DNA of 64,000 nt. Source: Halorubrum ruber (lineage in GTDB: Archaea > Halobacteriota > Halobacteria > Halobacteriales > Haloferacaceae). The position numbers were made by a program, and so were the translations under genes. The notes under the pieces were generated by a model. The model worked only from the letters and a program-made list of their open reading frames with translations. It made no database searches and had not been told where the DNA came from. Below, piece after piece: positions 1 through 64,000 of the stretch (positions are counted from its first letter, which is position 1; the number at the start of each line of letters is the position of its first letter). The stretch spans positions 2,899,218-2,963,217 of the forward strand of contig NZ_CP073695.1 in the NCBI RefSeq assembly GCF_018228765.1, written 5' to 3'.

Positions 1-10
1 CGCACAGATG

Positions 11-33
11 TCACACACCACGCACCGAATGAA
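11..33 (-). repeat. Origin recognition box-like repeat, family A
   Basis: Read on the minus strand this contains TTCGGTGC followed by GTGGTGTGTGA. It matches the ACTCGGT...GTGTGT repeats on the other side of the adjacent orc1 gene, so the repeat family flanks that gene on both sides. Function as an Orc1 binding site is inferred from position and family similarity. Confidence 0.6.
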
Positions 34-46
34 AGTACTTGATCCG

Positions 47-1243
47 CTATTGCCGATCGAGGCCCTTCGTGACGATCTCAGGTGAACGCAGGAGCCGGTG
101 GACGCGGTAGCTTCCCTCCTTATGCCCACCGCCGGTGTGTTCGCTTTCAGTCACACCGAGAAACGCCTGCTCTTTCAGAAGTCGCTGGACGCGATCATAG
201 CTCAGCGGAGAGGTATCGACCTCGTCGGTGATATTTGTATACATATCATATACTTCCGCCGTGCGGAACTGCTGACGATCAGTCTGTTCAGTGAGGAGCG
301 CAAGCGCGCGGAGGATATGTTTGACGTGCGGCGGTTGTCCACTCACGAGTTTCTGGAAACGATTGATTTCTGCTTTCTCAAGCGCGGCATCCACATGCGC
401 TTCAGTGACGTGTTCGGCCCGCTCCATCTCAGCGAGCCGCCCTGCTTCATACAACATATCGATCGCTTTTCGTGCGTCTCCATGTTCACGTGCTGACAAG
501 GCCGCTGTTTTCGGGATAACCTCGTCTTGAAGCACACCCTCGGCGAAGGCGTCCCGACGGCGCGTCAAAATGGCCTCCAACTGGCGGGCATCGTACGGAT
601 CGAACACGAGTTCGTTATCCTGGAGCGACGAATCGACCCGTTCGCTCAACCGTTCTCGGTATTCGATCTTGTTGCTGATACAGATCGCTCCGATGAATGC
701 GTCGGCTTTCCCACTTTCTTGGGCACGCGAGATGCTCCGTAGCAGTTCATCGCCGTCCAACTTGTCGATTTCATCGAGTATCACGAGAAAGGCATCAACG
801 TTGGCGTCATCAATCATCTCCCACACGATGTCGCGATAATCTGCTGCGCCAATTCCCTTGCGGGGGATCGACTGTTCGTCAACCGAGTTTTTGACTGTAC
901 TGTGTAGATCACGGGCCATTTGGCGGCTCACCTGTGTTTCCGTTCCGTAATCCGAACAGTCGATGTACGCGTGAGCGAACATGACGTCATTGTTCTCAGC
1001 TCGTCTCGTGGCCTCGCGGCAGACACACCTTGTAACGAGTGACTTTCCGGTTCCAGTTTTCCCATAGACAATCGTCGTTTCCGGAGGCCCACCTCGGACT
1101 GCCGGAGCGAGGGCACTGCCGATCGCATCGATCTCATCGTCTCTGCCGACCACACGCTCGAGATCGGGAACGTGCCCGACTCGGACCAGTTTTCGATCCC
1201 GAAAGATCTCACCGGTCTCAAAGATATCGCCGCGGTTCGTCAT
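47..1243 (-). CDS. orc1: Orc1/Cdc6 family replication initiator (origin A)
   Basis: A 398-residue AAA+ ATPase that in archaea binds origin recognition boxes and helps load MCM. The Walker A motif GKTGTGKS lies near residues 61-68 and the Walker B motif VILDEIDKL near 153-161. Sensor motifs follow, and the C-terminal part (about 300-398) looks like the winged-helix DNA-binding domain. The ATG at 1243 is preceded on the minus strand by a TATA-like TATTTTATG about 25 bp upstream, which suggests a leaderless mRNA. The gene lies directly beside an intergenic block carrying a repeat family not seen near the second orc1 at 19869, so it probably serves its own origin. Length and motif order are normal for the family. 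The assignment is firm; which paralogue (Orc1 to Orc10 type) is not determined. Confidence 0.95.
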   Translation of the reverse strand: MTNRGDIFETGEIFRDRKLVRVGHVPDLERVVGRDDEIDAIGSALAPAVRGGPPETTIVYGKTGTGKSLVTRCVCREATRRAENNDVMFAHAYIDCSDYGTETQVSRQMARDLHSTVKNSVDEQSIPRKGIGAADYRDIVWEMIDDANVDAFLVILDEIDKLDGDELLRSISRAQESGKADAFIGAICISNKIEYRERLSERVDSSLQDNELVFDPYDARQLEAILTRRRDAFAEGVLQDEVIPKTAALSAREHGDARKAIDMLYEAGRLAEMERAEHVTEAHVDAALEKAEINRFQKLVSGQPPHVKHILRALALLTEQTDRQQFRTAEVYDMYTNITDEVDTSPLSYDRVQRLLKEQAFLGVTESEHTGGGHKEGSYRVHRLLRSPEIVTKGLDRQ

Positions 1244-1279
1244 ACGTGGTCCTGATCTTCAACTCATAAAATACTACCA

Positions 1280-1296
1280 ACCTCGTACCGAGTGAG
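1280..1296 (-). repeat. Family A origin repeat, minus copy
   Basis: Minus strand reads TCACTCGGTACGAGG, sharing TCACTCGGTACGA with the plus copy at 1571. It lies at the AT-rich edge of the origin region. Confidence 0.6.
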
Positions 1297-1368
1297 ATAT
1301 ACAGAATAAGTATTCTAGAGTTTCTGAGTCGGCTTTAAGCTGGATTAAATACTGTACCGCTTGATTCT

Positions 1369-1391
1369 ACACACTAGACACCGAGTGAATT
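1369..1391 (-). repeat. Family A origin repeat, minus copy
   Basis: Minus strand reads TTCACTCGGTGTCTAG then TGTGT. The core ACTCGGT and the distal GTGTGT match the other copies. Confidence 0.65.
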
Positions 1392-1474
1392 TGGCAAAGG
1401 TCGTACTACTAGCAGAGCAATTCGGGTCTTAGTGAAGAGTATGGACGTTTGCGGTCTGTTCACTTCGTGGGAAC

Positions 1475-1496
1475 TCACTCGGTAGAAGGTGTGTCT
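1475..1496 (+). repeat. Family A origin repeat, plus copy
   Basis: Reads TCACTCGGTAGAAGGTGTGT. This is one of three plus-oriented copies facing the two minus copies across 1391-1475. Confidence 0.7.
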
Positions 1497-1570
1497 ACGA
1501 ACCTGAAGTCCGGTTGGGGTGTCTAACTGAAGTGGATCACGCCGACTGTGTTGTCCTGTGTCGGCAGGTG

Positions 1571-1590
1571 TCACTCGGTACGACGTGTGT
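1571..1590 (+). repeat. Family A origin repeat, plus copy
   Basis: Reads TCACTCGGTACGACGTGTGT, matching the copy at 1475 except at the central positions. Confidence 0.7.
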
Positions 1591-1624
1591 GACGACGATT
1601 TGACGGTGGTTTCATTTCTCGATT

Positions 1625-1644
1625 TTACTCGGTGCAAGGTGTAT
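1625..1644 (+). repeat. Family A origin repeat, plus copy
   Basis: Reads TTACTCGGTGCAAGGTGTAT, a slightly diverged copy. Confidence 0.65.
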
Positions 1645-1820
1645 CCCCGTACTGTCCGCCCACAGGACCTGACATTACCAGTGCGAGTTCGACGTCGACC
1701 TCGATATCGTCGGCGACGTCGTTCGGGACTTCGACACTGTCGCGCTTCCGGAGGGCGTGGCAGCGCGGATTAGGTGAGTTCGATCGGTTTCGTTCGGGTG
1801 GTCCTAGCCAGCGTCGTATG

Positions 1821-1894
1821 AACACTCGACACGGTGGGGTCACATCGGAGGGCATCCTGCCCTCTCTCAAAAAGAACACTCGACATGGTGGGGT
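1821..1894 (+). repeat. Pair of AACACTCGACAYGGTGGGGT repeats
   Basis: Two nearly identical 20-bp repeats at 1821-1840 and 1875-1894 differ by a single C/T. They resemble the family A boxes (ACTCG... GGTG) and may be a second class of initiator binding site, or a binding site of the neighbouring ATPase gene's regulator. Confidence 0.55.
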
Positions 1895-1925
1895 AGCGGC
1901 GAACGTGACGGGGCGCGGTCAATAT

Positions 1926-3344
1926 TTAGCGCGGGGAGGTTCCATTCTCGAGAACGGCAACGACATCGGACAGATCGAAGAGGCGGAGGTCATCACGCTC
2001 GTCTGCGGCTTCCTCGACGGAGGGTTTGAACCCGGAGCGGCTGAACAGAGCGAATTCGTACGTCGGCTCACCACCCCCCGTGGGCGTCCAGTCGACATGC
2101 TCCACATCGTCTTCGAGGTCCGAAAGCACGTCATACCCGAGAGGAGTACTCGTGAACTTCGCTTCGCCAGCGATCAGCGTCGACTCGTCAGTCGGCGCGA
2201 CAACGTCTATCTCTCGGCTCTTGTACCACCACTGGGTCGGCACTCGCGTAAGTTGGTAGTCCGAATAGAGTGCCGGCACCGCTTGGTGACAGAGCGATTC
2301 AAACGTTTCGCTGACGAAATCGGGTAGTTCCGGTTCGATGAGATCCGCGTAGCCGTTCTCGCCGTAGAGTTCGTACTGCCCCTCGCGGCCGTAGAGATAT
2401 CGGAAATAAAACCGGAAGACGGGGTCTCGAATCCGGTATCGCGTCCGCTTGCTGCGTGCCGGATCGGAAAGTGCCGGATGGTGTTTCTCGATGATCCGGA
2501 GCGTTTCCAGCCGGTCGAAGTAGTACGACGTGTTGGTGCTTGCGATACCGGCTCCCTGGGCGATCTCGTTTCGGTGGCGGTTCCCGCTGGCCATCGACTC
2601 GAGCACGGAAAAATACGTGTTTACCTCGTTGAGTTCCATCTGAAGGACAGTTTCGGGCTCGTCGTGGAGTGGGCCATCCGGATCGTACAACAGCCGTGTG
2701 ATGTTCTCTCCGAGGCTCCGTGACGGATCGAGCGGACTGAGATAGCGGGGCGTGCCGCCGAAGACGCCATAGACGAACACCCGTTCTTCGGAATCGTACG
2801 TCGGGACGAACTCGTGGATGCCGGAAAACGGCAGCTGGGTGAGTTCGAGGCGGCCGTTCGGCGTCTGGGATACGCGGCCGTAGAGTGGCGCACCCCCATC
2901 AAGGACGTGGGTATGAATCATGCCGATCGCAGAGCCCGTGAGTACGAGCGTCGCCCGGCTCTCATCGACGGCGGTATCCCACAAATGTTGTATGACCGAT
3001 GGGAGCCCCTCGTTCGACTCAATAAGGTACGGGAATTCGTCGATGACGATGACGGCGTCTCGCTCAGTGAGGTGTTTTAGTAGTGGTTCCCACTCTTCTT
3101 TGATCTCTGTGATTTCCGGATAGGTCGCGGCTGCGGCCTCGACGAACCGCCTGCGCTGTGTGGTCGCTGTTCCTTGGACGGCCTGATAGTACACGGCATC
3201 GTCGCGGTCGGCGATCGATCGGCGGACGAGTTCGCTCTTGCCGATCTGCCGACGTCCGTAGATAACTGCGAGTTCCGCGGCATCGCTCTCATAGAGGGTC
3301 TGTAGCCGATCGAGTTCTTCGACCCGATTGACGAACTGATCCAT
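1926..3344 (-). CDS. Archaeal ATPase with DUF234-like C-terminal domain
   Basis: This 472-residue protein has a P-loop ATPase domain at its N-terminus (Walker A YGRRQIGKSEL near residues 29-39; Walker B-like VIVIDEFPYL near 97-106). A winged-helix segment lies around 250-310, followed by a C-terminal nuclease-like region (EIDVVAPTD...IAGEAKF, about 383-402) as in the archaeal ATPase/DUF234 family. The E-D...E-A-K pattern there resembles a PD-(D/E)XK core. Physiological roles in this family are poorly known; members are common in archaeal accessory regions and defence islands. The ATG start at 3344 gives an N-terminus FVNRVEELDRL typical of the family. It lies immediately next to origin A and is transcribed toward it. 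Family call confident, function unknown. Confidence 0.85.
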   Translation of the reverse strand: MDQFVNRVEELDRLQTLYESDAAELAVIYGRRQIGKSELVRRSIADRDDAVYYQAVQGTATTQRRRFVEAAAATYPEITEIKEEWEPLLKHLTERDAVIVIDEFPYLIESNEGLPSVIQHLWDTAVDESRATLVLTGSAIGMIHTHVLDGGAPLYGRVSQTPNGRLELTQLPFSGIHEFVPTYDSEERVFVYGVFGGTPRYLSPLDPSRSLGENITRLLYDPDGPLHDEPETVLQMELNEVNTYFSVLESMASGNRHRNEIAQGAGIASTNTSYYFDRLETLRIIEKHHPALSDPARSKRTRYRIRDPVFRFYFRYLYGREGQYELYGENGYADLIEPELPDFVSETFESLCHQAVPALYSDYQLTRVPTQWWYKSREIDVVAPTDESTLIAGEAKFTSTPLGYDVLSDLEDDVEHVDWTPTGGGEPTYEFALFSRSGFKPSVEEAADERDDLRLFDLSDVVAVLENGTSPR

Positions 3345-3448
3345 GCCCCTACTCGGGGTGGGAGGTACATATGTGTACCGAGATTAGAAATTAGACTATA
3401 ATGATTTGAGCTATAATAGCCTAAATTCTAATATTGTGGAAAGTTAGC

Positions 3449-3483
3449 GTGCTGCGAGGATGAACCTCCCTCACGCAGCACGA
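3449..3483. repeat. 9-bp perfect inverted repeat (hairpin)
   Basis: Arms CGTGCTGCG (3449-3457) and CGCAGCACG (3475-3483) are perfect inverted repeats with a 17-nt spacer. It sits upstream of the decayed winged-helix gene and beyond the ATPase start. It could be an operator or the scar of a small mobile sequence. Confidence 0.5.
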
Positions 3484-3730
3484 TGCGATCCCAATTCTCG
3501 TCGACGCGTTGCTTGATCTCCCGCCGAATCGAGAGTTTAACAAACCCGACCTCGCAGCACACGCCGGCGTCACGCGCCAAACCGTTGGCAACGACACGGA
3601 CCTCATGTGAGAGGTCGAACTCATCGGGGACGTTCCGAACACGTCACCACGCCGGTATCGGGTCGCGGACAGCGATGTCGTCCGTGAGCTTTTGGAGTTG
3701 AACAGCGCGTTCAATAGCGTCGGCGAGTAG
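3480..3730 (+). pseudogene. Degenerate winged-helix DNA-binding protein
   Basis: Reading the frame from about 3483 gives a run with helix-turn-helix character (PPNREFNKPDLAAHAGVTRQ, then TVGNDTDLM). A TGA stop lies at 3608-3610, after which the same frame continues EVELIGDVPNTSPRRYRVAD and ends at TAG 3728-3730. The pattern (wing ending in RRYRV) fits a MarR/ArsR-like regulator of the kind haloarchaea encode in hundreds. No good start codon is visible; an in-frame TGA lies just before the conserved part. The stop and the missing start argue for a pseudogene. What it regulated cannot be told. Confidence 0.65.
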
Positions 3731-3905
3731 TCGCTGCCCACGAGGAGTTCTTCGGTACTCCCGTTGGTGTTCGGAGCCGTGGTTCGCAGCCTCGTCAACG
3801 GGCTGCTTACGGAGCGCGCCAGCCAGTTCCCGGAGCGGGGACTCGGGATCGGAGGTGGGTTCGACGAACCGCGCGAGTTTTGTGTCACCCTTTGGAAGGG
3901 TGCGT

Positions 3906-4892
3906 ATGCGCATTCTCGTGACGGGCGGAGCTGGGTTCATCGGCGGCCACCTCGCCGAGGCGTTCCTCGAAGACGGCCACGACGTGACCGTCCTCGACAA
4001 TCTGGAGCCGTTCTACGCGGAGGGGATCAAACGCCACACGCTTGATGTCCACCGTGAGGTCGCCGAGGGCCGCGCCGTCGACTACCGGTTCGTGGACGGC
4101 GACGTGCGGGACCCCGAGACAGTCGAAGCACTCGTCGCTGACGCCGACGTTGTCGTCCACCAAGCCGCGCAAGCGGGCGTTCGTGAAAGCGTCGACAACC
4201 CCCGGAAGGTGACCGACATCAACGTCGACGGGACGGTGAATCTCTTGGAGGCGTCGAAGGAGGCGGACGTGAAGCGGGTGATTCTTGCGAGCTCCTCGTC
4301 AGTGTATGGGAAGCCGCAGTCGCTCCCCTACGAGGAGGACCACCCCACCGAGCCGGTGAGTCCCTACGGCGTGACGAAGCTGACCCAAGAGCATATGGCG
4401 CGAGTGTATACGGAGCTCCACGGGCTGCCGACGGTGTGTTTGCGCTACTTCACGGTGTACGGGCCGCGGATGCGCCCGAACATGGCCATCTCGAACTTCG
4501 TCTCGCGCTGTGTGAACGGCGAGCCCCCAGTGATTTACGGTGACGGCCAGCAGACGCGCGATTTCACCTACGTGGCCGACGTGGTGGACGCGAATCGGAC
4601 GCTGTTGGAGTCGGATGCAGCCGACGGCGACGTGTTGAATATCGGGAGTTCGGACAACATCTCGATTCAGGAGTTGGCCGAGACGGTGCGGGATCAGTTA
4701 GCGCCCGAGTTGGAGATCGAGTACGAGTCCGCTCGTGAGGCCGACGCCGAGCACACGCACGCGTCCGTTGCGAAAGCTGGTGAGCTGATCGGCTACGAGC
4801 CTTCACGGACGATCGCAGAGGGGGTCGGGGAGTTCATCGAGTGGTACCAGTCGAACCGCGAGTGGTACGAGCCGTTGGTGCGGGAGTCGTAG
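3906..4892 (+). CDS. NAD-dependent sugar-nucleotide epimerase/dehydratase
   Basis: A 328-residue extended short-chain dehydrogenase. The Rossmann glycine motif TGGAGFIGG is at residues 6-14 and the catalytic Ser/Tyr/Lys set is visible as ASSSSVYG (about 117-124) and SPYGVTKLT (about 139-147). The substrate region RYFTVYGPRMRPNMAI is typical of UDP-glucose 4-epimerase, UDP-glucuronate decarboxylase or related enzymes. I chose ATG 3906 because MRILVTGG is the usual N-terminus; an in-frame ATG at 3855 would add 17 unlikely residues. It probably supplies an activated sugar to the glycan genes downstream. The exact substrate cannot be assigned from sequence. Confidence 0.9.
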   Translation: MRILVTGGAGFIGGHLAEAFLEDGHDVTVLDNLEPFYAEGIKRHTLDVHREVAEGRAVDYRFVDGDVRDPETVEALVADADVVVHQAAQAGVRESVDNPRKVTDINVDGTVNLLEASKEADVKRVILASSSSVYGKPQSLPYEEDHPTEPVSPYGVTKLTQEHMARVYTELHGLPTVCLRYFTVYGPRMRPNMAISNFVSRCVNGEPPVIYGDGQQTRDFTYVADVVDANRTLLESDAADGDVLNIGSSDNISIQELAETVRDQLAPELEIEYESAREADAEHTHASVAKAGELIGYEPSRTIAEGVGEFIEWYQSNREWYEPLVRES

Positions 4893-5030
4893 ACGAGCCC
4901 GCTTAATGGGGGGCCACAAGACAGTCAGATGGCTGTTGGTACCCAGCACTGGTTACCTGTCTCCGGTTTCCTGTGAGAGAGTCGCTTAGAGGACAGAGCA
5001 CGGAGTCGAGAAGTTGTATGTCTGCGATAA

Positions 5031-5046
5031 TATGATCGCGATCATA
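5031..5046. promoter_or_regulatory. 16-bp perfect palindrome upstream of vapB
   Basis: TATGATCGCGATCATA is self-complementary over all 16 bases. It lies 111 bp before the vapB start in the gene-free interval 4893-5156. It may be an operator; no known factor is implied. Confidence 0.45.
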
Positions 5047-5134
5047 ACGACTAGAGTAGTTTCGAGAGGGCGCATAAATTCGAAGTCCGCTATTCAGAAC
5101 CACCATCGCTAATTTTGGTAGAAACATTAACCGT

Positions 5135-5148
5135 GTTGTAGTCACAAC
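5135..5148. promoter_or_regulatory. Short inverted repeat at the vapB promoter
   Basis: GTTGT-AGTC-ACAAC lies 9 bp before the vapB ATG, next to an AT-rich CATTAACC that could be the TATA element. Type II antitoxins usually repress their own promoters, so an autoregulatory operator is plausible. Confidence 0.45.
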
Positions 5149-5156
5149 TCAACTGT

Positions 5157-5432
5157 ATGTCAACAGCGGTCAAGATGGATGAAGCCGCGAAATCAAAGCT
5201 CGAAGAGCTCCAAGCGGAGATCCGGCTCAAAACGGGGAAGAAGGTCACTCAGCAGGAAATTCTCTCCACCCTGATTCAATCGGCAGTCGACTCCCGCGCG
5301 GAGTTCGTCGATTCGTTCCGAGATGGACCAACAGCCCTGAACGAAACGGAACTCGAGGAATTCAACCGAGGGACGATCGCCTCCGGTGTCGAAACGACGG
5401 AAGACGACATCGACGACATCCTGTACGGATGA
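5157..5432 (+). CDS. vapB: VapB-like antitoxin
   Basis: A 91-residue acidic protein. The N-terminal half (KSKLEELQAEIRLKTGKKVT, residues 13-32) reads as a ribbon-helix-helix or similar DNA-binding segment. The acidic C-terminal tail (TTEDDIDDILYG) would bind the toxin. The stop overlaps the ATG of the PIN-domain toxin by 4 bp (5429-5432), the standard vapBC arrangement. The toxin is now interrupted by an insertion sequence, so this antitoxin is probably an orphan unless the element excises. Autoregulation through the upstream inverted repeat is inferred. Confidence 0.8.
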   Translation: MSTAVKMDEAAKSKLEELQAEIRLKTGKKVTQQEILSTLIQSAVDSRAEFVDSFRDGPTALNETELEEFNRGTIASGVETTEDDIDDILYG

Positions 5433-5569
5433 GCGTCTTCGTCGACACCGGCGTGTTCTACGCGCATCACGACGCCGACGCTAGCCGACACACGGTCGGT
5501 ACTGACGCGTTGAATACCGTCCTTTCGTCCGCAGAATACGGTCGCATTATAAAGGCACGAGCGCATACC

Positions 5570-5585
5570 CCCGCCTAAAGGCGGG
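5570..5585 (+). repeat. IS left-end subterminal hairpin
   Basis: CCCGCC-TAAA-GGCGGG forms a 6-bp stem with a 4-nt loop, about 19 bp inside the left boundary. This type of hairpin is the TnpA recognition structure in IS200/IS605 elements. Confidence 0.8.
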
Positions 5586-5692
5586 AGTCGGGCGGATAAT
5601 AGCCTACACCACCACCGACGACGCCACAGCGGGATTTCCTACCGCTCTGTCGGCAGTATTAAGTCTCTGTTTGACTATAGTGTACAACACGG

Positions 5693-6082
5693 ATGAAGAC
5701 TACACGGCACGCGACCTACAATCTTAACTATCACATAGTGTGGTTGCCGAAGTACCGTCAATCGGTACTCGTCAACGAGGTCGCCAACCGTGTGCGAGAC
5801 ATCCTCCACGAGATCGCCGACGACAAAGGCGTCGAAATCCTCGATCTCACCGTCCAGCCCGACCACGTTCACCTGTTCGTCAGTAGCCCGCCCAAGAACG
5901 AACCGGCGCTCCTCGCCAACTGGTTCAAGGGTATCTCCTCGCGCAAGTACAACCACCGATACGCTGACGATGACGGCGAGAAAATCGGATGGGCGCGAGG
6001 ATACTATGCAGGAACCGCTGGCCACGTTTCGAGCGAGACTGTCGAGAACTACATCCAACAGCACAAGGAGGGCAACTCGTGA
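5693..6082 (+). CDS. tnpA: IS200/IS605 transposase TnpA (Y1 HUH)
   Basis: A 129-residue single-strand transposase. The HUH motif appears as PDHVHLFV (residues 62-69) and the catalytic tyrosine as VENYIQQHK near residue 119. The N-terminal NLNYHIVWLPKYRQ is the standard start of the family. Length is normal and no stop or frameshift is present. It catalyses excision and insertion of the element as single-stranded DNA next to a short target, here TTAT. The last codons overlap the GTG start of tnpB. Confidence 0.95.
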   Translation: MKTTRHATYNLNYHIVWLPKYRQSVLVNEVANRVRDILHEIADDKGVEILDLTVQPDHVHLFVSSPPKNEPALLANWFKGISSRKYNHRYADDDGEKIGWARGYYAGTAGHVSSETVENYIQQHKEGNS

Positions 6083-7317
6083 CCGAACTCACGAAGACGC
6101 TCGAACTCAAGCTGGTCGAGCCGAACGCGCACAAACGGAGAAAACTCCGTGAGACGCGAGAAGCCTACCAGCACGCCCTTCAGGATGCGTTCGACGCCGA
6201 ATGTACCACACAGACCGAAGCGAACGACGTGGTTGTCAGCTACGACCTGAGCGGGTACTCGAAGAACGCGCTGAAAAAGTACGTCCCACAACTCACGACC
6301 ACGTACAACGCGGATGAACTCCACGACGACCACGCTGTACGCTTCACCAATGAAGGGCTACGGCTCGACCACAAGCCCGAGAACGCCATCGAGTGGTACG
6401 TCAAAATCCCACATCATGAGGACTACGACCTCTGGATACCAGCACAACCGAATCCCGAACAGCGGGACTGGCTGGAAGCGTTGAACGCAGGAGACGCCAC
6501 GATGGGCGAGAGCCGGCTGTTTGAGCGGGACAGGGCGTGGTATCTCCACGTCACTGCCACCCGTGACGTGGAGGAACGCTCCGAGGCGTCCGCCGACGAA
6601 CGGACGCCCATCGGAGTGGACATCGGGGAAGCGTCACTCGTCACGGTGTGTCACCGCGACGACCACGGGTCCCCGACCGCGCCCGAACTGTGGGCCGACG
6701 AAGGCAAGACTGTCCGTCGGCTCCGCAAGAACTACTTTACCGCCACGCGACGGCTTCAAGAACGCGGAAGCGACCGTATCGCTGAGTCCTTCGGAGAGGA
6801 CGTGTGGAATCAGATAGACGACATACTCCACACCGTCACCCGCGAAGTCGTGGAGTACGCCGAATCCGTCGAGGATCCTGTACTGGTTCTCGAAGATCTG
6901 ACGTACATACGGGAGTCGATGGACTATGGCGACTTCATGAATCGACGTCTCCACGGATGGGGGTTCGCCAAACTCCACGCGCAGATACGCTACAAGGCCG
7001 TCGAGAAGGGCATCCCTGTCGAGTCTGTGAACCCACGCAACACGTCGAAGGAGTGCCATGCGTGCGGTGAAGTGGGATACCGCCCGCGACAGGCGACGTT
7101 CAAATGTACGAACGGTGCTTGCTGGATGGGCGAGTACCAAGCGGACCTGAACGGCGCAATAAATATCGCAGATCGCTACCTCAGTGGAGAGAGCCATTCA
7201 AGAGAACACACGGATGGCAATGACTCGGCTGAGGATGGGGGGCGTTTGACCGCCCCACAAGACACCCAAGCCGATGCTGAAACCCAGCAGGAGACGCTTG
7301 GGACGTATGCGTCTTGA
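6079..7317 (+). CDS. tnpB: TnpB RNA-guided nuclease of the IS element
   Basis: A 412-residue protein beginning at GTG 6079 (GTGA overlap with tnpA); a longer in-frame reading exists but overlaps tnpA. The RuvC-like core is intact: Asp in PIGVDIGEASL (near 180), Glu in VLVLEDLTY (near 272) and Asp in YQADLNGAINIA (near 355). Between the last two lies a zinc ribbon with CHACG and CTNGAC cysteine pairs. TnpB proteins of this family are guided by an RNA from the element's right end and cut DNA beside the target-adjacent motif, promoting retention of the element. The tail after residue 365 is acidic and variable. Confidence 0.95.
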   Translation: MTELTKTLELKLVEPNAHKRRKLRETREAYQHALQDAFDAECTTQTEANDVVVSYDLSGYSKNALKKYVPQLTTTYNADELHDDHAVRFTNEGLRLDHKPENAIEWYVKIPHHEDYDLWIPAQPNPEQRDWLEALNAGDATMGESRLFERDRAWYLHVTATRDVEERSEASADERTPIGVDIGEASLVTVCHRDDHGSPTAPELWADEGKTVRRLRKNYFTATRRLQERGSDRIAESFGEDVWNQIDDILHTVTREVVEYAESVEDPVLVLEDLTYIRESMDYGDFMNRRLHGWGFAKLHAQIRYKAVEKGIPVESVNPRNTSKECHACGEVGYRPRQATFKCTNGACWMGEYQADLNGAINIADRYLSGESHSREHTDGNDSAEDGGRLTAPQDTQADAETQQETLGTYAS

Positions 7318-7389
7318 AACCAGAGGGCCACACTCGGCCTGAAATCCCGTGGTGGGATTCCCGCGTCTTCAGGCGCGGGAGGAGGTCAA
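7318..7389 (+). ncRNA. IS right end and predicted TnpB guide (omega) RNA scaffold
   Basis: The 72 bp after tnpB contain two hairpins, AATCCC-GTGGT-GGGATT (7343-7359) and CCCGCG...CGCGGG (7360-7379), and end GGAGGTCAA at 7389. In studied TnpB systems the RNA covers the tnpB 3' end and the right end, and its guide is the host sequence just outside. Here that would be the vapC sequence starting at 7390. Hairpins are seen; RNA production is inferred. Confidence 0.7.
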
Positions 7390-7829
7390 GACGAGCGACT
7401 ACGTCTACGACGAAACGGTCACGCTGACGCAGCGGCGGACAGGAGATGTCGACGCCGGGCTTGAAGTGGGACGGCGCATTCGCGGTGCGGGATACCCCTC
7501 GGCCATCGAACTACTCCATTCGTCTCCGACGCTTGTCGATCGTGCCGTGTCCGTCCACCAGACGTACGCCGACCACGAGCTCAGTTTCACGGACGCGATG
7601 ACCGTCGCGATGGTCGAATACCACGAGATAGACGGGGTGTTGAGTTTCGACGACGACTTCGACGGGATCGTTTCCCGACTCGTTCCGGACACACTATCGT
7701 CCCAGTAACGCCGCTTTTACCATCGACAAGAACAGCGGCTGGTCGCATCGAAACCGGATAGCGGACCGCTCGATGTCTCGGAGGAGCCGAACCAACGGCT
7801 TGAGGTGGCTCGTGTGTGTAAATTCTCAT

Positions 7830-8534
7830 ATGGACGCGGTCATCCCCGCTGCCGGCCGCGGCAGTCGACTCGGCGAGCTGACGGCGGACCGACCGAAGGG
7901 ACTCGTCGAGGTCGCGGGGCGGCCCCTCCTCGCGCACGTCTTCGAGACGGCGGTCGAGGCTGGAGCCGACGAGCTGGTCGTGATCGTCGGGTACGAGGCA
8001 GCGCAGATCGTCGACCGGTTCGGCGATAGTTTCGCGGGCGTTCCGATCACGTACGTCCACCAGCGCGAGCGGCTGGGGCTCGGGCACGCGGTGTTACAGG
8101 CGGAACCGCACGTGGGCGAGACTTTTCTGCTCGTGAACGGCGACAACGTCTTCGGGGGGAGCGTCGCGCCCGTGGTTACGGCTGTCGAGGAGGTGGACGC
8201 CGCGCTCGCGGTCGAGGAGGTTTCGCCCGCGGTCGCGGCGACGACCGGCGTGATCGAGACGGACGAGGCGGGGCACGTGACGGGAATCGTCGAGAAGCCG
8301 GCCGATCCGTCGTCGACGCTCGTCACGACCGGGTGTTACGTCCTGCCGGCGGACGTCTTTCATGCCTGTGCGCTGCTCCGGCCGTCGGCCGAGGGCGAGT
8401 ACCAGTTGAGCGAGGCCGTGGGGTTGTTGGTGCGGGCGGAATACGAGGTGGCGACGGTTCGGGTGAGTGAGCGCGTGAACGTGAACACGCTGGAGGACGT
8501 GGCGCGGGCGAGTGAGTTGGTGAAGAGAAAGTAG
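7830..8534 (+). CDS. Sugar-1-phosphate nucleotidyltransferase (AglF-like)
   Basis: A 234-residue enzyme of the NTP-sugar pyrophosphorylase family, which joins NTP and a sugar-1-phosphate. The signature MDAVIPAAGRGSRLGELT with DRPKGLVEVAG (residues 1-29) is the nucleotide-binding loop plus catalytic Lys, and LLVNGDNVF (near 96-104) supplies the metal-binding Asp. ATG 7830 is chosen because it begins this signature; an upstream in-frame ATG adds 19 unlikely residues. It is clearly paralogous to the frameshifted gene at 23038 (shared RLGLGHAVL/QKGLAHALL and DVFHACALLRPS/AIFHACHLVQPS blocks). It probably supplies an activated hexose to the local glycan pathway. Confidence 0.9.
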   Translation: MDAVIPAAGRGSRLGELTADRPKGLVEVAGRPLLAHVFETAVEAGADELVVIVGYEAAQIVDRFGDSFAGVPITYVHQRERLGLGHAVLQAEPHVGETFLLVNGDNVFGGSVAPVVTAVEEVDAALAVEEVSPAVAATTGVIETDEAGHVTGIVEKPADPSSTLVTTGCYVLPADVFHACALLRPSAEGEYQLSEAVGLLVRAEYEVATVRVSERVNVNTLEDVARASELVKRK

Positions 8535-8639
8535 GCTCTCAGACGAGCGTCAAGTGTGTGTGTGGAGAGCAGTCAGAGTGAGAGATGAGACCGACGACAT
8601 TATTCGGATCGCCAACGGAAATCGGTGTAACTCACCGCT

Positions 8640-10445
8640 ATGTCATCGTCAGATCCCGAACCGGTCTCCAGACGCGAGAAGCTCGACGCCCTCCGCGATG
8701 TCGCGAGGTACAATCCGAAATATACGGCGGCAGTTGTTGTGCTCGGCGTCGTCGCTGCTGTACTTGAGGGCGTCGGGCTGAGTTTCATCCTCCCGATTGT
8801 CGAACTCGTTCAGCTCCAAGATCCCGCCGCCGAGGCGGAAGGACTGCTCGCGGTGTTCGTCACAGCCTATCAGGCAGTTGGGATTCCGTTTACGCTGGGA
8901 TACGTCGTGGTTGGCGTGTCGGCCGTGATGGTCGCACGTTACACAGCCAGTTTCTCCGTGGCGTGGTTTCGAGAAGCCTTGCGGACCTACTACATTCGTG
9001 ATCTCCAAACCAGGGCTTTTCGGAACGCATTGAATGCGCGTGTGGAGTATTTCGACAAGGAAGGATCCGACGACATCCTGAACGCAATCGTCACGCAAAC
9101 GTACTACGCTGGGCGGGTTATACAGCGAGGGATCCAAACCTTTGAACAGTTCTTTTTGGCTGGGATATATTTCCTCGTGGCGTTGATCATCGCACCGGCA
9201 CTAACGATCATCACCGGAGTCGTTCTGGGTGGGTTCACGGTGTTCTTCCGGCGCATCCTCGATTCGGGATACGAAGTGGGAGACGAGGTCGCCGAGGCGA
9301 ACGAGAGGCGACAGGAGGCCGCACAGGCTGGTACCCAAGGAATCCGTGACGTGCGAATCTTTGGGCTCGCTGATGAACTATTTGAGGACTTCTCACAGGC
9401 AGTCAACCAGTATACGGACTCACGGATCACGCTACGGCGTAACGAAGCCGCGATCGACAAATTCTACAATCTCGTAGTCGCCGTCTCGGTGTTCGTGCTA
9501 ATCTACTTGGCGTTGACGTTCGCTTCCCTCTCTGTCGGAGAACTGGGCGTATTCCTCTTTGCGATGTTCCGACTCGGGCCGAGAGCGAGTAATGTGAACA
9601 AGCTCTACTATCAAGTTGAAAACGATTTACCGCATCTGGTGAGGACCCAGGAGTTCATCAAAGAGCTGGAGGTCTACGAAGAGCCAAACGAACCGAGCCG
9701 AGAAGTTCCCGAGGAGATTCAACAAGTTGAATTCGATGACGTTCACTTCTCGTACGATAGTAAGGAGAAGGTGCTCCGTGGGATCAACTTCACCGTTGAA
9801 AAGGGAGATTTCGTCGGGTTCGTCGGACAGTCCGGTGCGGGGAAGTCCACAATTGTCTCGCTTCTTGCCCGGCTGTACCCGGTCGATGAGGGAGAGATCA
9901 GAACAAATGGAATCCCGATTGACGAGATGGACATTACTGAGTGGCGAGACCGGCTCTCAATGGTCAGACAGGATCCATTTATATTCAACGATACGCTGCG
10001 GTACAACCTGACCCTCGGAAATCGAGAGGTGTCGGACAAAGAACTCGACCGCGTGTGCTCTATCGCAAAGGTCGACGAATTTATCAACGAGCTACCAGAT
10101 GGGTACGACTCCCTTCTCGGAGACGACGGGATTCGATTGTCGGGCGGCCAGCAACAGCGCATCGCACTTGCGCGGGCGCTCCTCGAGGACGCTGACGTGT
10201 TAATCCTTGACGAGGCAACAAGCGATCTTGACTCGAATCTGGAAAAGCAAGTTCAGCAAGCAATTGAAGAGATGGATCGAGACTACGCCATCGTGACAAT
10301 TGCCCACCGGCTGTCGACAGTGAAAAACGCAGACCGGATTTACACGATCGAGAAGGGTCGGGTCACAGAGACCGGGCAGCACGACGAACTCGTGGAGCGA
10401 GGAGGAAAGTACGCTGAGCTGTACAGGATCCAGTCGAGCCGGTAG
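8640..10445 (+). CDS. ABC transporter, fused permease-ATPase (PglK/MsbA-like flippase)
   Basis: A 601-residue half-transporter. Residues about 1-320 hold the six-helix membrane domain (VVVLGVVAAVLEGVGLSFIL, LGYVVVGVSAVMVARY and others). Residues about 360-600 hold the ATPase with Walker A GQSGAGKST, signature LSGGQQQRIALARA, Walker B VLILDEATSDLD and the switch His in IVTIAHRLS. The order and the glycan context match PglK-type flippases for lipid-linked oligosaccharides and MsbA-like exporters. It probably moves a lipid-linked glycan made by the neighbouring transferases across the membrane. The substrate is inferred from context. Confidence 0.88.
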   Translation: MSSSDPEPVSRREKLDALRDVARYNPKYTAAVVVLGVVAAVLEGVGLSFILPIVELVQLQDPAAEAEGLLAVFVTAYQAVGIPFTLGYVVVGVSAVMVARYTASFSVAWFREALRTYYIRDLQTRAFRNALNARVEYFDKEGSDDILNAIVTQTYYAGRVIQRGIQTFEQFFLAGIYFLVALIIAPALTIITGVVLGGFTVFFRRILDSGYEVGDEVAEANERRQEAAQAGTQGIRDVRIFGLADELFEDFSQAVNQYTDSRITLRRNEAAIDKFYNLVVAVSVFVLIYLALTFASLSVGELGVFLFAMFRLGPRASNVNKLYYQVENDLPHLVRTQEFIKELEVYEEPNEPSREVPEEIQQVEFDDVHFSYDSKEKVLRGINFTVEKGDFVGFVGQSGAGKSTIVSLLARLYPVDEGEIRTNGIPIDEMDITEWRDRLSMVRQDPFIFNDTLRYNLTLGNREVSDKELDRVCSIAKVDEFINELPDGYDSLLGDDGIRLSGGQQQRIALARALLEDADVLILDEATSDLDSNLEKQVQQAIEEMDRDYAIVTIAHRLSTVKNADRIYTIEKGRVTETGQHDELVERGGKYAELYRIQSSR

Positions 10446-11216
10446 TGCTCTATCTCGTTCAAGTTTGCTCTGATTTACTGCTCTGTTGAACCCAGAATTC
10501 GACAGGATAGCGTTACTAAAAAGATGGTAGCGAAGTGAAAAATCGAATATGACTAACTTACTCTTCTGGTTCGCTAAGCGAGCCGCGTCACTATTCAAAA
10601 GAGCTCTGCTGCCAGTCTTACGGCGGTAAGTGATCCGACAGGCCACGGAATTCCTGGCTGGAAGACTGTAACTATTCCACTTTTTGTGGGTTTTATAGGT
10701 GTGACGTACTGTGAGGCCGTAGATTAAATGAGTGAGATAGATCGAGTTCGTGGTCTGTTACAACTCGCTCAAAAGAAATTTCCGATTTTTTAACCCTTTA
10801 CCCGTCGGTTGAGAGATCCTCATGTCGATATAGTTGGGTCCCCTTCGGGAATCTGCGAACGTCTGTGATACGGGTTTACACTGTGCTATCAGTGTCATGC
10901 TCATCGTCTGGGGAAGCGGCATCGGAACACACCAAACTCCTCGAACTACCACATACGTACGCTCAAGGACTGTGCTGGTCGATCCAGACTCATGCGCTGT
11001 CCCCATTGTTAACCGCTCGGCATACTGACTTCACGACACACAAACTGGCCGTTGACTCGCTTTTCATAATATTAAAAATCGAGAGTCTTACAGGCGGCGA
11101 GGACGATAACGACCAATATATCTGGACACCCTTTGTTCAGAGAGCGTACGCCACTGGTACGCCAGCGACTGTGCGTTGCGTAGGATCACGTTCACAATAC
11201 ACAGTTAGAGAAAAGA
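10446..11216. other. Gene-poor 771-bp interval
   Basis: No convincing gene was found between the flippase and the AT-rich block. Base composition drops noticeably in the second half, marking the edge of the low-GC region. One possible very small ORF (10549-10629) is listed separately; other readings lack protein-like character. Confidence 0.6.
10549..10629 (+). CDS. Possible 26-residue amphipathic small protein
   Basis: ATG to TAA encodes MTNLLFWFAKRAASLFKRAL and ends LPVLRR, a basic amphipathic helix-like peptide. It is unusually short, and basic for a haloarchaeon. It may be chance; only its composition speaks for it. Confidence 0.2.
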   Translation: MTNLLFWFAKRAASLFKRALLPVLRR

Positions 11217-12587
11217 TCAAATTTTAAACTTTATCTGAGGAATATTTAAATTAGTATAAGTAAATGAGATCCAAATAGCAATTAATGGGACAACTGGTAG
11301 TTTTTTTCGTATAATATGTTCACCTAGTGTACCTAAATTATAAGCTTCAGACAAAAAGTTGACCGTCCAATTAAAACCGATAGTAGACATAATTAGCCCG
11401 TACACGATTAATCCTAGAGAGATGATGAAGTACGAGGTCAAATCAGTTCTTTTTCCTAGACCTAAAATAACCGAAATTGTTAGGAATACACCATTCATTA
11501 ATCCCTCAAGGATTCTAGGGGTGGCCTCAATGTTCATCCAGTTTTGGAGTTCGAATGGATTTGGGCTTATGAAAAAGTAACCAACCATCAATATTGTATT
11601 AAAGATAGTCAGGACTTCCTTAGTAAACCACAGCATAAAAATGGTAGATATACCAATACCTATCAGAAGTATGTGCGGAGTCCACGTGAGAACACCAAAG
11701 TATATTCCAGTAATCGCGAATGAGTAAAGACGTATAGTAGTAGAAAACACTATTACAACAACGAACAGTAGGTACCGCTTCTCTAGATATAGACGTAGAG
11801 AAAGCACTACAAGGAATACCGCAGTAATATCCTTAAGAAAAGAGCTCGAATAGTACATAGCCGTCGGACTGATCATTAAAAGGTAGAATACGATATCACC
11901 GGACGCTTGAATGTGCCTAGATAAATATTTATTTGTCATATCTCTCATCATAAACGCCGTAGATATCCATAGTATAGTATTAAGCACCAATATAAAAAGA
12001 GGGCTTCCAAGTTCAAATGATTTGTAAATGGGAAGATATAATATTGGAAATGTATCGTACACGCTGGAGGGTGTGAAGAACACATTATTTACTTCAATAA
12101 TACTGTCGGAGGTTAATCGAACGAGATGGTAAAAGTAAGATATTAGATTTGGGAAATCTTCAGAGACCCTCCGGAAATACCTCACAGCGTCTGGACTAAC
12201 TATTGGTGTCGAATCATACAAAGTGTTGAGTAATGTACCCAACAAGTAGACGAAGGTGAATATCACTAGTTTCACTGAGGAGGTATGCGAATAAAGTAGT
12301 GTGATCCCAACCACAAAATAGATGCTAAACCCGACTGTAAAATGTAGTTTAAACAATGGGAATATTGTGGGAAGAAGTAGGATCAGATATATAACCCATT
12401 TTGAATCTTCTGTTGCGACGATTCTGTTATACAGCCATGCCAGAGTAAATATAATTGGATATCCTAAAATTACAGCTTTAATGTTTCCAAATGATAGATA
12501 TCCGAGAGTTGTAAGAAAAATAATAGATGTGGTTATGTATGCTAATTTATTTGAGTCAAGATCCCATACGCGTTTCATATTAATCAT
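11217..12587 (-). CDS. Polytopic membrane protein of the glycan locus (possible polymerase-like)
   Basis: A 456-residue protein with about ten to twelve hydrophobic helices (for example TSIIFLTTLGYLSFGNIKAV, VIYLILLLPTIFPLFKL, LVIFTFVYLLGTLLNTL, GVFLTISVILGLG). A loop with conserved-looking polar residues follows helix five (SPDAVRYFRRVSEDFPNL). The topology and neighbours resemble Wzy-type polymerases or membrane transferases, but no diagnostic motif is recognised, so the role is open. Codon use is strikingly AT-rich compared with the flanks. It overlaps the upstream glycosyltransferase by 8 bp, so the two are co-transcribed. A slightly later ATG at 12578 is an alternative start. Confidence 0.75.
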   Translation of the reverse strand: MINMKRVWDLDSNKLAYITTSIIFLTTLGYLSFGNIKAVILGYPIIFTLAWLYNRIVATEDSKWVIYLILLLPTIFPLFKLHFTVGFSIYFVVGITLLYSHTSSVKLVIFTFVYLLGTLLNTLYDSTPIVSPDAVRYFRRVSEDFPNLISYFYHLVRLTSDSIIEVNNVFFTPSSVYDTFPILYLPIYKSFELGSPLFILVLNTILWISTAFMMRDMTNKYLSRHIQASGDIVFYLLMISPTAMYYSSSFLKDITAVFLVVLSLRLYLEKRYLLFVVVIVFSTTIRLYSFAITGIYFGVLTWTPHILLIGIGISTIFMLWFTKEVLTIFNTILMVGYFFISPNPFELQNWMNIEATPRILEGLMNGVFLTISVILGLGKRTDLTSYFIISLGLIVYGLIMSTIGFNWTVNFLSEAYNLGTLGEHIIRKKLPVVPLIAIWISFTYTNLNIPQIKFKI

Positions 12588-13365
12588 TGAGGCGCCTACT
12601 CAATTTTGAGGAGATCTTACCAACAGTCCATCCTACTAATTGGTTGAAAAATTCGCAGGCTTCTGTGAATTCCTTCCGTTGGATCGAAGCTAATAGAGCT
12701 CTAATTGTGAGATAACATGTCATTAACCCATATTTTCCGCCCAAGAACCCTTGGTGAAAAGTCGCAGGATGGCGCCCCATATCGTTGTGCTCAAATGGTA
12801 CTTGGTGATTGAATAACCATAACCAATCGTTCTTTTCAACATGTTGTCGGATATATTCATCTTCGAGGACATCTAATTCATTTGGTATCTCGATGTCTTT
12901 TACTGCTTGGTGACGGATTACCGTTGAATGAGTACCTCCCCTATGAGCTCTCCATCGGACCCAATTGTGCGGGTCACCCAACGTATTAGATTCTTTAATA
13001 CCCTGTACACCACCGACTAGTGGGGAAATAGAACTTTCAATCGTTGTCAAAAAGTCTTTAGAAATTAGAACGTCATCATCAAGAAACAAAAACCATTTTG
13101 ATGTTACATTATTGATCGCCTCTTGTCTTGCTTGCGCCAAATTAGATTTTGATTGGATTACCAAGACATCCCAGCCGAATTCATCAGCACATTGTTCTAT
13201 TATATCCACAGTATTATCGGAGCTATAATTATCGATGATAATTAATTTTTGAATTGTGATTTCTGAGACCAGTTCACTTTCCCTAAGACTGTTCAATGAT
13301 TCTGAGATAACATCCTCGCTGTTCCAAGTAGGCATACAGACTTCAATGTTGTCCATAATACCCAT
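12580..13365 (-). CDS. Family 2 glycosyltransferase
   Basis: A 261-residue GT-A fold transferase. The nucleotide-binding start EVCMPTWNSEDVISESLNSL (residues 8-27), the KLIIIDNYSSDNT motif and the metal-binding LFLDDDVL (near 93-100) are typical of GT2. It lacks membrane helices, so it would act on the cytoplasmic face, adding a sugar to a lipid-linked acceptor. The alternative start MDNIEV three codons downstream is equally possible. Codon use is AT-rich like its neighbours. Donor and acceptor sugars cannot be read from sequence. Confidence 0.88.
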   Translation of the reverse strand: MGIMDNIEVCMPTWNSEDVISESLNSLRESELVSEITIQKLIIIDNYSSDNTVDIIEQCADEFGWDVLVIQSKSNLAQARQEAINNVTSKWFLFLDDDVLISKDFLTTIESSISPLVGGVQGIKESNTLGDPHNWVRWRAHRGGTHSTVIRHQAVKDIEIPNELDVLEDEYIRQHVEKNDWLWLFNHQVPFEHNDMGRHPATFHQGFLGGKYGLMTCYLTIRALLASIQRKEFTEACEFFNQLVGWTVGKISSKLSRRLND

Positions 13366-13564
13366 ATGTTACTTTAACAGTGGCTAAATCACTATTCTTA
13401 ATGAACTTGACTCGATTATCTAACATTTTAGTTTAAGTACATTTGGATTGAGCTGTGATAGTTTGTGACCAGCTACCGTCACCAAATGAGGTTGAACGAC
13501 ATAATACGTAAGTAAACGAGTTGTCATTGCTATATTTGCCTCTCATTGTTAGTAGTACAATTAT

Positions 13565-14758
13565 CTATTGAAGATACCCTAACTCTCGCAGCCTTTCTTC
13601 GGTGCTCTGTTCTAGGTTTCTTGAATCGCTCTCTGTGTGTGCTGGCTTTTCTATGCGATCTAAATATGATCTACATGAATCTATACTCATCTCAGTGTTT
13701 CCATATTCACGAGGTCCAGAGAGGTAGAATGGTACGTTATCAAATAGATGCTGACGCATATATTCTCGCTTAGCACTTCGAAGTAACTTTCCAAGTAGAA
13801 TAGCAGATCTGTTGATCTTTCCAGATTGGGGGAAAACATAACCTCCGTTATAATCCCACACGGATTCAAATGATAGTTCACCATTGATTATTTGTGAACT
13901 GGGAAGAACCGATTTATTATAGAAACACGCACCACATTCTGCTATAGATTCGGTTGTTATATCTCGTCCTGGTAAGTGTAGATCATTTACATCTAGTAAT
14001 TCTAAAATAGTCGGGAACAGATCAATATGACGCAGTACACCGTCGGTAACTCTCTTATTATTTAGATCTGGATGAAAGAACACAGTAGGAACATAAGCAA
14101 GATTTGGATGTACAGGACTATTATGCCCTAAGCAGCCTTCTTCACCAAGGAGTTCGCCGTGATCACTTGTGTATATAATTAGAGTGTCATCTAAAAGTCC
14201 GCGAGCCTTCAATTGCTCTACTCGGCTGTTGAAGTACTCGATATCACGCTCAACAGCAATTTCGTATTCTTGCCGAAACCTGGATTGGGGCGCACCTTTT
14301 CGATCGCGATAATATTCCCAAGCATTTCCTAGATATTCTCCGTATGGAGCATGTCCCCCTGGTCCACGTTCGACAAATATAAACGGTGTTTCAATATCGG
14401 ATAGCGAATCTGAGTGAGAGGTGGTAGTAGCTAATGTGCTGTCCAAGATACTCATGTCATCTGGTTCTTCATTAAACCTCTCGTTTATTGTGTTAGTAAA
14501 TCGCGCCTCAACATCAGATAAATTGAACAGTGATGGCAGAGCCGGATCGAGTTTATCACCGAATTGGTCAACTCCATGTTGGGGTGGATGTAATCCCGTA
14601 ACGATAGATGAGAAACTTGTTGGGGTGTGAATCCCCGCTGCTATTGTCTTATAAAGCTGACCACATTCTGCCAATGATTCCGGTAGTGTATCCCATCGCA
14701 CTGCGTCACCAATGTATAGGAAGACGTTTGATATATCGATGTCCGGCAACTGAGCCAT
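13565..14758 (-). CDS. Sulfatase/alkaline-phosphatase superfamily protein
   Basis: A 397-residue protein of the sulfatase fold. The N-terminal metal site VFLYIGDAVRWDTL replaces the usual D-D, the nucleophile position is HTPTSFSSIVTGLHPP (a Thr/Ser rather than the C/S-x-P-x-R of true sulfatases), and the C-terminal metal motif is IYTSDHGELLGEEG followed by LGHNSP. The absence of the C-x-P-x-R motif argues against a sulfatase; phosphoglycerol or phosphoethanolamine transferase-like or hydrolase activity is more likely. Such proteins recur in haloarchaeal exopolysaccharide and glycosylation loci. No signal peptide is evident, suggesting a cytoplasmic protein. It belongs to the AT-rich block. 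Confidence 0.82.
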   Translation of the reverse strand: MAQLPDIDISNVFLYIGDAVRWDTLPESLAECGQLYKTIAAGIHTPTSFSSIVTGLHPPQHGVDQFGDKLDPALPSLFNLSDVEARFTNTINERFNEEPDDMSILDSTLATTTSHSDSLSDIETPFIFVERGPGGHAPYGEYLGNAWEYYRDRKGAPQSRFRQEYEIAVERDIEYFNSRVEQLKARGLLDDTLIIYTSDHGELLGEEGCLGHNSPVHPNLAYVPTVFFHPDLNNKRVTDGVLRHIDLFPTILELLDVNDLHLPGRDITTESIAECGACFYNKSVLPSSQIINGELSFESVWDYNGGYVFPQSGKINRSAILLGKLLRSAKREYMRQHLFDNVPFYLSGPREYGNTEMSIDSCRSYLDRIEKPAHTESDSRNLEQSTEERLRELGYLQ

Positions 14759-14878
14759 GTTAAACGATAATAATTCAAGTACAGATATAACATCTGTGAT
14801 TCACATGTTACACGTGACCGATGAAGAAACACTATCATACTATTGCCTGGTGAGGAATTGAATAATGACAAAATATTT

Positions 14879-16066
14879 ATGGTAAAACTCAACGGCTGGC
14901 CAAACACATTTGATGAGAGGGCCAAAGCTCTTGATGCGAGTGTCGACGATCTTGTAGTCGTCCGTCCAAAACCTATCGGCGATAAAAATAAACATGAGAG
15001 TATTGAAAGCGTGACGACATATAATTTGTATCCCCAGAGAGGAGCATTCGTCAAGCCGAGTTGGGTAAAGCCATTTGTCTTCTCAATACACGTCTTACAG
15101 GCTGTCTTACTGTTGATATATCTCCAATTCAAGCAAGAACGTCCATCAGTTATTCATGCGTTTGATTACGCCCTTGGCGGGTTCGCGGGAGCAGTCGTCT
15201 CACAACTCTTCTCAGTCCCACTAATCGTGAGTGTGCGTGGTTTGAAAGAACCAATATATAACGAGATGATCGAGGAGGAAGGTACGTATCGAGCGCGAAT
15301 CAAATATCAGATCCTTACAACAATGACACGGTTTGTCCTCGTGAGAGCAAATCATATCGTTACAAAATCACCGTATCAAGTTAAATTCGTTCGTGAAAGA
15401 TTCGGAATCGATCCGGGGTTCACTACTTTGCCTACCGGCGTTGATTTCGATACATTCGATCCGGAGGCCGTAACAAAAGAAAACGCGCTTAGAGATCTAC
15501 TCTCAAGTGAGGGACACGACATCGAGAGCAACGATAGAATTATCCTGTTTCTGGGAAAACTCGTTCAAGAGAAAGGTCCAGACACAGTCCTCGAACTACT
15601 AGATCAGAGTAGTTCGGAGGTGTCCGAAGATATCGTATTTGTATTTATTGGAGAGTTCCGTAGTGAATCGTTTGAACGGCAGTTTAGGGAACTACAAAAA
15701 GAAGTCCCACATAAAACGATACTCTATCCTAATCGGGTCCCGTTTGAGGACGTGCCCGATATTTTGTTCGACGCAGACGGAGTCATTCTTTTGTCTAAAT
15801 CCGGCACCGAAGGCGCTCCTCGAGTTCTTCAAGAAGCGTGCGCGATGGAAACGTCTATCATCGCCTCGGAGGTGGATGGAATAAAAGGAGCATTCGCGGG
15901 TCTACCAGGATGTCACTTAATTGGCCGGACAGATCATATCGCATTCGCGAACGCCGTCAACAACGCCGTAGAAGAGTCCGTTTCAAGAGCGCGTTTTGCC
16001 GAGCAGTTCGACATGTACGAGAATTATTCCCAGTATGCGGACATCTATCGCCAATTGAGTGATTGA
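14879..16066 (+). CDS. Family 4-type glycosyltransferase (GT-B)
   Basis: About 395 residues with two Rossmann domains. The acceptor domain contains a membrane-associating stretch (VFSIHVLQAVLLLIYLQF). The donor domain has IILFLGKLVQEKGPDTVLEL and the E-x7-E region SGTEGAPRVLQEACAMETSI, the hallmark of GT4 retaining transferases. ATG 14879 (MVKLNGWPNTF) is preferred; an upstream in-frame TTG at 14843 adds 12 residues. It is divergently placed from the sulfatase-like gene across a 120-bp promoter interval. Base composition is intermediate between the AT-rich block and the GC-rich flank. The sugar specificity is unknown. Confidence 0.88.
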   Translation: MVKLNGWPNTFDERAKALDASVDDLVVVRPKPIGDKNKHESIESVTTYNLYPQRGAFVKPSWVKPFVFSIHVLQAVLLLIYLQFKQERPSVIHAFDYALGGFAGAVVSQLFSVPLIVSVRGLKEPIYNEMIEEEGTYRARIKYQILTTMTRFVLVRANHIVTKSPYQVKFVRERFGIDPGFTTLPTGVDFDTFDPEAVTKENALRDLLSSEGHDIESNDRIILFLGKLVQEKGPDTVLELLDQSSSEVSEDIVFVFIGEFRSESFERQFRELQKEVPHKTILYPNRVPFEDVPDILFDADGVILLSKSGTEGAPRVLQEACAMETSIIASEVDGIKGAFAGLPGCHLIGRTDHIAFANAVNNAVEESVSRARFAEQFDMYENYSQYADIYRQLSD

Positions 16067-16072
16067 ACTCGC

Positions 16073-16525
16073 CTATTCAGAGTTTTCACTCCAGCTCGTC
16101 TCGTCTATGTACATTCGGACATATTCGTGTAGGTTCGGAGGGGGTCTTTCGAACACATCTAGAGCTTTGTGTTGCTTGTCCGTATCAAAGTTAGTGGCCT
16201 CCGTCCACACGTGAAAACCATGTGCGACATAGTGCTTCTCGCAACCAATTTCGGAGGTCTCATAGAAATGTTGGAACGCCCCGAGCGAGTCTCGAATTTC
16301 GACACCGATACCCAGTTCCTCCTCAGCGATCCGGTGTACGGCTCTCTCCAACCGTTCTCCCTTCCTCACACGACCACCCGGAACGAACCACTCGCCCTTT
16401 GCGGGTTCATTAGCTCGCTTCCCGAGTACAACTCCATCGGGACACTCCACTACTAGATCGACGGAGACGATTGGCATGTTTTCGACGATTGCTTCCCACA
16501 CATCATCAGAGATCCACTCACTCAT
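16073..16525 (-). CDS. Nudix hydrolase, GDP-mannose mannosyl hydrolase-like
   Basis: A 150-residue protein with a Nudix box [16 protein letters not shown] followed by IAEEELGI (about residues 52-75). Its REUxEE part reads RIAEEE, a variant of the kind found in GDP-mannose mannosyl hydrolases. The flanking WFVPGGRV and FHVW features fit that family. ATG 16525 (MSEWISDD) is chosen; the longer reading starts in the fcl gene. It overlaps the fcl 3' end by 8 bp, so it is the last gene of a gmd-fcl-nudix operon and may control the GDP-mannose or GDP-fucose pool. Confidence 0.82.
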
Positions 16526-17486
16526 CAAACTCTCCTCGGTGTGTTTCGTACCACTCAATCGTTTCTCGCAGGCCGTCACGGAACTCCGTGGACGCTTCCC
16601 AGCCGAATCGATCCCTCGCGCGCGAGGTGTCTAACTTCCGTCGGGGCTGGCCGTCAGGTTTCGACGTGTCCCATTCGATCTCCCCTCCAAACTCGGTCTC
16701 GTTGGCAATCGTCTCGACAAGTTCGCGAATCGATATCTCCTCACCGCTTCCAAGATTCACGGGGTCCGATGAGTTATACCGCTCAGTCGCATCGAGAATA
16801 CCGGCCGCCGCGTCCTTCACGTAGAGGAACTCCCGGGTCGGCTCGCCCGTCCCCCACGCCGTGATCGAGTCGTCACTACGCTCACTGGCTTCGACGCATT
16901 TCCTGATGATGGCGGGGATGACGTGAGAGGTTTCGAGGTCGAAGTCGTCACGTGGTCCATAGAGGTTCACCGGCAAAAGGTAGATGCTATTGAAGTCGTA
17001 CTGCTCACGGTAGGCCCACGACTGAGTGTGGAGCGCCTTCTTCGCGATGCCATAGGGCGCGTTCGTCTTTTCGGGGTATCCCGCGTAGAGATCTTCTTCA
17101 CTGAACGGTACGGGTGTGTCCTCCGGGTAGGCGCAGATCGTACCCAGAATGGTACACTTCTCGACGTCGTACTGACGGGCCTGCTCGATGAGTTCGATCC
17201 CCATGACCGCATTGTCGTAGAAGTATCGTCCCGGGTTCTTCCGGTTCGCACCGATGCCGCCGACGGTTGCTGCGAGATGGATAACAACGTCGGCCTCGCT
17301 GTCCTCAAATGCTCGTTGGATATCAGCTTTCTCCCGCAGGTCGTACTCGTCAGACCGGGGGACGAAGATGTCAACGCCATCAGAGCGAGTCCGGAGTTCC
17401 TCAACGAGGTGACCGCCAAGGAAGCCCGACCCACCTGTCACCATCACTGTCTTCCCGTCCCAGAACTCCGTGGTGTCTTGACTCAT
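16518..17486 (-). CDS. fcl: GDP-L-fucose synthase
   Basis: A 322-residue extended [14 protein letters not shown] (residues 18-28) binds [23 protein letters not shown] then [17 protein letters not shown] (about 110-150) is the distinctive GDP-fucose synthase active-site region with the Tyr and Lys. The enzyme epimerises and reduces GDP-4-keto-6-deoxy-D-mannose to GDP-L-fucose. It overlaps gmd by 4 bp (ATGA-type) and thus shares its mRNA. Together with gmd it makes a complete two-step route from GDP-mannose. The next gene, the Nudix hydrolase, overlaps its end. Confidence 0.93.
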
Positions 17487-18544
17487 CGCCAGTCTACCCG
17501 GCCGTACCAGCTGTCAGGATTATTCGCGTACCAGTCGATTGTTCGGCGGATACCCTCACGCCAGGATACCTCTGGTTCCCAACCCGTTTCCTCGTTGATT
17601 TTCTCGTATCCGACAAGAAGTTCCTCGACGTCACTGTCCCCCGGTCGGAATCGGTCGTCGTCCTGAACGATTTCAGGGTTCTCCCAGTAGCCGTGTTCGG
17701 AACCGACTTCGAGAATCGTGTCTGCCCACTCTTGCATCGAAATGTTCTCACCGTGGCCGTAAACGTACTGTTCGCCCGCCGAGCCACCGAGCGCGACGTG
17801 GAGGTGCCCCCTGACGCCATCGGCGACGTAACACAGGTCTCGCTTTGGCGTCAGATTCCCGAGTTCGACGATATCTCGTTCGAGTGCCTGCGTGATGATC
17901 GTCCCCGTGATGTATCGGGGATTCTGTCGAGGGCCGTAGTTGTTGAACATCCGCGTCGTGACTGTTGGCAGTCCGTACGCGTCGTGGTAGTTCATCGTCA
18001 GGAAGTCCGCGGCCAACTTCGAAGTCGCATAAACGCTCGTCGGGTTGACCGGTGACCGTTCGCTAAGGAGGACCCGACCGTCTTCTTTGAAATCATGGTT
18101 GTCCTTCATTTTCTCGTCGACATTTCCGTACTCCTCACTGGTCCCAGCTGTGTCAAATTTCGCGATATCGAGATCAAGGTCGACGACCGACTGGAGGAGA
18201 TTCAGCGTGCCAGTAACGTTCGTATCGACGGTTTCGTAGGGGCGATCCCACGATTCGCCCACGTGTGCTTGGGCAGCGAGATGGAAAATGAGAATATCGC
18301 TGTGGCCTTTGAGTGTTCCAAGCGCCTCCCTGACAGAGAGTTTATCTCGGAGATCACCGCGATGTACCGTGATTTCATCCCTGTGGTGCCGAATATTATT
18401 TAATTCTCCACTAGAGGTTGCTCGAACGAAGACGTGGACGTTTGCCCCGAGACCGACGAGTCGATCGACGAGATGTGATCCGACGAATCCGTCAGCGCCG
18501 GTGACGAAGACCGGCCGATCTGCGAGTTGGGAGTCGAGTTTCAT
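17483..18544 (-). CDS. gmd: GDP-mannose 4,6-dehydratase
   Basis: A 353-residue extended SDR beginning with the NAD(P) motif [13 protein letters not shown] (residues 13-25). The [12 protein letters not shown] and [16 protein letters not shown] segments carry the catalytic Thr/Ser-Glu, Tyr and Lys. [19 protein letters not shown] and [20 protein letters not shown] are typical of GDP-mannose dehydratases. It converts GDP-D-mannose to GDP-4-keto-6-deoxymannose. It is the first gene of the operon that continues with fcl. The product could also feed a rhamnose or perosamine branch, but the adjacent fcl makes fucose the likely end product. Confidence 0.92.
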
Positions 18545-18651
18545 CTGATCGAGTGATAAACATCTGTCTGTATCTATGTTTTCATCCGTAGCTGCCGGAA
18601 CCAGTTTCTCGGATCGGGGTTACAGAGTGTATTCAGGTGCTGGACACGAAT

Positions 18652-19413
18652 TTATCGCATCTCATCCTCATAGTTGTGGAAGTACTGTGGTATTTTCCGC
18701 AGTGGCTTGATAAATGGAACGTGGAGGCCTCCGCGCAAATCGTTCTTCAGCCAAGATTCGTAAACTTCCATATTGGCTTTAGCGATGTTCGTAAGTGATT
18801 CATTGCTTTTTCCACCCAAAGACATCCGAACGAGAACCTTATCGAGATACGTCGCCGAGATGTCGTGGCGTAATAAGAGTCGAAGCAACAGTTCGTAATC
18901 GGCGGCGATGGAGAAATTGAGGTCAAACGGTTCGAACCGCTCGTAGACGTCCCCTCTAACGAACACTGTCGGATGCGGCGGCATCCACCCATAATAGAAC
19001 CTTCGTGGACGGTAGTCGCCGCTCTGCCAGTGCCGCACTACCTCGTCGTCGTCATTGACGTATACGAGATCACCGTAACAGAGCTCGGCACCACTCGTTT
19101 CGAAGGCGTCGACTACAGAACGAAGTACGGTAGAATCGTGATATCGATCATCCGCATTGAGGATCCCAACGATGTCCCCGCTAGCACGCCCGATTCCCTT
19201 GTTCATCGCATCGTAGACGCCGTCATCGGATTCGCGAATGAGAACATCGATGTAGTCAGCATAGTCTTCAATGATATTCGGTGTCTCGTCCGTTGATTCT
19301 GCATCGACGACGATGATTTCAATATCAGGGACATCTCGTTGTGAGAGAATAGACTCGAATGTCCGCTGAATACGCGGCTCATTGAATACGGGGGTGATGA
19401 TACTCACTTTCAT
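18652..19413 (-). CDS. Family 2 glycosyltransferase (WcaE/WcaA-like)
   Basis: A 253-residue GT-A transferase. MKVSIITPVFNEP starts the fold, IIVVDAESTDET is the nucleotide-binding loop, ESDDGVYDAMNKGIGRASGD is the block found in colanic-acid type transferases, and ILNADDRY supplies the metal-binding DxD equivalent (near 87-94). HPTVFVRGDVYERFEPFD with AADYELLLRLL is the acceptor side. It lies next to the GDP-fucose operon with the same orientation, separated by 107 bp, so it may use GDP-fucose, but this is inference. Confidence 0.88.
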   Translation of the reverse strand: MKVSIITPVFNEPRIQRTFESILSQRDVPDIEIIVVDAESTDETPNIIEDYADYIDVLIRESDDGVYDAMNKGIGRASGDIVGILNADDRYHDSTVLRSVVDAFETSGAELCYGDLVYVNDDDEVVRHWQSGDYRPRRFYYGWMPPHPTVFVRGDVYERFEPFDLNFSIAADYELLLRLLLRHDISATYLDKVLVRMSLGGKSNESLTNIAKANMEVYESWLKNDLRGGLHVPFIKPLRKIPQYFHNYEDEMR

Positions 19414-19698
19414 CGTTGGATCCTTCGATCAGCTCGAATTTCGACCAAGTTTGTATTAGAACGGAACATATGCTTTCAGCGAGGGAGAGCCGCCCCGGTA
19501 AGGAATACTTAGCGCAATAGAGCCACAGATACTTTTCGAGATATCACAGACAGCGACGAACCCTTTTGAGGATTCGAGAGAGTGGATCGATACCGGCCAG
19601 ACCGATCGTATTTTGGCCAGCCATTGTGCTGACGCCCTTCCGAGGACACCTAGCTTGTCCGCGTCCGGCGCCGGAACCATCGTCTCCGAACCACACAG

Positions 19699-19721
19699 AC
19701 ACACCACTATTTCGAGTGAAG
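19699..19721 (-). repeat. Family B origin recognition box
   Basis: Minus strand reads CTTCACTCGAAATAG then TGGTGTGTC. Consensus of the family is TTCACNTGAAAC followed by RGTGGTGTGTC. Confidence 0.75.
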
Positions 19722-19781
19722 TTCGGGGAGGAGGCGGGGCGTCAGGGACCACGTCGGTGGTCGGGTCGCGAAAGACGGCCA

Positions 19782-19804
19782 TTCACTTGAAGCAGTGGTG
19801 TGTC
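19782..19804 (+). repeat. Family B origin recognition box
   Basis: Reads TTCACTTGAAGCAGTGGTGT then GTC. Faces the minus copy at 19699. Confidence 0.8.
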
Positions 19805-19811
19805 TATAGCA

Positions 19812-19826
19812 TTCACTTGAAACAGT
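19812..19826 (+). repeat. Half family B origin box
   Basis: TTCACTTGAAACAGT matches the left half of the box only; the GTGGTGTGT half is missing. Confidence 0.55.
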
Positions 19827-19838
19827 TGAAAAGGTAGT

Positions 19839-19849
19839 TTTATAAATAT
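19839..19849 (+). promoter_or_regulatory. TATA box of the second orc1 gene
   Basis: TTTATAAATA is centred about 25 bp before the ATG at 19869, fitting a leaderless haloarchaeal promoter. Its closeness to the boxes suggests that Orc1 binding could autoregulate the gene. Confidence 0.6.
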
Positions 19850-19868
19850 AGTTGAGAGAAAATGCGAT

Positions 19869-21092
19869 ATGCATCGGTTCGAGCGGAAGGGGACCGTCTT
19901 CCGAAACAAGGACGCGCTGGGGGAGTCCTACCGGCCGGAGACGATCGAAGAGCGCGACGAGGAGATCGAGGAGTACATGGAGGCGCTCCAGCCGGTCGTC
20001 GACGGCTGGGAGCCGAACAACGTCTTTCTCTACGGGAACACCGGCGTCGGCAAGACGGCGGTCACCGACTACCTCCTCGGACGACTCCAAGAGGACGTCG
20101 AGGCGTACGACGACGTCGACCTCTCCGTCGTCTCGCTGAACTGTAAGACGCTGAACTCCTCGTACCAGGTCGCCGTCGAACTCGTGAACGAGCTCCGTCC
20201 GGTCGGCAATGAGATCAGTTCGACTGGGTATCCACAACAAACGGTGTTCAACAAGCTCTATCAGGAACTCGAAGCCCTCGGCGGAACGGTCCTAGTCGTC
20301 TTAGACGAGGTCGACTCGATCGGCGACCGCGACGAACTGCTGTACGAACTTCCGCGAGCGCGGGCGAACGGGAATCTCGAGGACACCGCCGTGGGGCTCA
20401 TCGGCATCAGCAACGACTTCACCTTTCGCGAGCAGCTAGACCCGCGCGTTCAGGACACGCTCTGTGAGCGGGAGCTCCAGTTCCCGCCGTACGACGCGCC
20501 CGAACTCGAGAACATCCTCCGGTCCCGGGCCGAGGTCGCGGTCGTCGACGACGCGGTTGGCTCGGGCGTACTGGAGTTCTGCGCCGCGCTCGCGGCCCGC
20601 GACAGCGGGAGCGCTCGACAGGCCCTCGATCTCCTCCGACTCGCCGGCGAGATCGCGGAGAACGAAGACTGCGACCGAATCGAACAGGACCACGTCGAAC
20701 GCGCTCGCTCCCGACTCGAACAGGAGCGAGTTCAAGAAGGGATGCGGGATCTGACCACGCACGGCCGGCTCGCGCTGCTCGCGGTCGTCTCGAAGGCCGC
20801 CAAACAAGAGACCCCGTGCCGCACCCGAGAGCTGTACGAGGAGTACACCGCACTCTGTGACTCGTCGGGAGTCGACACGCTCTCGCAGCGATCGGTCCAC
20901 AGCCACCTCTCGGATCTCCGGATGCTCGGTATCCTCTCCGCCGAGGAGAACCGAAGCGGCTCGCGGGGGAACTACTACAGCTACGAGCTGGACGTCCCCT
21001 TCGAGAGCGCGATCGAGGCGATGGAAGACGCCCTCCGGCTCGACGCCGAGACGAACGCGATCCGCGAGATCGCGTCGATGAACGAGCGGTGA
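19869..21092 (+). CDS. orc1: Orc1/Cdc6 family replication initiator (origin B)
   Basis: A 407-residue AAA+ initiator. Walker A GNTGVGKTAV is near residues 56-65 and Walker B VLVVLDEVDSI near 141-151, with sensor 1 GISNDFTF. The lid region SGSARQALDLLRLAGE follows, and the C-terminal winged helix (about 305-390) includes LSQRSVHSHLSDLRMLGIL. The N-terminus MHRFERKGTVFRNKDAL is characteristic of the haloarchaeal Orc1 group. It differs strongly from the initiator at 47-1243 and is surrounded by a different box family on both sides, so it probably defines a separate origin. Expression is probably leaderless from the TATA at 19839. Confidence 0.96.
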   Translation: MHRFERKGTVFRNKDALGESYRPETIEERDEEIEEYMEALQPVVDGWEPNNVFLYGNTGVGKTAVTDYLLGRLQEDVEAYDDVDLSVVSLNCKTLNSSYQVAVELVNELRPVGNEISSTGYPQQTVFNKLYQELEALGGTVLVVLDEVDSIGDRDELLYELPRARANGNLEDTAVGLIGISNDFTFREQLDPRVQDTLCERELQFPPYDAPELENILRSRAEVAVVDDAVGSGVLEFCAALAARDSGSARQALDLLRLAGEIAENEDCDRIEQDHVERARSRLEQERVQEGMRDLTTHGRLALLAVVSKAAKQETPCRTRELYEEYTALCDSSGVDTLSQRSVHSHLSDLRMLGILSAEENRSGSRGNYYSYELDVPFESAIEAMEDALRLDAETNAIREIASMNER

Positions 21093-21238
21093 ATTCGACT
21101 CCCGGCCGACCGATTCGATAGTAACACACCCGAGGAAGGAAGGACCGTTCCGGAACCGCGCGGTATGATCTCGACCGCCGTCTACGAGCGGACCGTCGCT
21201 TCTGACAGCTGCGGATTCGTTGTCTACGTATGTACTGG

Positions 21239-21262
21239 GACACACCACCGTTTCAAGTGAAT
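21239..21262 (-). repeat. Family B origin recognition box
   Basis: Plus strand reads GACACACCACCGTTTCAAGT then GAAT, the near-consensus box in minus orientation. Confidence 0.8.
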
Positions 21263-21353
21263 ACTGTCCGGAGAGCGACCGGAAGCGCGAAACCGACCGA
21301 ATTTCGGATCGGATGGGTGGGCGGCCGTCACGGAAGCACGACCACCGAGTCGC

Positions 21354-21376
21354 TTCACGTGAAACGATGGTGTGTG
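21354..21376 (+). repeat. Family B origin recognition box
   Basis: Reads TTCACGTGAAACGATGGTGT then GTG; it faces the minus copy 91 bp to the left. Confidence 0.8.
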
Positions 21377-21407
21377 ACTCCCGACCGAATCGACGGATTC
21401 GATCGGC

Positions 21408-21430
21408 TTCAGTTGAAAGAGTGGTGTGTC
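21408..21430 (+). repeat. Family B origin recognition box
   Basis: Reads TTCAGTTGAAAGAGTGGTGT then GTC, same orientation as the copy at 21354. Confidence 0.8.
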
Positions 21431-21509
21431 GGTGCCGTGGTGGCGTCGTACACGGTTCGCATCGATCGACTCGCACCTGCGGCGACCGAGCCGAGTCTCC
21501 CCACCTGTG

Positions 21510-21575
21510 GGGCGCCCGATTCGGCGACAGGACTTGAACCCGCCACGTCGGCGGCGTGAACACTTGAGGACGATC
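21510..21575 (-). pseudogene. tRNA-like 3' half remnant
   Basis: On the minus strand the sequence GGCGGGTTCAAGTCCTGTCG reads as a T-arm: stem GCGGG, loop TTCAAGT, stem CCTGT with two G-T pairs. It is preceded by CACGCCGCCGACGTG, which could be the long variable arm of a class II (Ser/Leu) tRNA. No matching acceptor 5' strand, D-arm or anticodon arm can be folded from the sequence before it, so this is not a complete tRNA. Such 3' halves are typical scars of integrase attachment sites. Confidence 0.5.
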
Positions 21576-21645
21576 TCGAGACGGGCCAGTGAGCGCGGTC
21601 CCTACTGAGTGGGAACGGTCGCTACACTCGCTGCGTGTGCGGAGC

Positions 21646-22938
21646 TCACCACGTCAGCCCCTCGTAGGTGATCCCCGCACGACGCTTGATGATTCGTCGG
21701 CCATCCACTACCACGGCCTCGGCCATCGCGTCAAACTCCTCATCGAGCGCCGCGAACTCATCCCAGTCGGTCGCGACGACTGCGCCCGAGGCACCCGCGA
21801 GCGCGTCCGCGGCCGAGTCCGCGTACTCGATATCAGGGAATCGCTCGCGCATTGTCTCGGTCGCAACGGGGTCGTATCCAACCACCTCGGCGCCACGTGC
21901 CTGTAACCCCTCGATCAGCGGAATTGCCCGCGAGTTCCGCACGTCGTCGGTGCCCGGTTTGAACGCGAGGCCGAGCACGGCCACCCGCTCGCCGGCCACG
22001 TCGACGTGGGCGTCGAGCAGCGCGAGCAGGCGTTCGGGCTGGCGGTCGTTCACCTCGACGGCCGCGTTCAACAGCGGCGGTTCGTATCCGGCCTCCCGCG
22101 CGGCCGCGATCAGCGCGGCGACGTCTTTGGGGAAACAGCTTCCGCCCCAGCCGACCCCCGAGCGCAGGAACTGCTCGCCGATGCGGTCGTCGAGTCCTAC
22201 CGCCTCCATCACCTCGTAGGCGTCAAGCCCGAACTCCTTACAGATGTTGCCGAGGTCGTTCGCCAGCGAGATCTTCGTCGCGAGAAAGGCGTTGTTGGCG
22301 TATTTGATCATCATCGCGGTCGCCGGATCCGTCCGGACGACCAGGCTGTCGCTCGTCTCGATCAGCGGCGCGTACAGCTCCTCTAAGGTTGCGAGCGCAG
22401 TGTCGGACTCCGTGCCGAAGACGATTTTATCCGGGTCCTGAAAGTCCGAGACAGCTGTCCCCTCACGGAGGAACTCCGGATTCGTCGCAAAGCCAACATC
22501 ACCCCCACCGTCACCGAGCCCAGCCACAAGCGCATCCCTGATCTCCGCGAGTCCGGGCGGCGTGATCGTCGACTTGACGACGACCAGATGCTCCCCGTTC
22601 CGATCGGCCCCAGCCAACGCCTCACCGACCATCTCCGCGGCTGCCGACAGCGGGCCTACGTCGATACTACCATCAGCTTCCGAGGGCGTCCCGATTGCGA
22701 GGAACGTGACGTCCGCCTCCGAGAGATCGTCGTAGGACGTCGTCGCGTGAAGCCGCTCGCCCACGTGTTCGGCGAGCAGCTTGTCAAGCCCGGGCTCGTG
22801 AAGCGGGGCGTGACCCGCGTTGATCGCGTCGACGACCGACTGGTCGATGTCGATCGCCGTGACCTCGTGGCCAAGATCCGCCAGACAGGCCGCGAGTGTC
22901 GTCCCGACGTAGCCGCTGCCGACGACGTTGACGTTCAT
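21646..22938 (-). CDS. aglM: UDP-glucose/GDP-mannose 6-dehydrogenase (AglM-like)
   Basis: A 430-residue NAD-dependent dehydrogenase that oxidises UDP-glucose to UDP-glucuronate in the haloarchaeal N-glycan pathway. The NAD-binding motif [20 protein letters not shown] is at residues 4-23, and the catalytic Cys lies in [13 protein letters not shown] (about 254-266). The central dimer helix [20 protein letters not shown] and the C-terminal domain [20 protein letters not shown] are complete. ATG 22938 begins MNVNVVGSG; an upstream start adds 9 residues without motif value. It is divergent from an AglF-type nucleotidyltransferase, 99 bp away, the same pairing of activities as in known agl loci. 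GDP-mannose cannot be excluded as substrate. Confidence 0.9.
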
Positions 22939-23037
22939 ACGCGTGACCACACACAGCGGGGGCAAAACCGCTGGGATCCGGTCGTGACACTATGGCGACC
23001 CGAAACGGCTTTGCGGGTGGCTGGCAGAATTCGAGGT

Positions 23038-23795
23038 ATGGACGCAGTGGTACTCGCCGCCGGGAAAGGGACGCGGCTCCGCCCGCTGACCGACGACAAG
23101 CCTAAAGGGATGGTCGAAGTTGACGGGAAGCCGCTGATCACCCACTGTTTCGACCAGCTGATCGAGCTCGGGGCCGACCGCCTCGTCGTCGTCGTGGGGT
23201 ATATGAAAGAACAAATTATCGACCACTACGGCGATGAGTACGAGGGCGTCCCAATCACGTACACCCACCAACGCGAGCAGAAGGGGCTCGCCCACGCACT
23301 GCTCACGGTCGAAGAGCACATCGACGATGACTTCATGCTCATTCTCGGTGACAACATCTTCCAAGCGAACCTTCAGGACGTGGTGCGGCGCCAGCGCGAA
23401 GAGCGCGCGGACGCCGCCTTCCTCGTCGAGGAAGTCCCCTGGGAAGACGCCAGCCGCTACGGCGTCTGTGACACCAACCAGTACGGGGAGATCACGGACG
23501 TCGTCGAAAAGCCCGAGGACCCCCGAGCAACCTCGTGATGACGGGCTTCTACACGTTCTCGCCCGCCATCTTCCACGCCTGTCACCTCGTCCAGCCGTCG
23601 AACCGCGACGAGTACGAGATCAGCGACGCGATCGATCTTCTCATCCAGTCCGGCCGCACTATCGATGCCATCGGCCTCGATGGCTGGCGTATCGACGTTG
23701 GCTACCCCGAGGACCGCGACGAGGCTGAGCGTCGCCTCCGCGGTGAGGTCGAGAGCGAGGAAGATACACAGGAAACGGTCGAATCAGACGCCTAG
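23038..23795 (+). pseudogene. aglF: AglF-type sugar nucleotidyltransferase with a frameshift
   Basis: The N-terminal part starts MDAVVLAAGKGTRLRPLTDD and KPKGMVEVDGKP, and includes MLILGDNIF, the nucleotide and metal sites. The reading frame breaks at a five-base C run, 23520-23524, in the sequence for EKPEDP. One extra C would continue PSNLVMTGFYTFSPAIFHAC and so on to the end at 23795, giving a normal 252-residue enzyme. The enzyme normally makes UDP-glucose or similar from UTP. As written it would stop at 23538 and lose the C-terminal third. Given the run and its neighbour aglM, a sequencing error is at least as likely as real decay. Confidence 0.88.
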
Positions 23796-23877
23796 CTGCG
23801 ACATCATAGTTGCTGAGCCGTCACCTCTTGTGAAATGTGTGAATACCGGTTGGTGGTCACATCCCACCGCAACTCCG

Positions 23878-24321
23878 TCAGACAGGTGTTTCGAGTTCGG
23901 TCAGGCGGCGCACACGGTAGAATCGCACCCACCGCGTCAGGACGCGCCAACACACAGCCGCGACGGCAGCCCCGACGGCGTTCACAAGCAAATCACCGAA
24001 GTCCGCCGTCCGCGTGTCCAGTGTCGATTGGAGTAACTCGATACCGGCGCCGTAGCCGACGGCAACCAGAAACACGACCAGCAACACTGTTCGGTCACGC
24101 CACGGCCAATCCTGAAGCGCGTACGCGAGCGTCACCGCCAGCCCGGCGTACGCCAACGCGTGAAGCCACGTACTGTACGGCAAAAGCCCGAGCGGCCCGG
24201 TCCGGATCACACCGCTGCCGGGCGGCGTGAACACTGAAAAATACAGGATTGTCGCCGCGACCGCGACGACGCCCACCAGCCGAAGCGAGCGCGGCACAAG
24301 CGGGAGCCGTAGCCGATCCAT
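23878..24321 (-). CDS. VanZ-like membrane protein
   Basis: About 147 residues with four hydrophobic helices: LVGVVAVAATILYFSVF, WLHALAYAGLAVTLAYAL, TVLLVVFLVAVGYGAGIELLQ and DLLVNAVGAAVAAVCWRVL. The G-x-GIELLQ...TADFGDLLVNAVGA signature is the VanZ family core. The family is widespread in archaea and its function there is unknown. ATG 24321 (MDRLRLP) is favoured over a start 7 codons upstream. It is transcribed away from the DUF4330 gene next door. Confidence 0.82.
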   Translation of the reverse strand: MDRLRLPLVPRSLRLVGVVAVAATILYFSVFTPPGSGVIRTGPLGLLPYSTWLHALAYAGLAVTLAYALQDWPWRDRTVLLVVFLVAVGYGAGIELLQSTLDTRTADFGDLLVNAVGAAVAAVCWRVLTRWVRFYRVRRLTELETPV

Positions 24322-24451
24322 GGTGCTCACATCCTCGCACAAGACCGACTAAAGGCTGCGGGTTCGCCCCGCTGGCAGTTACCAGCGAACGAATACGCTT
24401 TTTACCCGTGCTTTGGTTATCCGTGATAATGCCGCGCTCGGAGGGACCTCC

Positions 24452-25552
24452 ATGGAACTGATCGACGACGAAGGACGGCTGTTCGGCGCCGTCAACGTCA
24501 TCGACGCGCTCGTTGTCCTACTAATTGCCGCCGTGGTCGTCTCCGGTGCCGCGTTCGTTCTCACGGACGATCCGGCACCGGCTCCAGAAACGGACACGAC
24601 GTACGCGACGCTCGATGTCGGCACCGTCTCACCGTACATCGTCGACGCAATCGAGGAAGGCGACACCTACAGCCCCGACGGGGCGTCGACGCTCCGGATC
24701 ACGGACGTTCATCTCACGCCACAGGGAGCCAATACCCGCGTCATCCTCCGCGTCGCCCTCGAAGGCGAACTCAACAACCAAGACAGTCTCATCTACGGCG
24801 GCGCGCCGCCGCGACTCGGTCGCACCCTCGACATTACCACCGACCGCTACCAGGTCAACGGCCAGATCCGTGACGTGGGCGACAGCGACGCACTCACGAC
24901 CGAACAACAGCGCGTGTTGCTCTCAAGTCAGGTCGATGCGGGCACCGCAGAAGATGTGACCCCCGGCGACGAGATCCGCCTCAGCGACCGCACAGTCGCC
25001 CGCATCAACAACGTCACCACCTACACAACTGACCAACCCACTCAACGACAGCTGCTCGTCGAGGCGACACTCACCGGCCACCGCCAGCAGGACCGGCTCC
25101 GGTTTGGCGGCACGCCGGTCAGGCGCGGGCAGACGGTGTCGCTCCCGACGAGCGAGTACACGTTTGACGGCCGGATCGAGCAGGTTGGCGGCGACATCAG
25201 CCTTGGCGAGACCACCACCCGGACGGTGACGCTTCGGATGGACGACGTTCGCGAGGACTTCGCGGACGCCATCGAGCCGGGGATGGTCGAACGCGCCGGC
25301 GACACCACCGTGGCCCGGGTCACCGGTGTCGAAACAGAGCCGTCGCTCATCATCACCACCGGCGAGAACGGCAGCGTCAACGTGGTCGACCACCCGGTGG
25401 ACCGCGAGGTGACGATCACCGCGGACCTCCAGCTCCGAGAGACGCCAAGCGGGCTGGCGTTCAAAGGGGACCAGATCCGCCAGGGATCGACCGTCGCACT
25501 CGATCTCGGCACGGTCACCGTGGAGGCGACGGTCGTCTCCGTGGAGCGGTGA
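24452..25552 (+). CDS. DUF4330-type membrane-anchored protein
   Basis: A 366-residue protein. The first residues MELIDDEGRLFGAVNVIDAL are the DUF4330 signature, followed by one transmembrane helix (VVLLIAAVVVSGAAFVL, about 21-37). The rest is extracytoplasmic and built of three similar beta-rich units, each with a RFGGxP/GGAPPRLG-type turn and Q-V/DG-R segments. ATG 24452 has a good ribosome site (GGAGG, about 8 bp upstream), so a start upstream at 24413 is rejected. Function unknown; in bacteria the family is found near polysaccharide genes. Here it precedes another membrane protein and uppP. Confidence 0.82.
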   Translation: MELIDDEGRLFGAVNVIDALVVLLIAAVVVSGAAFVLTDDPAPAPETDTTYATLDVGTVSPYIVDAIEEGDTYSPDGASTLRITDVHLTPQGANTRVILRVALEGELNNQDSLIYGGAPPRLGRTLDITTDRYQVNGQIRDVGDSDALTTEQQRVLLSSQVDAGTAEDVTPGDEIRLSDRTVARINNVTTYTTDQPTQRQLLVEATLTGHRQQDRLRFGGTPVRRGQTVSLPTSEYTFDGRIEQVGGDISLGETTTRTVTLRMDDVREDFADAIEPGMVERAGDTTVARVTGVETEPSLIITTGENGSVNVVDHPVDREVTITADLQLRETPSGLAFKGDQIRQGSTVALDLGTVTVEATVVSVER

Positions 25553-25614
25553 CCTACCCTATCGGTTCGCCCCAGCCGCAACACACATGAGCGCCCACCC
25601 GAAGATCAATTCAG

Positions 25615-26265
25615 ATGAGTGACGAGACGGAGGCGGGCACGCCGACCGGTAGTAGGATGCGGCGGGCGGCCCGCGAGTCACGTCTCGGCCGCCTGTGGGA
25701 GCGGACCGCAGCAGCCGTGCGTAGCTCCTACCTGTACCGTTGGCTCACCGCGGAGCCAGACCCGGAGGTGATCGTCATCGACCTGCGGGAAACGTGGACG
25801 GTCGGCCCGTTCATCCGTCTCCTCGATGCGATTCTCGATCGCCTCCTTCCCGCACTCGAAGACTCCCGGATCGCAACGGCGGCCCGCACAGGTGTTTCGT
25901 ACACACTGGCAGCGCCGGCAGTTGTGGGCGGCCTCGCAGTACTCACTGTCGGCCTGCTCCTCGCACTCGTGAGTATCGCGGCTGGAACCCTCGGCACGAC
26001 ACGGCTCGGCCTCGCGGCCGGGCTCGTCGTCGCGGGCGTGATTGCGACGCGTGAACGCCGGAGTTGGGCGGCGCTCCGCGAGACGCGGCCGGTTGAACTC
26101 CTGGTTGCCGCACTCGAACCCCCCGAGCCCCCGGACGAGTCGGAGTCGGGCTCGGCCTCAACCGACGGCAAACGCGATCTCACAGCACCCGATACTGACG
26201 ATCCCCACCCACCTGAACAGGACGCGAACACTGACGGCCAGACACCTGCCGAGCAGAACCCATAA
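25615..26265 (+). CDS. Uncharacterised haloarchaeal membrane protein
   Basis: A 216-residue protein. A basic N-terminal 40 residues are followed by a segment PDPEVIVIDLRETWTVGPFIR and LLDAILDRLL, two hydrophobic helices (about 95-140: LAAPAVVGGLAVLTVGLLLA and LGLAAGLVVAGVIATR), and an acidic, proline-rich tail. I do not recognise the family. It follows the DUF4330 gene by 62 bp and precedes uppP by 31 bp, so all three probably form one operon. Confidence 0.7.
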   Translation: MSDETEAGTPTGSRMRRAARESRLGRLWERTAAAVRSSYLYRWLTAEPDPEVIVIDLRETWTVGPFIRLLDAILDRLLPALEDSRIATAARTGVSYTLAAPAVVGGLAVLTVGLLLALVSIAAGTLGTTRLGLAAGLVVAGVIATRERRSWAALRETRPVELLVAALEPPEPPDESESGSASTDGKRDLTAPDTDDPHPPEQDANTDGQTPAEQNP

Positions 26266-26296
26266 TCGTCGCCTTTTACCTGTCCACCCGCCTCCG

Positions 26297-27133
26297 ATGT
26301 CGATAGTGACCACCACGGAGCTGCTCATCGCCATCCTCGCCGGGATCGTTCAGGGCGTCGTCGAGTGGCTCCCCGTCTCGAGTCAGGGGAACCTCTCGCT
26401 CGTGCTCACTCTCGTCGGCACGGATCCCGCGGTCGCCGTCCAGCTCGCCTTGTTCCTCCAATTGGGCACGACGCTGTCGGCCGCGACCTACTACCGCGCA
26501 GAGATCGCGACCATCCTCAAAACACTCCCCGGGTGGCGACCCACGAGAGCGTACGACGCCGACCACGCAATTGCGACGTACGTCGTCGTGGCGTCGCTGT
26601 TCACCGGGCTCGTCGGCATCCCGCTGTACGTCCTCGCCGTCGATCTCGTCAGCGATCTCACGGGCGGCGTCTTCATCGCCGTCATCGGCGTCCTGCTGGT
26701 GATCACCGGACTCCTCCAGCGGGCCTCAGACGACGTCAGCATGGGCGGCCGCGAGACGCCCTCGCTCGTCGATTCGATTCTCGTCGGCAGCGCGCAAGGG
26801 TTCGCCATCCTGCCCGGTATCTCCCGCTCCGGGGTGACGGCGAGCGCGCTGCTGTTCCGCAGCTACGACCCGCCGACCGCGTTCCGGCTCTCCTTTCTGC
26901 TGTCGATTCCCGCGAGCGTCGGCGCGGCCGCGCTCACCGTCGCCAGCGCGGGCGGGCTTCCCGGGATCGCGCCTGTGCCCGCGGCGGTCGCGCTCGGCGT
27001 GAGTGCCGTCGTCGGCTACCTGACAATCGACGCGCTCATGCGCGTCGTCGAGCGCGTGCCGTTCGCGACGGTGTGTTTCGCGCTCGGGGCGCTCGCGATC
27101 ATTGGTGGGGGCGGAATCGCGCTCGTCGTGTGA
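26297..27133 (+). CDS. uppP: Undecaprenyl-diphosphatase-like phosphatase (UppP/BacA family)
   Basis: A 278-residue polytopic membrane enzyme. The two family motifs are clear: IVQGVVEWLPVSSQGNL (residues 17-33; the usual E-F/W-L-P-x-S-S-x-G) and ILPGISRSGVTASALLF (about 173-189; PG-x-SRSG). Bacterial homologues recycle the lipid carrier pyrophosphate. In a haloarchaeon the carrier is dolichol-type, so a role in recycling the N-glycan lipid carrier is plausible. ATG 26297 is the only start that begins before motif 1 without a long basic leader. Downstream of the putative operon with the DUF4330 gene. Confidence 0.9.
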   Translation: MSIVTTTELLIAILAGIVQGVVEWLPVSSQGNLSLVLTLVGTDPAVAVQLALFLQLGTTLSAATYYRAEIATILKTLPGWRPTRAYDADHAIATYVVVASLFTGLVGIPLYVLAVDLVSDLTGGVFIAVIGVLLVITGLLQRASDDVSMGGRETPSLVDSILVGSAQGFAILPGISRSGVTASALLFRSYDPPTAFRLSFLLSIPASVGAAALTVASAGGLPGIAPVPAAVALGVSAVVGYLTIDALMRVVERVPFATVCFALGALAIIGGGGIALVV

Positions 27134-27168
27134 GCTTCCGGGTCGCGAGTACCGTTCAGCTGGGCTCG

Positions 27169-27696
27169 TCACGAAAACTCGACGCGGACAGGCGCGTCGG
27201 GCCGGTAGTCATCGGGGTGACCGCCGCCTCGCTCGCCGAGAAAGACAATCGCGTCGAGGGCTCCACGCGTGAACCGTGCCTCGTACGACCAGTAGAACTC
27301 GTCTTCGATATCGTCGCTCCGGCCGTGAAACTCGAAGCTGCCGTGCATGTTGTGGTCGAGCCAGAGTTCCTCGTCGAGGGTCTGGGGATCCGGCGCTCGA
27401 AGGCCGATACCACGTTGGATGCGCTCATCTGGGGTTGCGTCCTCACAAAACGAGACGTACGCCTCCCACGAGTCGAAGCCGTGGTCGGCGGCCGCTGTCT
27501 GTTTTTCTTCGGGCGTCTTCTCACGGAACTCCCGCTCGCGTCGCAGGAGCCGTCCGTCTGTGGTCAGCTTGTACGCTTGCATGGCTGGCCGACCGATATC
27601 TTTCGTCTGCCACTCGATATCGGACGGGCTGGCGTCGGCTGGAAACCTCGGCAGCCTGACCCCATCCGCGACCAGCACGTCGTCGTACAGGCCCAT
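27169..27696 (-). CDS. Uncharacterised haloarchaeal protein
   Basis: A 175-residue soluble, acidic protein beginning MGLYDDVLVADGVRLPRFPA. It contains IEWQTKDIGRPAMQAYKLTT, a block rich in Trp/His/Phe (DEELWLDHNMHGSFEFHG) and a C-terminal WSYEARFTRGALD. I recognise no family with certainty. ATG 27696 is chosen, as an upstream start adds 11 residues of different composition. It converges on uppP. Confidence 0.65.
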   Translation of the reverse strand: MGLYDDVLVADGVRLPRFPADASPSDIEWQTKDIGRPAMQAYKLTTDGRLLRREREFREKTPEEKQTAAADHGFDSWEAYVSFCEDATPDERIQRGIGLRAPDPQTLDEELWLDHNMHGSFEFHGRSDDIEDEFYWSYEARFTRGALDAIVFLGERGGGHPDDYRPDAPVRVEFS

Positions 27697-27816
27697 GAAC
27701 GGGCATCGGTGAATGCTGATAAAAAGCATCCGCCCGGATTGACAGTGACTGGGTTGGTGATCGGTGACAATACGGATAGGCCGGGAAGGCTGACCACCTG
27801 TGTAGGCGTTCCGAGA

Positions 27817-28290
27817 CTACGGCAAGCCGTCCTGCGCGTTCACCAGGCTCTCGTCACCGTTCTCGACCCCCGTCCACCACGTCTTCAGCACGGCGATCGT
27901 GACGAGTTCGGGCGGTCGTTCAATGCCGATACAGGATCGCCGATGTACATCGAGGTCGTGCGGCGGATGAAAATGCCGGACCGGCTTCGGGGTGGCTTCG
28001 TTCGCCGCTTCCCGCCCGAATCTGAACTCCAGTCCGTCCTCCCGATAGTGGTACTTGTAATCGCCGTTCTCCCACCACTGAATATCGAAGTACCCGCCTC
28101 GTTCGTGGATACCGGGGGTAACGGTGACTCGTGCCGCTCTGACGTCCGCTCCGTCCCGCCGCGTGAACGGTTGTCCCTTCCCATACCGGAATCGGACGTC
28201 GACGACGCCGTCACCGAGTTGTCGGCGTACTTGTTCCACGCTCTCGTCGATCGCGTCCGAATCGAGCGGCGAACCGTTCCCCAGCCCCAT
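27817..28290 (-). CDS. His-rich small protein of a winged-helix cassette (pair 1)
   Basis: A 157-residue acidic protein: MGLGNGSPLDSDAIDESVEQ, a beta-rich core (RAARVTVTPGIHERGGYFDI, QWWENGDYKYHYREDGLEF) and a histidine cluster VRHFHPPHDLD. The TAATG overlap (1 bp) with the winged-helix gene upstream means obligate co-expression. The His-x-His-Pro cluster and two-gene context resemble the pair at 29077-30044 and the TumE-like pair at 33224-33980. A toxin role, with the winged-helix protein as antitoxin, is a hypothesis from these parallels. Confidence 0.6.
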   Translation of the reverse strand: MGLGNGSPLDSDAIDESVEQVRRQLGDGVVDVRFRYGKGQPFTRRDGADVRAARVTVTPGIHERGGYFDIQWWENGDYKYHYREDGLEFRFGREAANEATPKPVRHFHPPHDLDVHRRSCIGIERPPELVTIAVLKTWWTGVENGDESLVNAQDGLP

Positions 28291-28967
28291 TACTCGAGTG
28301 GGAGCTGATCGCCGGTGGGGGTCGTCTGCGTCCCCGTCCGTCCGTCTCCCTGTTCGGTTACGGTCGGCGCCCGCTCCTTCGCTTCTCGGAAGCGGTACGC
28401 CGCTCTGAGGTGGCTGAGTTCTCGTTTCGCCGTCCGCCAGTGAGAGACGGCGTCGAGTTCGTCCTGATCGAGGTCCCTGTCCGAAACCAGAAGCTCCTCC
28501 GGATCGGGCGCGTCGTATTCGGCTTCGTACGCCGCGAGTTCCCGTTTTATTCGCTGGATTTGGTCGACGAGCGTGTCGCTCCCGGCGAGCCGCCGGATCT
28601 GTTTGAGAAGGTGCCACTCCGGGTCGCGACTGTACAACTTCCCGGAGCCCGTCTGCTGACTTCTGACGATGCCCTCCTCGCTGAGCTTGTTGAGCGCCGT
28701 CCTGGCTTTTGTCTCCGAGACGAGCGCCGTCTCTGCGATATCGCCCGCCGATTTCGGCGTCGTCGTTCTGTCGATCACCGCGCGAATTCGCTCGTCCGCA
28801 GTGGTCTCGTGTTTCCACTCTGCGGCCGCGAACTCGTCGACGTCCTCGAAATCATCGTCGTCGACGGCGAACGGTTCGACGTCGGCCGCGGTTACCGGTT
28901 CGTCCGGCAGCTCCGCCTCGGTGGGGAACTCGTCGGGGCCGTCAGCGGACGGTGGCTCGTCTGTCAT
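28290..28967 (-). CDS. Winged-helix DNA-binding protein (DUF7342-like; pair 1)
   Basis: A 225-residue acidic protein. After a disordered N-terminus of about 50 residues comes a winged helix: ETTADERIRAVIDRTTTPKS, AGDIAETALVSETKARTALN, then a wing SGKLYSRDPEWHLLK. The C-terminal 100 residues are helical (RELSHLRAAYRFREAKERAP), probably dimerising. This arrangement is frequent in haloarchaeal single-domain regulators placed before a small partner gene. An AT-rich TATATTTTG lies about 30 bp upstream of the ATG, and a perfect palindrome lies about 86 bp upstream. Confidence 0.72.
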   Translation of the reverse strand: MTDEPPSADGPDEFPTEAELPDEPVTAADVEPFAVDDDDFEDVDEFAAAEWKHETTADERIRAVIDRTTTPKSAGDIAETALVSETKARTALNKLSEEGIVRSQQTGSGKLYSRDPEWHLLKQIRRLAGSDTLVDQIQRIKRELAAYEAEYDAPDPEELLVSDRDLDQDELDAVSHWRTAKRELSHLRAAYRFREAKERAPTVTEQGDGRTGTQTTPTGDQLPLE

Positions 28968-29052
28968 ACGCTACGCTTCGTCCTAAAAACACATATATTT
29001 TGCTGGCACAGATATACGTGCTGAGGATATCGTGCTCGAGAGCATTATGAAC

Positions 29053-29068
29053 GCGATAATATTATCGC
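29053..29068. promoter_or_regulatory. 16-bp perfect palindrome between the two cassettes
   Basis: GCGATAATATTATCGC is fully self-complementary. It lies 86 bp upstream of the pair 1 start and 9 bp beyond the end of pair 2. It could be an operator for the pair 1 winged-helix protein, or part of a terminator for pair 2. Confidence 0.5.
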
Positions 29069-29076
29069 CCACATAA

Positions 29077-29514
29077 TTAGATCGTGCCCGACTCCCACAG
29101 CTCGCCGACCCGCTCGTCGACCCACGGCAGCACAGTCCCCTCGATGACACGCGTGAGGTCCGTCGCGTACCCCCGGTCGACCGCGGCTGTCGTCTCGGCG
29201 TCCGGCAGCGGATGGAAGTGGTCCCGCGTGTTGTGCGGCTGGTCGTGGCGGTCCCATCGACACTGCTGCCGGTCGCCGGCGCGCATCCCGTGGTACGAGA
29301 CGTGAAAGTCACCGTTCGTGTACGCGCGAACTTCGAGCGAGACGCCGTCGACTGACTCGGGATAGTACTCGACGTCGAGCGTGACGACAAGGCTTTCCAG
29401 CTTGTTCGACGGGAACAGCGACGTCTGGCGCACCTCGTCCCGTCGACCGAACGCCCGAGCGAGATAGCGAAGCGTCGCCTCGTCGACGGATCGCGACCGG
29501 TCAAGACCGGTCAC
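29077..29514 (-). CDS. His-rich small protein of a winged-helix cassette (pair 2)
   Basis: A 145-residue acidic protein starting at GTG 29514, overlapping the upstream gene by 4 bp. A beta-rich core (VVTLDVEYYPESVDGVSLEV, GDFHVSYHGMRAGD) is followed by the histidine cluster RWDRHDQPHNTRDHFHPLPD. The cluster ending HFHP parallels pair 1 (HFHPP) and the HHRHTH cluster of the TumE-like protein at 33224. No enzyme family is recognised. Confidence 0.6.
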   Translation of the reverse strand: MTGLDRSRSVDEATLRYLARAFGRRDEVRQTSLFPSNKLESLVVTLDVEYYPESVDGVSLEVRAYTNGDFHVSYHGMRAGDRQQCRWDRHDQPHNTRDHFHPLPDAETTAAVDRGYATDLTRVIEGTVLPWVDERVGELWESGTI

Positions 29515-30044
29515 GCGGCGTTCTCCTCACGAAACGAGTCCGAACCGCGATCGCGGCGGACCGCCTCCAGCCGGTCGATCCGTTCCCTGACGGTGTGCCA
29601 CTCGCTCAACGCGAGCCACACCGTCTCGACGTCGTCGTACTCCGCGTGGTCGAACGCGTCCACGTCGGTCGGTGACTCGGCGTCGAAGCGCTCCCGGAAC
29701 GCGGACTCGCGCTCGGTGAGCTCGGCGAGCCTCTCGTGAAGCTCGTCGCGTGGCAGGGCTTCGAGCCGATTCCGAAGACGCCACTCGAAGTACGACTCGT
29801 TGCGGGCGAACGTGAGCGGCGACTCCGAGACGCGTTCGACGACGCCGATGTCGGCCAGCCGCTTGAGGTGCCGCCGAGCGGTGTCCGGGGCGCACGAGGC
29901 GCGCTCAGCGATTGTCGACACGCCCGCCGGCTCGTACAACTGGAGCGCGACCCGGTACACGCGCTCGTCGGCGGGCTTAGCGTCGAGGTCCGCGCTGAAC
30001 CCCTCGGCGAGTCCGAACTCCTCGCCGGGCTCGTCGGCAGGCAT
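29511..30044 (-). CDS. Winged-helix DNA-binding protein (DUF7342-like; pair 2)
   Basis: A 177-residue protein. The winged helix covers about residues 26-90 (ADERVYRVALQLYEPAGVST, IAERASCAPDTARRHLKRLA, IGVVERVSESPLTFARNESY) and is followed by a helical tail rich in Glu/Arg (LAELTERESAFRERFDAE, LSEWHTVRERIDRLEAVRRD). Organisation is the same as the pair 1 regulator but sequence is quite diverged, so the duplication is old. Upstream an AT-rich CTATATAATT is a likely TATA element. Confidence 0.72.
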   Translation of the reverse strand: MPADEPGEEFGLAEGFSADLDAKPADERVYRVALQLYEPAGVSTIAERASCAPDTARRHLKRLADIGVVERVSESPLTFARNESYFEWRLRNRLEALPRDELHERLAELTERESAFRERFDAESPTDVDAFDHAEYDDVETVWLALSEWHTVRERIDRLEAVRRDRGSDSFREENAA

Positions 30045-30149
30045 ACTCGTCAGTAGCGGCAGCGACTATATAATTCTGGTGTCGGCGAACTATTTAGCCT
30101 GGTCGGCCGACGTAGCAGCGGATTCGCGTGAAATGAGAGTCCCGTCGAC

Positions 30150-30886
30150 TCAGTCGGCGCCTGTTCCCGCCGCCGTGTGAGACGCCGACAGACCCGTGTC
30201 GGTACCGGCGTCGCCCCCAGACCCCGCCTCCGCCGCCAGCGTCTCCACGTTCGCGAACACGAAGCCCGCGAACCCGACCCGGAGCAGGAGATCGAGATAC
30301 TCTAAGGTCACCGTCGCGGTGAACTGATCGAACAGCCCGGCGATCTGGAGCATCGCCCACGCGATCAGCACGCCGAACGCGAACAGCGCGAGGTTCCGCG
30401 TCTTCTTATAAAACAGCTCCCGTTCGGGCGCCTGCCGCGCCGCCGCGCTCGCCACCGGCCCGAAGAACAGCCCGACGAGCGTCACGTAGCCGGCGAGGAT
30501 TCCGAGGGTGCCCGCCGTCGCGAGCGGGCCCGCGAACACCTCCGCGAAGTCGTACCCGACCCGCATCACGACGGTGATCGCGACGATCCCCCGACGTACC
30601 ACCGGCTCACCCCCGCGACGAACGCCGCGAACCCGAACAGGAAGGGGTACGCCACGTAGTCGCTGAGCAGTTGCCCGGCCTCCAGCGTTCCGGACCCGAC
30701 GTCGAACGTCCCGATCCCGGCGCCCCAGCTCGCGATCCCGACGCCCGCGAACGCGACGACCGCGACGAACGGGTAGCAGTACCGCCGGAGGTCGGCCGGC
30801 TTGCGCCGCGCCAGCACGAGTAGCACGACCGCGGAGACGGCGTAGATCCCCGCGGAGGCGAACCGCACCGTCGACGGCTCAATCAT
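30150..30886 (-). pseudogene. Seven-helix opsin-like protein lacking the retinal lysine (frameshifted)
   Basis: Two abutting frames encode a microbial-rhodopsin-like seven-helix protein; one extra base in the five-base run 30588-30592 would join them into 245 residues. Helix C reads LLSDYVAYPFLFGFAAFVAG (compare the rhodopsin R-Y-x-D-W-x-x-T-T-P block). Helix F is RNLALFAFGVLIAWAML, and helix G is EYLDLLLRVGFAGFVFANVE. The helix G Asp is kept, but the Schiff-base Lys four residues later is Arg (codon CGG, 30279-30281). CGG to a Lys codon needs at least two changes, so this is not a single base error. It overlaps the transducer gene by 8 bp, as sensory rhodopsin genes do. Without the lysine it should not bind retinal in the usual way. 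Confidence 0.72.
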
Positions 30887-32462
30887 CGGCGCTCACCTCC
30901 GCGTCGCCGGCGACCGGGCTCGCGGCGGCCGCGACCCCTCCGCCGGTACCGTCCGCGTCCGCCCGCGTTTCGAACTGGGCGAGCCGCTCGGTGAGCGACG
31001 CGGTGCGCTCCGATAGCGCCGTCGCGGTCTCGGCGAGGTCGCCCACCGTCTCGGCCGTCTCGTCGGCGGTCTCCGCGAGCGACCGGGCGCGGTCCGCGGC
31101 GTCGGTCGCCGAGCCGTGGACCGCCTCGACGCGCGCCGCGACCGACTCGATCCCCTCGGCGCCCTCGTCGGTCGCCCGCGCGATGTCGCCCATCGCGACG
31201 TCGACGTCCTCGACCGTGCCGGTGAGCTCCTCGATCGCGTCGCCCGCGGCGCGCACCGCCGACGTCGTCTCGTCGAGCTCCGTCATCGTCCGGTCCATCT
31301 CGCCCGCGACCGCGGAGACGTCCTCGGTCACCTCGCCGATCGTCGCCTCGATCTCCGTCGTCGACTCGCGCGTCTCCTCGGCGAGCCCCTTCACCTCGTC
31401 GGCGACGACCGCGAACCCGTCGCCGTCGCCGCCCGCTCGCGACGCCTCGATCGAGGCGTTCAGCGCGAGGATGTTGGTCTGCTCGGCGATATCCGCGATC
31501 ACGTCTGTCGTCTCCGCGACGCCGTCCATCCGGTCGTCGAGACCGGCCACGAGGTCGTCGAGCTCCTCGAGCAGGTCGCCGATCGCGACGATCGCCTCGA
31601 CCGCCTCGGTCGCCCGCTCCTCGCCCTCCGCGCCGAGTTCGGCCGCGGCGCTCGCGTCGCCCGCCACCTCGTCGGTCGTCGACGCGATCTCCTCGACGGT
31701 CGCCGAGAAGTCGTCGGTGTCGTTGGCCGTCTCCCGTAACCGCTCGGTCTGCTCGTCTAGCTCGTCGGCCAGCTCGCGCATCTCGTCGGCCACCTCCCGG
31801 TTCAGCCCCGCGACCTCGTCGGCCTCAGCGGCCATCTCCTCGCTGGTCGCCTCGACGTCGCCCGCGAACGATTGGATGTCCTCGATCGTCGTCGCGAGCC
31901 CGCCGGTCATCTCGTTGTACGCCGCCGTGATACGCTGGATCGCGTCGACCTCGCCGTCCGCGTCGAGCCGCCGCGTGAGGTCGCCTTCGGCGGCGTCCTC
32001 CATGGCGCCGCCGATCTCCTCGGCGCGCTCGATGAGGGTGTCCGACAGCTCCTCGGCCTCCGCGCGGGCCGTCTCCGCCTCGCTCTGGGCCCGTTCGGAC
32101 TCGGCGACCGCGTCCCGCAGCGACCGCCGCGTCTCGTCGAAGGCGTCGAACAGGCGCCCGATCTCGTCGCCGCGGTCGGACGTGGCGCGCGCGTCGAACT
32201 CGCCGCGCCCGACCGCCTCGGCCGTCTCCGTCAGCCGCCGCAGCTCGACCGCGACGTTGCCGACCAGCACGATGCCCAGCAGTCCGAGGTTCAGCGTGAC
32301 GACGACGCCGACCGACGTCAGCGCCGCCGTCGCGGCCGCCGCCGTCCCGACCGTCGCCACGTGTCCCGCGAAGAGGGCGACGAAGCCGAGCGTCACGGCG
32401 AGCGTCAGGAGGACGGCCGCGCCGACCCGCCGACCGTACCGCGCGGTAATCGCGTTCATCAT
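30879..32462 (-). CDS. Halobacterial transducer (MCP), HtrII-like topology
   Basis: A 527-residue methyl-accepting transducer. Two membrane helices (about residues 13-37 and 45-72) are joined by a very short loop, so there is no external ligand domain; input must come from a membrane partner. One or two HAMP segments follow (about 72-190), then the signalling coiled coil with the hairpin tip EQTNILALNASIEASRAG, VVADEVKGLAEETRES near 330-370. Short-loop transducers encoded just upstream of, and overlapping, an opsin gene are the sensory-rhodopsin arrangement. Here the opsin partner lacks its lysine. The protein would signal to CheA/CheW for taxis; what it senses is open. Confidence 0.88.
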   Translation of the reverse strand: MMNAITARYGRRVGAAVLLTLAVTLGFVALFAGHVATVGTAAAATAALTSVGVVVTLNLGLLGIVLVGNVAVELRRLTETAEAVGRGEFDARATSDRGDEIGRLFDAFDETRRSLRDAVAESERAQSEAETARAEAEELSDTLIERAEEIGGAMEDAAEGDLTRRLDADGEVDAIQRITAAYNEMTGGLATTIEDIQSFAGDVEATSEEMAAEADEVAGLNREVADEMRELADELDEQTERLRETANDTDDFSATVEEIASTTDEVAGDASAAAELGAEGEERATEAVEAIVAIGDLLEELDDLVAGLDDRMDGVAETTDVIADIAEQTNILALNASIEASRAGGDGDGFAVVADEVKGLAEETRESTTEIEATIGEVTEDVSAVAGEMDRTMTELDETTSAVRAAGDAIEELTGTVEDVDVAMGDIARATDEGAEGIESVAARVEAVHGSATDAADRARSLAETADETAETVGDLAETATALSERTASLTERLAQFETRADADGTGGGVAAAASPVAGDAEVSADD

Positions 32463-32639
32463 CCGTTGTTCGTCCGAAGAAAACTACCCTATTTAGGAGT
32501 AAAGGCCGAATTACACGAAACGATAATTCGGCTGGGCCGCGGGGCCGCCGAGGTGAGCTCGGGCCCTCCGGGACGCCCGGCGCGGGGACTTTCCGGCCCG
32601 AGGACCGGTGTTTTTCCCGCGGCCGCGCGACGGTCGACC

Positions 32640-33089
32640 ATGCCGAGCGTCAGCGACACGTACATCGAGAACCGCCAGCGCGTCCAACCCACCCACACGA
32701 ACAACTACGCCTCCGCACACGGGGGGAACGTCGTCAAGTGGATGGACGAGATCGGCGCGATGTCGGCGATGCGCGCCGCCGGCGAGACCTGCGTCACGGC
32801 CAAGATCAACGGGCTCGACTTCAAGCGGCCCGTCCCGCAGGGCGACACCTGCGTCATCGAGTCGTACGTGTACGCGGTCGGGCGCACGAGCCTCCGGACG
32901 CGGATCCGCGCGTACCGGGAGTCGCCCCGCACGGGCGAGCGCGAGCTCACCACCGAGTCGTACTTCGTGTTCGTCGCCGTCAACGCGGACGGGAACCCGA
33001 CGCCAGTCCCCGAACTGGAGATCACGGGCGAGCGCTGCCGCGAACTCCGCGACGAGGCGCTCGCCGCGGAGCCGGACGAGGACCGATAG
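32640..33089 (+). CDS. Acyl-CoA thioesterase (hotdog fold)
   Basis: A 149-residue protein with the hotdog-thioesterase core. NNYASAHGGNVVKWMDEIGA (about 21-40) contains the G-G-x-V-x-x-W-M-D-E active-site helix, and CVTAKINGLDFKRPVPQGDT follows. ESYVYAVGRTSLRTRIRA is the next strand pair. These features match the YciA/BFIT-type acyl-CoA hydrolases. It would hydrolyse acyl-CoA to free acid and CoA in the cytoplasm. ATG 32640 is selected because the longer upstream reading is antisense to the transducer gene. Confidence 0.9.
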   Translation: MPSVSDTYIENRQRVQPTHTNNYASAHGGNVVKWMDEIGAMSAMRAAGETCVTAKINGLDFKRPVPQGDTCVIESYVYAVGRTSLRTRIRAYRESPRTGERELTTESYFVFVAVNADGNPTPVPELEITGERCRELRDEALAAEPDEDR

Positions 33090-33158
33090 AAAGCGCGGCG
33101 AACACCGTGCGGTGATTCTGACTACAACCCTGCGGCGACGGCGATGTCCGCGATCGTC

Positions 33159-33218
33159 GTTGTGGTCGAAACACAACAATAAGCGTTAACATTGTTGAGT
33201 TCGTATCACAACATACGA
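33159..33218. promoter_or_regulatory. Three inverted repeats at the TumE-like cassette promoter
   Basis: GTTGTG/CACAAC (33159-33164 and 33172-33177), CAACAAT/ATTGTTG (33174-33180 and 33191-33197) and TCGTAT/ATACGA (33201-33206 and 33213-33218) lie in the last 65 bp before the start codon. This density of dyads suggests an autoregulatory operator for the cassette's DNA-binding protein. Confidence 0.6.
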
Positions 33219-33223
33219 GACAG

Positions 33224-33532
33224 ATGCCCGCTACGGTCGTGTACCGGGAAGAGTCCGAGAAATCGGACGGCAGTCGGTATGAGATGATCGCGTGGCAGGT
33301 CCCGGAAAGCGAGGAGTACCCGGAGGGCGTGAAGTACAGTTTCCAGGACATGGACGCCGACGGCGACACGCTACTCCGGTACGACAACGCGCCGCACCAC
33401 CGAGACGTCGGGCGACACCATCGGCACACGCACACTGGAGAAGTCACGAAACTGGACTTCACCGGTCTCGCGGACCTGATCGACGACTTCCAATCCGAGG
33501 TAAACGAGATCCATGACCGACGAACCGACTGA
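33224..33532 (+). CDS. TumE-like (DUF6516-type) putative toxin
   Basis: A 102-residue protein: MPATVVYREESEKSDGSRYE, a core EGVKYSFQDMDADGDTLLRY, then DNAPHHRDVGRHHRHTHTGE, a dense histidine cluster (residues about 62-76). The DNAPHH...H-x-H pattern is that of the DUF6516/TumE family, proposed toxins of two-gene TumA/TumE systems. The 3' end overlaps the following winged-helix gene by 20 bp. Assignment rests on motif memory, so moderately sure; toxicity is not shown by sequence. Confidence 0.7.
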   Translation: MPATVVYREESEKSDGSRYEMIAWQVPESEEYPEGVKYSFQDMDADGDTLLRYDNAPHHRDVGRHHRHTHTGEVTKLDFTGLADLIDDFQSEVNEIHDRRTD

Positions 33533-33980
33533 TACCGACCCCACCCACGACGAATTTACACCGGACCCGAGCGACGCCGAGTACCCGTCGACGCTCCGTA
33601 TCACGTCGCTACCGGCGGAACAGGCACAGACGGCGGCGATCGAGCGCGCCGAGCGCTGGGAGGACGGCGAGGCAGTCCCGCACGTGGTCAACTTCGAGGA
33701 CCGTGCGCGGCTCCGCCAGCTGCTCACGGACCGCCGGATGGAGCTGCTGGAGGCGGTGATGGAACGACCGCCCGAGAGCATCCGCGCGCTGGCGGACCGG
33801 CTCGACCGAGACGTCCACGTCGTCCACGACGACCTGTCGCTTTTGGCCGACTACGACATCGTCCACTTCGAGGCGGACGGCCGCGCGAAGCGGCCGTATG
33901 TGCCCTACGAGACGGTTCGGATCGAAGTCGAGTTCGGGCTGCCCCGCGGCGACGAGTCGGAGTCGACCGCGTCCGCGTGA
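33513..33980 (+). CDS. TumA-like DNA-binding protein (putative antitoxin)
   Basis: A 155-residue protein. Residues about 70-125 form a winged helix: RRMELLEAVMERPPESIRAL, ADRLDRDVHVVHDDLSLLAD, YDIVHFEADGRAKRPYVPYE, like the HVO_A0114-type regulators. The N-terminus is acidic and disordered. It overlaps the TumE-like gene by 20 bp and thus is translated with it. It is likely to bind the dyads at 33159-33218 and neutralise its partner; both points are inferred from the family arrangement. Confidence 0.74.
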   Translation: MTDEPTDTDPTHDEFTPDPSDAEYPSTLRITSLPAEQAQTAAIERAERWEDGEAVPHVVNFEDRARLRQLLTDRRMELLEAVMERPPESIRALADRLDRDVHVVHDDLSLLADYDIVHFEADGRAKRPYVPYETVRIEVEFGLPRGDESESTASA

Positions 33981-34037
33981 CGCACGCCGCGTCGGAATTC
34001 CGCTGAGGCCGCCGAGCGCGGCGATGCGACCCGTGAG

Positions 34038-34880
34038 TCAGTAGTCGCCGAGCACGCCGAGCCGCCGCGCCCGCCGGGTCGCCAGCTGGAAGACGAGGTA
34101 GCCGCTGACCAGGTAGCCGACCGCGACCGCGACGAGCAGCGCCAGGTCGGCGAGCGGGAACTCCCACAGCCGCACGCCGTCGACCATCACGCGCTGGAGC
34201 ATGGCGCTGCCGTGCGCTAAGGGGAGCACGCGCGTCCACGGGAGGTCGAAGACGGGCGCCGAGATCAGCCCGACGAACCCGAACTGGAGCAGGTTGAGCC
34301 AGTTGCCGATCCGCTTGTACAGCACCGTCACGCCGCCCGCGGCGAAGCCGAGTCCGAGCACCGAGACGATCGACAGGCCGGCGACGACGACCACCGTCAC
34401 CGGCGCGAGGCTCAGTCGCGTCCCGGTCGCGAGGAGCATGACCGCGAGGATCACCGCGCTCGTGAGGAACGTCCGCACCACCTTCGCGACCCCCTTCAGC
34501 AGTGCGACCGGCGCGAAGCCGAACGGCGTGGTGATGTGGCGTTCGAGGGTCCCCCACTGTACCTCGCTGCCGATGTCGTTCGACACCGACGAGTACGCGC
34601 CCACCGACAGCGTCCACAGGAAGTAGCCGACGACGATCCCCTCGATCGAGTCCGCGAGCGCCTGCCCCGCGAGCAGCTGGCCGCCGAGGAACAGCGCGGC
34701 GAAGAAGAACAGCGACACCACGATCCCCCCGATCGCGTTGGCCGGATACCGCACGAAGATGAGGAACTCCCGGTAGAGGACCGCCCGCGCGAGGTGGTAG
34801 TAGGTGGCCGGTCGGGGCTCGTCGTCGACCCCGGACGCCGTCGCCGTCGACGCGTCCGCGGGCGGCGCGTCCCCGCTCAC
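34038..34880 (-). CDS. ABC-2 type transporter permease
   Basis: A 280-residue membrane protein starting at GTG 34880 in a GTGA overlap with the ATPase gene. Six helices are visible (IGGIVVSLFFFAALFLGGQL, FLTSAVILAVMLLATG, VTVVVVAGLSIVSVLGLGFA, LLQFGFVGLISAPVFDL, ADLALLVAVAVGYLVSGYLV). The short amphipathic helix YYHLARAVLYREFLIFVRYP before helix 1 and the cytoplasmic loop SEVQWGTLERHITTPFGFAP are ABC-2 family features. It forms an exporter with the upstream ATPase. The substrate is unknown; drugs, lipids and polysaccharides are all carried by this family. Confidence 0.9.
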   Translation of the reverse strand: MSGDAPPADASTATASGVDDEPRPATYYHLARAVLYREFLIFVRYPANAIGGIVVSLFFFAALFLGGQLLAGQALADSIEGIVVGYFLWTLSVGAYSSVSNDIGSEVQWGTLERHITTPFGFAPVALLKGVAKVVRTFLTSAVILAVMLLATGTRLSLAPVTVVVVAGLSIVSVLGLGFAAGGVTVLYKRIGNWLNLLQFGFVGLISAPVFDLPWTRVLPLAHGSAMLQRVMVDGVRLWEFPLADLALLVAVAVGYLVSGYLVFQLATRRARRLGVLGDY

Positions 34881-35932
34881 TGGGACGCACCCCCGAGCCC
34901 GGTCCCGGTGCGTTCGAGGAACACCTCTTCGAGGTCCGGCTGGACCGTCCGGATGTCCGAGACGGTGACGCCGGCCGCCCGCAGCGCGTCGGTCAGCTCG
35001 TACAGCCGGTCGCCGCCCGCCGCCACCGTCACCGCGGGCGGGCTCGCGTCGCGGTCGACCGTCCGCACGTCGAACGACTCGCGGAGCCCGGCGACCGTCT
35101 CCGGCGTGAGGTCCGGGCTCGCCACGCGCACCGCGTCGCTCGCGGCGGCGCCCAGCAGCGCCTCGACGGTGTCGTCGGCGACGATCCGCCCGTTCGACAG
35201 CATGACGACGCGGTCGCACACCGCCTCGATCGTCGTCATGTCGTGGCTGCTGACGACGATGGTGAGCCCCTCCTCGGCCGCGAGCCGGCGCAGCTCCGCC
35301 CGGAGCGTCCGCGCGCTCTCGACGTCGAGCCCGAGCGTGGGCTCGTCGAGGAACACCAGTTCGGCGCCGCCCGCCAGTACGCTCGCGAGCGACACCTTCT
35401 GTTTCATCCCCCGGGAGAGGTCCCGCACCGGCGTGTCCGCCTTGTCGGCCAGATCGAGGCGGTCGAGCAGCCGGTCGTGGCGCGCCGCCACCGAGTCGGG
35501 GTCGACGCCGCTGATCGTCGCGAAGTAGCGGAGGTTCTCCCGGACGGTGAGCCGCCAGTAGTCGTTGCGCGCGCCCTCTAACATCGCGTCCACGTCGGCG
35601 TAGGCGGCTCGCCGGCCGTCGCGCACGTCGTTTCCGAACACTCGGACCGACCCCGCGTCGGGAACCACGATCCCTAAGGCGCACTTGATCAGCGTCGTCT
35701 TGCCCGCGCCGTTCGGGCCGAGCAGGCCGACGACCGACCCGCGCTCGACGGTGAGGCTCACGTCGTCGACCGCGACGACCGCGTCGTCGCCCTCGCCGAA
35801 CCGCTTCGTGAGCCCCTCGACCGCGAGGGCCGGCGGGCCGGACTGGTCGTCGGGCGCCGCCGCGTCGCGTGCCGCGTCCGTCTCGTCGCGCTCGCGGGGA
35901 CCACCGCGCGCGCTCGTCGCGCTCCGTGCCAT
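34877..35932 (-). CDS. ABC transporter ATP-binding protein (ABC-2 exporter)
   Basis: A 351-residue ATPase. After a 30-residue acidic leader, Walker A GLLGPNGAGKTTLIKCAL is near 69-86, the signature is DLSRGMKQKVSLASVL (LSRGM variant), Walker B ELVFLDEPTLGLD is near 191-203 and the switch His is in IVVSSHDM. A C-terminal extension of about 110 residues (VRVASPDLTPETVAGLRESF onward) is common in ABC-2 exporters. It is directly upstream of its permease (4-bp overlap). Confidence 0.93.
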   Translation of the reverse strand: MARSATSARGGPRERDETDAARDAAAPDDQSGPPALAVEGLTKRFGEGDDAVVAVDDVSLTVERGSVVGLLGPNGAGKTTLIKCALGIVVPDAGSVRVFGNDVRDGRRAAYADVDAMLEGARNDYWRLTVRENLRYFATISGVDPDSVAARHDRLLDRLDLADKADTPVRDLSRGMKQKVSLASVLAGGAELVFLDEPTLGLDVESARTLRAELRRLAAEEGLTIVVSSHDMTTIEAVCDRVVMLSNGRIVADDTVEALLGAAASDAVRVASPDLTPETVAGLRESFDVRTVDRDASPPAVTVAAGGDRLYELTDALRAAGVTVSDIRTVQPDLEEVFLERTGTGLGGASQ

Positions 35933-35988
35933 CGCCCCGTCGTACGGGCTGCCGGCGGATATATCCGCGCTCGGCGGCGATCCCGCGT

Positions 35989-36447
35989 GTGGACCTCGAT
36001 CGGTTCGCGGCGGACGTCCCCGAGGACGACGCGCCCGGAGACGCCCGCGTCTGCGTCGTCGCGACGCAGGAAGAGACGTTCGAGCGCTGCCGCGCGGGCT
36101 TTTATCCCGCGCCGCGCTCGTACGACCGCACCCGCGCCGAGTTCGACTACATGGCCTTCTACCGCACCGCGCCGGTGTCCGCAGTCACACACTACGCCCG
36201 CATCACCGCTCGGACCGAGCAGACGCGGGGCGAATCGGGACCGATGGACGAGGCCGACTGGGCGGCGCTCATCGACCCGTTCTCCGAGGAGCGTGTCGTC
36301 GTCGTCTTCGAGTTCGACGACCTCGTCCCGCTGGAGCGCCCGGTCGAGAACGACCTGAACGGCGTGCGCGGCGCGTGGTACTGTACGGTCGCGGACCTCG
36401 GGGAGGCGACGACGCTGTCGGGGCTGCGCGACCGCGCCGAGAACTGA
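35989..36447 (+). CDS. Uncharacterised haloarchaeal protein
   Basis: A 152-residue acidic protein starting at GTG 35989 (VDLDRFAADVPEDDAPGDAR). Notable blocks are FERCRAGFYPAPRSYDRTRA, FDYMAFYRTAPVSAVTHYAR and VVVVFEFDDLVPLERPVEND. An AT-rich ATATATCC lies about 25 bp upstream. I recognise no family. It is divergent from the ABC exporter genes with 56 bp between. Confidence 0.7.
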   Translation: MDLDRFAADVPEDDAPGDARVCVVATQEETFERCRAGFYPAPRSYDRTRAEFDYMAFYRTAPVSAVTHYARITARTEQTRGESGPMDEADWAALIDPFSEERVVVVFEFDDLVPLERPVENDLNGVRGAWYCTVADLGEATTLSGLRDRAEN

Positions 36448-36821
36448 CCGGCCGGGCGAACTGGCGGCTCTGTGACCGTCCGCCGTGACCGATGGTTCGG
36501 AGCGACCATGGTGCTACTGGGCGGGAGTCGGTCACGAGCGAGTCGTCGGAGCGGCCCGAGCGGCGCGTGGATCGCGGGCGTACTCGAGGAACGGCGACGG
36601 TCGTTTCGGAACGGTATCGGGGACCCGGCGGTCGGGTGTGGCCGCGAAACCAGCACCGGTCGTCCGTCTCGCTCAGACGACGTTTCGGTGGCCTACGGGG
36701 CCGAGCGTGCGCGTCTCACGGGACTCGTTTTAGCTGTCGAATGCCCAACCTTACTCGGAACGGAGTCGGTAGCCGGGTCGTAACGAATACCCGCGATATC
36801 GAACGCGGGACTCGAAAACGA
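36448..36821. other. Gene-free 374-bp interval
   Basis: Nothing convincing seen. A small dyad CCCGCG...CGCGGG lies near 36790-36810, just upstream of the lipoprotein gene; upstream ORF readings are compositionally random. Confidence 0.5.
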
Positions 36822-38108
36822 ATGGTCAACCAAAGAAGCCCGCAACGTCGACGCACTCGGCGTGATCTACTCGGCGCGCTCGGCGTCGCCTGTCTGACCG
36901 GCGGTGCCGGCTGTCTGGGTTCGGATGCCGTCGCAGAGGATCCCACCGACGAACAGACACCCGACGACACCGGCGACGACACGGAGACGACCTCCCCACC
37001 CGGCGTGGAGCTCGGGGCGGAGACGTTCGAAGACGTGGCCGCGCTCGAAGCGGTCGGCGGCCGACTCGCCGCCGACACGGAGCGGCGGGTCACCGGGACG
37101 CAGTGTGCGGCCCTCGAAACCGACGGGGACGGGGCGTGGCTCCACGTTCCCCTCGCCGAGCCGGTCGACTTCAGCAACGCCCGACCGGCCTGCCACGTCG
37201 CGATAGACGGGGCGGCGGCCGGCGACTTCCTCTACCTCGATCTGGTCGACGCGGACGGCAACCGGTTTCGGACGCGAACCGTCGTGCGGAGCCGGGGCGA
37301 ACTGGTCAACGTCGACTTCGGAATCCTGGATCCGCAGGTCGACGAGACGGCCGTGGACTTAGAGCGCATCACGCGGCTCTCGTTCCGCCCGGGCCCCAGG
37401 AACGAGGCGGGTCCCGAAACCGTGTACCTCGATCACCCGCGCCGGATCCCCGCCCCGGAGACCGCGAAGGTCGTCTTTCAGTTCGACGACGGGAACGAGA
37501 CGGATCTCACGGAGGCCCACCCGTATCTCTCTCAGTACGACTACCCGGCGATCACCTACGTGAACACGAACCGGGTCGGCGACGACGGGAAGCTCGACGA
37601 GGCGCAGCTCGCGGAGCTCCGGGACGCGAACTGGCTCGTCGGGTCGCACACGCCGGACCACACGGACCTCACGACCGTCTCGGAGCCCGCCGAGGTCGAA
37701 CGCCGCCTGCGCGAGGCGAAGGAGTGGCTCGTCGACCGCGGGTTCGACGAGGGCGCGCGCCACTTCGCGTACCCGTACAACGCCGTGAACGAGCAGGTGC
37801 TGTCGGTCGTCGAGGAGATCCACGACACCGGGCGCGTCTCGAGTTGGCAGCCCGTCGCGTTGCCGTCGAACCTCCAGCTGATTCCGGCCGAGGGCGACCC
37901 GACGCCGGCGGCCTTCTCGGAGCTCCTCGAGTGGACGGTCGAGTACGGCGGCGTGGTGACCGTCCTCCACCACAGCCTGTCGACGGACGCCGAGGTCGCG
38001 GCGTTCCGCGAGATCGTCGACGAGGTCCGTCGACACGACCGGCTCGGGAACGTCGACGTCGTCCGCCTCGACGAGCTCGAATCGATGGTCGAGCGGACGC
38101 TCTCCTGA
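36822..38108 (+). CDS. Tat-exported lipoprotein with polysaccharide deacetylase (NodB) domain
   Basis: A 428-residue protein. The N-terminus QRRRTRRDLLGALGVACLTG then GAGCLGS combines a twin-arginine motif with a haloarchaeal lipobox (Cys near residue 27). A Thr/Asp-rich linker follows, then a beta-sandwich-like region (about 60-200). The NodB deacetylase domain (about 210-425) has the metal Asp pair in FQFDDGNET and the HxxxH motif in GSHTPDHTDL. YPYNAVNEQVLSVVEEIHDT and HHSLS are further family motifs. It probably deacetylates surface or extracellular polysaccharide outside the cell. ATG 36822 is chosen as it begins the signal peptide. Confidence 0.88.
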   Translation: MVNQRSPQRRRTRRDLLGALGVACLTGGAGCLGSDAVAEDPTDEQTPDDTGDDTETTSPPGVELGAETFEDVAALEAVGGRLAADTERRVTGTQCAALETDGDGAWLHVPLAEPVDFSNARPACHVAIDGAAAGDFLYLDLVDADGNRFRTRTVVRSRGELVNVDFGILDPQVDETAVDLERITRLSFRPGPRNEAGPETVYLDHPRRIPAPETAKVVFQFDDGNETDLTEAHPYLSQYDYPAITYVNTNRVGDDGKLDEAQLAELRDANWLVGSHTPDHTDLTTVSEPAEVERRLREAKEWLVDRGFDEGARHFAYPYNAVNEQVLSVVEEIHDTGRVSSWQPVALPSNLQLIPAEGDPTPAAFSELLEWTVEYGGVVTVLHHSLSTDAEVAAFREIVDEVRRHDRLGNVDVVRLDELESMVERTLS

Positions 38109-38129
38109 TCGCCTGCGGGCAGACCGGCC

Positions 38130-39070
38130 TCACCCGCCGTCGGCGCGCACCGAGGGCGTCACCGCGTCGACGCGCGCGATCCGGTCGTGGTCGCCCGGCG
38201 CAGTCACCGCGTGCTCGGGGTGGAGACAGGCGAACAGCGCCTCTAGCGAGTCGACGAGCCGGTGGCTCGGCCGGTTGAACAGCCCGTTACCGTCGACCGC
38301 GTAGGCCCGGTCGCCCGCGACCGCCGCCAGGTCGCCGAATCCCGGCTGTTCCGCGAGGTCGGCGACCGCGTCGACGGCGCGGTCCCGGTCGAACCCACAG
38401 GGCGCGACGACGAGCGCTTCGGGGTCGGCGGCGACCACGTCGTCCCATGCGACCGGCTCAGAGGGGCCGTCGGGCTGGAAGGAGGAGTCGCCGCCCGCGA
38501 TTTCGACCATGTCGCGCACCCAGTGGCCCGCGCGGATCGGCGGGTCGGTCCAGTCGAGGACGGCGACGCGAGGGCGGCCCTCGGCGGCGACCGCTCGCTC
38601 GGCGCGCTCGCGGACCGCGTCGACGCGCTCACGGAGATCGGCCCGGAGGTCGCTCGCCGCCGCCTCCGCGCCGACCGCCTCGCCGATCCGTTCCACATCG
38701 TCGAGCGCGTCCGCGAAGGAGTGAGGATCCAAGGCGAGCACCTCGGGCTCGGGGTCGAGCCGCGCGGCGGCCGCGCGGACCTCGCTCGCGTCGACCGCGC
38801 AGATGTCGCAGGTGGCCTGCGTGACGAGCAGATCCGGGTCGAGGGCCGCGAGCCGCTCCTCGTCGAGGTCGTAGACGGCACCGTCGACGTCGCGCATCTG
38901 CTCGTCGATGTCGGCCGCCGAGCGGTCCGCGTAGTCGACGACGGTGCTCGTCAGCGTCGGGAGGTCGCGGGCGGTTGGGGGTGGTCGCAGCTGTGGGAGA
39001 CGCCGACCGGCTCGACGCCGAGCGCGAACAGCGTCTCCGTGGCGGAGGGGAGGAGGGAGGCGACGCGCAT
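38130..39070 (-). pseudogene. BtuF-like cobalamin/metal-chelate binding protein, frameshifted
   Basis: From ATG 39070 the reading is [31 protein letters not shown], the standard start of a helical-backbone metal receptor. The frame then breaks at the five-base run 38977-38981. One extra base continues [20 protein letters not shown] and onward (DEERLAALDPDLLVTQATCD; FADALDDVERIGEAVG) to the end at 38130, a normal 313-residue protein. Such proteins bind cobalamin or similar ligands for ABC uptake. No signal peptide is visible, as in some haloarchaeal members. Whether the break is real needs read data. Confidence 0.85.
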
Positions 39071-39125
39071 GCGCCAAGAGAGGCGCTCCGGGGACAAAAG
39101 TCAGGGGTTCGGCTCGGCGAAGGAG

Positions 39126-39401
39126 TCAGGGGTTCGGCTCGGCGACGGCGTCCGCGGTCGCCGTCGCGTACGCGGCCGCGAGGTCGCCGTTCGGGAGGGC
39201 GTCGAGCGCGGCCGCACATCCCCACCGGACCCGGTCGCGCCGCTCGCCGGACGGGAGCTTTTTGATCGCCACCGTCTCGGCCGTGTCGAGCAGGGCGCGC
39301 GCGGTGTCGGCGTCGCCGCGCTCGGCGGCCGCCCGCGCCTCCGCGAGCAGCTGGTCGAGGCTCGCCCGCACGTCGTGGGGGACCTCGTCGGGGTCGGTCA
39401 C
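39126..39401 (-). CDS. Small helical protein of unknown function
   Basis: A 91-residue protein starting at GTG 39401 in a GTGA overlap with the methyltransferase gene. It is mostly alpha-helical: HDVRASLDQLLAEARAAAER, GDADTARALLDTAETVAIKK, RVRWGCAAALDALPNGDLAA. No family recognised. The overlap says it is translated with the methyltransferase. Confidence 0.65.
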   Translation of the reverse strand: MTDPDEVPHDVRASLDQLLAEARAAAERGDADTARALLDTAETVAIKKLPSGERRDRVRWGCAAALDALPNGDLAAAYATATADAVAEPNP

Positions 39402-40045
39402 GGCCGCGTTCGGCCCTCTTCGCCCTCGCCAGCCAGCCGCGCGAACGCGAACTCCGTGCTGCTCCCCAGCGGGTCGGTGGCGGTCCGCGTCTCGACGTCG
39501 GCGAACCCCGCCGCGCGGAGCTGGTCGAGGGTGCGCTCGCGGCCGGGCGCGGAGAAGAACATCTCGCCGCCCATCCAGCCGCGGCGGACCGTCTCGAAGC
39601 GGCCGCTCGGCAGCGTCAGCAGGAGCCGACCGCCGGGCCGGAGGACGCGGGCGAACTCGTCGTACACGTCCGGGTGGCGCTCGCGCTCGACGTGAAACAC
39701 CGCGTGGTACGCCGTGATCGCGTCGAAGCGGTCGGCCGCGAACGGGAGCGCCGACATCTCGCCGTGGACGAGCCGCGCGTCGGGCACCGTCTCGGCCGCG
39801 AGCTCCAGCCCGCGTCGGGAGACGTCGAGCCCGACGCTGCTCGGCGGGAGGTTCGCAAGCGTGCGGGCGCCGTCGCCGCAGCCCACGTCGAGGACGAGCG
39901 GGTCGCGGTCGCCGGTTGCGGGGTCGGTGGCCAGCGCGTCGCACAGGTCGTCGATCAGCGCCGCGTCCGAGCCGTCGGGGTCGCGGCGAGCGGCGTACGT
40001 CTCGGCGACCGCGTCCCACGCGCGGCGCACCGCGTTGCGGTCCAT
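39398..40045 (-). CDS. SAM-dependent class I methyltransferase
   Basis: A 215-residue enzyme. Motif I LVLDVGCGDGARTLANL (about residues 48-64) binds SAM, motif II/III are DARLVHGEMSALPFAADRFD, and FARVLRPGGRLLLTLPSGRF is the post-motif block typical of UbiE-like enzymes. ATG 40045 (MDRNAVRRAWDAVAETYAAR) matches the family start; longer readings run antisense into intergenic sequence. Its substrate is unknown. Confidence 0.88.
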   Translation of the reverse strand: MDRNAVRRAWDAVAETYAARRDPDGSDAALIDDLCDALATDPATGDRDPLVLDVGCGDGARTLANLPPSSVGLDVSRRGLELAAETVPDARLVHGEMSALPFAADRFDAITAYHAVFHVERERHPDVYDEFARVLRPGGRLLLTLPSGRFETVRRGWMGGEMFFSAPGRERTLDQLRAAGFADVETRTATDPLGSSTEFAFARLAGEGEEGRTRP

Positions 40046-40153
40046 ACGGACGCGAGGGGCGCCAGCGACATCATTGCTCGGGCGAGCCGCCAGTCGTCGG
40101 GCGCGCGGGAGTCGCCGGTCGGGATTTATGCCGCTACCGCGCGACGCCGACAC

Positions 40154-40522
40154 ATGGAGATTCTCCACACCTGCCTAAACGTGGCGGACGCGGACCGGAC
40201 CGCTGACTGGTACGTCGACGAGCTCGGGTTCGAGCGGTCGTGGGAGTTCACGACCGCGGACGGCGACACCCGCAACGTGTACGTCGCCGACGAGGGCGGC
40301 GTCGAGTTCCAGCTGTCGGACACGGCCGGCGAGGCGCCGAGCGCGGACGGCGACCGCTACGACCACGTCGCCGTCGGCGTCGACGACGTGGACGCGGCGT
40401 TCGAGGAGATCGATCACCACGGCGTCAGGGAGGCGCCGACCGACCACCCGGAGGCCGGCGCGCGGGTCGCCTTCGTGAAGGACCCCGACGGACACGTCGT
40501 CGAGCTGATCGAGCCGCTCTGA
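40154..40522 (+). CDS. VOC/glyoxalase-fold protein (lactoylglutathione lyase-like)
   Basis: A 122-residue protein with two beta-alpha-beta-beta-beta units. MEILHTCLNVADADRTADWY carries the first metal His, GGVEFQLSD and YDHVAVGVDDVDAAFEEIDH the next ligands, and KDPDGHVVELIEPL the last Glu. All four expected ligands of a glyoxalase I-like site are visible. Haloarchaea lack glutathione, so the true thiol may be gamma-glutamylcysteine, or the enzyme may act on something else. Confidence 0.88.
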   Translation: MEILHTCLNVADADRTADWYVDELGFERSWEFTTADGDTRNVYVADEGGVEFQLSDTAGEAPSADGDRYDHVAVGVDDVDAAFEEIDHHGVREAPTDHPEAGARVAFVKDPDGHVVELIEPL

Positions 40523-40919
40523 GCGGGCGCGGGCGGTTCGGCGGCGGGTTCGAAAACGAAGAGTCCGATGCGATCGAGACCGGGCACCTGCCGGCTCAGA
40601 GGGTCCGGCCGCCTCGGCGGTCTCGATTGGGTCGTTGCGGTCGGATGGGGGTCGGGTGACCGTGAGAGCAATACTGCGTTCGCCGACGAGGTCTCAAGCG
40701 ATGAAACCGGCTATGATCGGACAGGGGGAGGGCCGAAGGGGGAGACCGACGGAACGCCGACCTGTGTCAGTCGGGTGGAGGGGAGAACACACGTCTGCGG
40801 GGAGCCCCGTCGGCGATCGGAAACAACGCCCTCGATCGGATAGATATTACGTTAACACAGACAAAATAAACGACAATGTGATCATAATCGTCAATATCGT
40901 CCCGATAATTAGCTGATAC
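40523..40919. other. Gene-free 397-bp interval
   Basis: No gene seen. The last 70 bp are AT-rich (GATAGATATTACGTTAACAC and CCCGATAATTAGCTGATAC) and probably hold the promoter of the regulator gene downstream. Confidence 0.5.
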
Positions 40920-41677
40920 ATGAGCGATCTCGACGTCCCGAAACGCGTTCACATTGTTCCGCTGGGATACGAGTTGGACCGGATCGTCCGTCCGGTCGTC
41001 GACAGGAACGCCGACGAGGTCATCCTCCTCGAACCCGACGCCGATCAGGAGGGTGTCGACCGACCGTCGTACCACGAGACGGCCCGCCAACGAATCCAAG
41101 ACGGGGGATCCGGACCGAGACCGTCGAGTGCGACATCTTCAACCTCTTCAGTTCGCTCGGGACGATCGCCGAAATCTCGAACCGCCTCCGTGATCACAAC
41201 GTCTACGTGAACCTCGCGTCGGGGTCGAAGGTGACCGCGATCGGCGGGATGATCGCCTGTATGGTCACCGGCGCGATCCCGTACTACGTCCACGCGGAGG
41301 AGTACGCGGGCGGCGAGGAGCGGCCGGTGGCCTCGGGCGCGAAGCCACCGAAGACACTCCCGAAGTACCCGATCGAGGAGCCGAATGCCGAACGCGTCGC
41401 CGTCCTCGCGTACGTCGAACGGAACCAGCCAGTCACCAAGAGAGACCTCATCGACTACGGCCGCCAGGAAAGCCTCCCCTTCGTCGAGCGCTACGACACC
41501 GAGGGGGTTCAGAACCCGGACCGCGGGTACTACCGGCGACTCAACACGCACGTCGTCGAGCCGCTCGTGAGCCGCGGGTTCGTCGAGGTCGAGGAACACT
41601 CCAAGTACCAGTACCTTTCCGTCACCGAGAGCGGGTCGAACCACCTGCGCGCGTTCCGCTACCTGCTCCGCGACTAA
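40920..41677 (+). pseudogene. DUF6293/HFX_2341-type regulator, frameshifted
   Basis: The first frame reads MSDLDVPKRVHIVPLGYELD, RIVRPVVDRNADEVILLEPD, then breaks at the five-base G run 41103-41107. One extra G continues IRTETVECDIFNLFSSLGTI, AEISNRLRDHNVYVNLASGS and on to the end at 41677, giving 252 residues. The N-terminal half is a CARF-like Rossmann sensor (VNLASGSKVTAIGGMIA) and the C-terminal 90 residues form a winged helix (VAVLAYVERNQPVTKRDLID). The family is a haloarchaeal transcriptional regulator. As written the protein is broken. Confidence 0.85.
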
Positions 41678-41744
41678 GTCGAGCCGCGATAGATGAGTCG
41701 CCCCCGCGATCTATCACGAGACCGGCACCGCGGGCTGCCCGAGC

Positions 41745-42770
41745 CTACGCGTTCGGGGCGGGCCGCGCGAACCAGTAGCCGTAGCCGAACGGCACGAGAC
41801 CGGTGACGACGCCGAAAAGCACCGCGAACGGCCCGAAGACCAGCCCGACGACCCCGAGCGCGCCCGCGATCGCCGCCGTGGCGAGCAGTCCGACCCCAAC
41901 CGTCACGCCGGCGAGCACGAGCCACCGCTGCCGGGCGACGAGCGCGCCGGCGACGACGCCGGTGGCGACGACGGCCGCGCTCGCGGGCCCGGTGACGAAC
42001 CGGGAGGGCGACCCGCTCTCGAACACGGCGGTGCCGACGAGCGCGACCGGGAGCGCGAGCGCGGCGACCACGGCGGCCCGGCGCGGGGTGAGGAGGCGGT
42101 CGCGCGTCGGCTCTCGGTAGCGGTACGCGAGCAGTCCGAGCGCGACCGCCGTGTACCCGCGCCCGACCGGCGTGAGGGCAAAGCCGAGGGCGGCGCCAGC
42201 GACCTGCGCGAAGACGGCCGCCTCGCTTTCGACCGCGACGGCGTAGTACGCCCCGTCCTGCCGGTACAGTCCCGACCGGATGGTCGCGTTCGTCGCAGCC
42301 CCCTCGTCGATGGCGGTCCGCACGCCGGGCGACGCCTCGGCCGCGGGGCGCGCGACGGCGTCGAACACCGTCTCGGGGTCGGTCTCACGCATCTCGATCG
42401 TCGCGTTCGTCGTGTCGCCGCGCGTCGACAGCGACCACTCGTAGTAGCTCCCGTCGTACGCGACGTACGGCGAGTCGGCGTCGTCGAGCGCGATGTCCAA
42501 CTCCGGCGAGAGCGACCCCTCGAAGGACCCGGTCGCGGCGGCGGTCCGGACCGGCTCCCGGTACTGGTCGGCGGTGTCCGAGAGCCGCTCGTCGAGGTCG
42601 GTGACGTTGCGCGACGCGTCCGCGACCGGGGCCGGGTCTTCGCCGGGTTCGACGGCTGTGGCCTCGTAAGTGATCTGCGTGTCGCCCGCCGTCGCGTGGA
42701 AGGCGAAGCTGAGTCCGAGGCCGACGACGAGGAGGGCGAGGATCGCGAGCGTTCGAGCGGAGGGAGGCAC
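41745..42770 (-). CDS. Uncharacterised haloarchaeal membrane protein
   Basis: A 341-residue protein starting at GTG 42770. An N-terminal helix LAILALLVVGLGLSFAFHAT anchors an external domain of about 140 residues (YVAYDGSYYEWSLSTRGDTT; TIRSGLYRQDGAYYAVAVES). Six or so C-terminal helices follow (VVAALALPVALVGTAVF, LVLAGVTVGVGLLATAAIAG, GLVFGPFAVLFGVVTGLVPF). A TTTACAAC element about 27 bp upstream of the GTG fits a leaderless promoter. Function unknown. Confidence 0.72.
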   Translation of the reverse strand: MPPSARTLAILALLVVGLGLSFAFHATAGDTQITYEATAVEPGEDPAPVADASRNVTDLDERLSDTADQYREPVRTAAATGSFEGSLSPELDIALDDADSPYVAYDGSYYEWSLSTRGDTTNATIEMRETDPETVFDAVARPAAEASPGVRTAIDEGAATNATIRSGLYRQDGAYYAVAVESEAAVFAQVAGAALGFALTPVGRGYTAVALGLLAYRYREPTRDRLLTPRRAAVVAALALPVALVGTAVFESGSPSRFVTGPASAAVVATGVVAGALVARQRWLVLAGVTVGVGLLATAAIAGALGVVGLVFGPFAVLFGVVTGLVPFGYGYWFARPAPNA

Positions 42771-42900
42771 GGACTGGCGTTGATGAAATGCGGTTGTAAA
42801 GGTGTGGTCTGCGGGACGAGAGCGCAAGGCGGCGCCGCTCTTCGGCGCGGAGCGGGCGAAAGAAACGTCGGGGTTCGAGGCGGGGTCGTGCCCGACCGCG

Positions 42901-43089
42901 TCAGTCGTCGGCCGGGGCGCGCGGCTCCGCCGGGGGCTCGGGCTCCTCCGTCTCGCCCGTCGGTTCGTCGACTACCGGCTCGTCGACCGCGTCGACATCG
43001 GGTGCCTCGTCGAGTTCGTCCGCCTCCTCGGACCGGTGACGCGCCTTGACCTCCGTCCACGTGCGCGCCTCGTCGTAATGGTGGCACAT
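42901..43089 (-). CDS. Small MCHHYDEARTW protein
   Basis: A 62-residue protein. The N-terminus MCHHYDEARTWTEVKARHRS contains a Cys-His-His cluster, and the remaining 40 residues are acidic and Pro/Glu-rich. Small proteins beginning MCHHY are familiar in haloarchaea but of unknown role; metal binding by the cluster is a guess. ATG 43089 is preferred to an upstream start 5 codons earlier. Confidence 0.6.
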   Translation of the reverse strand: MCHHYDEARTWTEVKARHRSEEADELDEAPDVDAVDEPVVDEPTGETEEPEPPAEPRAPADD

Positions 43090-43228
43090 GACAACAGATA
43101 ACAAGGATTTAAGCGTACTAAAGGTTACGCCGATACCCCCGGAAACGAACGTTTGAGCGGTTCTGTATGCGGTGCGTCCGAATACCCATCGGCGGCTACC
43201 CGCCCGGCGACGGCTGCGGAATCCACGA

Positions 43229-43399
43229 CCGCTCGCTTATAAATGAGCGACTACACCTCGGCGATGAACACGGCCGAACCTCAGCCATTCGCTTATAAAT
43301 AGGTGATTGTGGATCGACGGCCAACACCGCCAAAGCCCCAGTCTTTTACTTGAGAATGAGCGACTGTGGATCGGCGACCAACACCTCCAAAGCCCCAGC
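43229..43399 (+). repeat. Three tandem ~57-bp units, two with a TATA-like motif (copy A)
   Basis: Units begin near 43234, 43291 and 43344. Each contains a TTATAAAT-like core (degenerate in the third: CTTTTACTTGAGAATGAGCG), then a TGTGGATCG-G-CG motif and AACAC-C/G-CCAAAGCCCCAG. The same unit occurs in two copies before the second structured repeat (62741-62843). TATA-like cores suggest promoters firing into the adjacent inverted-repeat region. Confidence 0.65.
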
Positions 43400-43640
43400 C
43401 GCGAGGCGACCGTACGCTCGCTGCGCTCCTCAGTCGTTCGCTCCGCTCACTCCTTGCGGTGCTTGCGTCGCCTACGGTCGCCTCGCGACTGCCCCTTTGA
43501 GTCCCACCCGACCGCGACAGCACAGCACCTCACGCCTCCCCAGCCTCGTCGGTGGTCCTCCGCTTCGCTCCGGACCACCGACTCCCTCGCGCGTGCTGTC
43601 TCGCGGCCGCCGGGGGCGGCCGCTCGCAGGCACGCGCCAC
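43400..43640 (+). repeat. Structured dispersed repeat, copy A
   Basis: A 241-bp element with three dyads. Stem 1 pairs 43400-43414 with 43473-43487 (CGCGAGGCGACCGTA/TACGGTCGCCTCGCG) around a 58-nt loop. Stem 2 is TCGGTGGTCC/GGACCACCGA within 43549-43581. Stem 3 is GCGGCCGCC/GGCGGCCGC near 43603-43623. A second copy with the same plan occurs at 62842-63090; stem 1 differs there by three paired, compensating substitutions. Confidence 0.75.
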
Positions 43641-43694
43641 CGCTTAAAAACCGAGTCGGGCAGACGTAGATCGGAAATCCGGTTTCGCGGCCGC

Positions 43695-44747
43695 CTACGC
43701 GTCGCCGTGCGGCTTCACCAGCACCTTGATCGCCTCGCGCTCGTCCATCATGCGGTACCCTTCAGCGACCTCGTCGAGGCCGACCGTTTCGGTGAAGATA
43801 GGCGCGGGGTCGAGCGTCCCCTGAAGCACGTCGTCCATCAGCTCCTCGGCGTACGCGCGGACGGGGGCGACCCCGCCCGCGAGCGTCACGTTCTGGCCGA
43901 ACATGCCGAACACGTCGAGGCCCTCCTCCTCGACGCCGTAGGGGACGCCGACGTATCCGATGGTGCCCCCGGGGCGGACGGCGTCGATGGCGGTGTTCAT
44001 CGCGCTCGCGGCGCCGACGCACTCCATCACGTGGTTCGGGCCGCCGTAGGTCAGCTCTCGAATCCGCTCGACGGCGGCCTCGCCGCGTTCGGAGACGGTC
44101 TCCGTGGCGCCGAACTCTTCGGCGAGTTCGAGACGGTCCTCGTGGTGGCCGACCGCGATAATGCGCTCCGCACCGAGGCGGCGGGCCGCGAGGACGCCGC
44201 AGAGCCCGACCGCGCCGTCCCCGATGACGGCCACGGTCGACCCCTCTTCGACGCCCGCGCTGACGGCCGCGTGGTGGCCGGTGCCCATGACGTCGGTCAG
44301 CGGGAGCAGCGAGCGGAGCGTGTCCTCGTCGTCGGCGTGGCGGTCGGGGACGCGGACGAGCGTACCGTCAGCGTGGGTCGAGCGGACGTACTCCCCCTGC
44401 CCGCCGCCGTTGTCGCCGCCCCACGAATCGCCGTTCTCGCAGGAGGTGTGGAGCCCCTTCCGGCAGAACTCGCACTCGCCGCAGGAGATGGCGAAGGGCG
44501 CGAGCACGCGGTCGCCGGGATCGACGGAGGTCACGTCGTCGCCGACTTCCTCGACGATCCCCATCGGTTCGTGGCCGACGGGCGAGCCCGCGTCGCGGTC
44601 GCTGTCGCCGCGGTAGAACCAGAGGTCCGAGCCGCAGACCGCGGTGTGGGTCACGCGGACGATCGCGTCCGTCGGAGCCTCGATCTCGGGGCGCGGTCGC
44701 TCTTCCACGTCGATCTCGCCGGGGGCGTTGAATACGGCTGCGCGCAT
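43695..44747 (-). CDS. Zinc-dependent alcohol dehydrogenase (MDR family)
   Basis: A 350-residue enzyme. The catalytic zinc ligands are Cys in TAVCGSDLWF and His-Glu in VGHEPMGIVEEVGDDV; structural-zinc cysteines are in CGECEFCRKGLHTSC. The NAD(P) motif is VAVIGDGAVGLCGVLAARRL (near 170-189). SWGGDNGGGQGEYVR is a typical loop of the tetrameric class. It oxidises or reduces alcohols/aldehydes of unknown identity. ATG 44747 is the family-like start (MRAAVFNAPG). Confidence 0.9.
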   Translation of the reverse strand: MRAAVFNAPGEIDVEERPRPEIEAPTDAIVRVTHTAVCGSDLWFYRGDSDRDAGSPVGHEPMGIVEEVGDDVTSVDPGDRVLAPFAISCGECEFCRKGLHTSCENGDSWGGDNGGGQGEYVRSTHADGTLVRVPDRHADDEDTLRSLLPLTDVMGTGHHAAVSAGVEEGSTVAVIGDGAVGLCGVLAARRLGAERIIAVGHHEDRLELAEEFGATETVSERGEAAVERIRELTYGGPNHVMECVGAASAMNTAIDAVRPGGTIGYVGVPYGVEEEGLDVFGMFGQNVTLAGGVAPVRAYAEELMDDVLQGTLDPAPIFTETVGLDEVAEGYRMMDEREAIKVLVKPHGDA

Positions 44748-44829
44748 ACCGCGGCTGCGAGCGGCTCGCACAAAAGCGCGGCGGGTCCGGCGATCCGCGG
44801 GGACCGAACCGACCGCACGGAGACGGCGC

Positions 44830-45846
44830 CTACGGCTCCAAGACGACCCGGAACCGGGCCTCGTTCTCGGCCATGCGGTCGTACGCCGCGGCGACGTCAT
44901 CGAGCGCGAACGTCTCTATCTCGGGCGTGATGTCACGGAGCGCGCTGAACTCCAGCGTGTCCTGCGAGTCGCGGGCGTGGCCCGACCCCCACCCCTCGAC
45001 CGCGCCGCGGGCCCCGACGAGCTGCTGCGCGTCGACCGACACCGGCTCGCCGGGGATGCCGGCGATTATCACGGAGCCGTCGACGCCCAGCCCGCCCACG
45101 ACCGACTCGATGGCGTCGCTCGCGGGCGCGGTCGTGAGGACGACGCTCGCGCCGCCGAGCTCTCGGAGCCGTTCGGCCGGGTCCGCCTCGGCGGCGTTCA
45201 CGAAGTGGTCGGCCCCGAGCTCTTTCGCGAGCGGCTCCTTGTCGGGGCTGCGCGAGACCGCGACCGTCTCGTAGCCGGCCGCGTGGGCGTACTGGACCCC
45301 GAGGTGGCCGAGGCCGCCGACGCCGACGACCGCGACGAGGTCGCCGGCGCGGGCGTCGGAGTTTCGCAGGGCGTTGTAGGTGGTGATCCCGGCGCAAAGC
45401 AGCGGCGCGGCGTCGACCGCGTCGAGGTCGTCCGGGATCGCCGCCAGCGCCTCGGCGGGGACCGTCGCGTACTCGGCGTACCCGCCGTCGAAGGTCAGAC
45501 CGGTAATCTCGGCGTTCTCGCACTGGAGGAACTGGCCGCGGCGACACGGGTCACAGGTGAAACAGTGGCCGCCGTGCCAGCCGGCGCCGACGCGCTCGCC
45601 CGCCGCCCACGCGTCGACGTCGTCGCCGACCGCGTCGACCGTCCCGGCGATCTCGTGGCCGGGGACGCGCGGGTAGCTCACGCCGGGGTACGACCCCTCG
45701 ACGACGAACTCGTCGCTGCGGCAGATCCCGCACGCCTCGACCGCGACCCGGACCTCGCCGGGGCCGGGCTCCGGGACCTCGCGCTCGACGAGTTCGAACT
45801 CGGCACCGGGCTCCGGCACGACCGCGGCTCGCATGGTATTCGTCAT
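44830..45846 (-). CDS. Zinc-dependent alcohol dehydrogenase (MDR family)
   Basis: A 338-residue enzyme. The first zinc ligand is in EACGICRSDEFVVEG and the second set in RVPGHEIAGTVDAVGDDVDA; structural cysteines in HCFTCDPCRRGQFLQC; the coenzyme motif is VAVVGVGGLGHLGVQYAHAA. The TYNALRNSDARAGD block is typical of the class with NADP preference. It is separated by 83 bp from the other alcohol dehydrogenase (same orientation) but is not a recent duplicate of it. Substrate unknown. Confidence 0.9.
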   Translation of the reverse strand: MTNTMRAAVVPEPGAEFELVEREVPEPGPGEVRVAVEACGICRSDEFVVEGSYPGVSYPRVPGHEIAGTVDAVGDDVDAWAAGERVGAGWHGGHCFTCDPCRRGQFLQCENAEITGLTFDGGYAEYATVPAEALAAIPDDLDAVDAAPLLCAGITTYNALRNSDARAGDLVAVVGVGGLGHLGVQYAHAAGYETVAVSRSPDKEPLAKELGADHFVNAAEADPAERLRELGGASVVLTTAPASDAIESVVGGLGVDGSVIIAGIPGEPVSVDAQQLVGARGAVEGWGSGHARDSQDTLEFSALRDITPEIETFALDDVAAAYDRMAENEARFRVVLEP

Positions 45847-45924
45847 CGAGTTACGGTCCGGGCGACACGGGAAAGAACCTGACGCCGGCGGCGAGGCGGT
45901 CGGCCGGGACGGACCGTCGCGGCG

Positions 45925-47010
45925 TCAGATCCCGCCGCCGGCCATCGCGAACAGCGCGACGGCGATGACCGCGAACAGTCCGCCCACGCCCGCCTTGATC
46001 GTCTGGGTGTTCAGCGCCGTCGAGACGTACGGCGCGATCTGGCCGCCGAGCGTCGTCGCCGGGACGGTCCAGACGACCATGTTCCACGGCGTCGTCGCCA
46101 AGTCCATCGTGTGACCGCCGACGAGGCCGCCGCCGAACACGTGAACCACCGAGGCCAGCACGGCCGTCGTCGCGACGACAATATGGTTCGTGCCGATGGC
46201 GACGCGGACCGGCACCTGCGTGCGGAGCATCGAGATGATCCCGAGTTCGCCGATGCCGAAGCCGGCGAGCCCCTGGAACACGCCGCCGACACTGTAGTTG
46301 AGGAACCGTTCGAGGTAGCCGCCCCGGGAGTAGGTGTAGTCGTCGCCGTCGCGGTCGACGCGGGTGACGGTGCCGGACTCGTCGGTGTCGACGCCCGCGG
46401 GCCCGAGCTTGTTGTCGTCGTCGGGGAGGTCTCGGGACGATCCGCCGTCCGTCGCGATCTCCTCGCCGTCTCCGCCCCCGGTCGGCTCGTCGTGACCCAG
46501 GTTAGCCTTGAAAAGCAGATACGCGGCCGCCAGCAGCGCGATCCCCAACAGGGCGTGGAACAGCGGTTCGGGGATGACGAAGGAGAGGAGCGCTCCGCCG
46601 ACCACGAAGGGGATACCCCCCAACACGAGCGACAGCGAGAGCCGCCGGTCGACGAGCCCGTACTGGATGAAGGCGAGCGATGAGCTCGACAGGCCGAACG
46701 ACTCGCTGATGAGCCCGATCTTCATCAGCGTCGTCGGCTCTAAGGGATACGCGACGAGCGGGAACACGAAGATGAGGAACGGCACGAACAGCGCCGACCC
46801 GCTGATCCCGACGGTGTTGACGACGGTGGCGCCGGTGGCGAACGCGATGAACAGCCACCAGTACTCGGTCCAGTAGCCAGCCCCGGCGTCGGCCGGGGTC
46901 GGCGCGAAGGCGTACACCCCTGCGACGAACAGGAGCGGAGCGAGGAACACGAAGACGTGCTGATAGCGCAGAAAGGCGCGCTGGACGCCGCTCGACAGTG
47001 ACGTGCTCAT
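45925..47010 (-). CDS. TauE/SafE-family membrane permease
   Basis: A 361-residue protein with eight to nine helices. Two repeated halves each begin with the N-x-x-G-x-S/G-x-x-x-P pattern of the family: TVVNTVGISGSALFVPFLIF and GVFQGLAGFGIGELGIISML. A charged hydrophilic loop of about 50 residues (about 185-235, Gly/Asp-rich) separates the halves. Members export sulfite, sulfoacetate and related anions, but individual specificity is not predictable. It has no partner gene that would reveal its substrate. Confidence 0.87.
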   Translation of the reverse strand: MSTSLSSGVQRAFLRYQHVFVFLAPLLFVAGVYAFAPTPADAGAGYWTEYWWLFIAFATGATVVNTVGISGSALFVPFLIFVFPLVAYPLEPTTLMKIGLISESFGLSSSSLAFIQYGLVDRRLSLSLVLGGIPFVVGGALLSFVIPEPLFHALLGIALLAAAYLLFKANLGHDEPTGGGDGEEIATDGGSSRDLPDDDNKLGPAGVDTDESGTVTRVDRDGDDYTYSRGGYLERFLNYSVGGVFQGLAGFGIGELGIISMLRTQVPVRVAIGTNHIVVATTAVLASVVHVFGGGLVGGHTMDLATTPWNMVVWTVPATTLGGQIAPYVSTALNTQTIKAGVGGLFAVIAVALFAMAGGGI

Positions 47011-47267
47011 TGAGTGGTGAAAAACCGGTAACGGAGAGGTGGATAAATGAGTTATATCTCTGATAATTTGAACGAATTATCATCGGGATTTCCGCATCGA
47101 TCCCACCCAGTCATCGACTTCGTTTCTCACCGCTGAAACGTCCGCGCGATAATAGGAGACGGCGAGCGACGGGGCTCCGGCCGCGTCCGATCGGGCGACG
47201 AGCCGGACCGAACGCGGCTTCGTCGGGGCGAAGGAACGGAAAGCGGTCCGGCGACCGATTCGGACCG

Positions 47268-48239
47268 TTAACGCCGCCGTCGTAGGTAGATGGTGCCGAC
47301 GATCAGCGCCAAGGCCGCGAGCAGCAGCGACGCGGCGGGCGCCGAGACGGCGCCGGGCTCTACCGGCCGGACCGGGGACGTCGAGCCGCCCGCGCTGGCG
47401 TCCGCGTCGGACCCCGGATCCGTCTCGGTCGTCCCGGCACCGGACCCGGAACCGCTCTCAGCATTACCGTCCGAGTCGGACTTCGATCCGGTTCCCGAGT
47501 CGGACGCCCCCGACTCGCCGTCGTCGCCGGACGCGTCCGCTCCGCCGTCGCCGGGCTCCGGGCCGTCCGCCGTCGCATCGGAGGCGTCGTCACCGGGATC
47601 CGAGTCGTCCGCCGTCGCGTCGGTCGCGTCGTCGTCGGACCGGTCGGTCGCGTCGTCGTCGGACCGGTCGGTCGCGTCGTCGTCGGACCGGTCGGTCGCG
47701 TCGTCGTCAGACCGGTCGGTCGAGTCCTCGGCGGCGGCGACCGCGACCGACGCGCCCCGTTCGGCGGTCACCGCGTACGCCCGGCCCCGCTCGTCGCCGA
47801 GCGTCTCGACGGAGACGGCGAGGTCGGCGGAGCCGACCGACTCGCCCCTGACGGTCACGGTCGCGACCGTCACCTCGCCCGCGTCGTCCGTGTCCATCAG
47901 CGCCGCGCGGACGGACGCGTTCGAGCCGTCCGGGGCGATCTCGACGTCGCGGGCTCCGGGACCTCCGGCGACCGCAACGTCGACGACCGACGCCACGTCC
48001 GGGCCCTCGACGGCGACCGTCAGGTCGTACGCGCCGACACCGCCGTCGGCGCTCTCGACCACGACGGCGACTGTCGTCGTCTCGCCGACGGCCGTCGGCT
48101 CCTCGGCCGCGGCGAGTCGCACCGAGGTGTCCGTCGCCGCGGCGGCCGGGGCCGTCGCCGCGGTCAGCAGCAGCAGCCCGAGCAGGGCCGCCGTCGCGGG
48201 CGCCGTCGGGGTGTCGATGCTCGTCATCGGTGTGTTCAC
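47268..48239 (-). CDS. Cohesin-domain surface protein with C-terminal membrane anchor
   Basis: A 323-residue protein beginning at GTG 48239 (GTGA overlap with the upstream dockerin gene; ATG 48227 is an alternative). A signal peptide (LLGLLLLTAATAPAAA) is followed by a cohesin-like domain (about 39-165; ESADGGVGAYDLTVAVEGPD). A low-complexity Asp/Ser linker with four RSDDDATD repeats (about 170-205) follows, then an acidic spacer and a C-terminal anchor helix LLLALALIVGTIYLRRRR. The repeated linker is one of 24-bp DNA repeats. This looks like a cell-surface receptor for dockerin proteins; the upstream gene encodes one. Confidence 0.8.
   Translation of the reverse strand: MNTPMTSIDTPTAPATAALLGLLLLTAATAPAAAATDTSVRLAAAEEPTAVGETTTVAVVVESADGGVGAYDLTVAVEGPDVASVVDVAVAGGPGARDVEIAPDGSNASVRAALMDTDDAGEVTVATVTVRGESVGSADLAVSVETLGDERGRAYAVTAERGASVAVAAAEDSTDRSDDDATDRSDDDATDRSDDDATDRSDDDATDATADDSDPGDDASDATADGPEPGDGGADASGDDGESGASDSGTGSKSDSDGNAESGSGSGAGTTETDPGSDADASAGGSTSPVRPVEPGAVSAPAASLLLAALALIVGTIYLRRRR
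47623..47718 (-). repeat. Four tandem 24-bp repeats in the linker coding region
   Basis: GTCGCGTCGTCGTCGGACCG then GTCG occurs four times in a row; the last copy carries one G to A change. It encodes the RSDDDATD linker repeats. Repeat number could vary by slippage. Confidence 0.9.
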
Positions 48240-50230
48240 TCCGTCTCCTGTGCGAACAGCAGCTGGATGTCGACGAGTGTGAACTCGCCGTCCCCGTTGA
48301 AGTCGAACGCCTGCGGGGCGTTCTGGACGGCCGCGCCGTCCCGGTCGGCGAACAGCGTCTGGACGTCGAGCACGTCGACGGTGCCGTCGCCGTTGACGTC
48401 CTCGAAGTCACCGTCACCGTCCAGGTCCTGCGCCGGATTCTCGGAGTCGCCGACGACGAGAGTGGACGCCTCGAGCGTGGCGCCGGACGTGCCGGTCACC
48501 TCGTACGTACTCCCGGCCTCGTCGCCGAGCTCGGAGACGTCGAGCGAGACGTTCGTGGACCCCTCGGTCGCGGACTCGACGGTGACCGTACCGAGGCTCA
48601 CGTTCCCGCTGTCGTCGGTGTCGATCAGAACCGCCTCGACCGTCACCGAGGAGCCGTCCGCGGCGATCTGGACATCGGTGAGCCCCCCGTTTTCGACGCC
48701 CGAGAGGTTGGCGCCCGTGATCGACGCCACGCTCGGGTCGTCGACGGTGACCGTCATCGAGTACGCGCCGACGCCGCCGTCGGCGCTCTCGACCACGACG
48801 TCGTACTCGGCGGCGTCGCCGACGGCGACGAGCTCGCTCTCGGACGAGAGGCTGACCGCGGTGGACGCCCCGTCGGTCGGCGGCGCCGCGTCGTCTGCGT
48901 CCTCGACCGTGACGGCCACGGCGTCGGCATCGGTCGCCGCGCCGTCGGAGACCTCGACCTCGAAGGCGAGCGTCTCGTCGCCGTCGACGTCGGGCGCCGC
49001 GAACGACGGCGTCGCCGAGGAGGCGTCGCTCAGCGTGACGTCCGTGCCGCCGGTCTGCGTCCAGTCGTACGACAGACCGTCGCCGTCGGCGTCGCTCGAC
49101 CCGCTCGCGTCGAGCGTGACCGAGTCGCCCTCGGCGACCGTCTGGTCGTCACCGGCGTCGGCCGTCGGCGGCTGATTCTCCGGCTCGTCCGCCGTCACTT
49201 CGAACGCCGTCGACGCGCTGTCGTCGTCGGTCGAGACGGTCACGTCGTGATCGCCCACCGTGAGACCGGCGGTGGCGGCGGTGAAGTTCACCTGCTGGCT
49301 CGCGTCGCCGTCGAGCGTGACCGACTCGCTGTCGACCTCGCCCCCGTCGACGGCGAGCGTGACGGTCTGCGTGTCGGACTCGTCGCCCGCGTTCTCGACG
49401 GTCGCGGTCACGGCGGCGTCGTCGCCCTGCGTGACCGACGACTCGACGTTCAGGGCCGAGACCTGGAAGCTCGCCGGGTCGGGCGCGTCGCTGACGGAGA
49501 CCGTCTGGGTCGCCGTGTCGGTGGCGCCGTCGTCGTCGGTGACGGTGAGTTCGACGTCGTAGTCGCCCGCGGCGTCGAACGCGGTGGCCGCCTGCGCGCC
49601 GGTCGCGTCGACGTCCCCGTCGCCGTCGAAGTCCCACTCGTAGCTCGCGATCGAGCCGTCATCGCTGGAGCCGGAGGCGTCGAAGGAGACCGTCTCGCCC
49701 GGTTCGGGCGCGGACGGGCTCGCGGTGAAGGACGCCGTGGGGTCCTCGTTCTGCTCGGGCTCTTGGACCGTGATCGTCGTCGAGTCGGAGTCGGCCGTCG
49801 AGACGGAGTCGGCGGGGCTCAGCGCCGACCCGTCGGCGGTGATCGCATACTGTCCCGGCGAGGCGTCTGCGGGGACTCCGACGGTGTACTCGACCGTGTA
49901 GCTCACGTTGACGCCGTCGTTGTCGCCCGCGAGCCACGTCCACGTGCCGTCGTTGTACGCCACCGGACCGGTCGCCGACTGCGACTCGATCGCCCAGCCG
50001 TCCGGGAGACCGGCGCTCAGTTGTGGCGCGTTCAGCTCCGCGACGTCGAACTGCGTCGTCAGGGTTACCGTCTCGCCCGGTGTGACCGTCGTGCTGTCGG
50101 CCGTCTGTTCGACCGAGACGCTCGGGTCCGCCGCCACGATCCCCACCGGTCCGAAGACCGTGAAGAGGAGTGAGAGCGCGACGAGCGCCGTGATCGTCTG
50201 TCTGAGGTATCCGTGTGCTGTGTCGTTCAT
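48236..50230 (-). CDS. Secreted PKD/CARDB/cohesin protein with C-terminal dockerin
   Basis: A 664-residue protein from ATG 50230 (an in-frame GTG at 50335 would add 35 residues before the signal peptide ALVALSLLFTVFGPVGIVAA). Domains: an N-terminal beta domain (about 35-170), a PKD domain (SFDASGSSDDGSIASYEWDF near 190), a CARDB-like domain, a second PKD-like domain (TVAEGDSVTLDASGSSDADG) and a cohesin-like domain (VVESADGGVGAYSMTVTVDD near 500). A dockerin ends the protein: DVNGDGTVDVLDVQTLF and DFNGDGEFTLVDIQLLF, two F-hand calcium loops. Carrying both cohesin and dockerin would allow chain assembly with the neighbouring cohesin protein. Confidence 0.83.
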   Translation of the reverse strand: MNDTAHGYLRQTITALVALSLLFTVFGPVGIVAADPSVSVEQTADSTTVTPGETVTLTTQFDVAELNAPQLSAGLPDGWAIESQSATGPVAYNDGTWTWLAGDNDGVNVSYTVEYTVGVPADASPGQYAITADGSALSPADSVSTADSDSTTITVQEPEQNEDPTASFTASPSAPEPGETVSFDASGSSDDGSIASYEWDFDGDGDVDATGAQAATAFDAAGDYDVELTVTDDDGATDTATQTVSVSDAPDPASFQVSALNVESSVTQGDDAAVTATVENAGDESDTQTVTLAVDGGEVDSESVTLDGDASQQVNFTAATAGLTVGDHDVTVSTDDDSASTAFEVTADEPENQPPTADAGDDQTVAEGDSVTLDASGSSDADGDGLSYDWTQTGGTDVTLSDASSATPSFAAPDVDGDETLAFEVEVSDGAATDADAVAVTVEDADDAAPPTDGASTAVSLSSESELVAVGDAAEYDVVVESADGGVGAYSMTVTVDDPSVASITGANLSGVENGGLTDVQIAADGSSVTVEAVLIDTDDSGNVSLGTVTVESATEGSTNVSLDVSELGDEAGSTYEVTGTSGATLEASTLVVGDSENPAQDLDGDGDFEDVNGDGTVDVLDVQTLFADRDGAAVQNAPQAFDFNGDGEFTLVDIQLLFAQETE
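49531..49660 (-). repeat. 130-bp exact repeat inside PKD coding region (copy 1)
   Basis: Identical base for base to 52681-52810, exactly 3150 bp away, in two different genes. The first mismatch is at 49661 (A versus G). It encodes a PKD core (ASYEWDFDGDGDVDATGAQA). Confidence 0.85.
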
Positions 50231-50335
50231 CGATTGTGTTGGTGTCGTTGGATTCGCTGCCTTCGTGCGGTCGGTCGTCGCTCGATTCGCCGACTCGTCG
50301 GCCCGACCGCTGCGGTCGGGCATCTGTCGGGTCAC

Positions 50336-53300
50336 CTACTCGGTGGTCCCCTCCGATTCCACGATCTCGATGGCTCTGACCTCGGGATTGTCCGCGGCAC
50401 CCTGGTCGAAGACCACCGAAAGCGTGCCGTCGCCGTCGTCGGTGACGGTGACGTTCTTCATCGTCCCCGTCGCGTGGCCGACGTCGGCCACAGGGTCGTA
50501 GTTCGTCAGGACCTGCTGGCCCTCGACGGAGGCGTTGAACTGGCGGTCTCCGGGATCGCTCGCGCCGTCGAACGAGTTCCCGAGGTAGAGTCGGACCTCG
50601 ACCTGCTGGCCGGCGTCGACGGAGAACTCCCACGTGGAGGTCCCGTAGCGCTCGCAGTCCCACACCCCGTCGGGCGTGGAGTCGGGGACCGTCCCGTCGG
50701 GAGTGAGATCGGCGCCTTGGCAGTAGTTGCCGGCGTCCGACGAGGCGACCGACACGAGGTACGACGAACTCGTGTCCGCGACGCCGGTCCAGTCGGGACC
50801 GTCGTCGGTGGCGGCGATCGTCTCGCTCTCTCCCGCGTTCACGCGGTGTAGCACCTGCGCGGGCTGCGGGTCGGGAGCCGCCTCGACGGTCACTTGGAAC
50901 GACTCGGACGCGGAGCCGCCGTTCCCGTCGTCGGCCGTCATCTCGACCGCGTACGTGCCCGCGTCACCCGACTCAGGGGCGATCGTCAGATCGCCGTTCG
51001 AGAGGCTGACGAAGGCCGGGGCGCTCACCGACAGCGACACCGCGTCGCCGTCAGGGTCGGCAGTCTCGACCGGGACGGTCGTCGAGTTCCCCTCGGTGAC
51101 CGTCTGATTCGCGACGGCGTCGATCGTCGGCGGGGCGTTCGCGGTGTTGTCGCCGCCGTCGCTTCCGTCACCGCCGTCGACCGGTTCGATCTCGATGGCC
51201 GACACCTTCGCGTTGTCCTCGACGGTGCTGAACTCGAGGTTCAGTTCGCCGTCGGTGACGTCGGCGGTGAACGTCTCCTGGATCGCCGCGTGCTCGCCGC
51301 CGGCCTCCGCGTAGATGTCGTACTCGTCGAGGACCTGCTGGCCCTCGATAGAGACGTTGAACAGGCGGTCGCCCGCGCCGCCGTCGTTCGCCACGCCCTG
51401 GTAGAGCTCGGCGAAGTACAGCGTCACTTCGTAGGTGCCGTCGTCGAGCGGCACGTCGTAGCTAAAGTCGCCGTACCGCTCGGTGTGGTACAGCTCGTTG
51501 TCGTCGGTGTTCGCGATCTCGGGGTCCACGGGCGTTCCCGCGTTCCCGGTCGCGAACGCCGTGCCGCCGTCGAAGTCGGCGTCCGCCTGGAACTCCGTGC
51601 CGTCGGCGGCCGCGTAGGCGTCGCCGCCCGCGTTCACGGCGAAGCTGGTAGCGCCGTCGGCAGGTTCGTCGTCGCCGGCGCTCTCCTCGTACTTCAGGAC
51701 AACCACGTTCGAGCCGAGACCGGTGACGGACCCGGGCTCGCCGTCGGTCGCCACGAAGTAGTTGTAGCCGCCGACCGCGGTCGTGTTGAGCAGCGTGACG
51801 GGCACCTCAGCCTCGCCGTTCGAGTCGAGCGTGACCGTCTGGTAGTCGACGTTCTCGACCTTGTTGCCCTCGTAGGGCTCGACGTCGTAGCCGGGCGTGC
51901 CGTCGTAGTCGGGCACGGTGTCGAGTTCGAGTTCGCTCTCGGCGTGTAGCAGCGTGACCGTCTCACCGGGCTCGCCGGTGACCGTCACGGTCTGGCCGGC
52001 CTCGCTCACGGTGGCCGCGCTGTGGTGGTCGCGAAGCGCACCGTCGTCGAGGTCGACGTTCTGCACGCCGATACTCGGTGCCGACGCGACCGACTCGTCG
52101 AGCGTCGCCTGTGCGCCGCCCGCGCTGCCGTCGCCGAACAGCTGGCTCTCTTGCGCGCTTCCGTCGGCGTACTCGACGCCCACGGTCGAACGCGCGAGTT
52201 CGAGACCGGAGACCGGACCGGCCTCTTGCGAGGTCATGGTCGCGGCCTTGATGCTCGTCGGGTCGTTGTCGACCGAGAACGACACCGACTCGCCGGGCTC
52301 GAAGTCGGTGAACTCGACGGTCATCACGTCGTAGCCGTCGGAGCCGTTCGCGCCGTTGTGCGGCTGACTGAACACGTCGTCGGCGGTGCTGACGACGCCG
52401 GTGCCGTCGCCCGACTGCGAGTCGATATTCAGCCCCTTCGCCGCCGTATCGCCCGCGGTCCCGTCGGGATCGAACACCATGTCGGGCATCGCCGACTCCG
52501 AGAGGTCGAAGGTCACCGACGAGATCGCCTGGTCGCCAGTGTTCTCCACGGTGAACGAGCCCTCGCTGTAGGTACTCGCCTCGGTGTCGCTGTCGGGCGT
52601 GACGCTCACGGACGCGGCGCCGGGGTCGGTCGCGGGCTCGCTGACCGCGACGGTCTCGGTTGCCGCGTCGGCGGCGCCATCGTCGTCGGTGACGGTGAGT
52701 TCGACGTCGTAGTCGCCCGCGGCGTCGAACGCGGTGGCCGCCTGCGCGCCGGTCGCGTCGACGTCCCCGTCGCCGTCGAAGTCCCACTCGTAGCTCGCGA
52801 TCGAGCCGTCGTCGCTGGACCCGGACGCGTCGAAGCTCACCTGCTGACCCGCTTCCGGAGCGTCGGGAGAGACGGTGAACGACGCGGTCGGCGGGCCGTT
52901 GGCGTCGCCGACCGGGGTCACCGTCGCCCAGTAGTTGATGAGCTGTTGGATCTCGGAGTCACCGATCGTCTCGCCGCCGGTGTCGGGGACCTCGCTGTCG
53001 GTCGCCCACCAGTTGATCGCCTGCTGGATCTCCGCGTCCTCGATCAGCGAGTCGTCTTCGCCGCCCGTCGCGACCGCTTCCGCGACGGTCATCGTGTCGT
53101 CGGCCGGCGGCTCGTCTGCGACCGGCTGAACCGTGACGTTCACCTCGTCGGTGTCGCTGTCCTGCCCGTCGGAGACGCTCAGCTGGAATCCGATCATCGA
53201 TTCGGTGTCGACCTTGGGCGCGGTGAACGTCGCCGTCTCACCGTCGCTCTGGCTCAGACCGGCGTCCGGACCCGCGGTCTGGGTCCACGTGTAGCCGAGC

Positions 53301-56300
53301 TGATCGCCGTTCGGGTCGTCGGATCCGGACCCGTCGAGCGTGACCTCCTGGCCCTCGTCGACCGTCTGGTCGGCGCCCGCGTCGGCGACGGGCGGCTCGT
53401 TCTCGGGCGGGGTCACGTAGTCGACACCGATGTCAGTCCACGTCGCGTCGAAGGTCGAGCCCGCGCCGTTCGACGTCGAGATGACGCCCACAGCGAGCCC
53501 GGTTCCGTCGGACGTGTCGAGCCAAGAAGCCGGGATCGCGGCCGTCCCGACATCGGTCGTCTCGCCGTCGACTTCGTACTCGGCGGTGAGGGCGACCTCG
53601 TCCTCGCCGTTGTCCGGCAGCGGATCGGTCGTCGGATCGACCGTCAGCCGAAGCGTCGTGTCAGCGCCGGTGACGTTGGCGTCGCTCACGACGTCCGGCG
53701 AGGTCTGGTGGGTGAACGAGTCGCCCTCCTCCTGCGCGAACTCGACGCCGCCGTTGCCGCCGTCGGCCACGACAGCGAGCTTCGCGTAGTCGGACTGGTC
53801 GCCGGTGCCGACGTAGATCCCGGCGGACTGGTAGTTCTCGGGGTTCGCCGGGAAGGAGGCGACCGTCGACTCGACCGTGAACGGCTCCGTCGGCGGGTCG
53901 ACCCCGAACTGGAACGCGTACTGCTGCGTGTTCGTGTCCGCGTAGGCGTCGCCCTGAGGGACGTCCTCGACCGTCAGGACCTCTGCCGCGCCGCCGACCG
54001 TCATCTGCGTCGGGTCGTAGAGCGCCTGGTAGTCTGTACCGTTCGTCATCACCCCGGTCCAGCCCTGCCCGTTCTCGCCGAACAGGCTCAGTTCCGAGAG
54101 GTCGTGCTGGACGGGGAGCGTCGTGTCGAGCCCGTTGTTCGGATCGACCGCGAACGGGTCCTCCGTGTCGTTGAGCCCGTCGTTGTCGTCGTCGGGGTCG
54201 TTTAGGTTCGACGTGCCGTCGCCGTCGAAGTCCGCCGGCGTCGACGCAGAGGAACACGGATCGGTGCCCGCGTCGATCTCGTCGGCGTTGTCGTAGCCGT
54301 CGCCGTCCTCGTCGAGGGCGGGGTCGTCGGCGCCGGTACACGTGGCGCCTCCCCCGCCGTCGCCGGCCTCGGTCCCGTAGTCGACCGGTTCGAGCACGGT
54401 GACGCCGTTTCCGCCGATGTCGGCCGTCCAAATCGTCCCGGCGAACTCGTCGTCGTCGCCCTGGGCGGTGATGCCGAGCGGACCGGCGGTGTTCGCGATC
54501 GTCTCGACGCTCTTGACGGTCGACCCGTCCTCGGTCAGTTCCACGCGCTCGACGTCGCCGCCGAGCTCGACCTGTAGGAGGTCGCCGTCCATGGCGCCCC
54601 CGAAGTTTGAGGCGGTGTACTGCGCCGTCCCGCCGGTCGGGCCGAACAGGACCTTGTCGCCGTCCTCGAACTCCATCGTGTTCGCACTCCCGGCCGGAGC
54701 GCCCGGATCGGGCGACCCGCTCGTCGGCGGGACGTAGTCCGCCTCCTGGGGATCGACCATGCTCGCCGGGACCGGGGAGTTCGACGCGTTGATGTCGAAC
54801 ACCATCTCCCCGTTCGAGTCGTAGATGTCCGCGCCGGTCGGGTTCGCCCGGACGGGCGCGGGATGGCCGCCGTAGTCGCCCTCGTCGACCTTCACGAGCT
54901 GGTCAGATGTCGTGTAGCTCCCGTCCTCGTTGGGGTGGTTCGTCACCGCCGCGGCGTCGGCGGTGGTGTCGCCGTTCGCGTCCGCGGGCTGGCCGCCCCA
55001 GCCGCCGTTCGGACCGTGGTCCGCGGCGTACACCTGACCGCTCTCCGCGACGACCAAGTCGTACGGATTGCGGTAGCCGGCCGAGTAGATCTGGACCGGC
55101 CCTCCCTCGATGAGCTTCGCCTGGTTGATCCCGTCGTTCCCGCCGAACGGCAGGTCGTCACCGTCCGTCGAGTCGTCGTTCTGGATCGTCGGGATCCCGT
55201 AGTAGAAGTCGAGGGTCGGATAGTCGTCGTCGTAGTCGTTGAGGTTCTTCGGCTGGTGTTCGTCCGCGATCTGCGCGAGGTCGATCTCGAGGATCGCAGC
55301 CGAAAGCGCGTACTCGGGCGTGTGCCCGAAGTTGTTGCTCGGCGCGCCCTTGTTCGTGTGGCCACCCACCGCGAGGTAGAGCGTCTCCTCGTCGGCGGAG
55401 AGGTCCATCCCGTTGGGGGAGTGGTTCTCCTCGGAGCGCGGCAGTCCGAGCACCAGCACCTCGTGGTCGACCTCGCTCTGCTGGAGCGTCCCGTCGCTCC
55501 CCGGCGAGATCGTCAGTCGGGAGATCGCGCCGGAGCTCGTGTCCTTGGTGTCGTCGTCATCGCCGACATCGATCTGTGCGTCGCTCGAGGAGACGTAGAT
55601 AACCGGTTCAGCGGCGGTACCGCCGGCTGTGATTCCGGTTATTTGCCGTTTAGTCCGGTTCACGTCGTGGTTCCCGAAGTCGTCGTGGTTCGGGATGTCT
55701 TTGATCGCGTCGATCTGGACCTCGTTGACGACCTCGTAGCTGTTCTCGCCGGTCCGGGTGACGTCGAGCGCGTACACCGTACCGCCCTGCGTCGAGACGT
55801 AGGCGCGACCGCCCGGGCCGAAGTCGATGGCCGTCGGGTTGCCGGCGCTAAAGCCCTCGAGCGTGCTTTTCTGGAAGCTCGGGTCGGCCGCACTCGCCCC
55901 CTCGCCGGAGAGGTCGACCGAGAGCGGCGAGTTGCTTCCCGAGTGCTCGATATCGAGCGTCGCGGACGATTCCTGCGCGGCCGTCGGCGCGAACGTCACC
56001 GGGACATCCGCGGACTCGCCGGGCGAGAGCGTCGTCTTCGACGCCGTGCCCGCTGAGAACGCGCCGTCGCCGGAGGCGGAGACGCTGTCGATCGTGATGT
56101 TGGCGTCGCCGTCGCCGCCGAGGTTCGTCAGCGTGACCGACTCCGTCTCGGAGTCGTCGACGAGCACGTCGCCGAAGTCGACCTGCGACGGTCCCTCGAG
56201 CGTGTTCGGCTCGGGCGCGGACTCGACGATCTCGATGGCGGAGATCTTCGCGTTGTCTTCGACAGTCGAGAGGTCGATGTCGATCTGACCGTCCGCCGGC

Positions 56301-56827
56301 GTCACCGCGAACGACTTCATCACGCCCGTCGCGGGGCCGACGTCGGCGTAGATGTCGTAGCCGTCCAGGACCGTTTCGTCCTCCACGGCGACGTCGAAGA
56401 CCCGGTCCCCCGTTCCGCCGCCGGGATTCCCGGCGTCGACGCCGTGGAATATCTCGGCGAAGTACAGCCGGACCTCGTACGTCTGGCCGCTCTGGACGTT
56501 CTCCGAGAAGGTCCACTGCTGGTCGCCGTACAGCTCGGACTGGAACATCGACGTCGGGGTCGACGCCGGGACGCTCGCGTCCGTCGAGACGCTCACTGTA
56601 TCTGCGTAGGTGTCCCCTCCGGAGACGTACGTCCCGTCGCTGGCGGCCCACTCGGGACCGCCGTCGGTCGCGGCGACGGGCGAGTCGCCCGCATTCACGC
56701 GGTGAACGACGTCGCCGGGGGCCGCGGCGGCCCCCCCGGAGATCGCGGCCGTCCCCGCGATCATCGACGTCACCATTACCACCGCGAACAGTACCGCGAA
56801 CACCTGTTCCCTGCCCGCGCGGGTCAT
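50336..56827 (-). CDS. Giant secreted malectin/sugar-dehydrogenase-like/PKD surface protein
   Basis: A 2163-residue protein. Signal peptide: VFAVLFAVVMVTSMIAGTAA. Domain order: malectin (about 38-208; HRVNAGDSPVAATDGGPEWA), ASH/Ig-like (about 215-310), a glucose/sorbosone-dehydrogenase-like beta-propeller (about 315-830; NPTAIDFGPGGRAYVSTQGG, SAGYRNPYDLVVAESGQVYA), thrombospondin-3 calcium repeats (DEDGDGYDNADEIDAGTDPC), a LamG/DUF1080-like domain (about 930-1140), a PKD-like domain, two imperfect dockerin-like repeats (EIQQAINWWAT; EIQQLINYWAT), PKD, further beta domains, a second malectin (about 1690-1850) and a third (about 1990-2155). It should bind carbohydrate at the surface. The internal propeller is likely PQQ-dependent or structural. 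Confidence 0.85.
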   Translation of the reverse strand: MTRAGREQVFAVLFAVVMVTSMIAGTAAISGGAAAAPGDVVHRVNAGDSPVAATDGGPEWAASDGTYVSGGDTYADTVSVSTDASVPASTPTSMFQSELYGDQQWTFSENVQSGQTYEVRLYFAEIFHGVDAGNPGGGTGDRVFDVAVEDETVLDGYDIYADVGPATGVMKSFAVTPADGQIDIDLSTVEDNAKISAIEIVESAPEPNTLEGPSQVDFGDVLVDDSETESVTLTNLGGDGDANITIDSVSASGDGAFSAGTASKTTLSPGESADVPVTFAPTAAQESSATLDIEHSGSNSPLSVDLSGEGASAADPSFQKSTLEGFSAGNPTAIDFGPGGRAYVSTQGGTVYALDVTRTGENSYEVVNEVQIDAIKDIPNHDDFGNHDVNRTKRQITGITAGGTAAEPVIYVSSSDAQIDVGDDDDTKDTSSGAISRLTISPGSDGTLQQSEVDHEVLVLGLPRSEENHSPNGMDLSADEETLYLAVGGHTNKGAPSNNFGHTPEYALSAAILEIDLAQIADEHQPKNLNDYDDDYPTLDFYYGIPTIQNDDSTDGDDLPFGGNDGINQAKLIEGGPVQIYSAGYRNPYDLVVAESGQVYAADHGPNGGWGGQPADANGDTTADAAAVTNHPNEDGSYTTSDQLVKVDEGDYGGHPAPVRANPTGADIYDSNGEMVFDINASNSPVPASMVDPQEADYVPPTSGSPDPGAPAGSANTMEFEDGDKVLFGPTGGTAQYTASNFGGAMDGDLLQVELGGDVERVELTEDGSTVKSVETIANTAGPLGITAQGDDDEFAGTIWTADIGGNGVTVLEPVDYGTEAGDGGGGATCTGADDPALDEDGDGYDNADEIDAGTDPCSSASTPADFDGDGTSNLNDPDDDNDGLNDTEDPFAVDPNNGLDTTLPVQHDLSELSLFGENGQGWTGVMTNGTDYQALYDPTQMTVGGAAEVLTVEDVPQGDAYADTNTQQYAFQFGVDPPTEPFTVESTVASFPANPENYQSAGIYVGTGDQSDYAKLAVVADGGNGGVEFAQEEGDSFTHQTSPDVVSDANVTGADTTLRLTVDPTTDPLPDNGEDEVALTAEYEVDGETTDVGTAAIPASWLDTSDGTGLAVGVISTSNGAGSTFDATWTDIGVDYVTPPENEPPVADAGADQTVDEGQEVTLDGSGSDDPNGDQLGYTWTQTAGPDAGLSQSDGETATFTAPKVDTESMIGFQLSVSDGQDSDTDEVNVTVQPVADEPPADDTMTVAEAVATGGEDDSLIEDAEIQQAINWWATDSEVPDTGGETIGDSEIQQLINYWATVTPVGDANGPPTASFTVSPDAPEAGQQVSFDASGSSDDGSIASYEWDFDGDGDVDATGAQAATAFDAAGDYDVELTVTDDDGAADAATETVAVSEPATDPGAASVSVTPDSDTEASTYSEGSFTVENTGDQAISSVTFDLSESAMPDMVFDPDGTAGDTAAKGLNIDSQSGDGTGVVSTADDVFSQPHNGANGSDGYDVMTVEFTDFEPGESVSFSVDNDPTSIKAATMTSQEAGPVSGLELARSTVGVEYADGSAQESQLFGDGSAGGAQATLDESVASAPSIGVQNVDLDDGALRDHHSAATVSEAGQTVTVTGEPGETVTLLHAESELELDTVPDYDGTPGYDVEPYEGNKVENVDYQTVTLDSNGEAEVPVTLLNTTAVGGYNYFVATDGEPGSVTGLGSNVVVLKYEESAGDDEPADGATSFAVNAGGDAYAAADGTEFQADADFDGGTAFATGNAGTPVDPEIANTDDNELYHTERYGDFSYDVPLDDGTYEVTLYFAELYQGVANDGGAGDRLFNVSIEGQQVLDEYDIYAEAGGEHAAIQETFTADVTDGELNLEFSTVEDNAKVSAIEIEPVDGGDGSDGGDNTANAPPTIDAVANQTVTEGNSTTVPVETADPDGDAVSLSVSAPAFVSLSNGDLTIAPESGDAGTYAVEMTADDGNGGSASESFQVTVEAAPDPQPAQVLHRVNAGESETIAATDDGPDWTGVADTSSSYLVSVASSDAGNYCQGADLTPDGTVPDSTPDGVWDCERYGTSTWEFSVDAGQQVEVRLYLGNSFDGASDPGDRQFNASVEGQQVLTNYDPVADVGHATGTMKNVTVTDDGDGTLSVVFDQGAADNPEVRAIEIVESEGTTE
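52681..52810 (-). repeat. 130-bp exact repeat inside PKD coding region (copy 2)
   Basis: Copy of 49531-49660, see there. Shared exact DNA in otherwise unlike genes points to recent gene conversion or duplication. Confidence 0.85.
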
Positions 56828-57466
56828 CCTCGCGGGCCTCCCGTCCGATTGATAGTGTTTGTTGCCATAGATGTGTTACCGCTTCTGACCCCCGTGGAAA
56901 CGCACTCCCGCCGATGGGCCGAGAGTCGCTACAGCAGGACGTTCATTAAGTAAAAACAGAATAACCAGAATGAGCACCAGTTGGGGGCTCCTAACAGACA
57001 CTTCAGATCGGTCCGTTCTATTCGCCTGTAAATCCGGAAAACGTCGGTTTAGGCCCTGTTATCTCTTTGTGGGCGAATCCGCTGAGCCATCCGATATCGC
57101 GTGTTTGGGTTTTACATGCACATAATCAACATATTATTCTTCGGACAGAATCCCACAATATTCCGTACACATCCGGCCGCGTAGTCGGTAGAAACCTTTC
57201 AGGGACATCCTGAGAGATGGTAAGTGACCCGTACCGATCCGACTGCGACGAAGGCCGACCGAGGAGGGGTCGGACCCTCTCCCACGTCCGCTTCGTGACA
57301 CACGGACGGTGACGACCGGGATCGGAGGAGAGGCGGCCAGAGTACGGGCTCGATCGACCGGCGGCTCCGTCGTCCAACGTTTTTCGAAGTTGAAACTACA
57401 CATCAGATATGATATAAATTCTTAAATCGGGGAGGCGGTCACCCGCGAACGACCGACGATACCGAT
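56828..57466. other. Gene-free 639-bp promoter region
   Basis: This interval lies between the divergent giant protein gene and the pilus ATPase. The central part is AT-rich (CAACATATTATTCTTC near 57128-57143). A GATATAAATTC element near 57411-57422 is a likely TATA box for the ATPase gene. Two ORFs here (57126-57403) lack protein-like composition. Confidence 0.55.
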
Positions 57467-59968
57467 GTGGACGCTACGACCGATACCCGCGGCGCCGACG
57501 AGGGCGCCGCCCCTGCGAGGAGCCGAACCGTGACCGACGGCGCGACCCTCCGGATCGTCGACGAGCCCGACGACGACCCGGGCGGCGCGGTCCCCGCGCC
57601 GGTGCCACCGGGCGACCCCGAGGCGTGGTACGCGCCGGACGTCCGGGCGCAGTACGAGGCGGCGCCGGGCGTGGTGGCGACCGTCCGCGAGCGCGACGGC
57701 GGGCGGTTCGGCTACGACGTCCGCGAGCCGCCGCTGTCGCCCGCCGACGAGGACGCGCTCGACCGCGTCCGCGACCGCTTCTCCGCGGTGCGGCACCGCC
57801 GCCCGCTCACCCGGGTCGGCGTCGTCGAGCGCGCCGAGCGGGGGTTCGAGCCGAAGTACGCGACGGCGATCGACCGGCTGGTCGACGCGACCGCGGCCGC
57901 CCGGCGTCGGATCGACTACCACGCGCTGCGGGAGTTCCGGCTGCTCGGCGAGCTCACCCCGGTCGCCCTCGACGACCGGATCGAGGTCGCGGACGTGGGC
58001 GACGACCGCGAGCTGGTGGTCCACACCGAGACGTTCGCGCCGCTGGAGACCGGGATCGACGCCGACGCCGACTACGTCGAGCGCGTGGCCGCCGAGCGGC
58101 TCGCGCAGTACGCCGTCGAGTTCGCCGGCATCGCGGTCGAGGTGGTCGTCTACCGCGAGCGGCTGCTCGGCTCCGACGCGTTCGAGACGAAGTACGCCGT
58201 GCTGGAGCCGGACCTCCTCCCGGGCGACGAGGAACTCATCGAGGAGTGTAAATCACGGATCTGGGAGACGACCGTGAGCGACGTGATCGAGGACCGCGAG
58301 TCGTTCGTCGCCGCCCGCGCCCGGCGGTTCCTCTCGCGGCGGCTCACCGCGCGCAACACCCGCGCGTGGCTCGACGCCGCGCTCCACCGGGCCCGGGCCG
58401 CGCTGGCGGACCGCGGGCTCGCCGCGCCCCCGGTCGATTCGCGGTTCGCCCGCGACCGCCTCGACGACCTCGCGTACTACGTCCTTCGCGACTTCGTCGG
58501 CGAGGGAATCTTGACGATCCCGATCCGCGATCCACACTTAGAGGACGTGGAGGCGAACCGCGTCGGCGAGCGCGTGAAGGTCGTCCCGCGCGCCTCGGTG
58601 CTTTCGGGGGCGGCGGGCGAAACGAGCGAGGCGGGCAATGGCGGCGCGCCGGCGGGCAACGGCGGCGCGCCGGCGGGCGACGGCGACGCCCCTGAGGCCG
58701 GCGAGCGCGTCCCGACGAATCTCGCGTTCGAAGAGGAGACGACGTTCGTCGACGTCGTCACGGGGATCGCCGCCCGCGACGGCACGGAGCTGAACGCCTC
58801 GACGCCCTCCGCGAAGGTGAACCTCGAACTCGACGGGGTACCCCAGACGATCCGCTGTGCGGTGGCGCTGCCCGTCATCTCCGAGGGCGGCCCGCACGTC
58901 TCGATCCGGAAGCAGCGCGCGGACGCGCTCACGCCGGTCGACCTGATCGAGCGCGGCACGCTGTCGGTCGAACTGGTCACGCTCTTGTGGCTGTTGTACG
59001 AACACCGCGGCGTCGTCCTCTTCGCGGGGCCGACCGGGGTGGGGAAGACGACCCTCCTGAACGCCCACGCCCCGTTCATTCCCTTCGACGCCCGCCCGGT
59101 CTCCGTCGACGAGGGCTCGCGCGAGGTCCGGCTCCCCCACGAGACGGGCGTCTCGCTCACCACCCGCGATCACGAGGACGCCTACAAGTCCGTGGGGATG
59201 GCGGAGCTGATGACTGAAGCCAACTACCTCAACCCCGACGTGGAGGTGATCGCCGAGATCAACACCCCCGAGAGCTTCGAGACCTTCGCGGAGAGCCTGA
59301 GTACGGGTCACGGCGTGATCGGCACGACGCACGCGGAGGACGTCGAGGCCCTCGCCAACCGCCTGCGCGAGCGGGACCTGCCCGCCCGGCTGCTCCGCGA
59401 GGTCGACCTCGTGGTCTTCCCCCGGCAGGTCGACGGCGAGCGGTACGTCTCCCGGGCGATCGAACCGCTCTCCGAGGCCGCGTACGACGGCCTCGACCCG
59501 GAGGCGAAACGGAGCCCGACCGGCGACCCGAAGCGCGGCGGCGCGGGCGTCGTCGAGGCCGGCGGCGAGTCGGTCCGCTTCAACACGGTCGCTTGGCGCG
59601 ACGGCGACGGGGCGTTCCGGTTCCCCGGCGCGCCGGGCGGCGACGCGGACGAAGGAGTGTCGAGGGCGGGCGCGGCCGGATCGGGCAGCGCCTCGGGCGA
59701 CGGTCGCGCCGGCCCGCGGTTCCGCGTCTTCGACCGGATCGCGAACCGGACCGACCGCGACCGCGAGGCGGTCGCCGCCGAGTTCGAATCGAAGCGGCGG
59801 TACGTGGAGTACCTCGTGCGCGACGGCGTCGACGACCCCGAGGCGCTGTTCGAGTTCCTCGCCGACCTGCGCACCGACGAGGCGGCGACCGTCGAGCGCG
59901 CCGCACGGACGATGGACCGCGACGGCGACGGGGACCGGGAGGACTCGTCCGAACGGGGGCGGCCGTGA
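57467..59968 (+). CDS. pilB: Type IV pilus/secretion ATPase (GspE/PilB family)
   Basis: An 833-residue hexameric secretion ATPase starting at GTG 57467. Residues about 100-430 are the N-terminal domains (LRIVDEPDDDPGGAVPAPVP; EEECKSRIWETTVSDVIEDR region). Walker A GPTGVGKTTLLNAHAPF is near 523-539, the Asp box VSVDEGSREVRLPHE near 545-559, Walker B-like VEVIAEINTPESFETF near 588-603, and the His box STGHGVIGTTHAEDVE near 608-623. A Gly/Ala-rich insertion (GGAPAGNG repeats near 385-405) is specific to this protein. It drives assembly of archaeal pili with the TadC-like platform immediately downstream (4-bp GTGA overlap). Confidence 0.93.
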   Translation: MDATTDTRGADEGAAPARSRTVTDGATLRIVDEPDDDPGGAVPAPVPPGDPEAWYAPDVRAQYEAAPGVVATVRERDGGRFGYDVREPPLSPADEDALDRVRDRFSAVRHRRPLTRVGVVERAERGFEPKYATAIDRLVDATAAARRRIDYHALREFRLLGELTPVALDDRIEVADVGDDRELVVHTETFAPLETGIDADADYVERVAAERLAQYAVEFAGIAVEVVVYRERLLGSDAFETKYAVLEPDLLPGDEELIEECKSRIWETTVSDVIEDRESFVAARARRFLSRRLTARNTRAWLDAALHRARAALADRGLAAPPVDSRFARDRLDDLAYYVLRDFVGEGILTIPIRDPHLEDVEANRVGERVKVVPRASVLSGAAGETSEAGNGGAPAGNGGAPAGDGDAPEAGERVPTNLAFEEETTFVDVVTGIAARDGTELNASTPSAKVNLELDGVPQTIRCAVALPVISEGGPHVSIRKQRADALTPVDLIERGTLSVELVTLLWLLYEHRGVVLFAGPTGVGKTTLLNAHAPFIPFDARPVSVDEGSREVRLPHETGVSLTTRDHEDAYKSVGMAELMTEANYLNPDVEVIAEINTPESFETFAESLSTGHGVIGTTHAEDVEALANRLRERDLPARLLREVDLVVFPRQVDGERYVSRAIEPLSEAAYDGLDPEAKRSPTGDPKRGGAGVVEAGGESVRFNTVAWRDGDGAFRFPGAPGGDADEGVSRAGAAGSGSASGDGRAGPRFRVFDRIANRTDRDREAVAAEFESKRRYVEYLVRDGVDDPEALFEFLADLRTDEAATVERAARTMDRDGDGDREDSSERGRP

Positions 59969-61977
59969 GCCGGGGAGGGACGACCGGCACGGTCGCCGGG
60001 AACCGTGACACTGAGAACAGATCCGCGGACGACGCGCTCGTGACGGGCGGCCGGCTGGCGATCCTCGACCGCGTCTGCTACGCGCTCTTCGCGCGCCACG
60101 CGAGCGACCGGCGACACGACGCCGACCGGAAGCGGTACCGCGGGACCGCGCTCGACACCGGGTTCGAGACGTACCTCGCGCGGGCGTACGGCCTCTCGTG
60201 GGTCGTCGCGGCCGCCGCCTTCTTCCCCGCGCTGATCGTCGCGACGGGCGCCGCGCCGGCGGTCGCGGCCGCGGTCGATGCGCGGTTCGGCGCGGCACTG
60301 CTCTCGGCCGGGTCGACCGCGGCGCCCGCGCCGACGCCGGACTCCGTGGGGCCGCTCCGGACGGCCCACGCCGCGCTGCTCGTCGCGGTCGCGGTCGCGC
60401 TCCTCGCGAAGCGCGCGACCGTGGCGGCCGCCGGCCTCGGCCTCCGCTGGGTCGCCGCGACGCGGCGGACGGACATCGAGCGCACGCTCCCGGGGGCAGT
60501 GCGGTACCTCGACCTGCTCTCCTCGGGGAGCGACGGGCCGCGGGCGATGCTGCGGAAGGCGGCCGACGGCGACGCGTACGGCGGCACCGCCACCTCGCTG
60601 CGGAAGGCGCTCAACGCGGCCCGGCTCGCGGGCAGCCTCGACGAGGGGCTCCGGCGCGTGGCGCGAGACACGCCCTCGCGGGAGCTGCTCGCGCCCTTCC
60701 TCCTGAAGTTCCGGAAGCGCGCCGCGGCCGGGGACGAGGCGCTCTCCGAGTTCCTCGCGACCGAGCGCCGGATGTTATCGCACCGGCAGGACCGCGCCCG
60801 GAAGCGCGCGCGGCGGTTCCTCGAACTGCTCACGGAGCTGTTCGTCGCCGTGCTGGTGTTGCCGGCGCTCGTCGTCATCGGCGCGACCGCGCTGTCGGTC
60901 GTGATCCCGGAGCTGCTCCCGCCCGTCGACACGCCGGTCGGCGTGGTGCCGACCCGAGCGGTGGTGCTGTACGGCGCGGTCGGGTTCCTCGTCGCCTTCG
61001 GCCTCGCGGCCGCGGTCGCGGTCGGCACGCTCCGACCGCCGAGCCAGCGCGCGAGCTACGAGCTTCCGTCGAGCCCGCGGGCGGTTCTCGCGACGGCCGG
61101 GCGTAACCCCGCAAGCACGGCGGTCGTCGCCGCGATCCCGGCCGTCGCGCTCGCGGCGTGGCTCGCGCTCGCGGGCTACACGCTCGTCAACGTCGTCCTC
61201 GTCGGGTACGCCGCCTTCGCGGTGCCGGTGGGGCTGGTCGCAGCGCGGCGCACCCGGATCGACGACGCGAAGGACCGCGAGCTGGCCGACTTCGTCCACG
61301 CCGTCTCGGGGCACGTCGCGCAGGGGCGCCCGCTCGAAGCCGCGGTCGCGGCGGTCGCGCGCGACGCCGATCTCGGCGTCCTCGACGACGACGTGGCCGA
61401 CCTCGCGTTCGCGCTGCGGTCGACGACGGCGCCCGAGGGAGCGGCCGGGGATGGGTCCGGCTCCGCGGCGGAATCGGGCGCGGTCGACGTCCGCGCGGTC
61501 GCCATCGAGCGGTTCGTCGACCGGGTCGACACCCCGCTGGCGGCGCGGACGCTCGGGCTCGTCACGGGCGCGCTCGACGCCGGGAGCGACGCCGACGCCG
61601 TCTTCGAGACGCTCCGGATCGAGGTCGGGCGGCTGTACAGCGAGCAGCGCGCGCTCCGCTCGTCGATGCAGCCGTACATCGCGGTCGGCTGGGCCGCGGC
61701 GGTCCTCGTCGCCGGCGTCGTCGCGGTCGTGAACACGCAGGTGGTCGACGCCGCGCGGCTCGCCGAGATCGCGGCCGCGTCGGACGCGGTGACGGAGCCG
61801 GAGGGCGTGTATCCGGAACTGGAGCGCTTCCGGCTGTACGTCGTCACGCAGGCGACCGTGCTGGCGTCCGGGTGGTTCGCCGGCACGGCGGCGCGGGGGC
61901 GGTACGCCGCGCTGCTCCACTCGGGCGCGCTGGTCGCGTGCTGTTACGTGGTGTTCACCGTGGGCGGGCTGGTCTGA
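59965..61977 (+). CDS. pilC: Type II/IV secretion platform protein (TadC/PilC family)
   Basis: A 670-residue membrane protein starting at GTG 59965. It has two GspF-type cytoplasmic four-helix domains (about 150-300: LPGAVRYLDLLSSGSDGPRA, LRKALNAARLAGSLDEGLRR; and about 430-590: VHAVSGHVAQGRPLEAAVAA) with membrane helices between (ELFVAVLVLPALVVIGATAL; YGAVGFLVAFGLAAAVAVGT; VAAIPAVALAAWLALAGYTL) and at the ends. This is the usual size for the haloarchaeal PilC family. It is co-translated with the ATPase; pilin genes are not seen in the window. Confidence 0.92.
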   Translation: MSRGGTTGTVAGNRDTENRSADDALVTGGRLAILDRVCYALFARHASDRRHDADRKRYRGTALDTGFETYLARAYGLSWVVAAAAFFPALIVATGAAPAVAAAVDARFGAALLSAGSTAAPAPTPDSVGPLRTAHAALLVAVAVALLAKRATVAAAGLGLRWVAATRRTDIERTLPGAVRYLDLLSSGSDGPRAMLRKAADGDAYGGTATSLRKALNAARLAGSLDEGLRRVARDTPSRELLAPFLLKFRKRAAAGDEALSEFLATERRMLSHRQDRARKRARRFLELLTELFVAVLVLPALVVIGATALSVVIPELLPPVDTPVGVVPTRAVVLYGAVGFLVAFGLAAAVAVGTLRPPSQRASYELPSSPRAVLATAGRNPASTAVVAAIPAVALAAWLALAGYTLVNVVLVGYAAFAVPVGLVAARRTRIDDAKDRELADFVHAVSGHVAQGRPLEAAVAAVARDADLGVLDDDVADLAFALRSTTAPEGAAGDGSGSAAESGAVDVRAVAIERFVDRVDTPLAARTLGLVTGALDAGSDADAVFETLRIEVGRLYSEQRALRSSMQPYIAVGWAAAVLVAGVVAVVNTQVVDAARLAEIAAASDAVTEPEGVYPELERFRLYVVTQATVLASGWFAGTAARGRYAALLHSGALVACCYVVFTVGGLV

Positions 61978-62072
61978 GGCCGCTCGGAGGCCGAGCGAGC
62001 GACGCGCCACCGCCCGAGCGGACACGGTTCCGACGCGAGCCTTTTCTGCCGTGCCCGCGTAGAACCGCTCCC

Positions 62073-62747
62073 ATGGACGAGAAGACCGCCGAACTCCGCG
62101 ACCTGTTCGTCGACGCCACCGGCTCGGAGACGGTCACCGAACGCCAGGAGGCGGAGCGGGGGACCCTCGTCGACCGCGACGACGCCAGCGAGGAGCTCCG
62201 CGACCTCGTCGCCGCGATGCGCGAGCGGTACGGCTTCTCGACGCCGCTCGACGACGCCGCCTACGCGCTGGTCGCCCGCGGCCGCTTCGAGAGCGAGGAC
62301 GACGCACCGATCGCGGCCGCGGTCCGCGACGCGCTCGCCGAGCGGGAGGAGGATGACGGCGAAATAGACCCCGACGAAATCGACGCCGAGACCATCCGAA
62401 AGGCACGCCTCGACCTCCACCTCGTGCGCGAGTCGGACCGGGAGGTCGACGCGCCCGACGGCGACTCCGATCCCGCGTTCGAGTACGCCGACCTGAAGCG
62501 ACTCACCGCGGCCGGGAACTCCATCGTCGAGTGCGCCGAAGAGTTGGACGCACAACCCGATGTCGTCGCCCGGTACGCCGCCGTCGCGCGGACGGACATC
62601 GCCTCCACCCGGGCGAACGACCGCTTCCGCGACGCGTTCCGGGACCTCCTCACCGACGCGGACATTGAGGGGTCGCTCGCGAGCGACGCCCGCGAGGACG
62701 GCCTCCGCGAAGCGACCGAGGACATCGAGACGGACGTTTCTTTATAA
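62073..62747 (+). CDS. Uncharacterised acidic protein (conditioned medium-induced type)
   Basis: A 224-residue helical, highly acidic protein: MDEKTAELRDLFVDATGSET, VTERQEAERGTLVDRDDASE, an ELRDLVAAMRERYGFSTPLD segment and YADLKRLTAAGNSIVECAEE. It resembles a haloarchaeal family annotated as conditioned medium-induced protein 4; I base this on general recall and cannot verify it. Its TAA overlaps the start of a TATA-like tandem unit (TTTATAAG at 62741). Confidence 0.65.
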   Translation: MDEKTAELRDLFVDATGSETVTERQEAERGTLVDRDDASEELRDLVAAMRERYGFSTPLDDAAYALVARGRFESEDDAPIAAAVRDALAEREEDDGEIDPDEIDAETIRKARLDLHLVRESDREVDAPDGDSDPAFEYADLKRLTAAGNSIVECAEELDAQPDVVARYAAVARTDIASTRANDRFRDAFRDLLTDADIEGSLASDAREDGLREATEDIETDVSL

Positions 62748-62841
62748 GTAGCAGCAGAGGCGGGGATGAGCGGTTCCGAAGCCCCAACCGCTCGGTTATA
62801 AATGACTGACTTCGAATCGACGGCGAACACCTCCAAAGCCC
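62741..62841 (+). repeat. Two tandem ~54-bp units with TATA-like core (copy B)
   Basis: Units begin with TTTATAAGT (62741) and GGTTATAAAT (62793-62803), each ending in a CCAAAGCCCCAGC or CCGAAGCCCCAAC motif. Same design as 43229-43399. Confidence 0.65.
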
Positions 62842-63090
62842 CAGCCGCGAGGCGGGCGCACACTCGCTGTGCTCCTCGGTCGCTCGTTTCACTCGCTCCC
62901 TGCGGTGCTTACTTCGTCTGCGCCCGCCTCGCGGCTGCCCCTTTGAGTCCCGCCCCGCACCGCAACCGCACCTCACACCTCCCCAGCCTCGTCGGTGGTC
63001 CTCCGCTTCGCTCCGGACCACCGACTCCCTCGCGCGTGCGACTCGCGGCCGCCGAGGGCGGCCGCTCGTCGGCACGCGCCACCGCAGTTC
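62842..63090 (+). repeat. Structured dispersed repeat, copy B
   Basis: Stem 1 pairs 62842-62860 with 62919-62937 perfectly over 19 bp around a 58-nt loop, the same loop length as copy A. Stem 2 (GGTGGTCC...GGACCACC) and stem 3 (GCGGCCGCC...GGCGGCCGC) are also conserved in order. Same orientation as copy A. It lies just upstream of the Cas4-like gene. Confidence 0.75.
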
Positions 63091-63123
63091 TATTTATAAA
63101 CAAAGCCGCGGCCAGCCTGACGC

Positions 63124-63816
63124 GTGACCCTCGTTCCGTTCAGCGACCTGGCCCGCGCGGCGTACTGTCCCCGGCAACTCTACTACGTCCGGCGTGACGA
63201 CGAGCGGAGCGTCCCGCCGAAGGCGCGCGAACGCATCGACCTCGCGTTCCGATACGGTGAGCTGGTCGACGCGTCGAACCGGACGCTCCGGGAGCTGCCG
63301 CTCCACCGATCGCCGGCAGCCTACCGTCGGAATCTGGACCGGCTGCGCGAGCGCGAGGAGTACGAGCGTCTCGTCGACCCCGCGAGCGAGCGCGGCTTCC
63401 TCTCGGGCAAGGACTGTCACGGGACTGTTCACAAGGTGCTGGAAGCGGACGAGGGGGCGACCGATGCGGACGACGAGGGTGCCGCGCCGCCCGTCCCGAC
63501 CCTCGTCTCGTCGGGCGAGCCGCCGGAGCAGGGCGTGTGGGAGCCGCAGGCGGTGCGCGCGGTCGGGCTCGCGAAGGCGCTGGCGTGGGAGCGCGAGCGC
63601 GAGATCGAGCGCGCGCTGGTCGAGTACCCCGCGGTCGGGGTCGTGCGCGAGGTCCGACTGACGGTGCGGAAGAAGGCGGCGTATCGAAAGGCGCTCCGCG
63701 CGGTGCGGTCGATCGACGGCCCCCCGCCGCGCGTCGACGACGACCGGTGTAACGCCTGCGACTACGCCGCGGAGTGCGGCACCCGGCGGCGGTCGCTGCG
63801 GTCGCTGCTTGGGTGA
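63124..63816 (+). CDS. Solo Cas4-like PD-(D/E)XK nuclease
   Basis: A 230-residue protein starting at GTG 63124. MTLVPFSDLARAAYCPRQLY (Cys near 15) and the C-terminal CNACDYAAEC supply the four cysteines of an Fe-S cluster, as in Cas4/Dna2-type nucleases. Residues near 115-190 carry the nuclease core, including VWEPQAVRAVGLAKALAWER and YPAVGVVREVRLTVRKKAAY. No CRISPR array or other cas genes are present. Haloarchaeal stand-alone Cas4-like proteins of this type are known; their role is unclear. Some catalytic residues cannot be assigned with certainty. Confidence 0.75.
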   Translation: MTLVPFSDLARAAYCPRQLYYVRRDDERSVPPKARERIDLAFRYGELVDASNRTLRELPLHRSPAAYRRNLDRLREREEYERLVDPASERGFLSGKDCHGTVHKVLEADEGATDADDEGAAPPVPTLVSSGEPPEQGVWEPQAVRAVGLAKALAWEREREIERALVEYPAVGVVREVRLTVRKKAAYRKALRAVRSIDGPPPRVDDDRCNACDYAAECGTRRRSLRSLLG

Positions 63817-63865
63817 GGCGGGTGCGGTGGCGCGGCGCGGTCGTCTCGAACGCCGCGAACGAGTC

Positions 63866-64000
63866 TCACGGCGAGAACGACGTACCGCACTCCGTACAGG
63901 TGAACCGGAACCGGCCCTCGTCGGTGAGTTCGGTGTCGTGGACGCGTTCGCCGCCGCAGTCGCGGCACTCGACGATCGACTCGATCTGGTCCCAGTCGTG
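63866..64000 (-). CDS. Zinc-ribbon protein, 5' end outside the window
   Basis: The visible 44 codons plus stop read DWDQIESIVECRDCGGERVH and DTELTDEGRFRFTCTECGTS then FSP. The two Cys pairs CRDC and CTEC form a typical zinc ribbon. The gene continues beyond the right edge, so its start and length are unknown. Confidence 0.75.
   Translation of the reverse strand, partial: HDWDQIESIVECRDCGGERVHDTELTDEGRFRFTCTECGTSFSP

What the first reader, a model, noticed from the sequence alone, without database searches (positions are those of the whole stretch)
27817..30044. Tandem winged-helix plus histidine-cluster cassettes, possibly a new two-gene toxin-like system
Pairs 28290-28967/27817-28290 and 29511-30044/29077-29514 have the same plan: winged helix first, then an overlapping small beta-rich protein ending in an HFHP histidine cluster. 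A third unit at 33224-33980 has the gene order reversed and is TumE/TumA-like with HHRHTH. The shared design, overlaps and palindromic upstream sites (29053-29068; 33159-33218) argue for self-regulated two-gene systems. The first two are strongly diverged from each other, implying independent maintenance.
Basis: inference. Interest (0 to 1): 0.75.

Follow-up and report, generated by a model that had tools for sequence, protein, structure and literature searches.

The report
Haloarchaeal TumE-like two-gene toxin–antitoxin cassettes
Two neighbouring gene pairs in a salt-loving archaeon belong to a large, unnamed, mobile family of two-gene units whose small protein is a distant relative of the growth-stopping toxin TumE and whose partner is a DNA-binding protein, so they are most likely toxin–antitoxin modules that current databases miss.

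Summary
Units A (27817-28967) and B (29077-30044) each consist of a DUF7342 winged-helix gene followed by an overlapping gene for a ~150-aa His-rich protein that matches no Pfam, NCBIfam, PHROGs or PADLOC family (E<0.1). A and B are diverged members of one haloarchaeal family: 42 of 53 haloarchaeal genomes, 0 of 242 others, 119 plasmid records. Of 80 full-length copies in 24 genomes, 79 lie directly downstream of a DUF7342 gene. Partner trees mirror each other (r=0.90) and both genes are under purifying selection. A and B form a 2.4-kb block absent from the same site in two relatives. Profile comparison links the small proteins to TumE, a validated translation-inhibiting toxin (hhalign 88.6%, E 2.7e-6; controls <=1.2%); predicted folds agree. 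Unit C (33224-33980) is classical TumE plus HVO_A0114. Best reading: a divergent TumE-superfamily branch with a DUF7342 antitoxin, a new variant of a known kind. Toxicity, neutralisation and binding are inferred. The palindrome at 29053-29068 is probably not unit A's operator (in three relatives it lies just upstream of an archaeal ATPase start); GCAC-N8-GTGC at 29006-29021 is the better candidate.

The parts
28290..28967 (-). Unit A: DUF7342 winged-helix protein (225 aa), proposed antitoxin and repressor
   Evidence: PF24033 86.4 bits; orthologues precede the A small gene in other genomes
27817..28290 (-). Unit A: small His-rich protein (157 aa), proposed TumE-like toxin; core YKYHYRED..FRFG..HFHP
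   Evidence: no family in Pfam/NCBIfam/PHROGs/PADLOC at E<0.1; same family as unit B small protein; TumE relationship
29006..29021 (.). Candidate operator of unit A: inverted repeat GCAC-N8-GTGC, next to a TATA-like stretch (AAAATATATG)
   Evidence: the half-sites and ATAT core are conserved or nearly so in the seven A orthologues aligned although the rest of the upstream DNA diverges
29511..30044 (-). Unit B: DUF7342 winged-helix protein (177 aa), proposed antitoxin and repressor
   Evidence: PF24033 84.5 bits
29077..29514 (-). Unit B: small His-rich protein (145 aa, GTG start), proposed TumE-like toxin; core FHVSYH..CRWDRH..HFHP
   Evidence: AlphaFold2 pLDDT 88.5, helix, six strands, helix; family and TumE relationship
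30045..30097 (-). Unit B promoter region, TATA-like GAATTATATAG; moves with unit B
   Evidence: conserved among B orthologues; the 1.0-kb block 29088-30097 is 90.7% identical at a different position in genome G152
27783..30223 (.). Segment carrying A and B that is absent between orf30150 and orf27169 in genomes G114 and G152 (about 78 bp between those genes there)
   Evidence: blastn breakpoints and gene order
29053..29068 (.). Perfect 16-bp palindrome GCGATAATATTATCGC; probably a relic of an archaeal ATPase 5' region rather than unit A's operator
   Evidence: found a few bases upstream of an ATPase start in G108, G114 and G152
33224..33532 (+). Unit C: TumE-family protein (102 aa)
   Evidence: PF20126 71.6 bits; AlphaFold2 pLDDT 91.2
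33513..33980 (+). Unit C: HVO_A0114-family winged-helix partner (155 aa)
   Evidence: PF25212 112.5 bits
33159..33212 (.). Inverted repeat upstream of unit C (22-nt arms, 77% complementary), possible operator
   Evidence: outer arms GTTGTGG/CCACAAC-like also in L078

Best explanation
Units A and B are type II toxin-antitoxin modules of a haloarchaea-specific branch of the TumE superfamily. The second gene encodes the toxin: a ~150-aa alpha+beta protein (helix, antiparallel beta-sheet, helix) whose conserved core Y-x-x-H-[YW]-x-[ED] ... R-[WYF]-[DG] ... H-x-H corresponds to that of TumE, so it probably stops growth by attacking translation, perhaps as an RNase. The first gene, the DUF7342 winged-helix protein, is the antitoxin: its N-terminal domain binds the promoter and represses the operon, and its C-terminal helical half probably binds and masks the toxin. 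Overlapping, probably coupled reading frames keep the two products in balance. The unit moves as a block with its promoter. Shown here: gene pairing and order, family membership, remote homology to TumE, co-evolution, purifying selection, mobility. Inferred: toxicity, translation as target, neutralisation, DNA binding, the division of labour within DUF7342.
For: (1) Family: iterative HMMs place A, B and all other copies in one family. (2) TumE homology: a profile built before any TumE locus had been fetched finds 16 TumE proteins at E 8e-5 to 8e-3 among 2767 ORFs; apart from fragments of the family itself every weak hit is TumE, and nothing is found in reversed sequences; hhalign 88.6%, E 2.7e-6; reversed, column-shuffled and winged-helix controls <=1.2%. 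(3) Shared motif and matching order of the final strands and helix; no PDB sequence relative, and the TumE paper likewise reports no confident PDB match (PMC10584680). (4) Pairing: 79 of 80 full-length small genes sit directly downstream of DUF7342, whereas 44 of 125 DUF7342 genes lack this partner; 15 of 21 such loci inspected carry, intact or damaged, a diverged class-II partner (hhalign 94.6% to the small family). (5) Mirror-tree r 0.90, best of 2000 permutations 0.22. (6) dN/dS 0.15-0.23 for all four genes. (7) Mobility: changing flanks, an empty site, relocation of B with its promoter, 119 plasmid records. (8) In G152 the same site holds B beside other TA-like genes.
Against: No experiment. 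hhalign aligns only about 36 columns with TumE, and neither direct model superposition nor co-folding was possible. Three loci (L020, L024, L049) have an intact small gene beside a DUF7342 gene that is truncated or frameshifted, which a strict toxin should not tolerate. They all keep a C-terminal part of DUF7342, but assembly errors or silent genes are not excluded. No bacterial or viral homologue of the small family was seen. A regulator paired with a regulated non-toxic protein would give much of the same pattern.
Confidence: 0.72

Rival explanations
1. The pair is a two-gene regulatory unit, not a toxin system: DUF7342 is a repressor and the small protein a ligand- or nucleic-acid-binding co-regulator (sensor or anti-repressor) that tunes it.
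For: Winged helix comes first, genes overlap and co-evolve; purifying selection on both; three loci keep an intact small gene beside a broken DUF7342.
Against: The small protein's closest known relative is a validated toxin. The units are mobile, vary in copy number (0-11 per genome in the 24-genome sample), occur on plasmids and carry no constant target gene.
Confidence: 0.17
2. The pair is an anti-virus abortive-infection module: same biochemistry as TumE-TumA, but kept because the toxin fires on infection. This is a refinement of the best explanation, so the confidences overlap.
For: Variable, mobile, plasmid-borne, sits at a site that in G152 holds other TA-like genes; PDC-M44B, a PADLOC candidate model, gives a weak hit to the window's TumE.
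Against: No PADLOC hit for the small proteins; no test with a virus was possible.
Confidence: 0.25
3. The resemblance to TumE is convergent: a short beta-hairpin with an RWD/HxH motif that could bind metal or RNA in an otherwise unrelated protein.
For: Only about 36 aligned columns; middling VIA-align matches to E2-like alpha-beta-alpha folds such as Atg10 (Z 7.0) for unit B but not for the TumE model.
Against: Same element order, two-gene context and a winged-helix partner as in unit C; decoy controls are clean; Z under 8 is common by chance.
Confidence: 0.12

Closest known systems
TumE-TumA (DUF6516, PF20126; Durairaj et al. 2023, PMC10584680)
   Same: small alpha+beta protein with two helices against an antiparallel sheet; Y-x-Y-H ... 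RWD ... HxH core; two-gene operon with a putative DNA-binding partner; toxin mostly downstream
   Different: the small proteins are not detected by the Pfam or NCBIfam TumE models; longer; the partner is DUF7342, whereas the paper names a remote RelB homologue for one cluster and leaves most partners unnamed; no activity shown
DUF7342 (PF24033)
   Same: both winged-helix partners are clear members
   Different: listed as function unknown and in no paper of the library; here it is tied to a TumE-like partner
HVO_A0114 / TumE pair (PF25212 + PF20126), unit C in this window
   Same: TumE-superfamily protein with a winged-helix partner in haloarchaea
   Different: gene order reversed; different winged-helix family
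ArsR-COG3832 predicted TA (Makarova et al. 2009, PMC2701414)
   Same: ArsR-like regulator paired with a small protein in unevenly distributed two-gene units
   Different: COG3832 is a START-domain protein; no relation tested here

Membership tests
TumE superfamily (toxin) | significant sequence or profile similarity to TumE/DUF6516 | tested here: met
   hhalign 88.6%, E 2.7e-6, larger alignments 76.1%, E 2.3e-5 with controls <=1.2%; hmmsearch. Not detected by Pfam PF20126, so a superfamily-level relative only
TumE superfamily (toxin) | alpha+beta fold, two helices packed on an antiparallel beta-sheet | tested here: inconclusive
   unit B model: helix, six strands, helix, pLDDT 88.5; TumE C: six strands, helix. 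Element order agrees with the published description, but the models were not superposed
TumE superfamily (toxin) | two-gene operon with a putative DNA-binding partner | tested here: met
   79 of 80 full-length copies with DUF7342 directly upstream; gap mostly -4 or -1 nt
TumE superfamily (toxin) | expression stops growth and inhibits translation | not testable with these tools
   needs experiment
Type II toxin-antitoxin system | toxin gene not found without its antitoxin gene | tested here: inconclusive
   met at gene-pair level, but three loci have an intact small gene beside a damaged DUF7342
Type II toxin-antitoxin system | antitoxin protein binds and neutralises toxin | not testable with these tools
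   co-evolution only (r 0.90)
Type II toxin-antitoxin system | autoregulation through an operator upstream | tested here: inconclusive
   conserved inverted repeat for A; none found upstream of B
Type II toxin-antitoxin system | patchy, mobile distribution | tested here: met
DUF7342 (PF24033) | score over curated cut-off | tested here: met
   86.4 and 84.5 versus 31.6 bits
Classical TumE (PF20126), units A and B | score over curated cut-off 23.4 bits | tested here: not met
   no hit for either small protein
Classical TumE (PF20126), unit C | score over curated cut-off | tested here: met
   71.6 bits

The most novel reading that the evidence does not exclude
DUF7342 plus its small partner, together with the class-II partner of the core DUF7342 subfamily, is a haloarchaea-wide toxin-antitoxin superfamily, with up to 11 copies of the small gene per genome in the sample, unnamed in any library searched. 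TumE would be its only characterised relative, and the antitoxin's C-terminal half alone would neutralise.
Probability: 0.6. Interest if true: 0.62.

Novelty: new variant of a known kind. Interest (0 to 1): 0.52.

Why it matters
It gives a testable function to a widespread DUF7342 family and to many haloarchaeal proteins annotated only as hypothetical. It would extend the recently found TumE toxins to a large archaeal branch with another type of antitoxin, in organisms with good genetics (Haloferax volcanii), where few toxin–antitoxin systems are characterised (own knowledge). It also ties the conserved H, R and HxH residues of both families together as candidate active-site residues of a toxin whose biochemistry is unproven.

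Tried and rejected
Foldseek against PDB and the viral library gave no significant match. VIA-align gave middling matches to E2-like folds (Atg10 Z 7.0, ubiquitin-conjugating enzymes Z 4-5) that the TumE model does not share, so they are not used. The palindrome 29053-29068 as unit A's operator was rejected. A recent tandem duplication of A and B was rejected: 19% identity between the small proteins, separate orthologue sets, seen in tandem only here and in the Halorubrum sodomense loci. Viral origin: no phage or IMG/VR match. No paper in the library names DUF7342 or HVO_A0114; DUF6516 occurs only in PMC10584680, and TumE-TumA there and once more in PMC12225799, which I did not read. Supplementary files of the TumE paper could not be opened, so whether one of its seven clusters already includes haloarchaeal relatives is not known.

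Full report
What is there. The window lies in a 3.02-Mb haloarchaeal genome, very close to Halorubrum judging by its best named relatives. Units A, B and C are real at the stated coordinates. Both A and B start with a DUF7342 winged-helix gene (PF24033, 86.4 and 84.5 bits) and continue, with 1 or 4 nt of overlap, into a gene for a 157- or 145-aa His-rich protein that matches no Pfam, NCBIfam, PHROGs or PADLOC family at E below 0.1. Unit C is an ordinary TumE (PF20126, 71.6 bits) followed by an HVO_A0114 winged-helix protein (PF25212, 112.5 bits).

One family. An iterative profile from the unit B protein recovers unit A and the other copies. Across 32 diverse members the core is conserved, with an invariant R and an invariant H in a Y-x-x-H-[YW]-x-[ED] ... 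R-[WYF] ... H-x-H pattern. In phylum-wide sampling the family is found in 42 of 53 haloarchaeal genomes and in none of 242 other genomes. In the family-level sample a single-protein search finds it in 103 of 170. It is on 119 plasmid records, mostly annotated hypothetical in the rows shown. Close-relative searches found none in phage records or IMG/VR.

Pairing. In 24 genomes 79 of 80 full-length small genes lie directly downstream of DUF7342; the exception is a partial match. The most frequent gaps are -4 and -1 nt. Conversely, 44 of 125 DUF7342 genes lack this partner. Of 21 such loci inspected, 15, including the seventh DUF7342 gene of this genome, are followed instead by a diverged class-II protein, intact or damaged, with the motif GWHQD..H..LG..HFQ. 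That class is related to the small family (hhalign 94.6%, over 114 columns). So all seven DUF7342 genes of this genome that pass the cut-off have a partner. Trees of the two partners over 51 pairs agree (r 0.90 against at most 0.22 in 2000 permutations). dN/dS is 0.15-0.23 for all four genes.

Relation to TumE. A profile built before TumE loci were fetched hits 16 TumE proteins at E 8e-5 to 8e-3. Every weak hit in the ORF set is TumE, apart from fragments of the family itself, and reversed sequences give none. Profile-profile comparison gives 88.6%, E 2.7e-6, or 76.1%, E 2.3e-5 with larger alignments, against 0.0-1.2% for reversed, column-shuffled and winged-helix controls. Class II against TumE is weaker (46.5%, E 2e-4) but aligns the same motif. 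AlphaFold2 gives unit B a helix, six strands and a final helix (pLDDT 88.5), and TumE C the same closing series of strands and helix (91.2); this haloarchaeal TumE lacks the N-terminal helix. This fits the published description of TumE as two helices on an antiparallel sheet with no confident PDB match (PMC10584680). I could not superpose the models.

Mobility. Close relatives of A and of B sit in changing surroundings. In this genome and in Halorubrum sodomense both lie between orf30150 and orf27169. In G114 and G152 those two genes are about 78 bp apart, so A and B are a segment of about 2.4 kb, window 27783-30223, that those genomes lack at this place. In G152 the B block, from about 50 bp upstream of its start, lies on the other side of orf27169, 90.7% identical, followed by an ATPase and MazF- and VapB-like genes (these names are mine, read from the translations).

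Regulation. The perfect palindrome at 29053-29068 recurs exactly in only five of 51 genus genomes. In G108, G114 and G152 it lies a few bases upstream of the likely start of an archaeal ATPase gene, and A orthologues elsewhere lack it. I read it as a leftover of such a gene. The repeat GCAC-N8-GTGC at 29006-29021, beside a TATA-like stretch, keeps its core in the seven A orthologues aligned and is the better candidate. Upstream of C there is a 22-nt inverted repeat. B shows none, only a conserved TATA-like region.

How it works (inferred). The small protein is a TumE-like toxin, DUF7342 its antitoxin and repressor. In three loci DUF7342 is damaged while a C-terminal part and an intact small gene remain. 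This fits a neutralising C-terminal half, but it could also mean that the small protein is harmless. These cases are the best evidence against the model.

Verdict. A real, well-conserved system; a new variant of a known kind. The novelty is the size and the unnamed state of the haloarchaeal branch and the link between DUF7342 and TumE, not the principle.

Noticed in passing
27169-27729: orf27169 (186 aa, no Pfam family) is found in 16 of 52 genus genomes and is next to unit B in several unrelated places (L016, L028, L122, L124) as well as at this site; it may be a third travelling gene.
   Followed up: partly
L001 (G000:C1:213534-216986): The core DUF7342 subfamily carries a class-II small partner with motif GWHQD..H..LG..HFQ, itself a diverged relative of the small family.
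   Followed up: partly
29053-29068; L152, L153, L156: Exact palindrome GCGATAATATTATCGC just upstream of archaeal ATPase gene starts in three genomes; possibly the operator of that ATPase family.
   Followed up: partly
L113:5000-9001: In genome G152 the site after unit B holds VapB-like, ATPase and MazF-like genes: a likely hotspot for toxin-antitoxin genes.
   Followed up: no
10001-16000: GC drops to 38-45% against 65-75% in most of the right half of the window, suggesting a foreign island.
   Followed up: no
29077-29514: VIA-align's best matches for the unit B model are E2-like folds (Atg10 Z 7.0); not significant, but worth testing once a structure exists.
   Followed up: no
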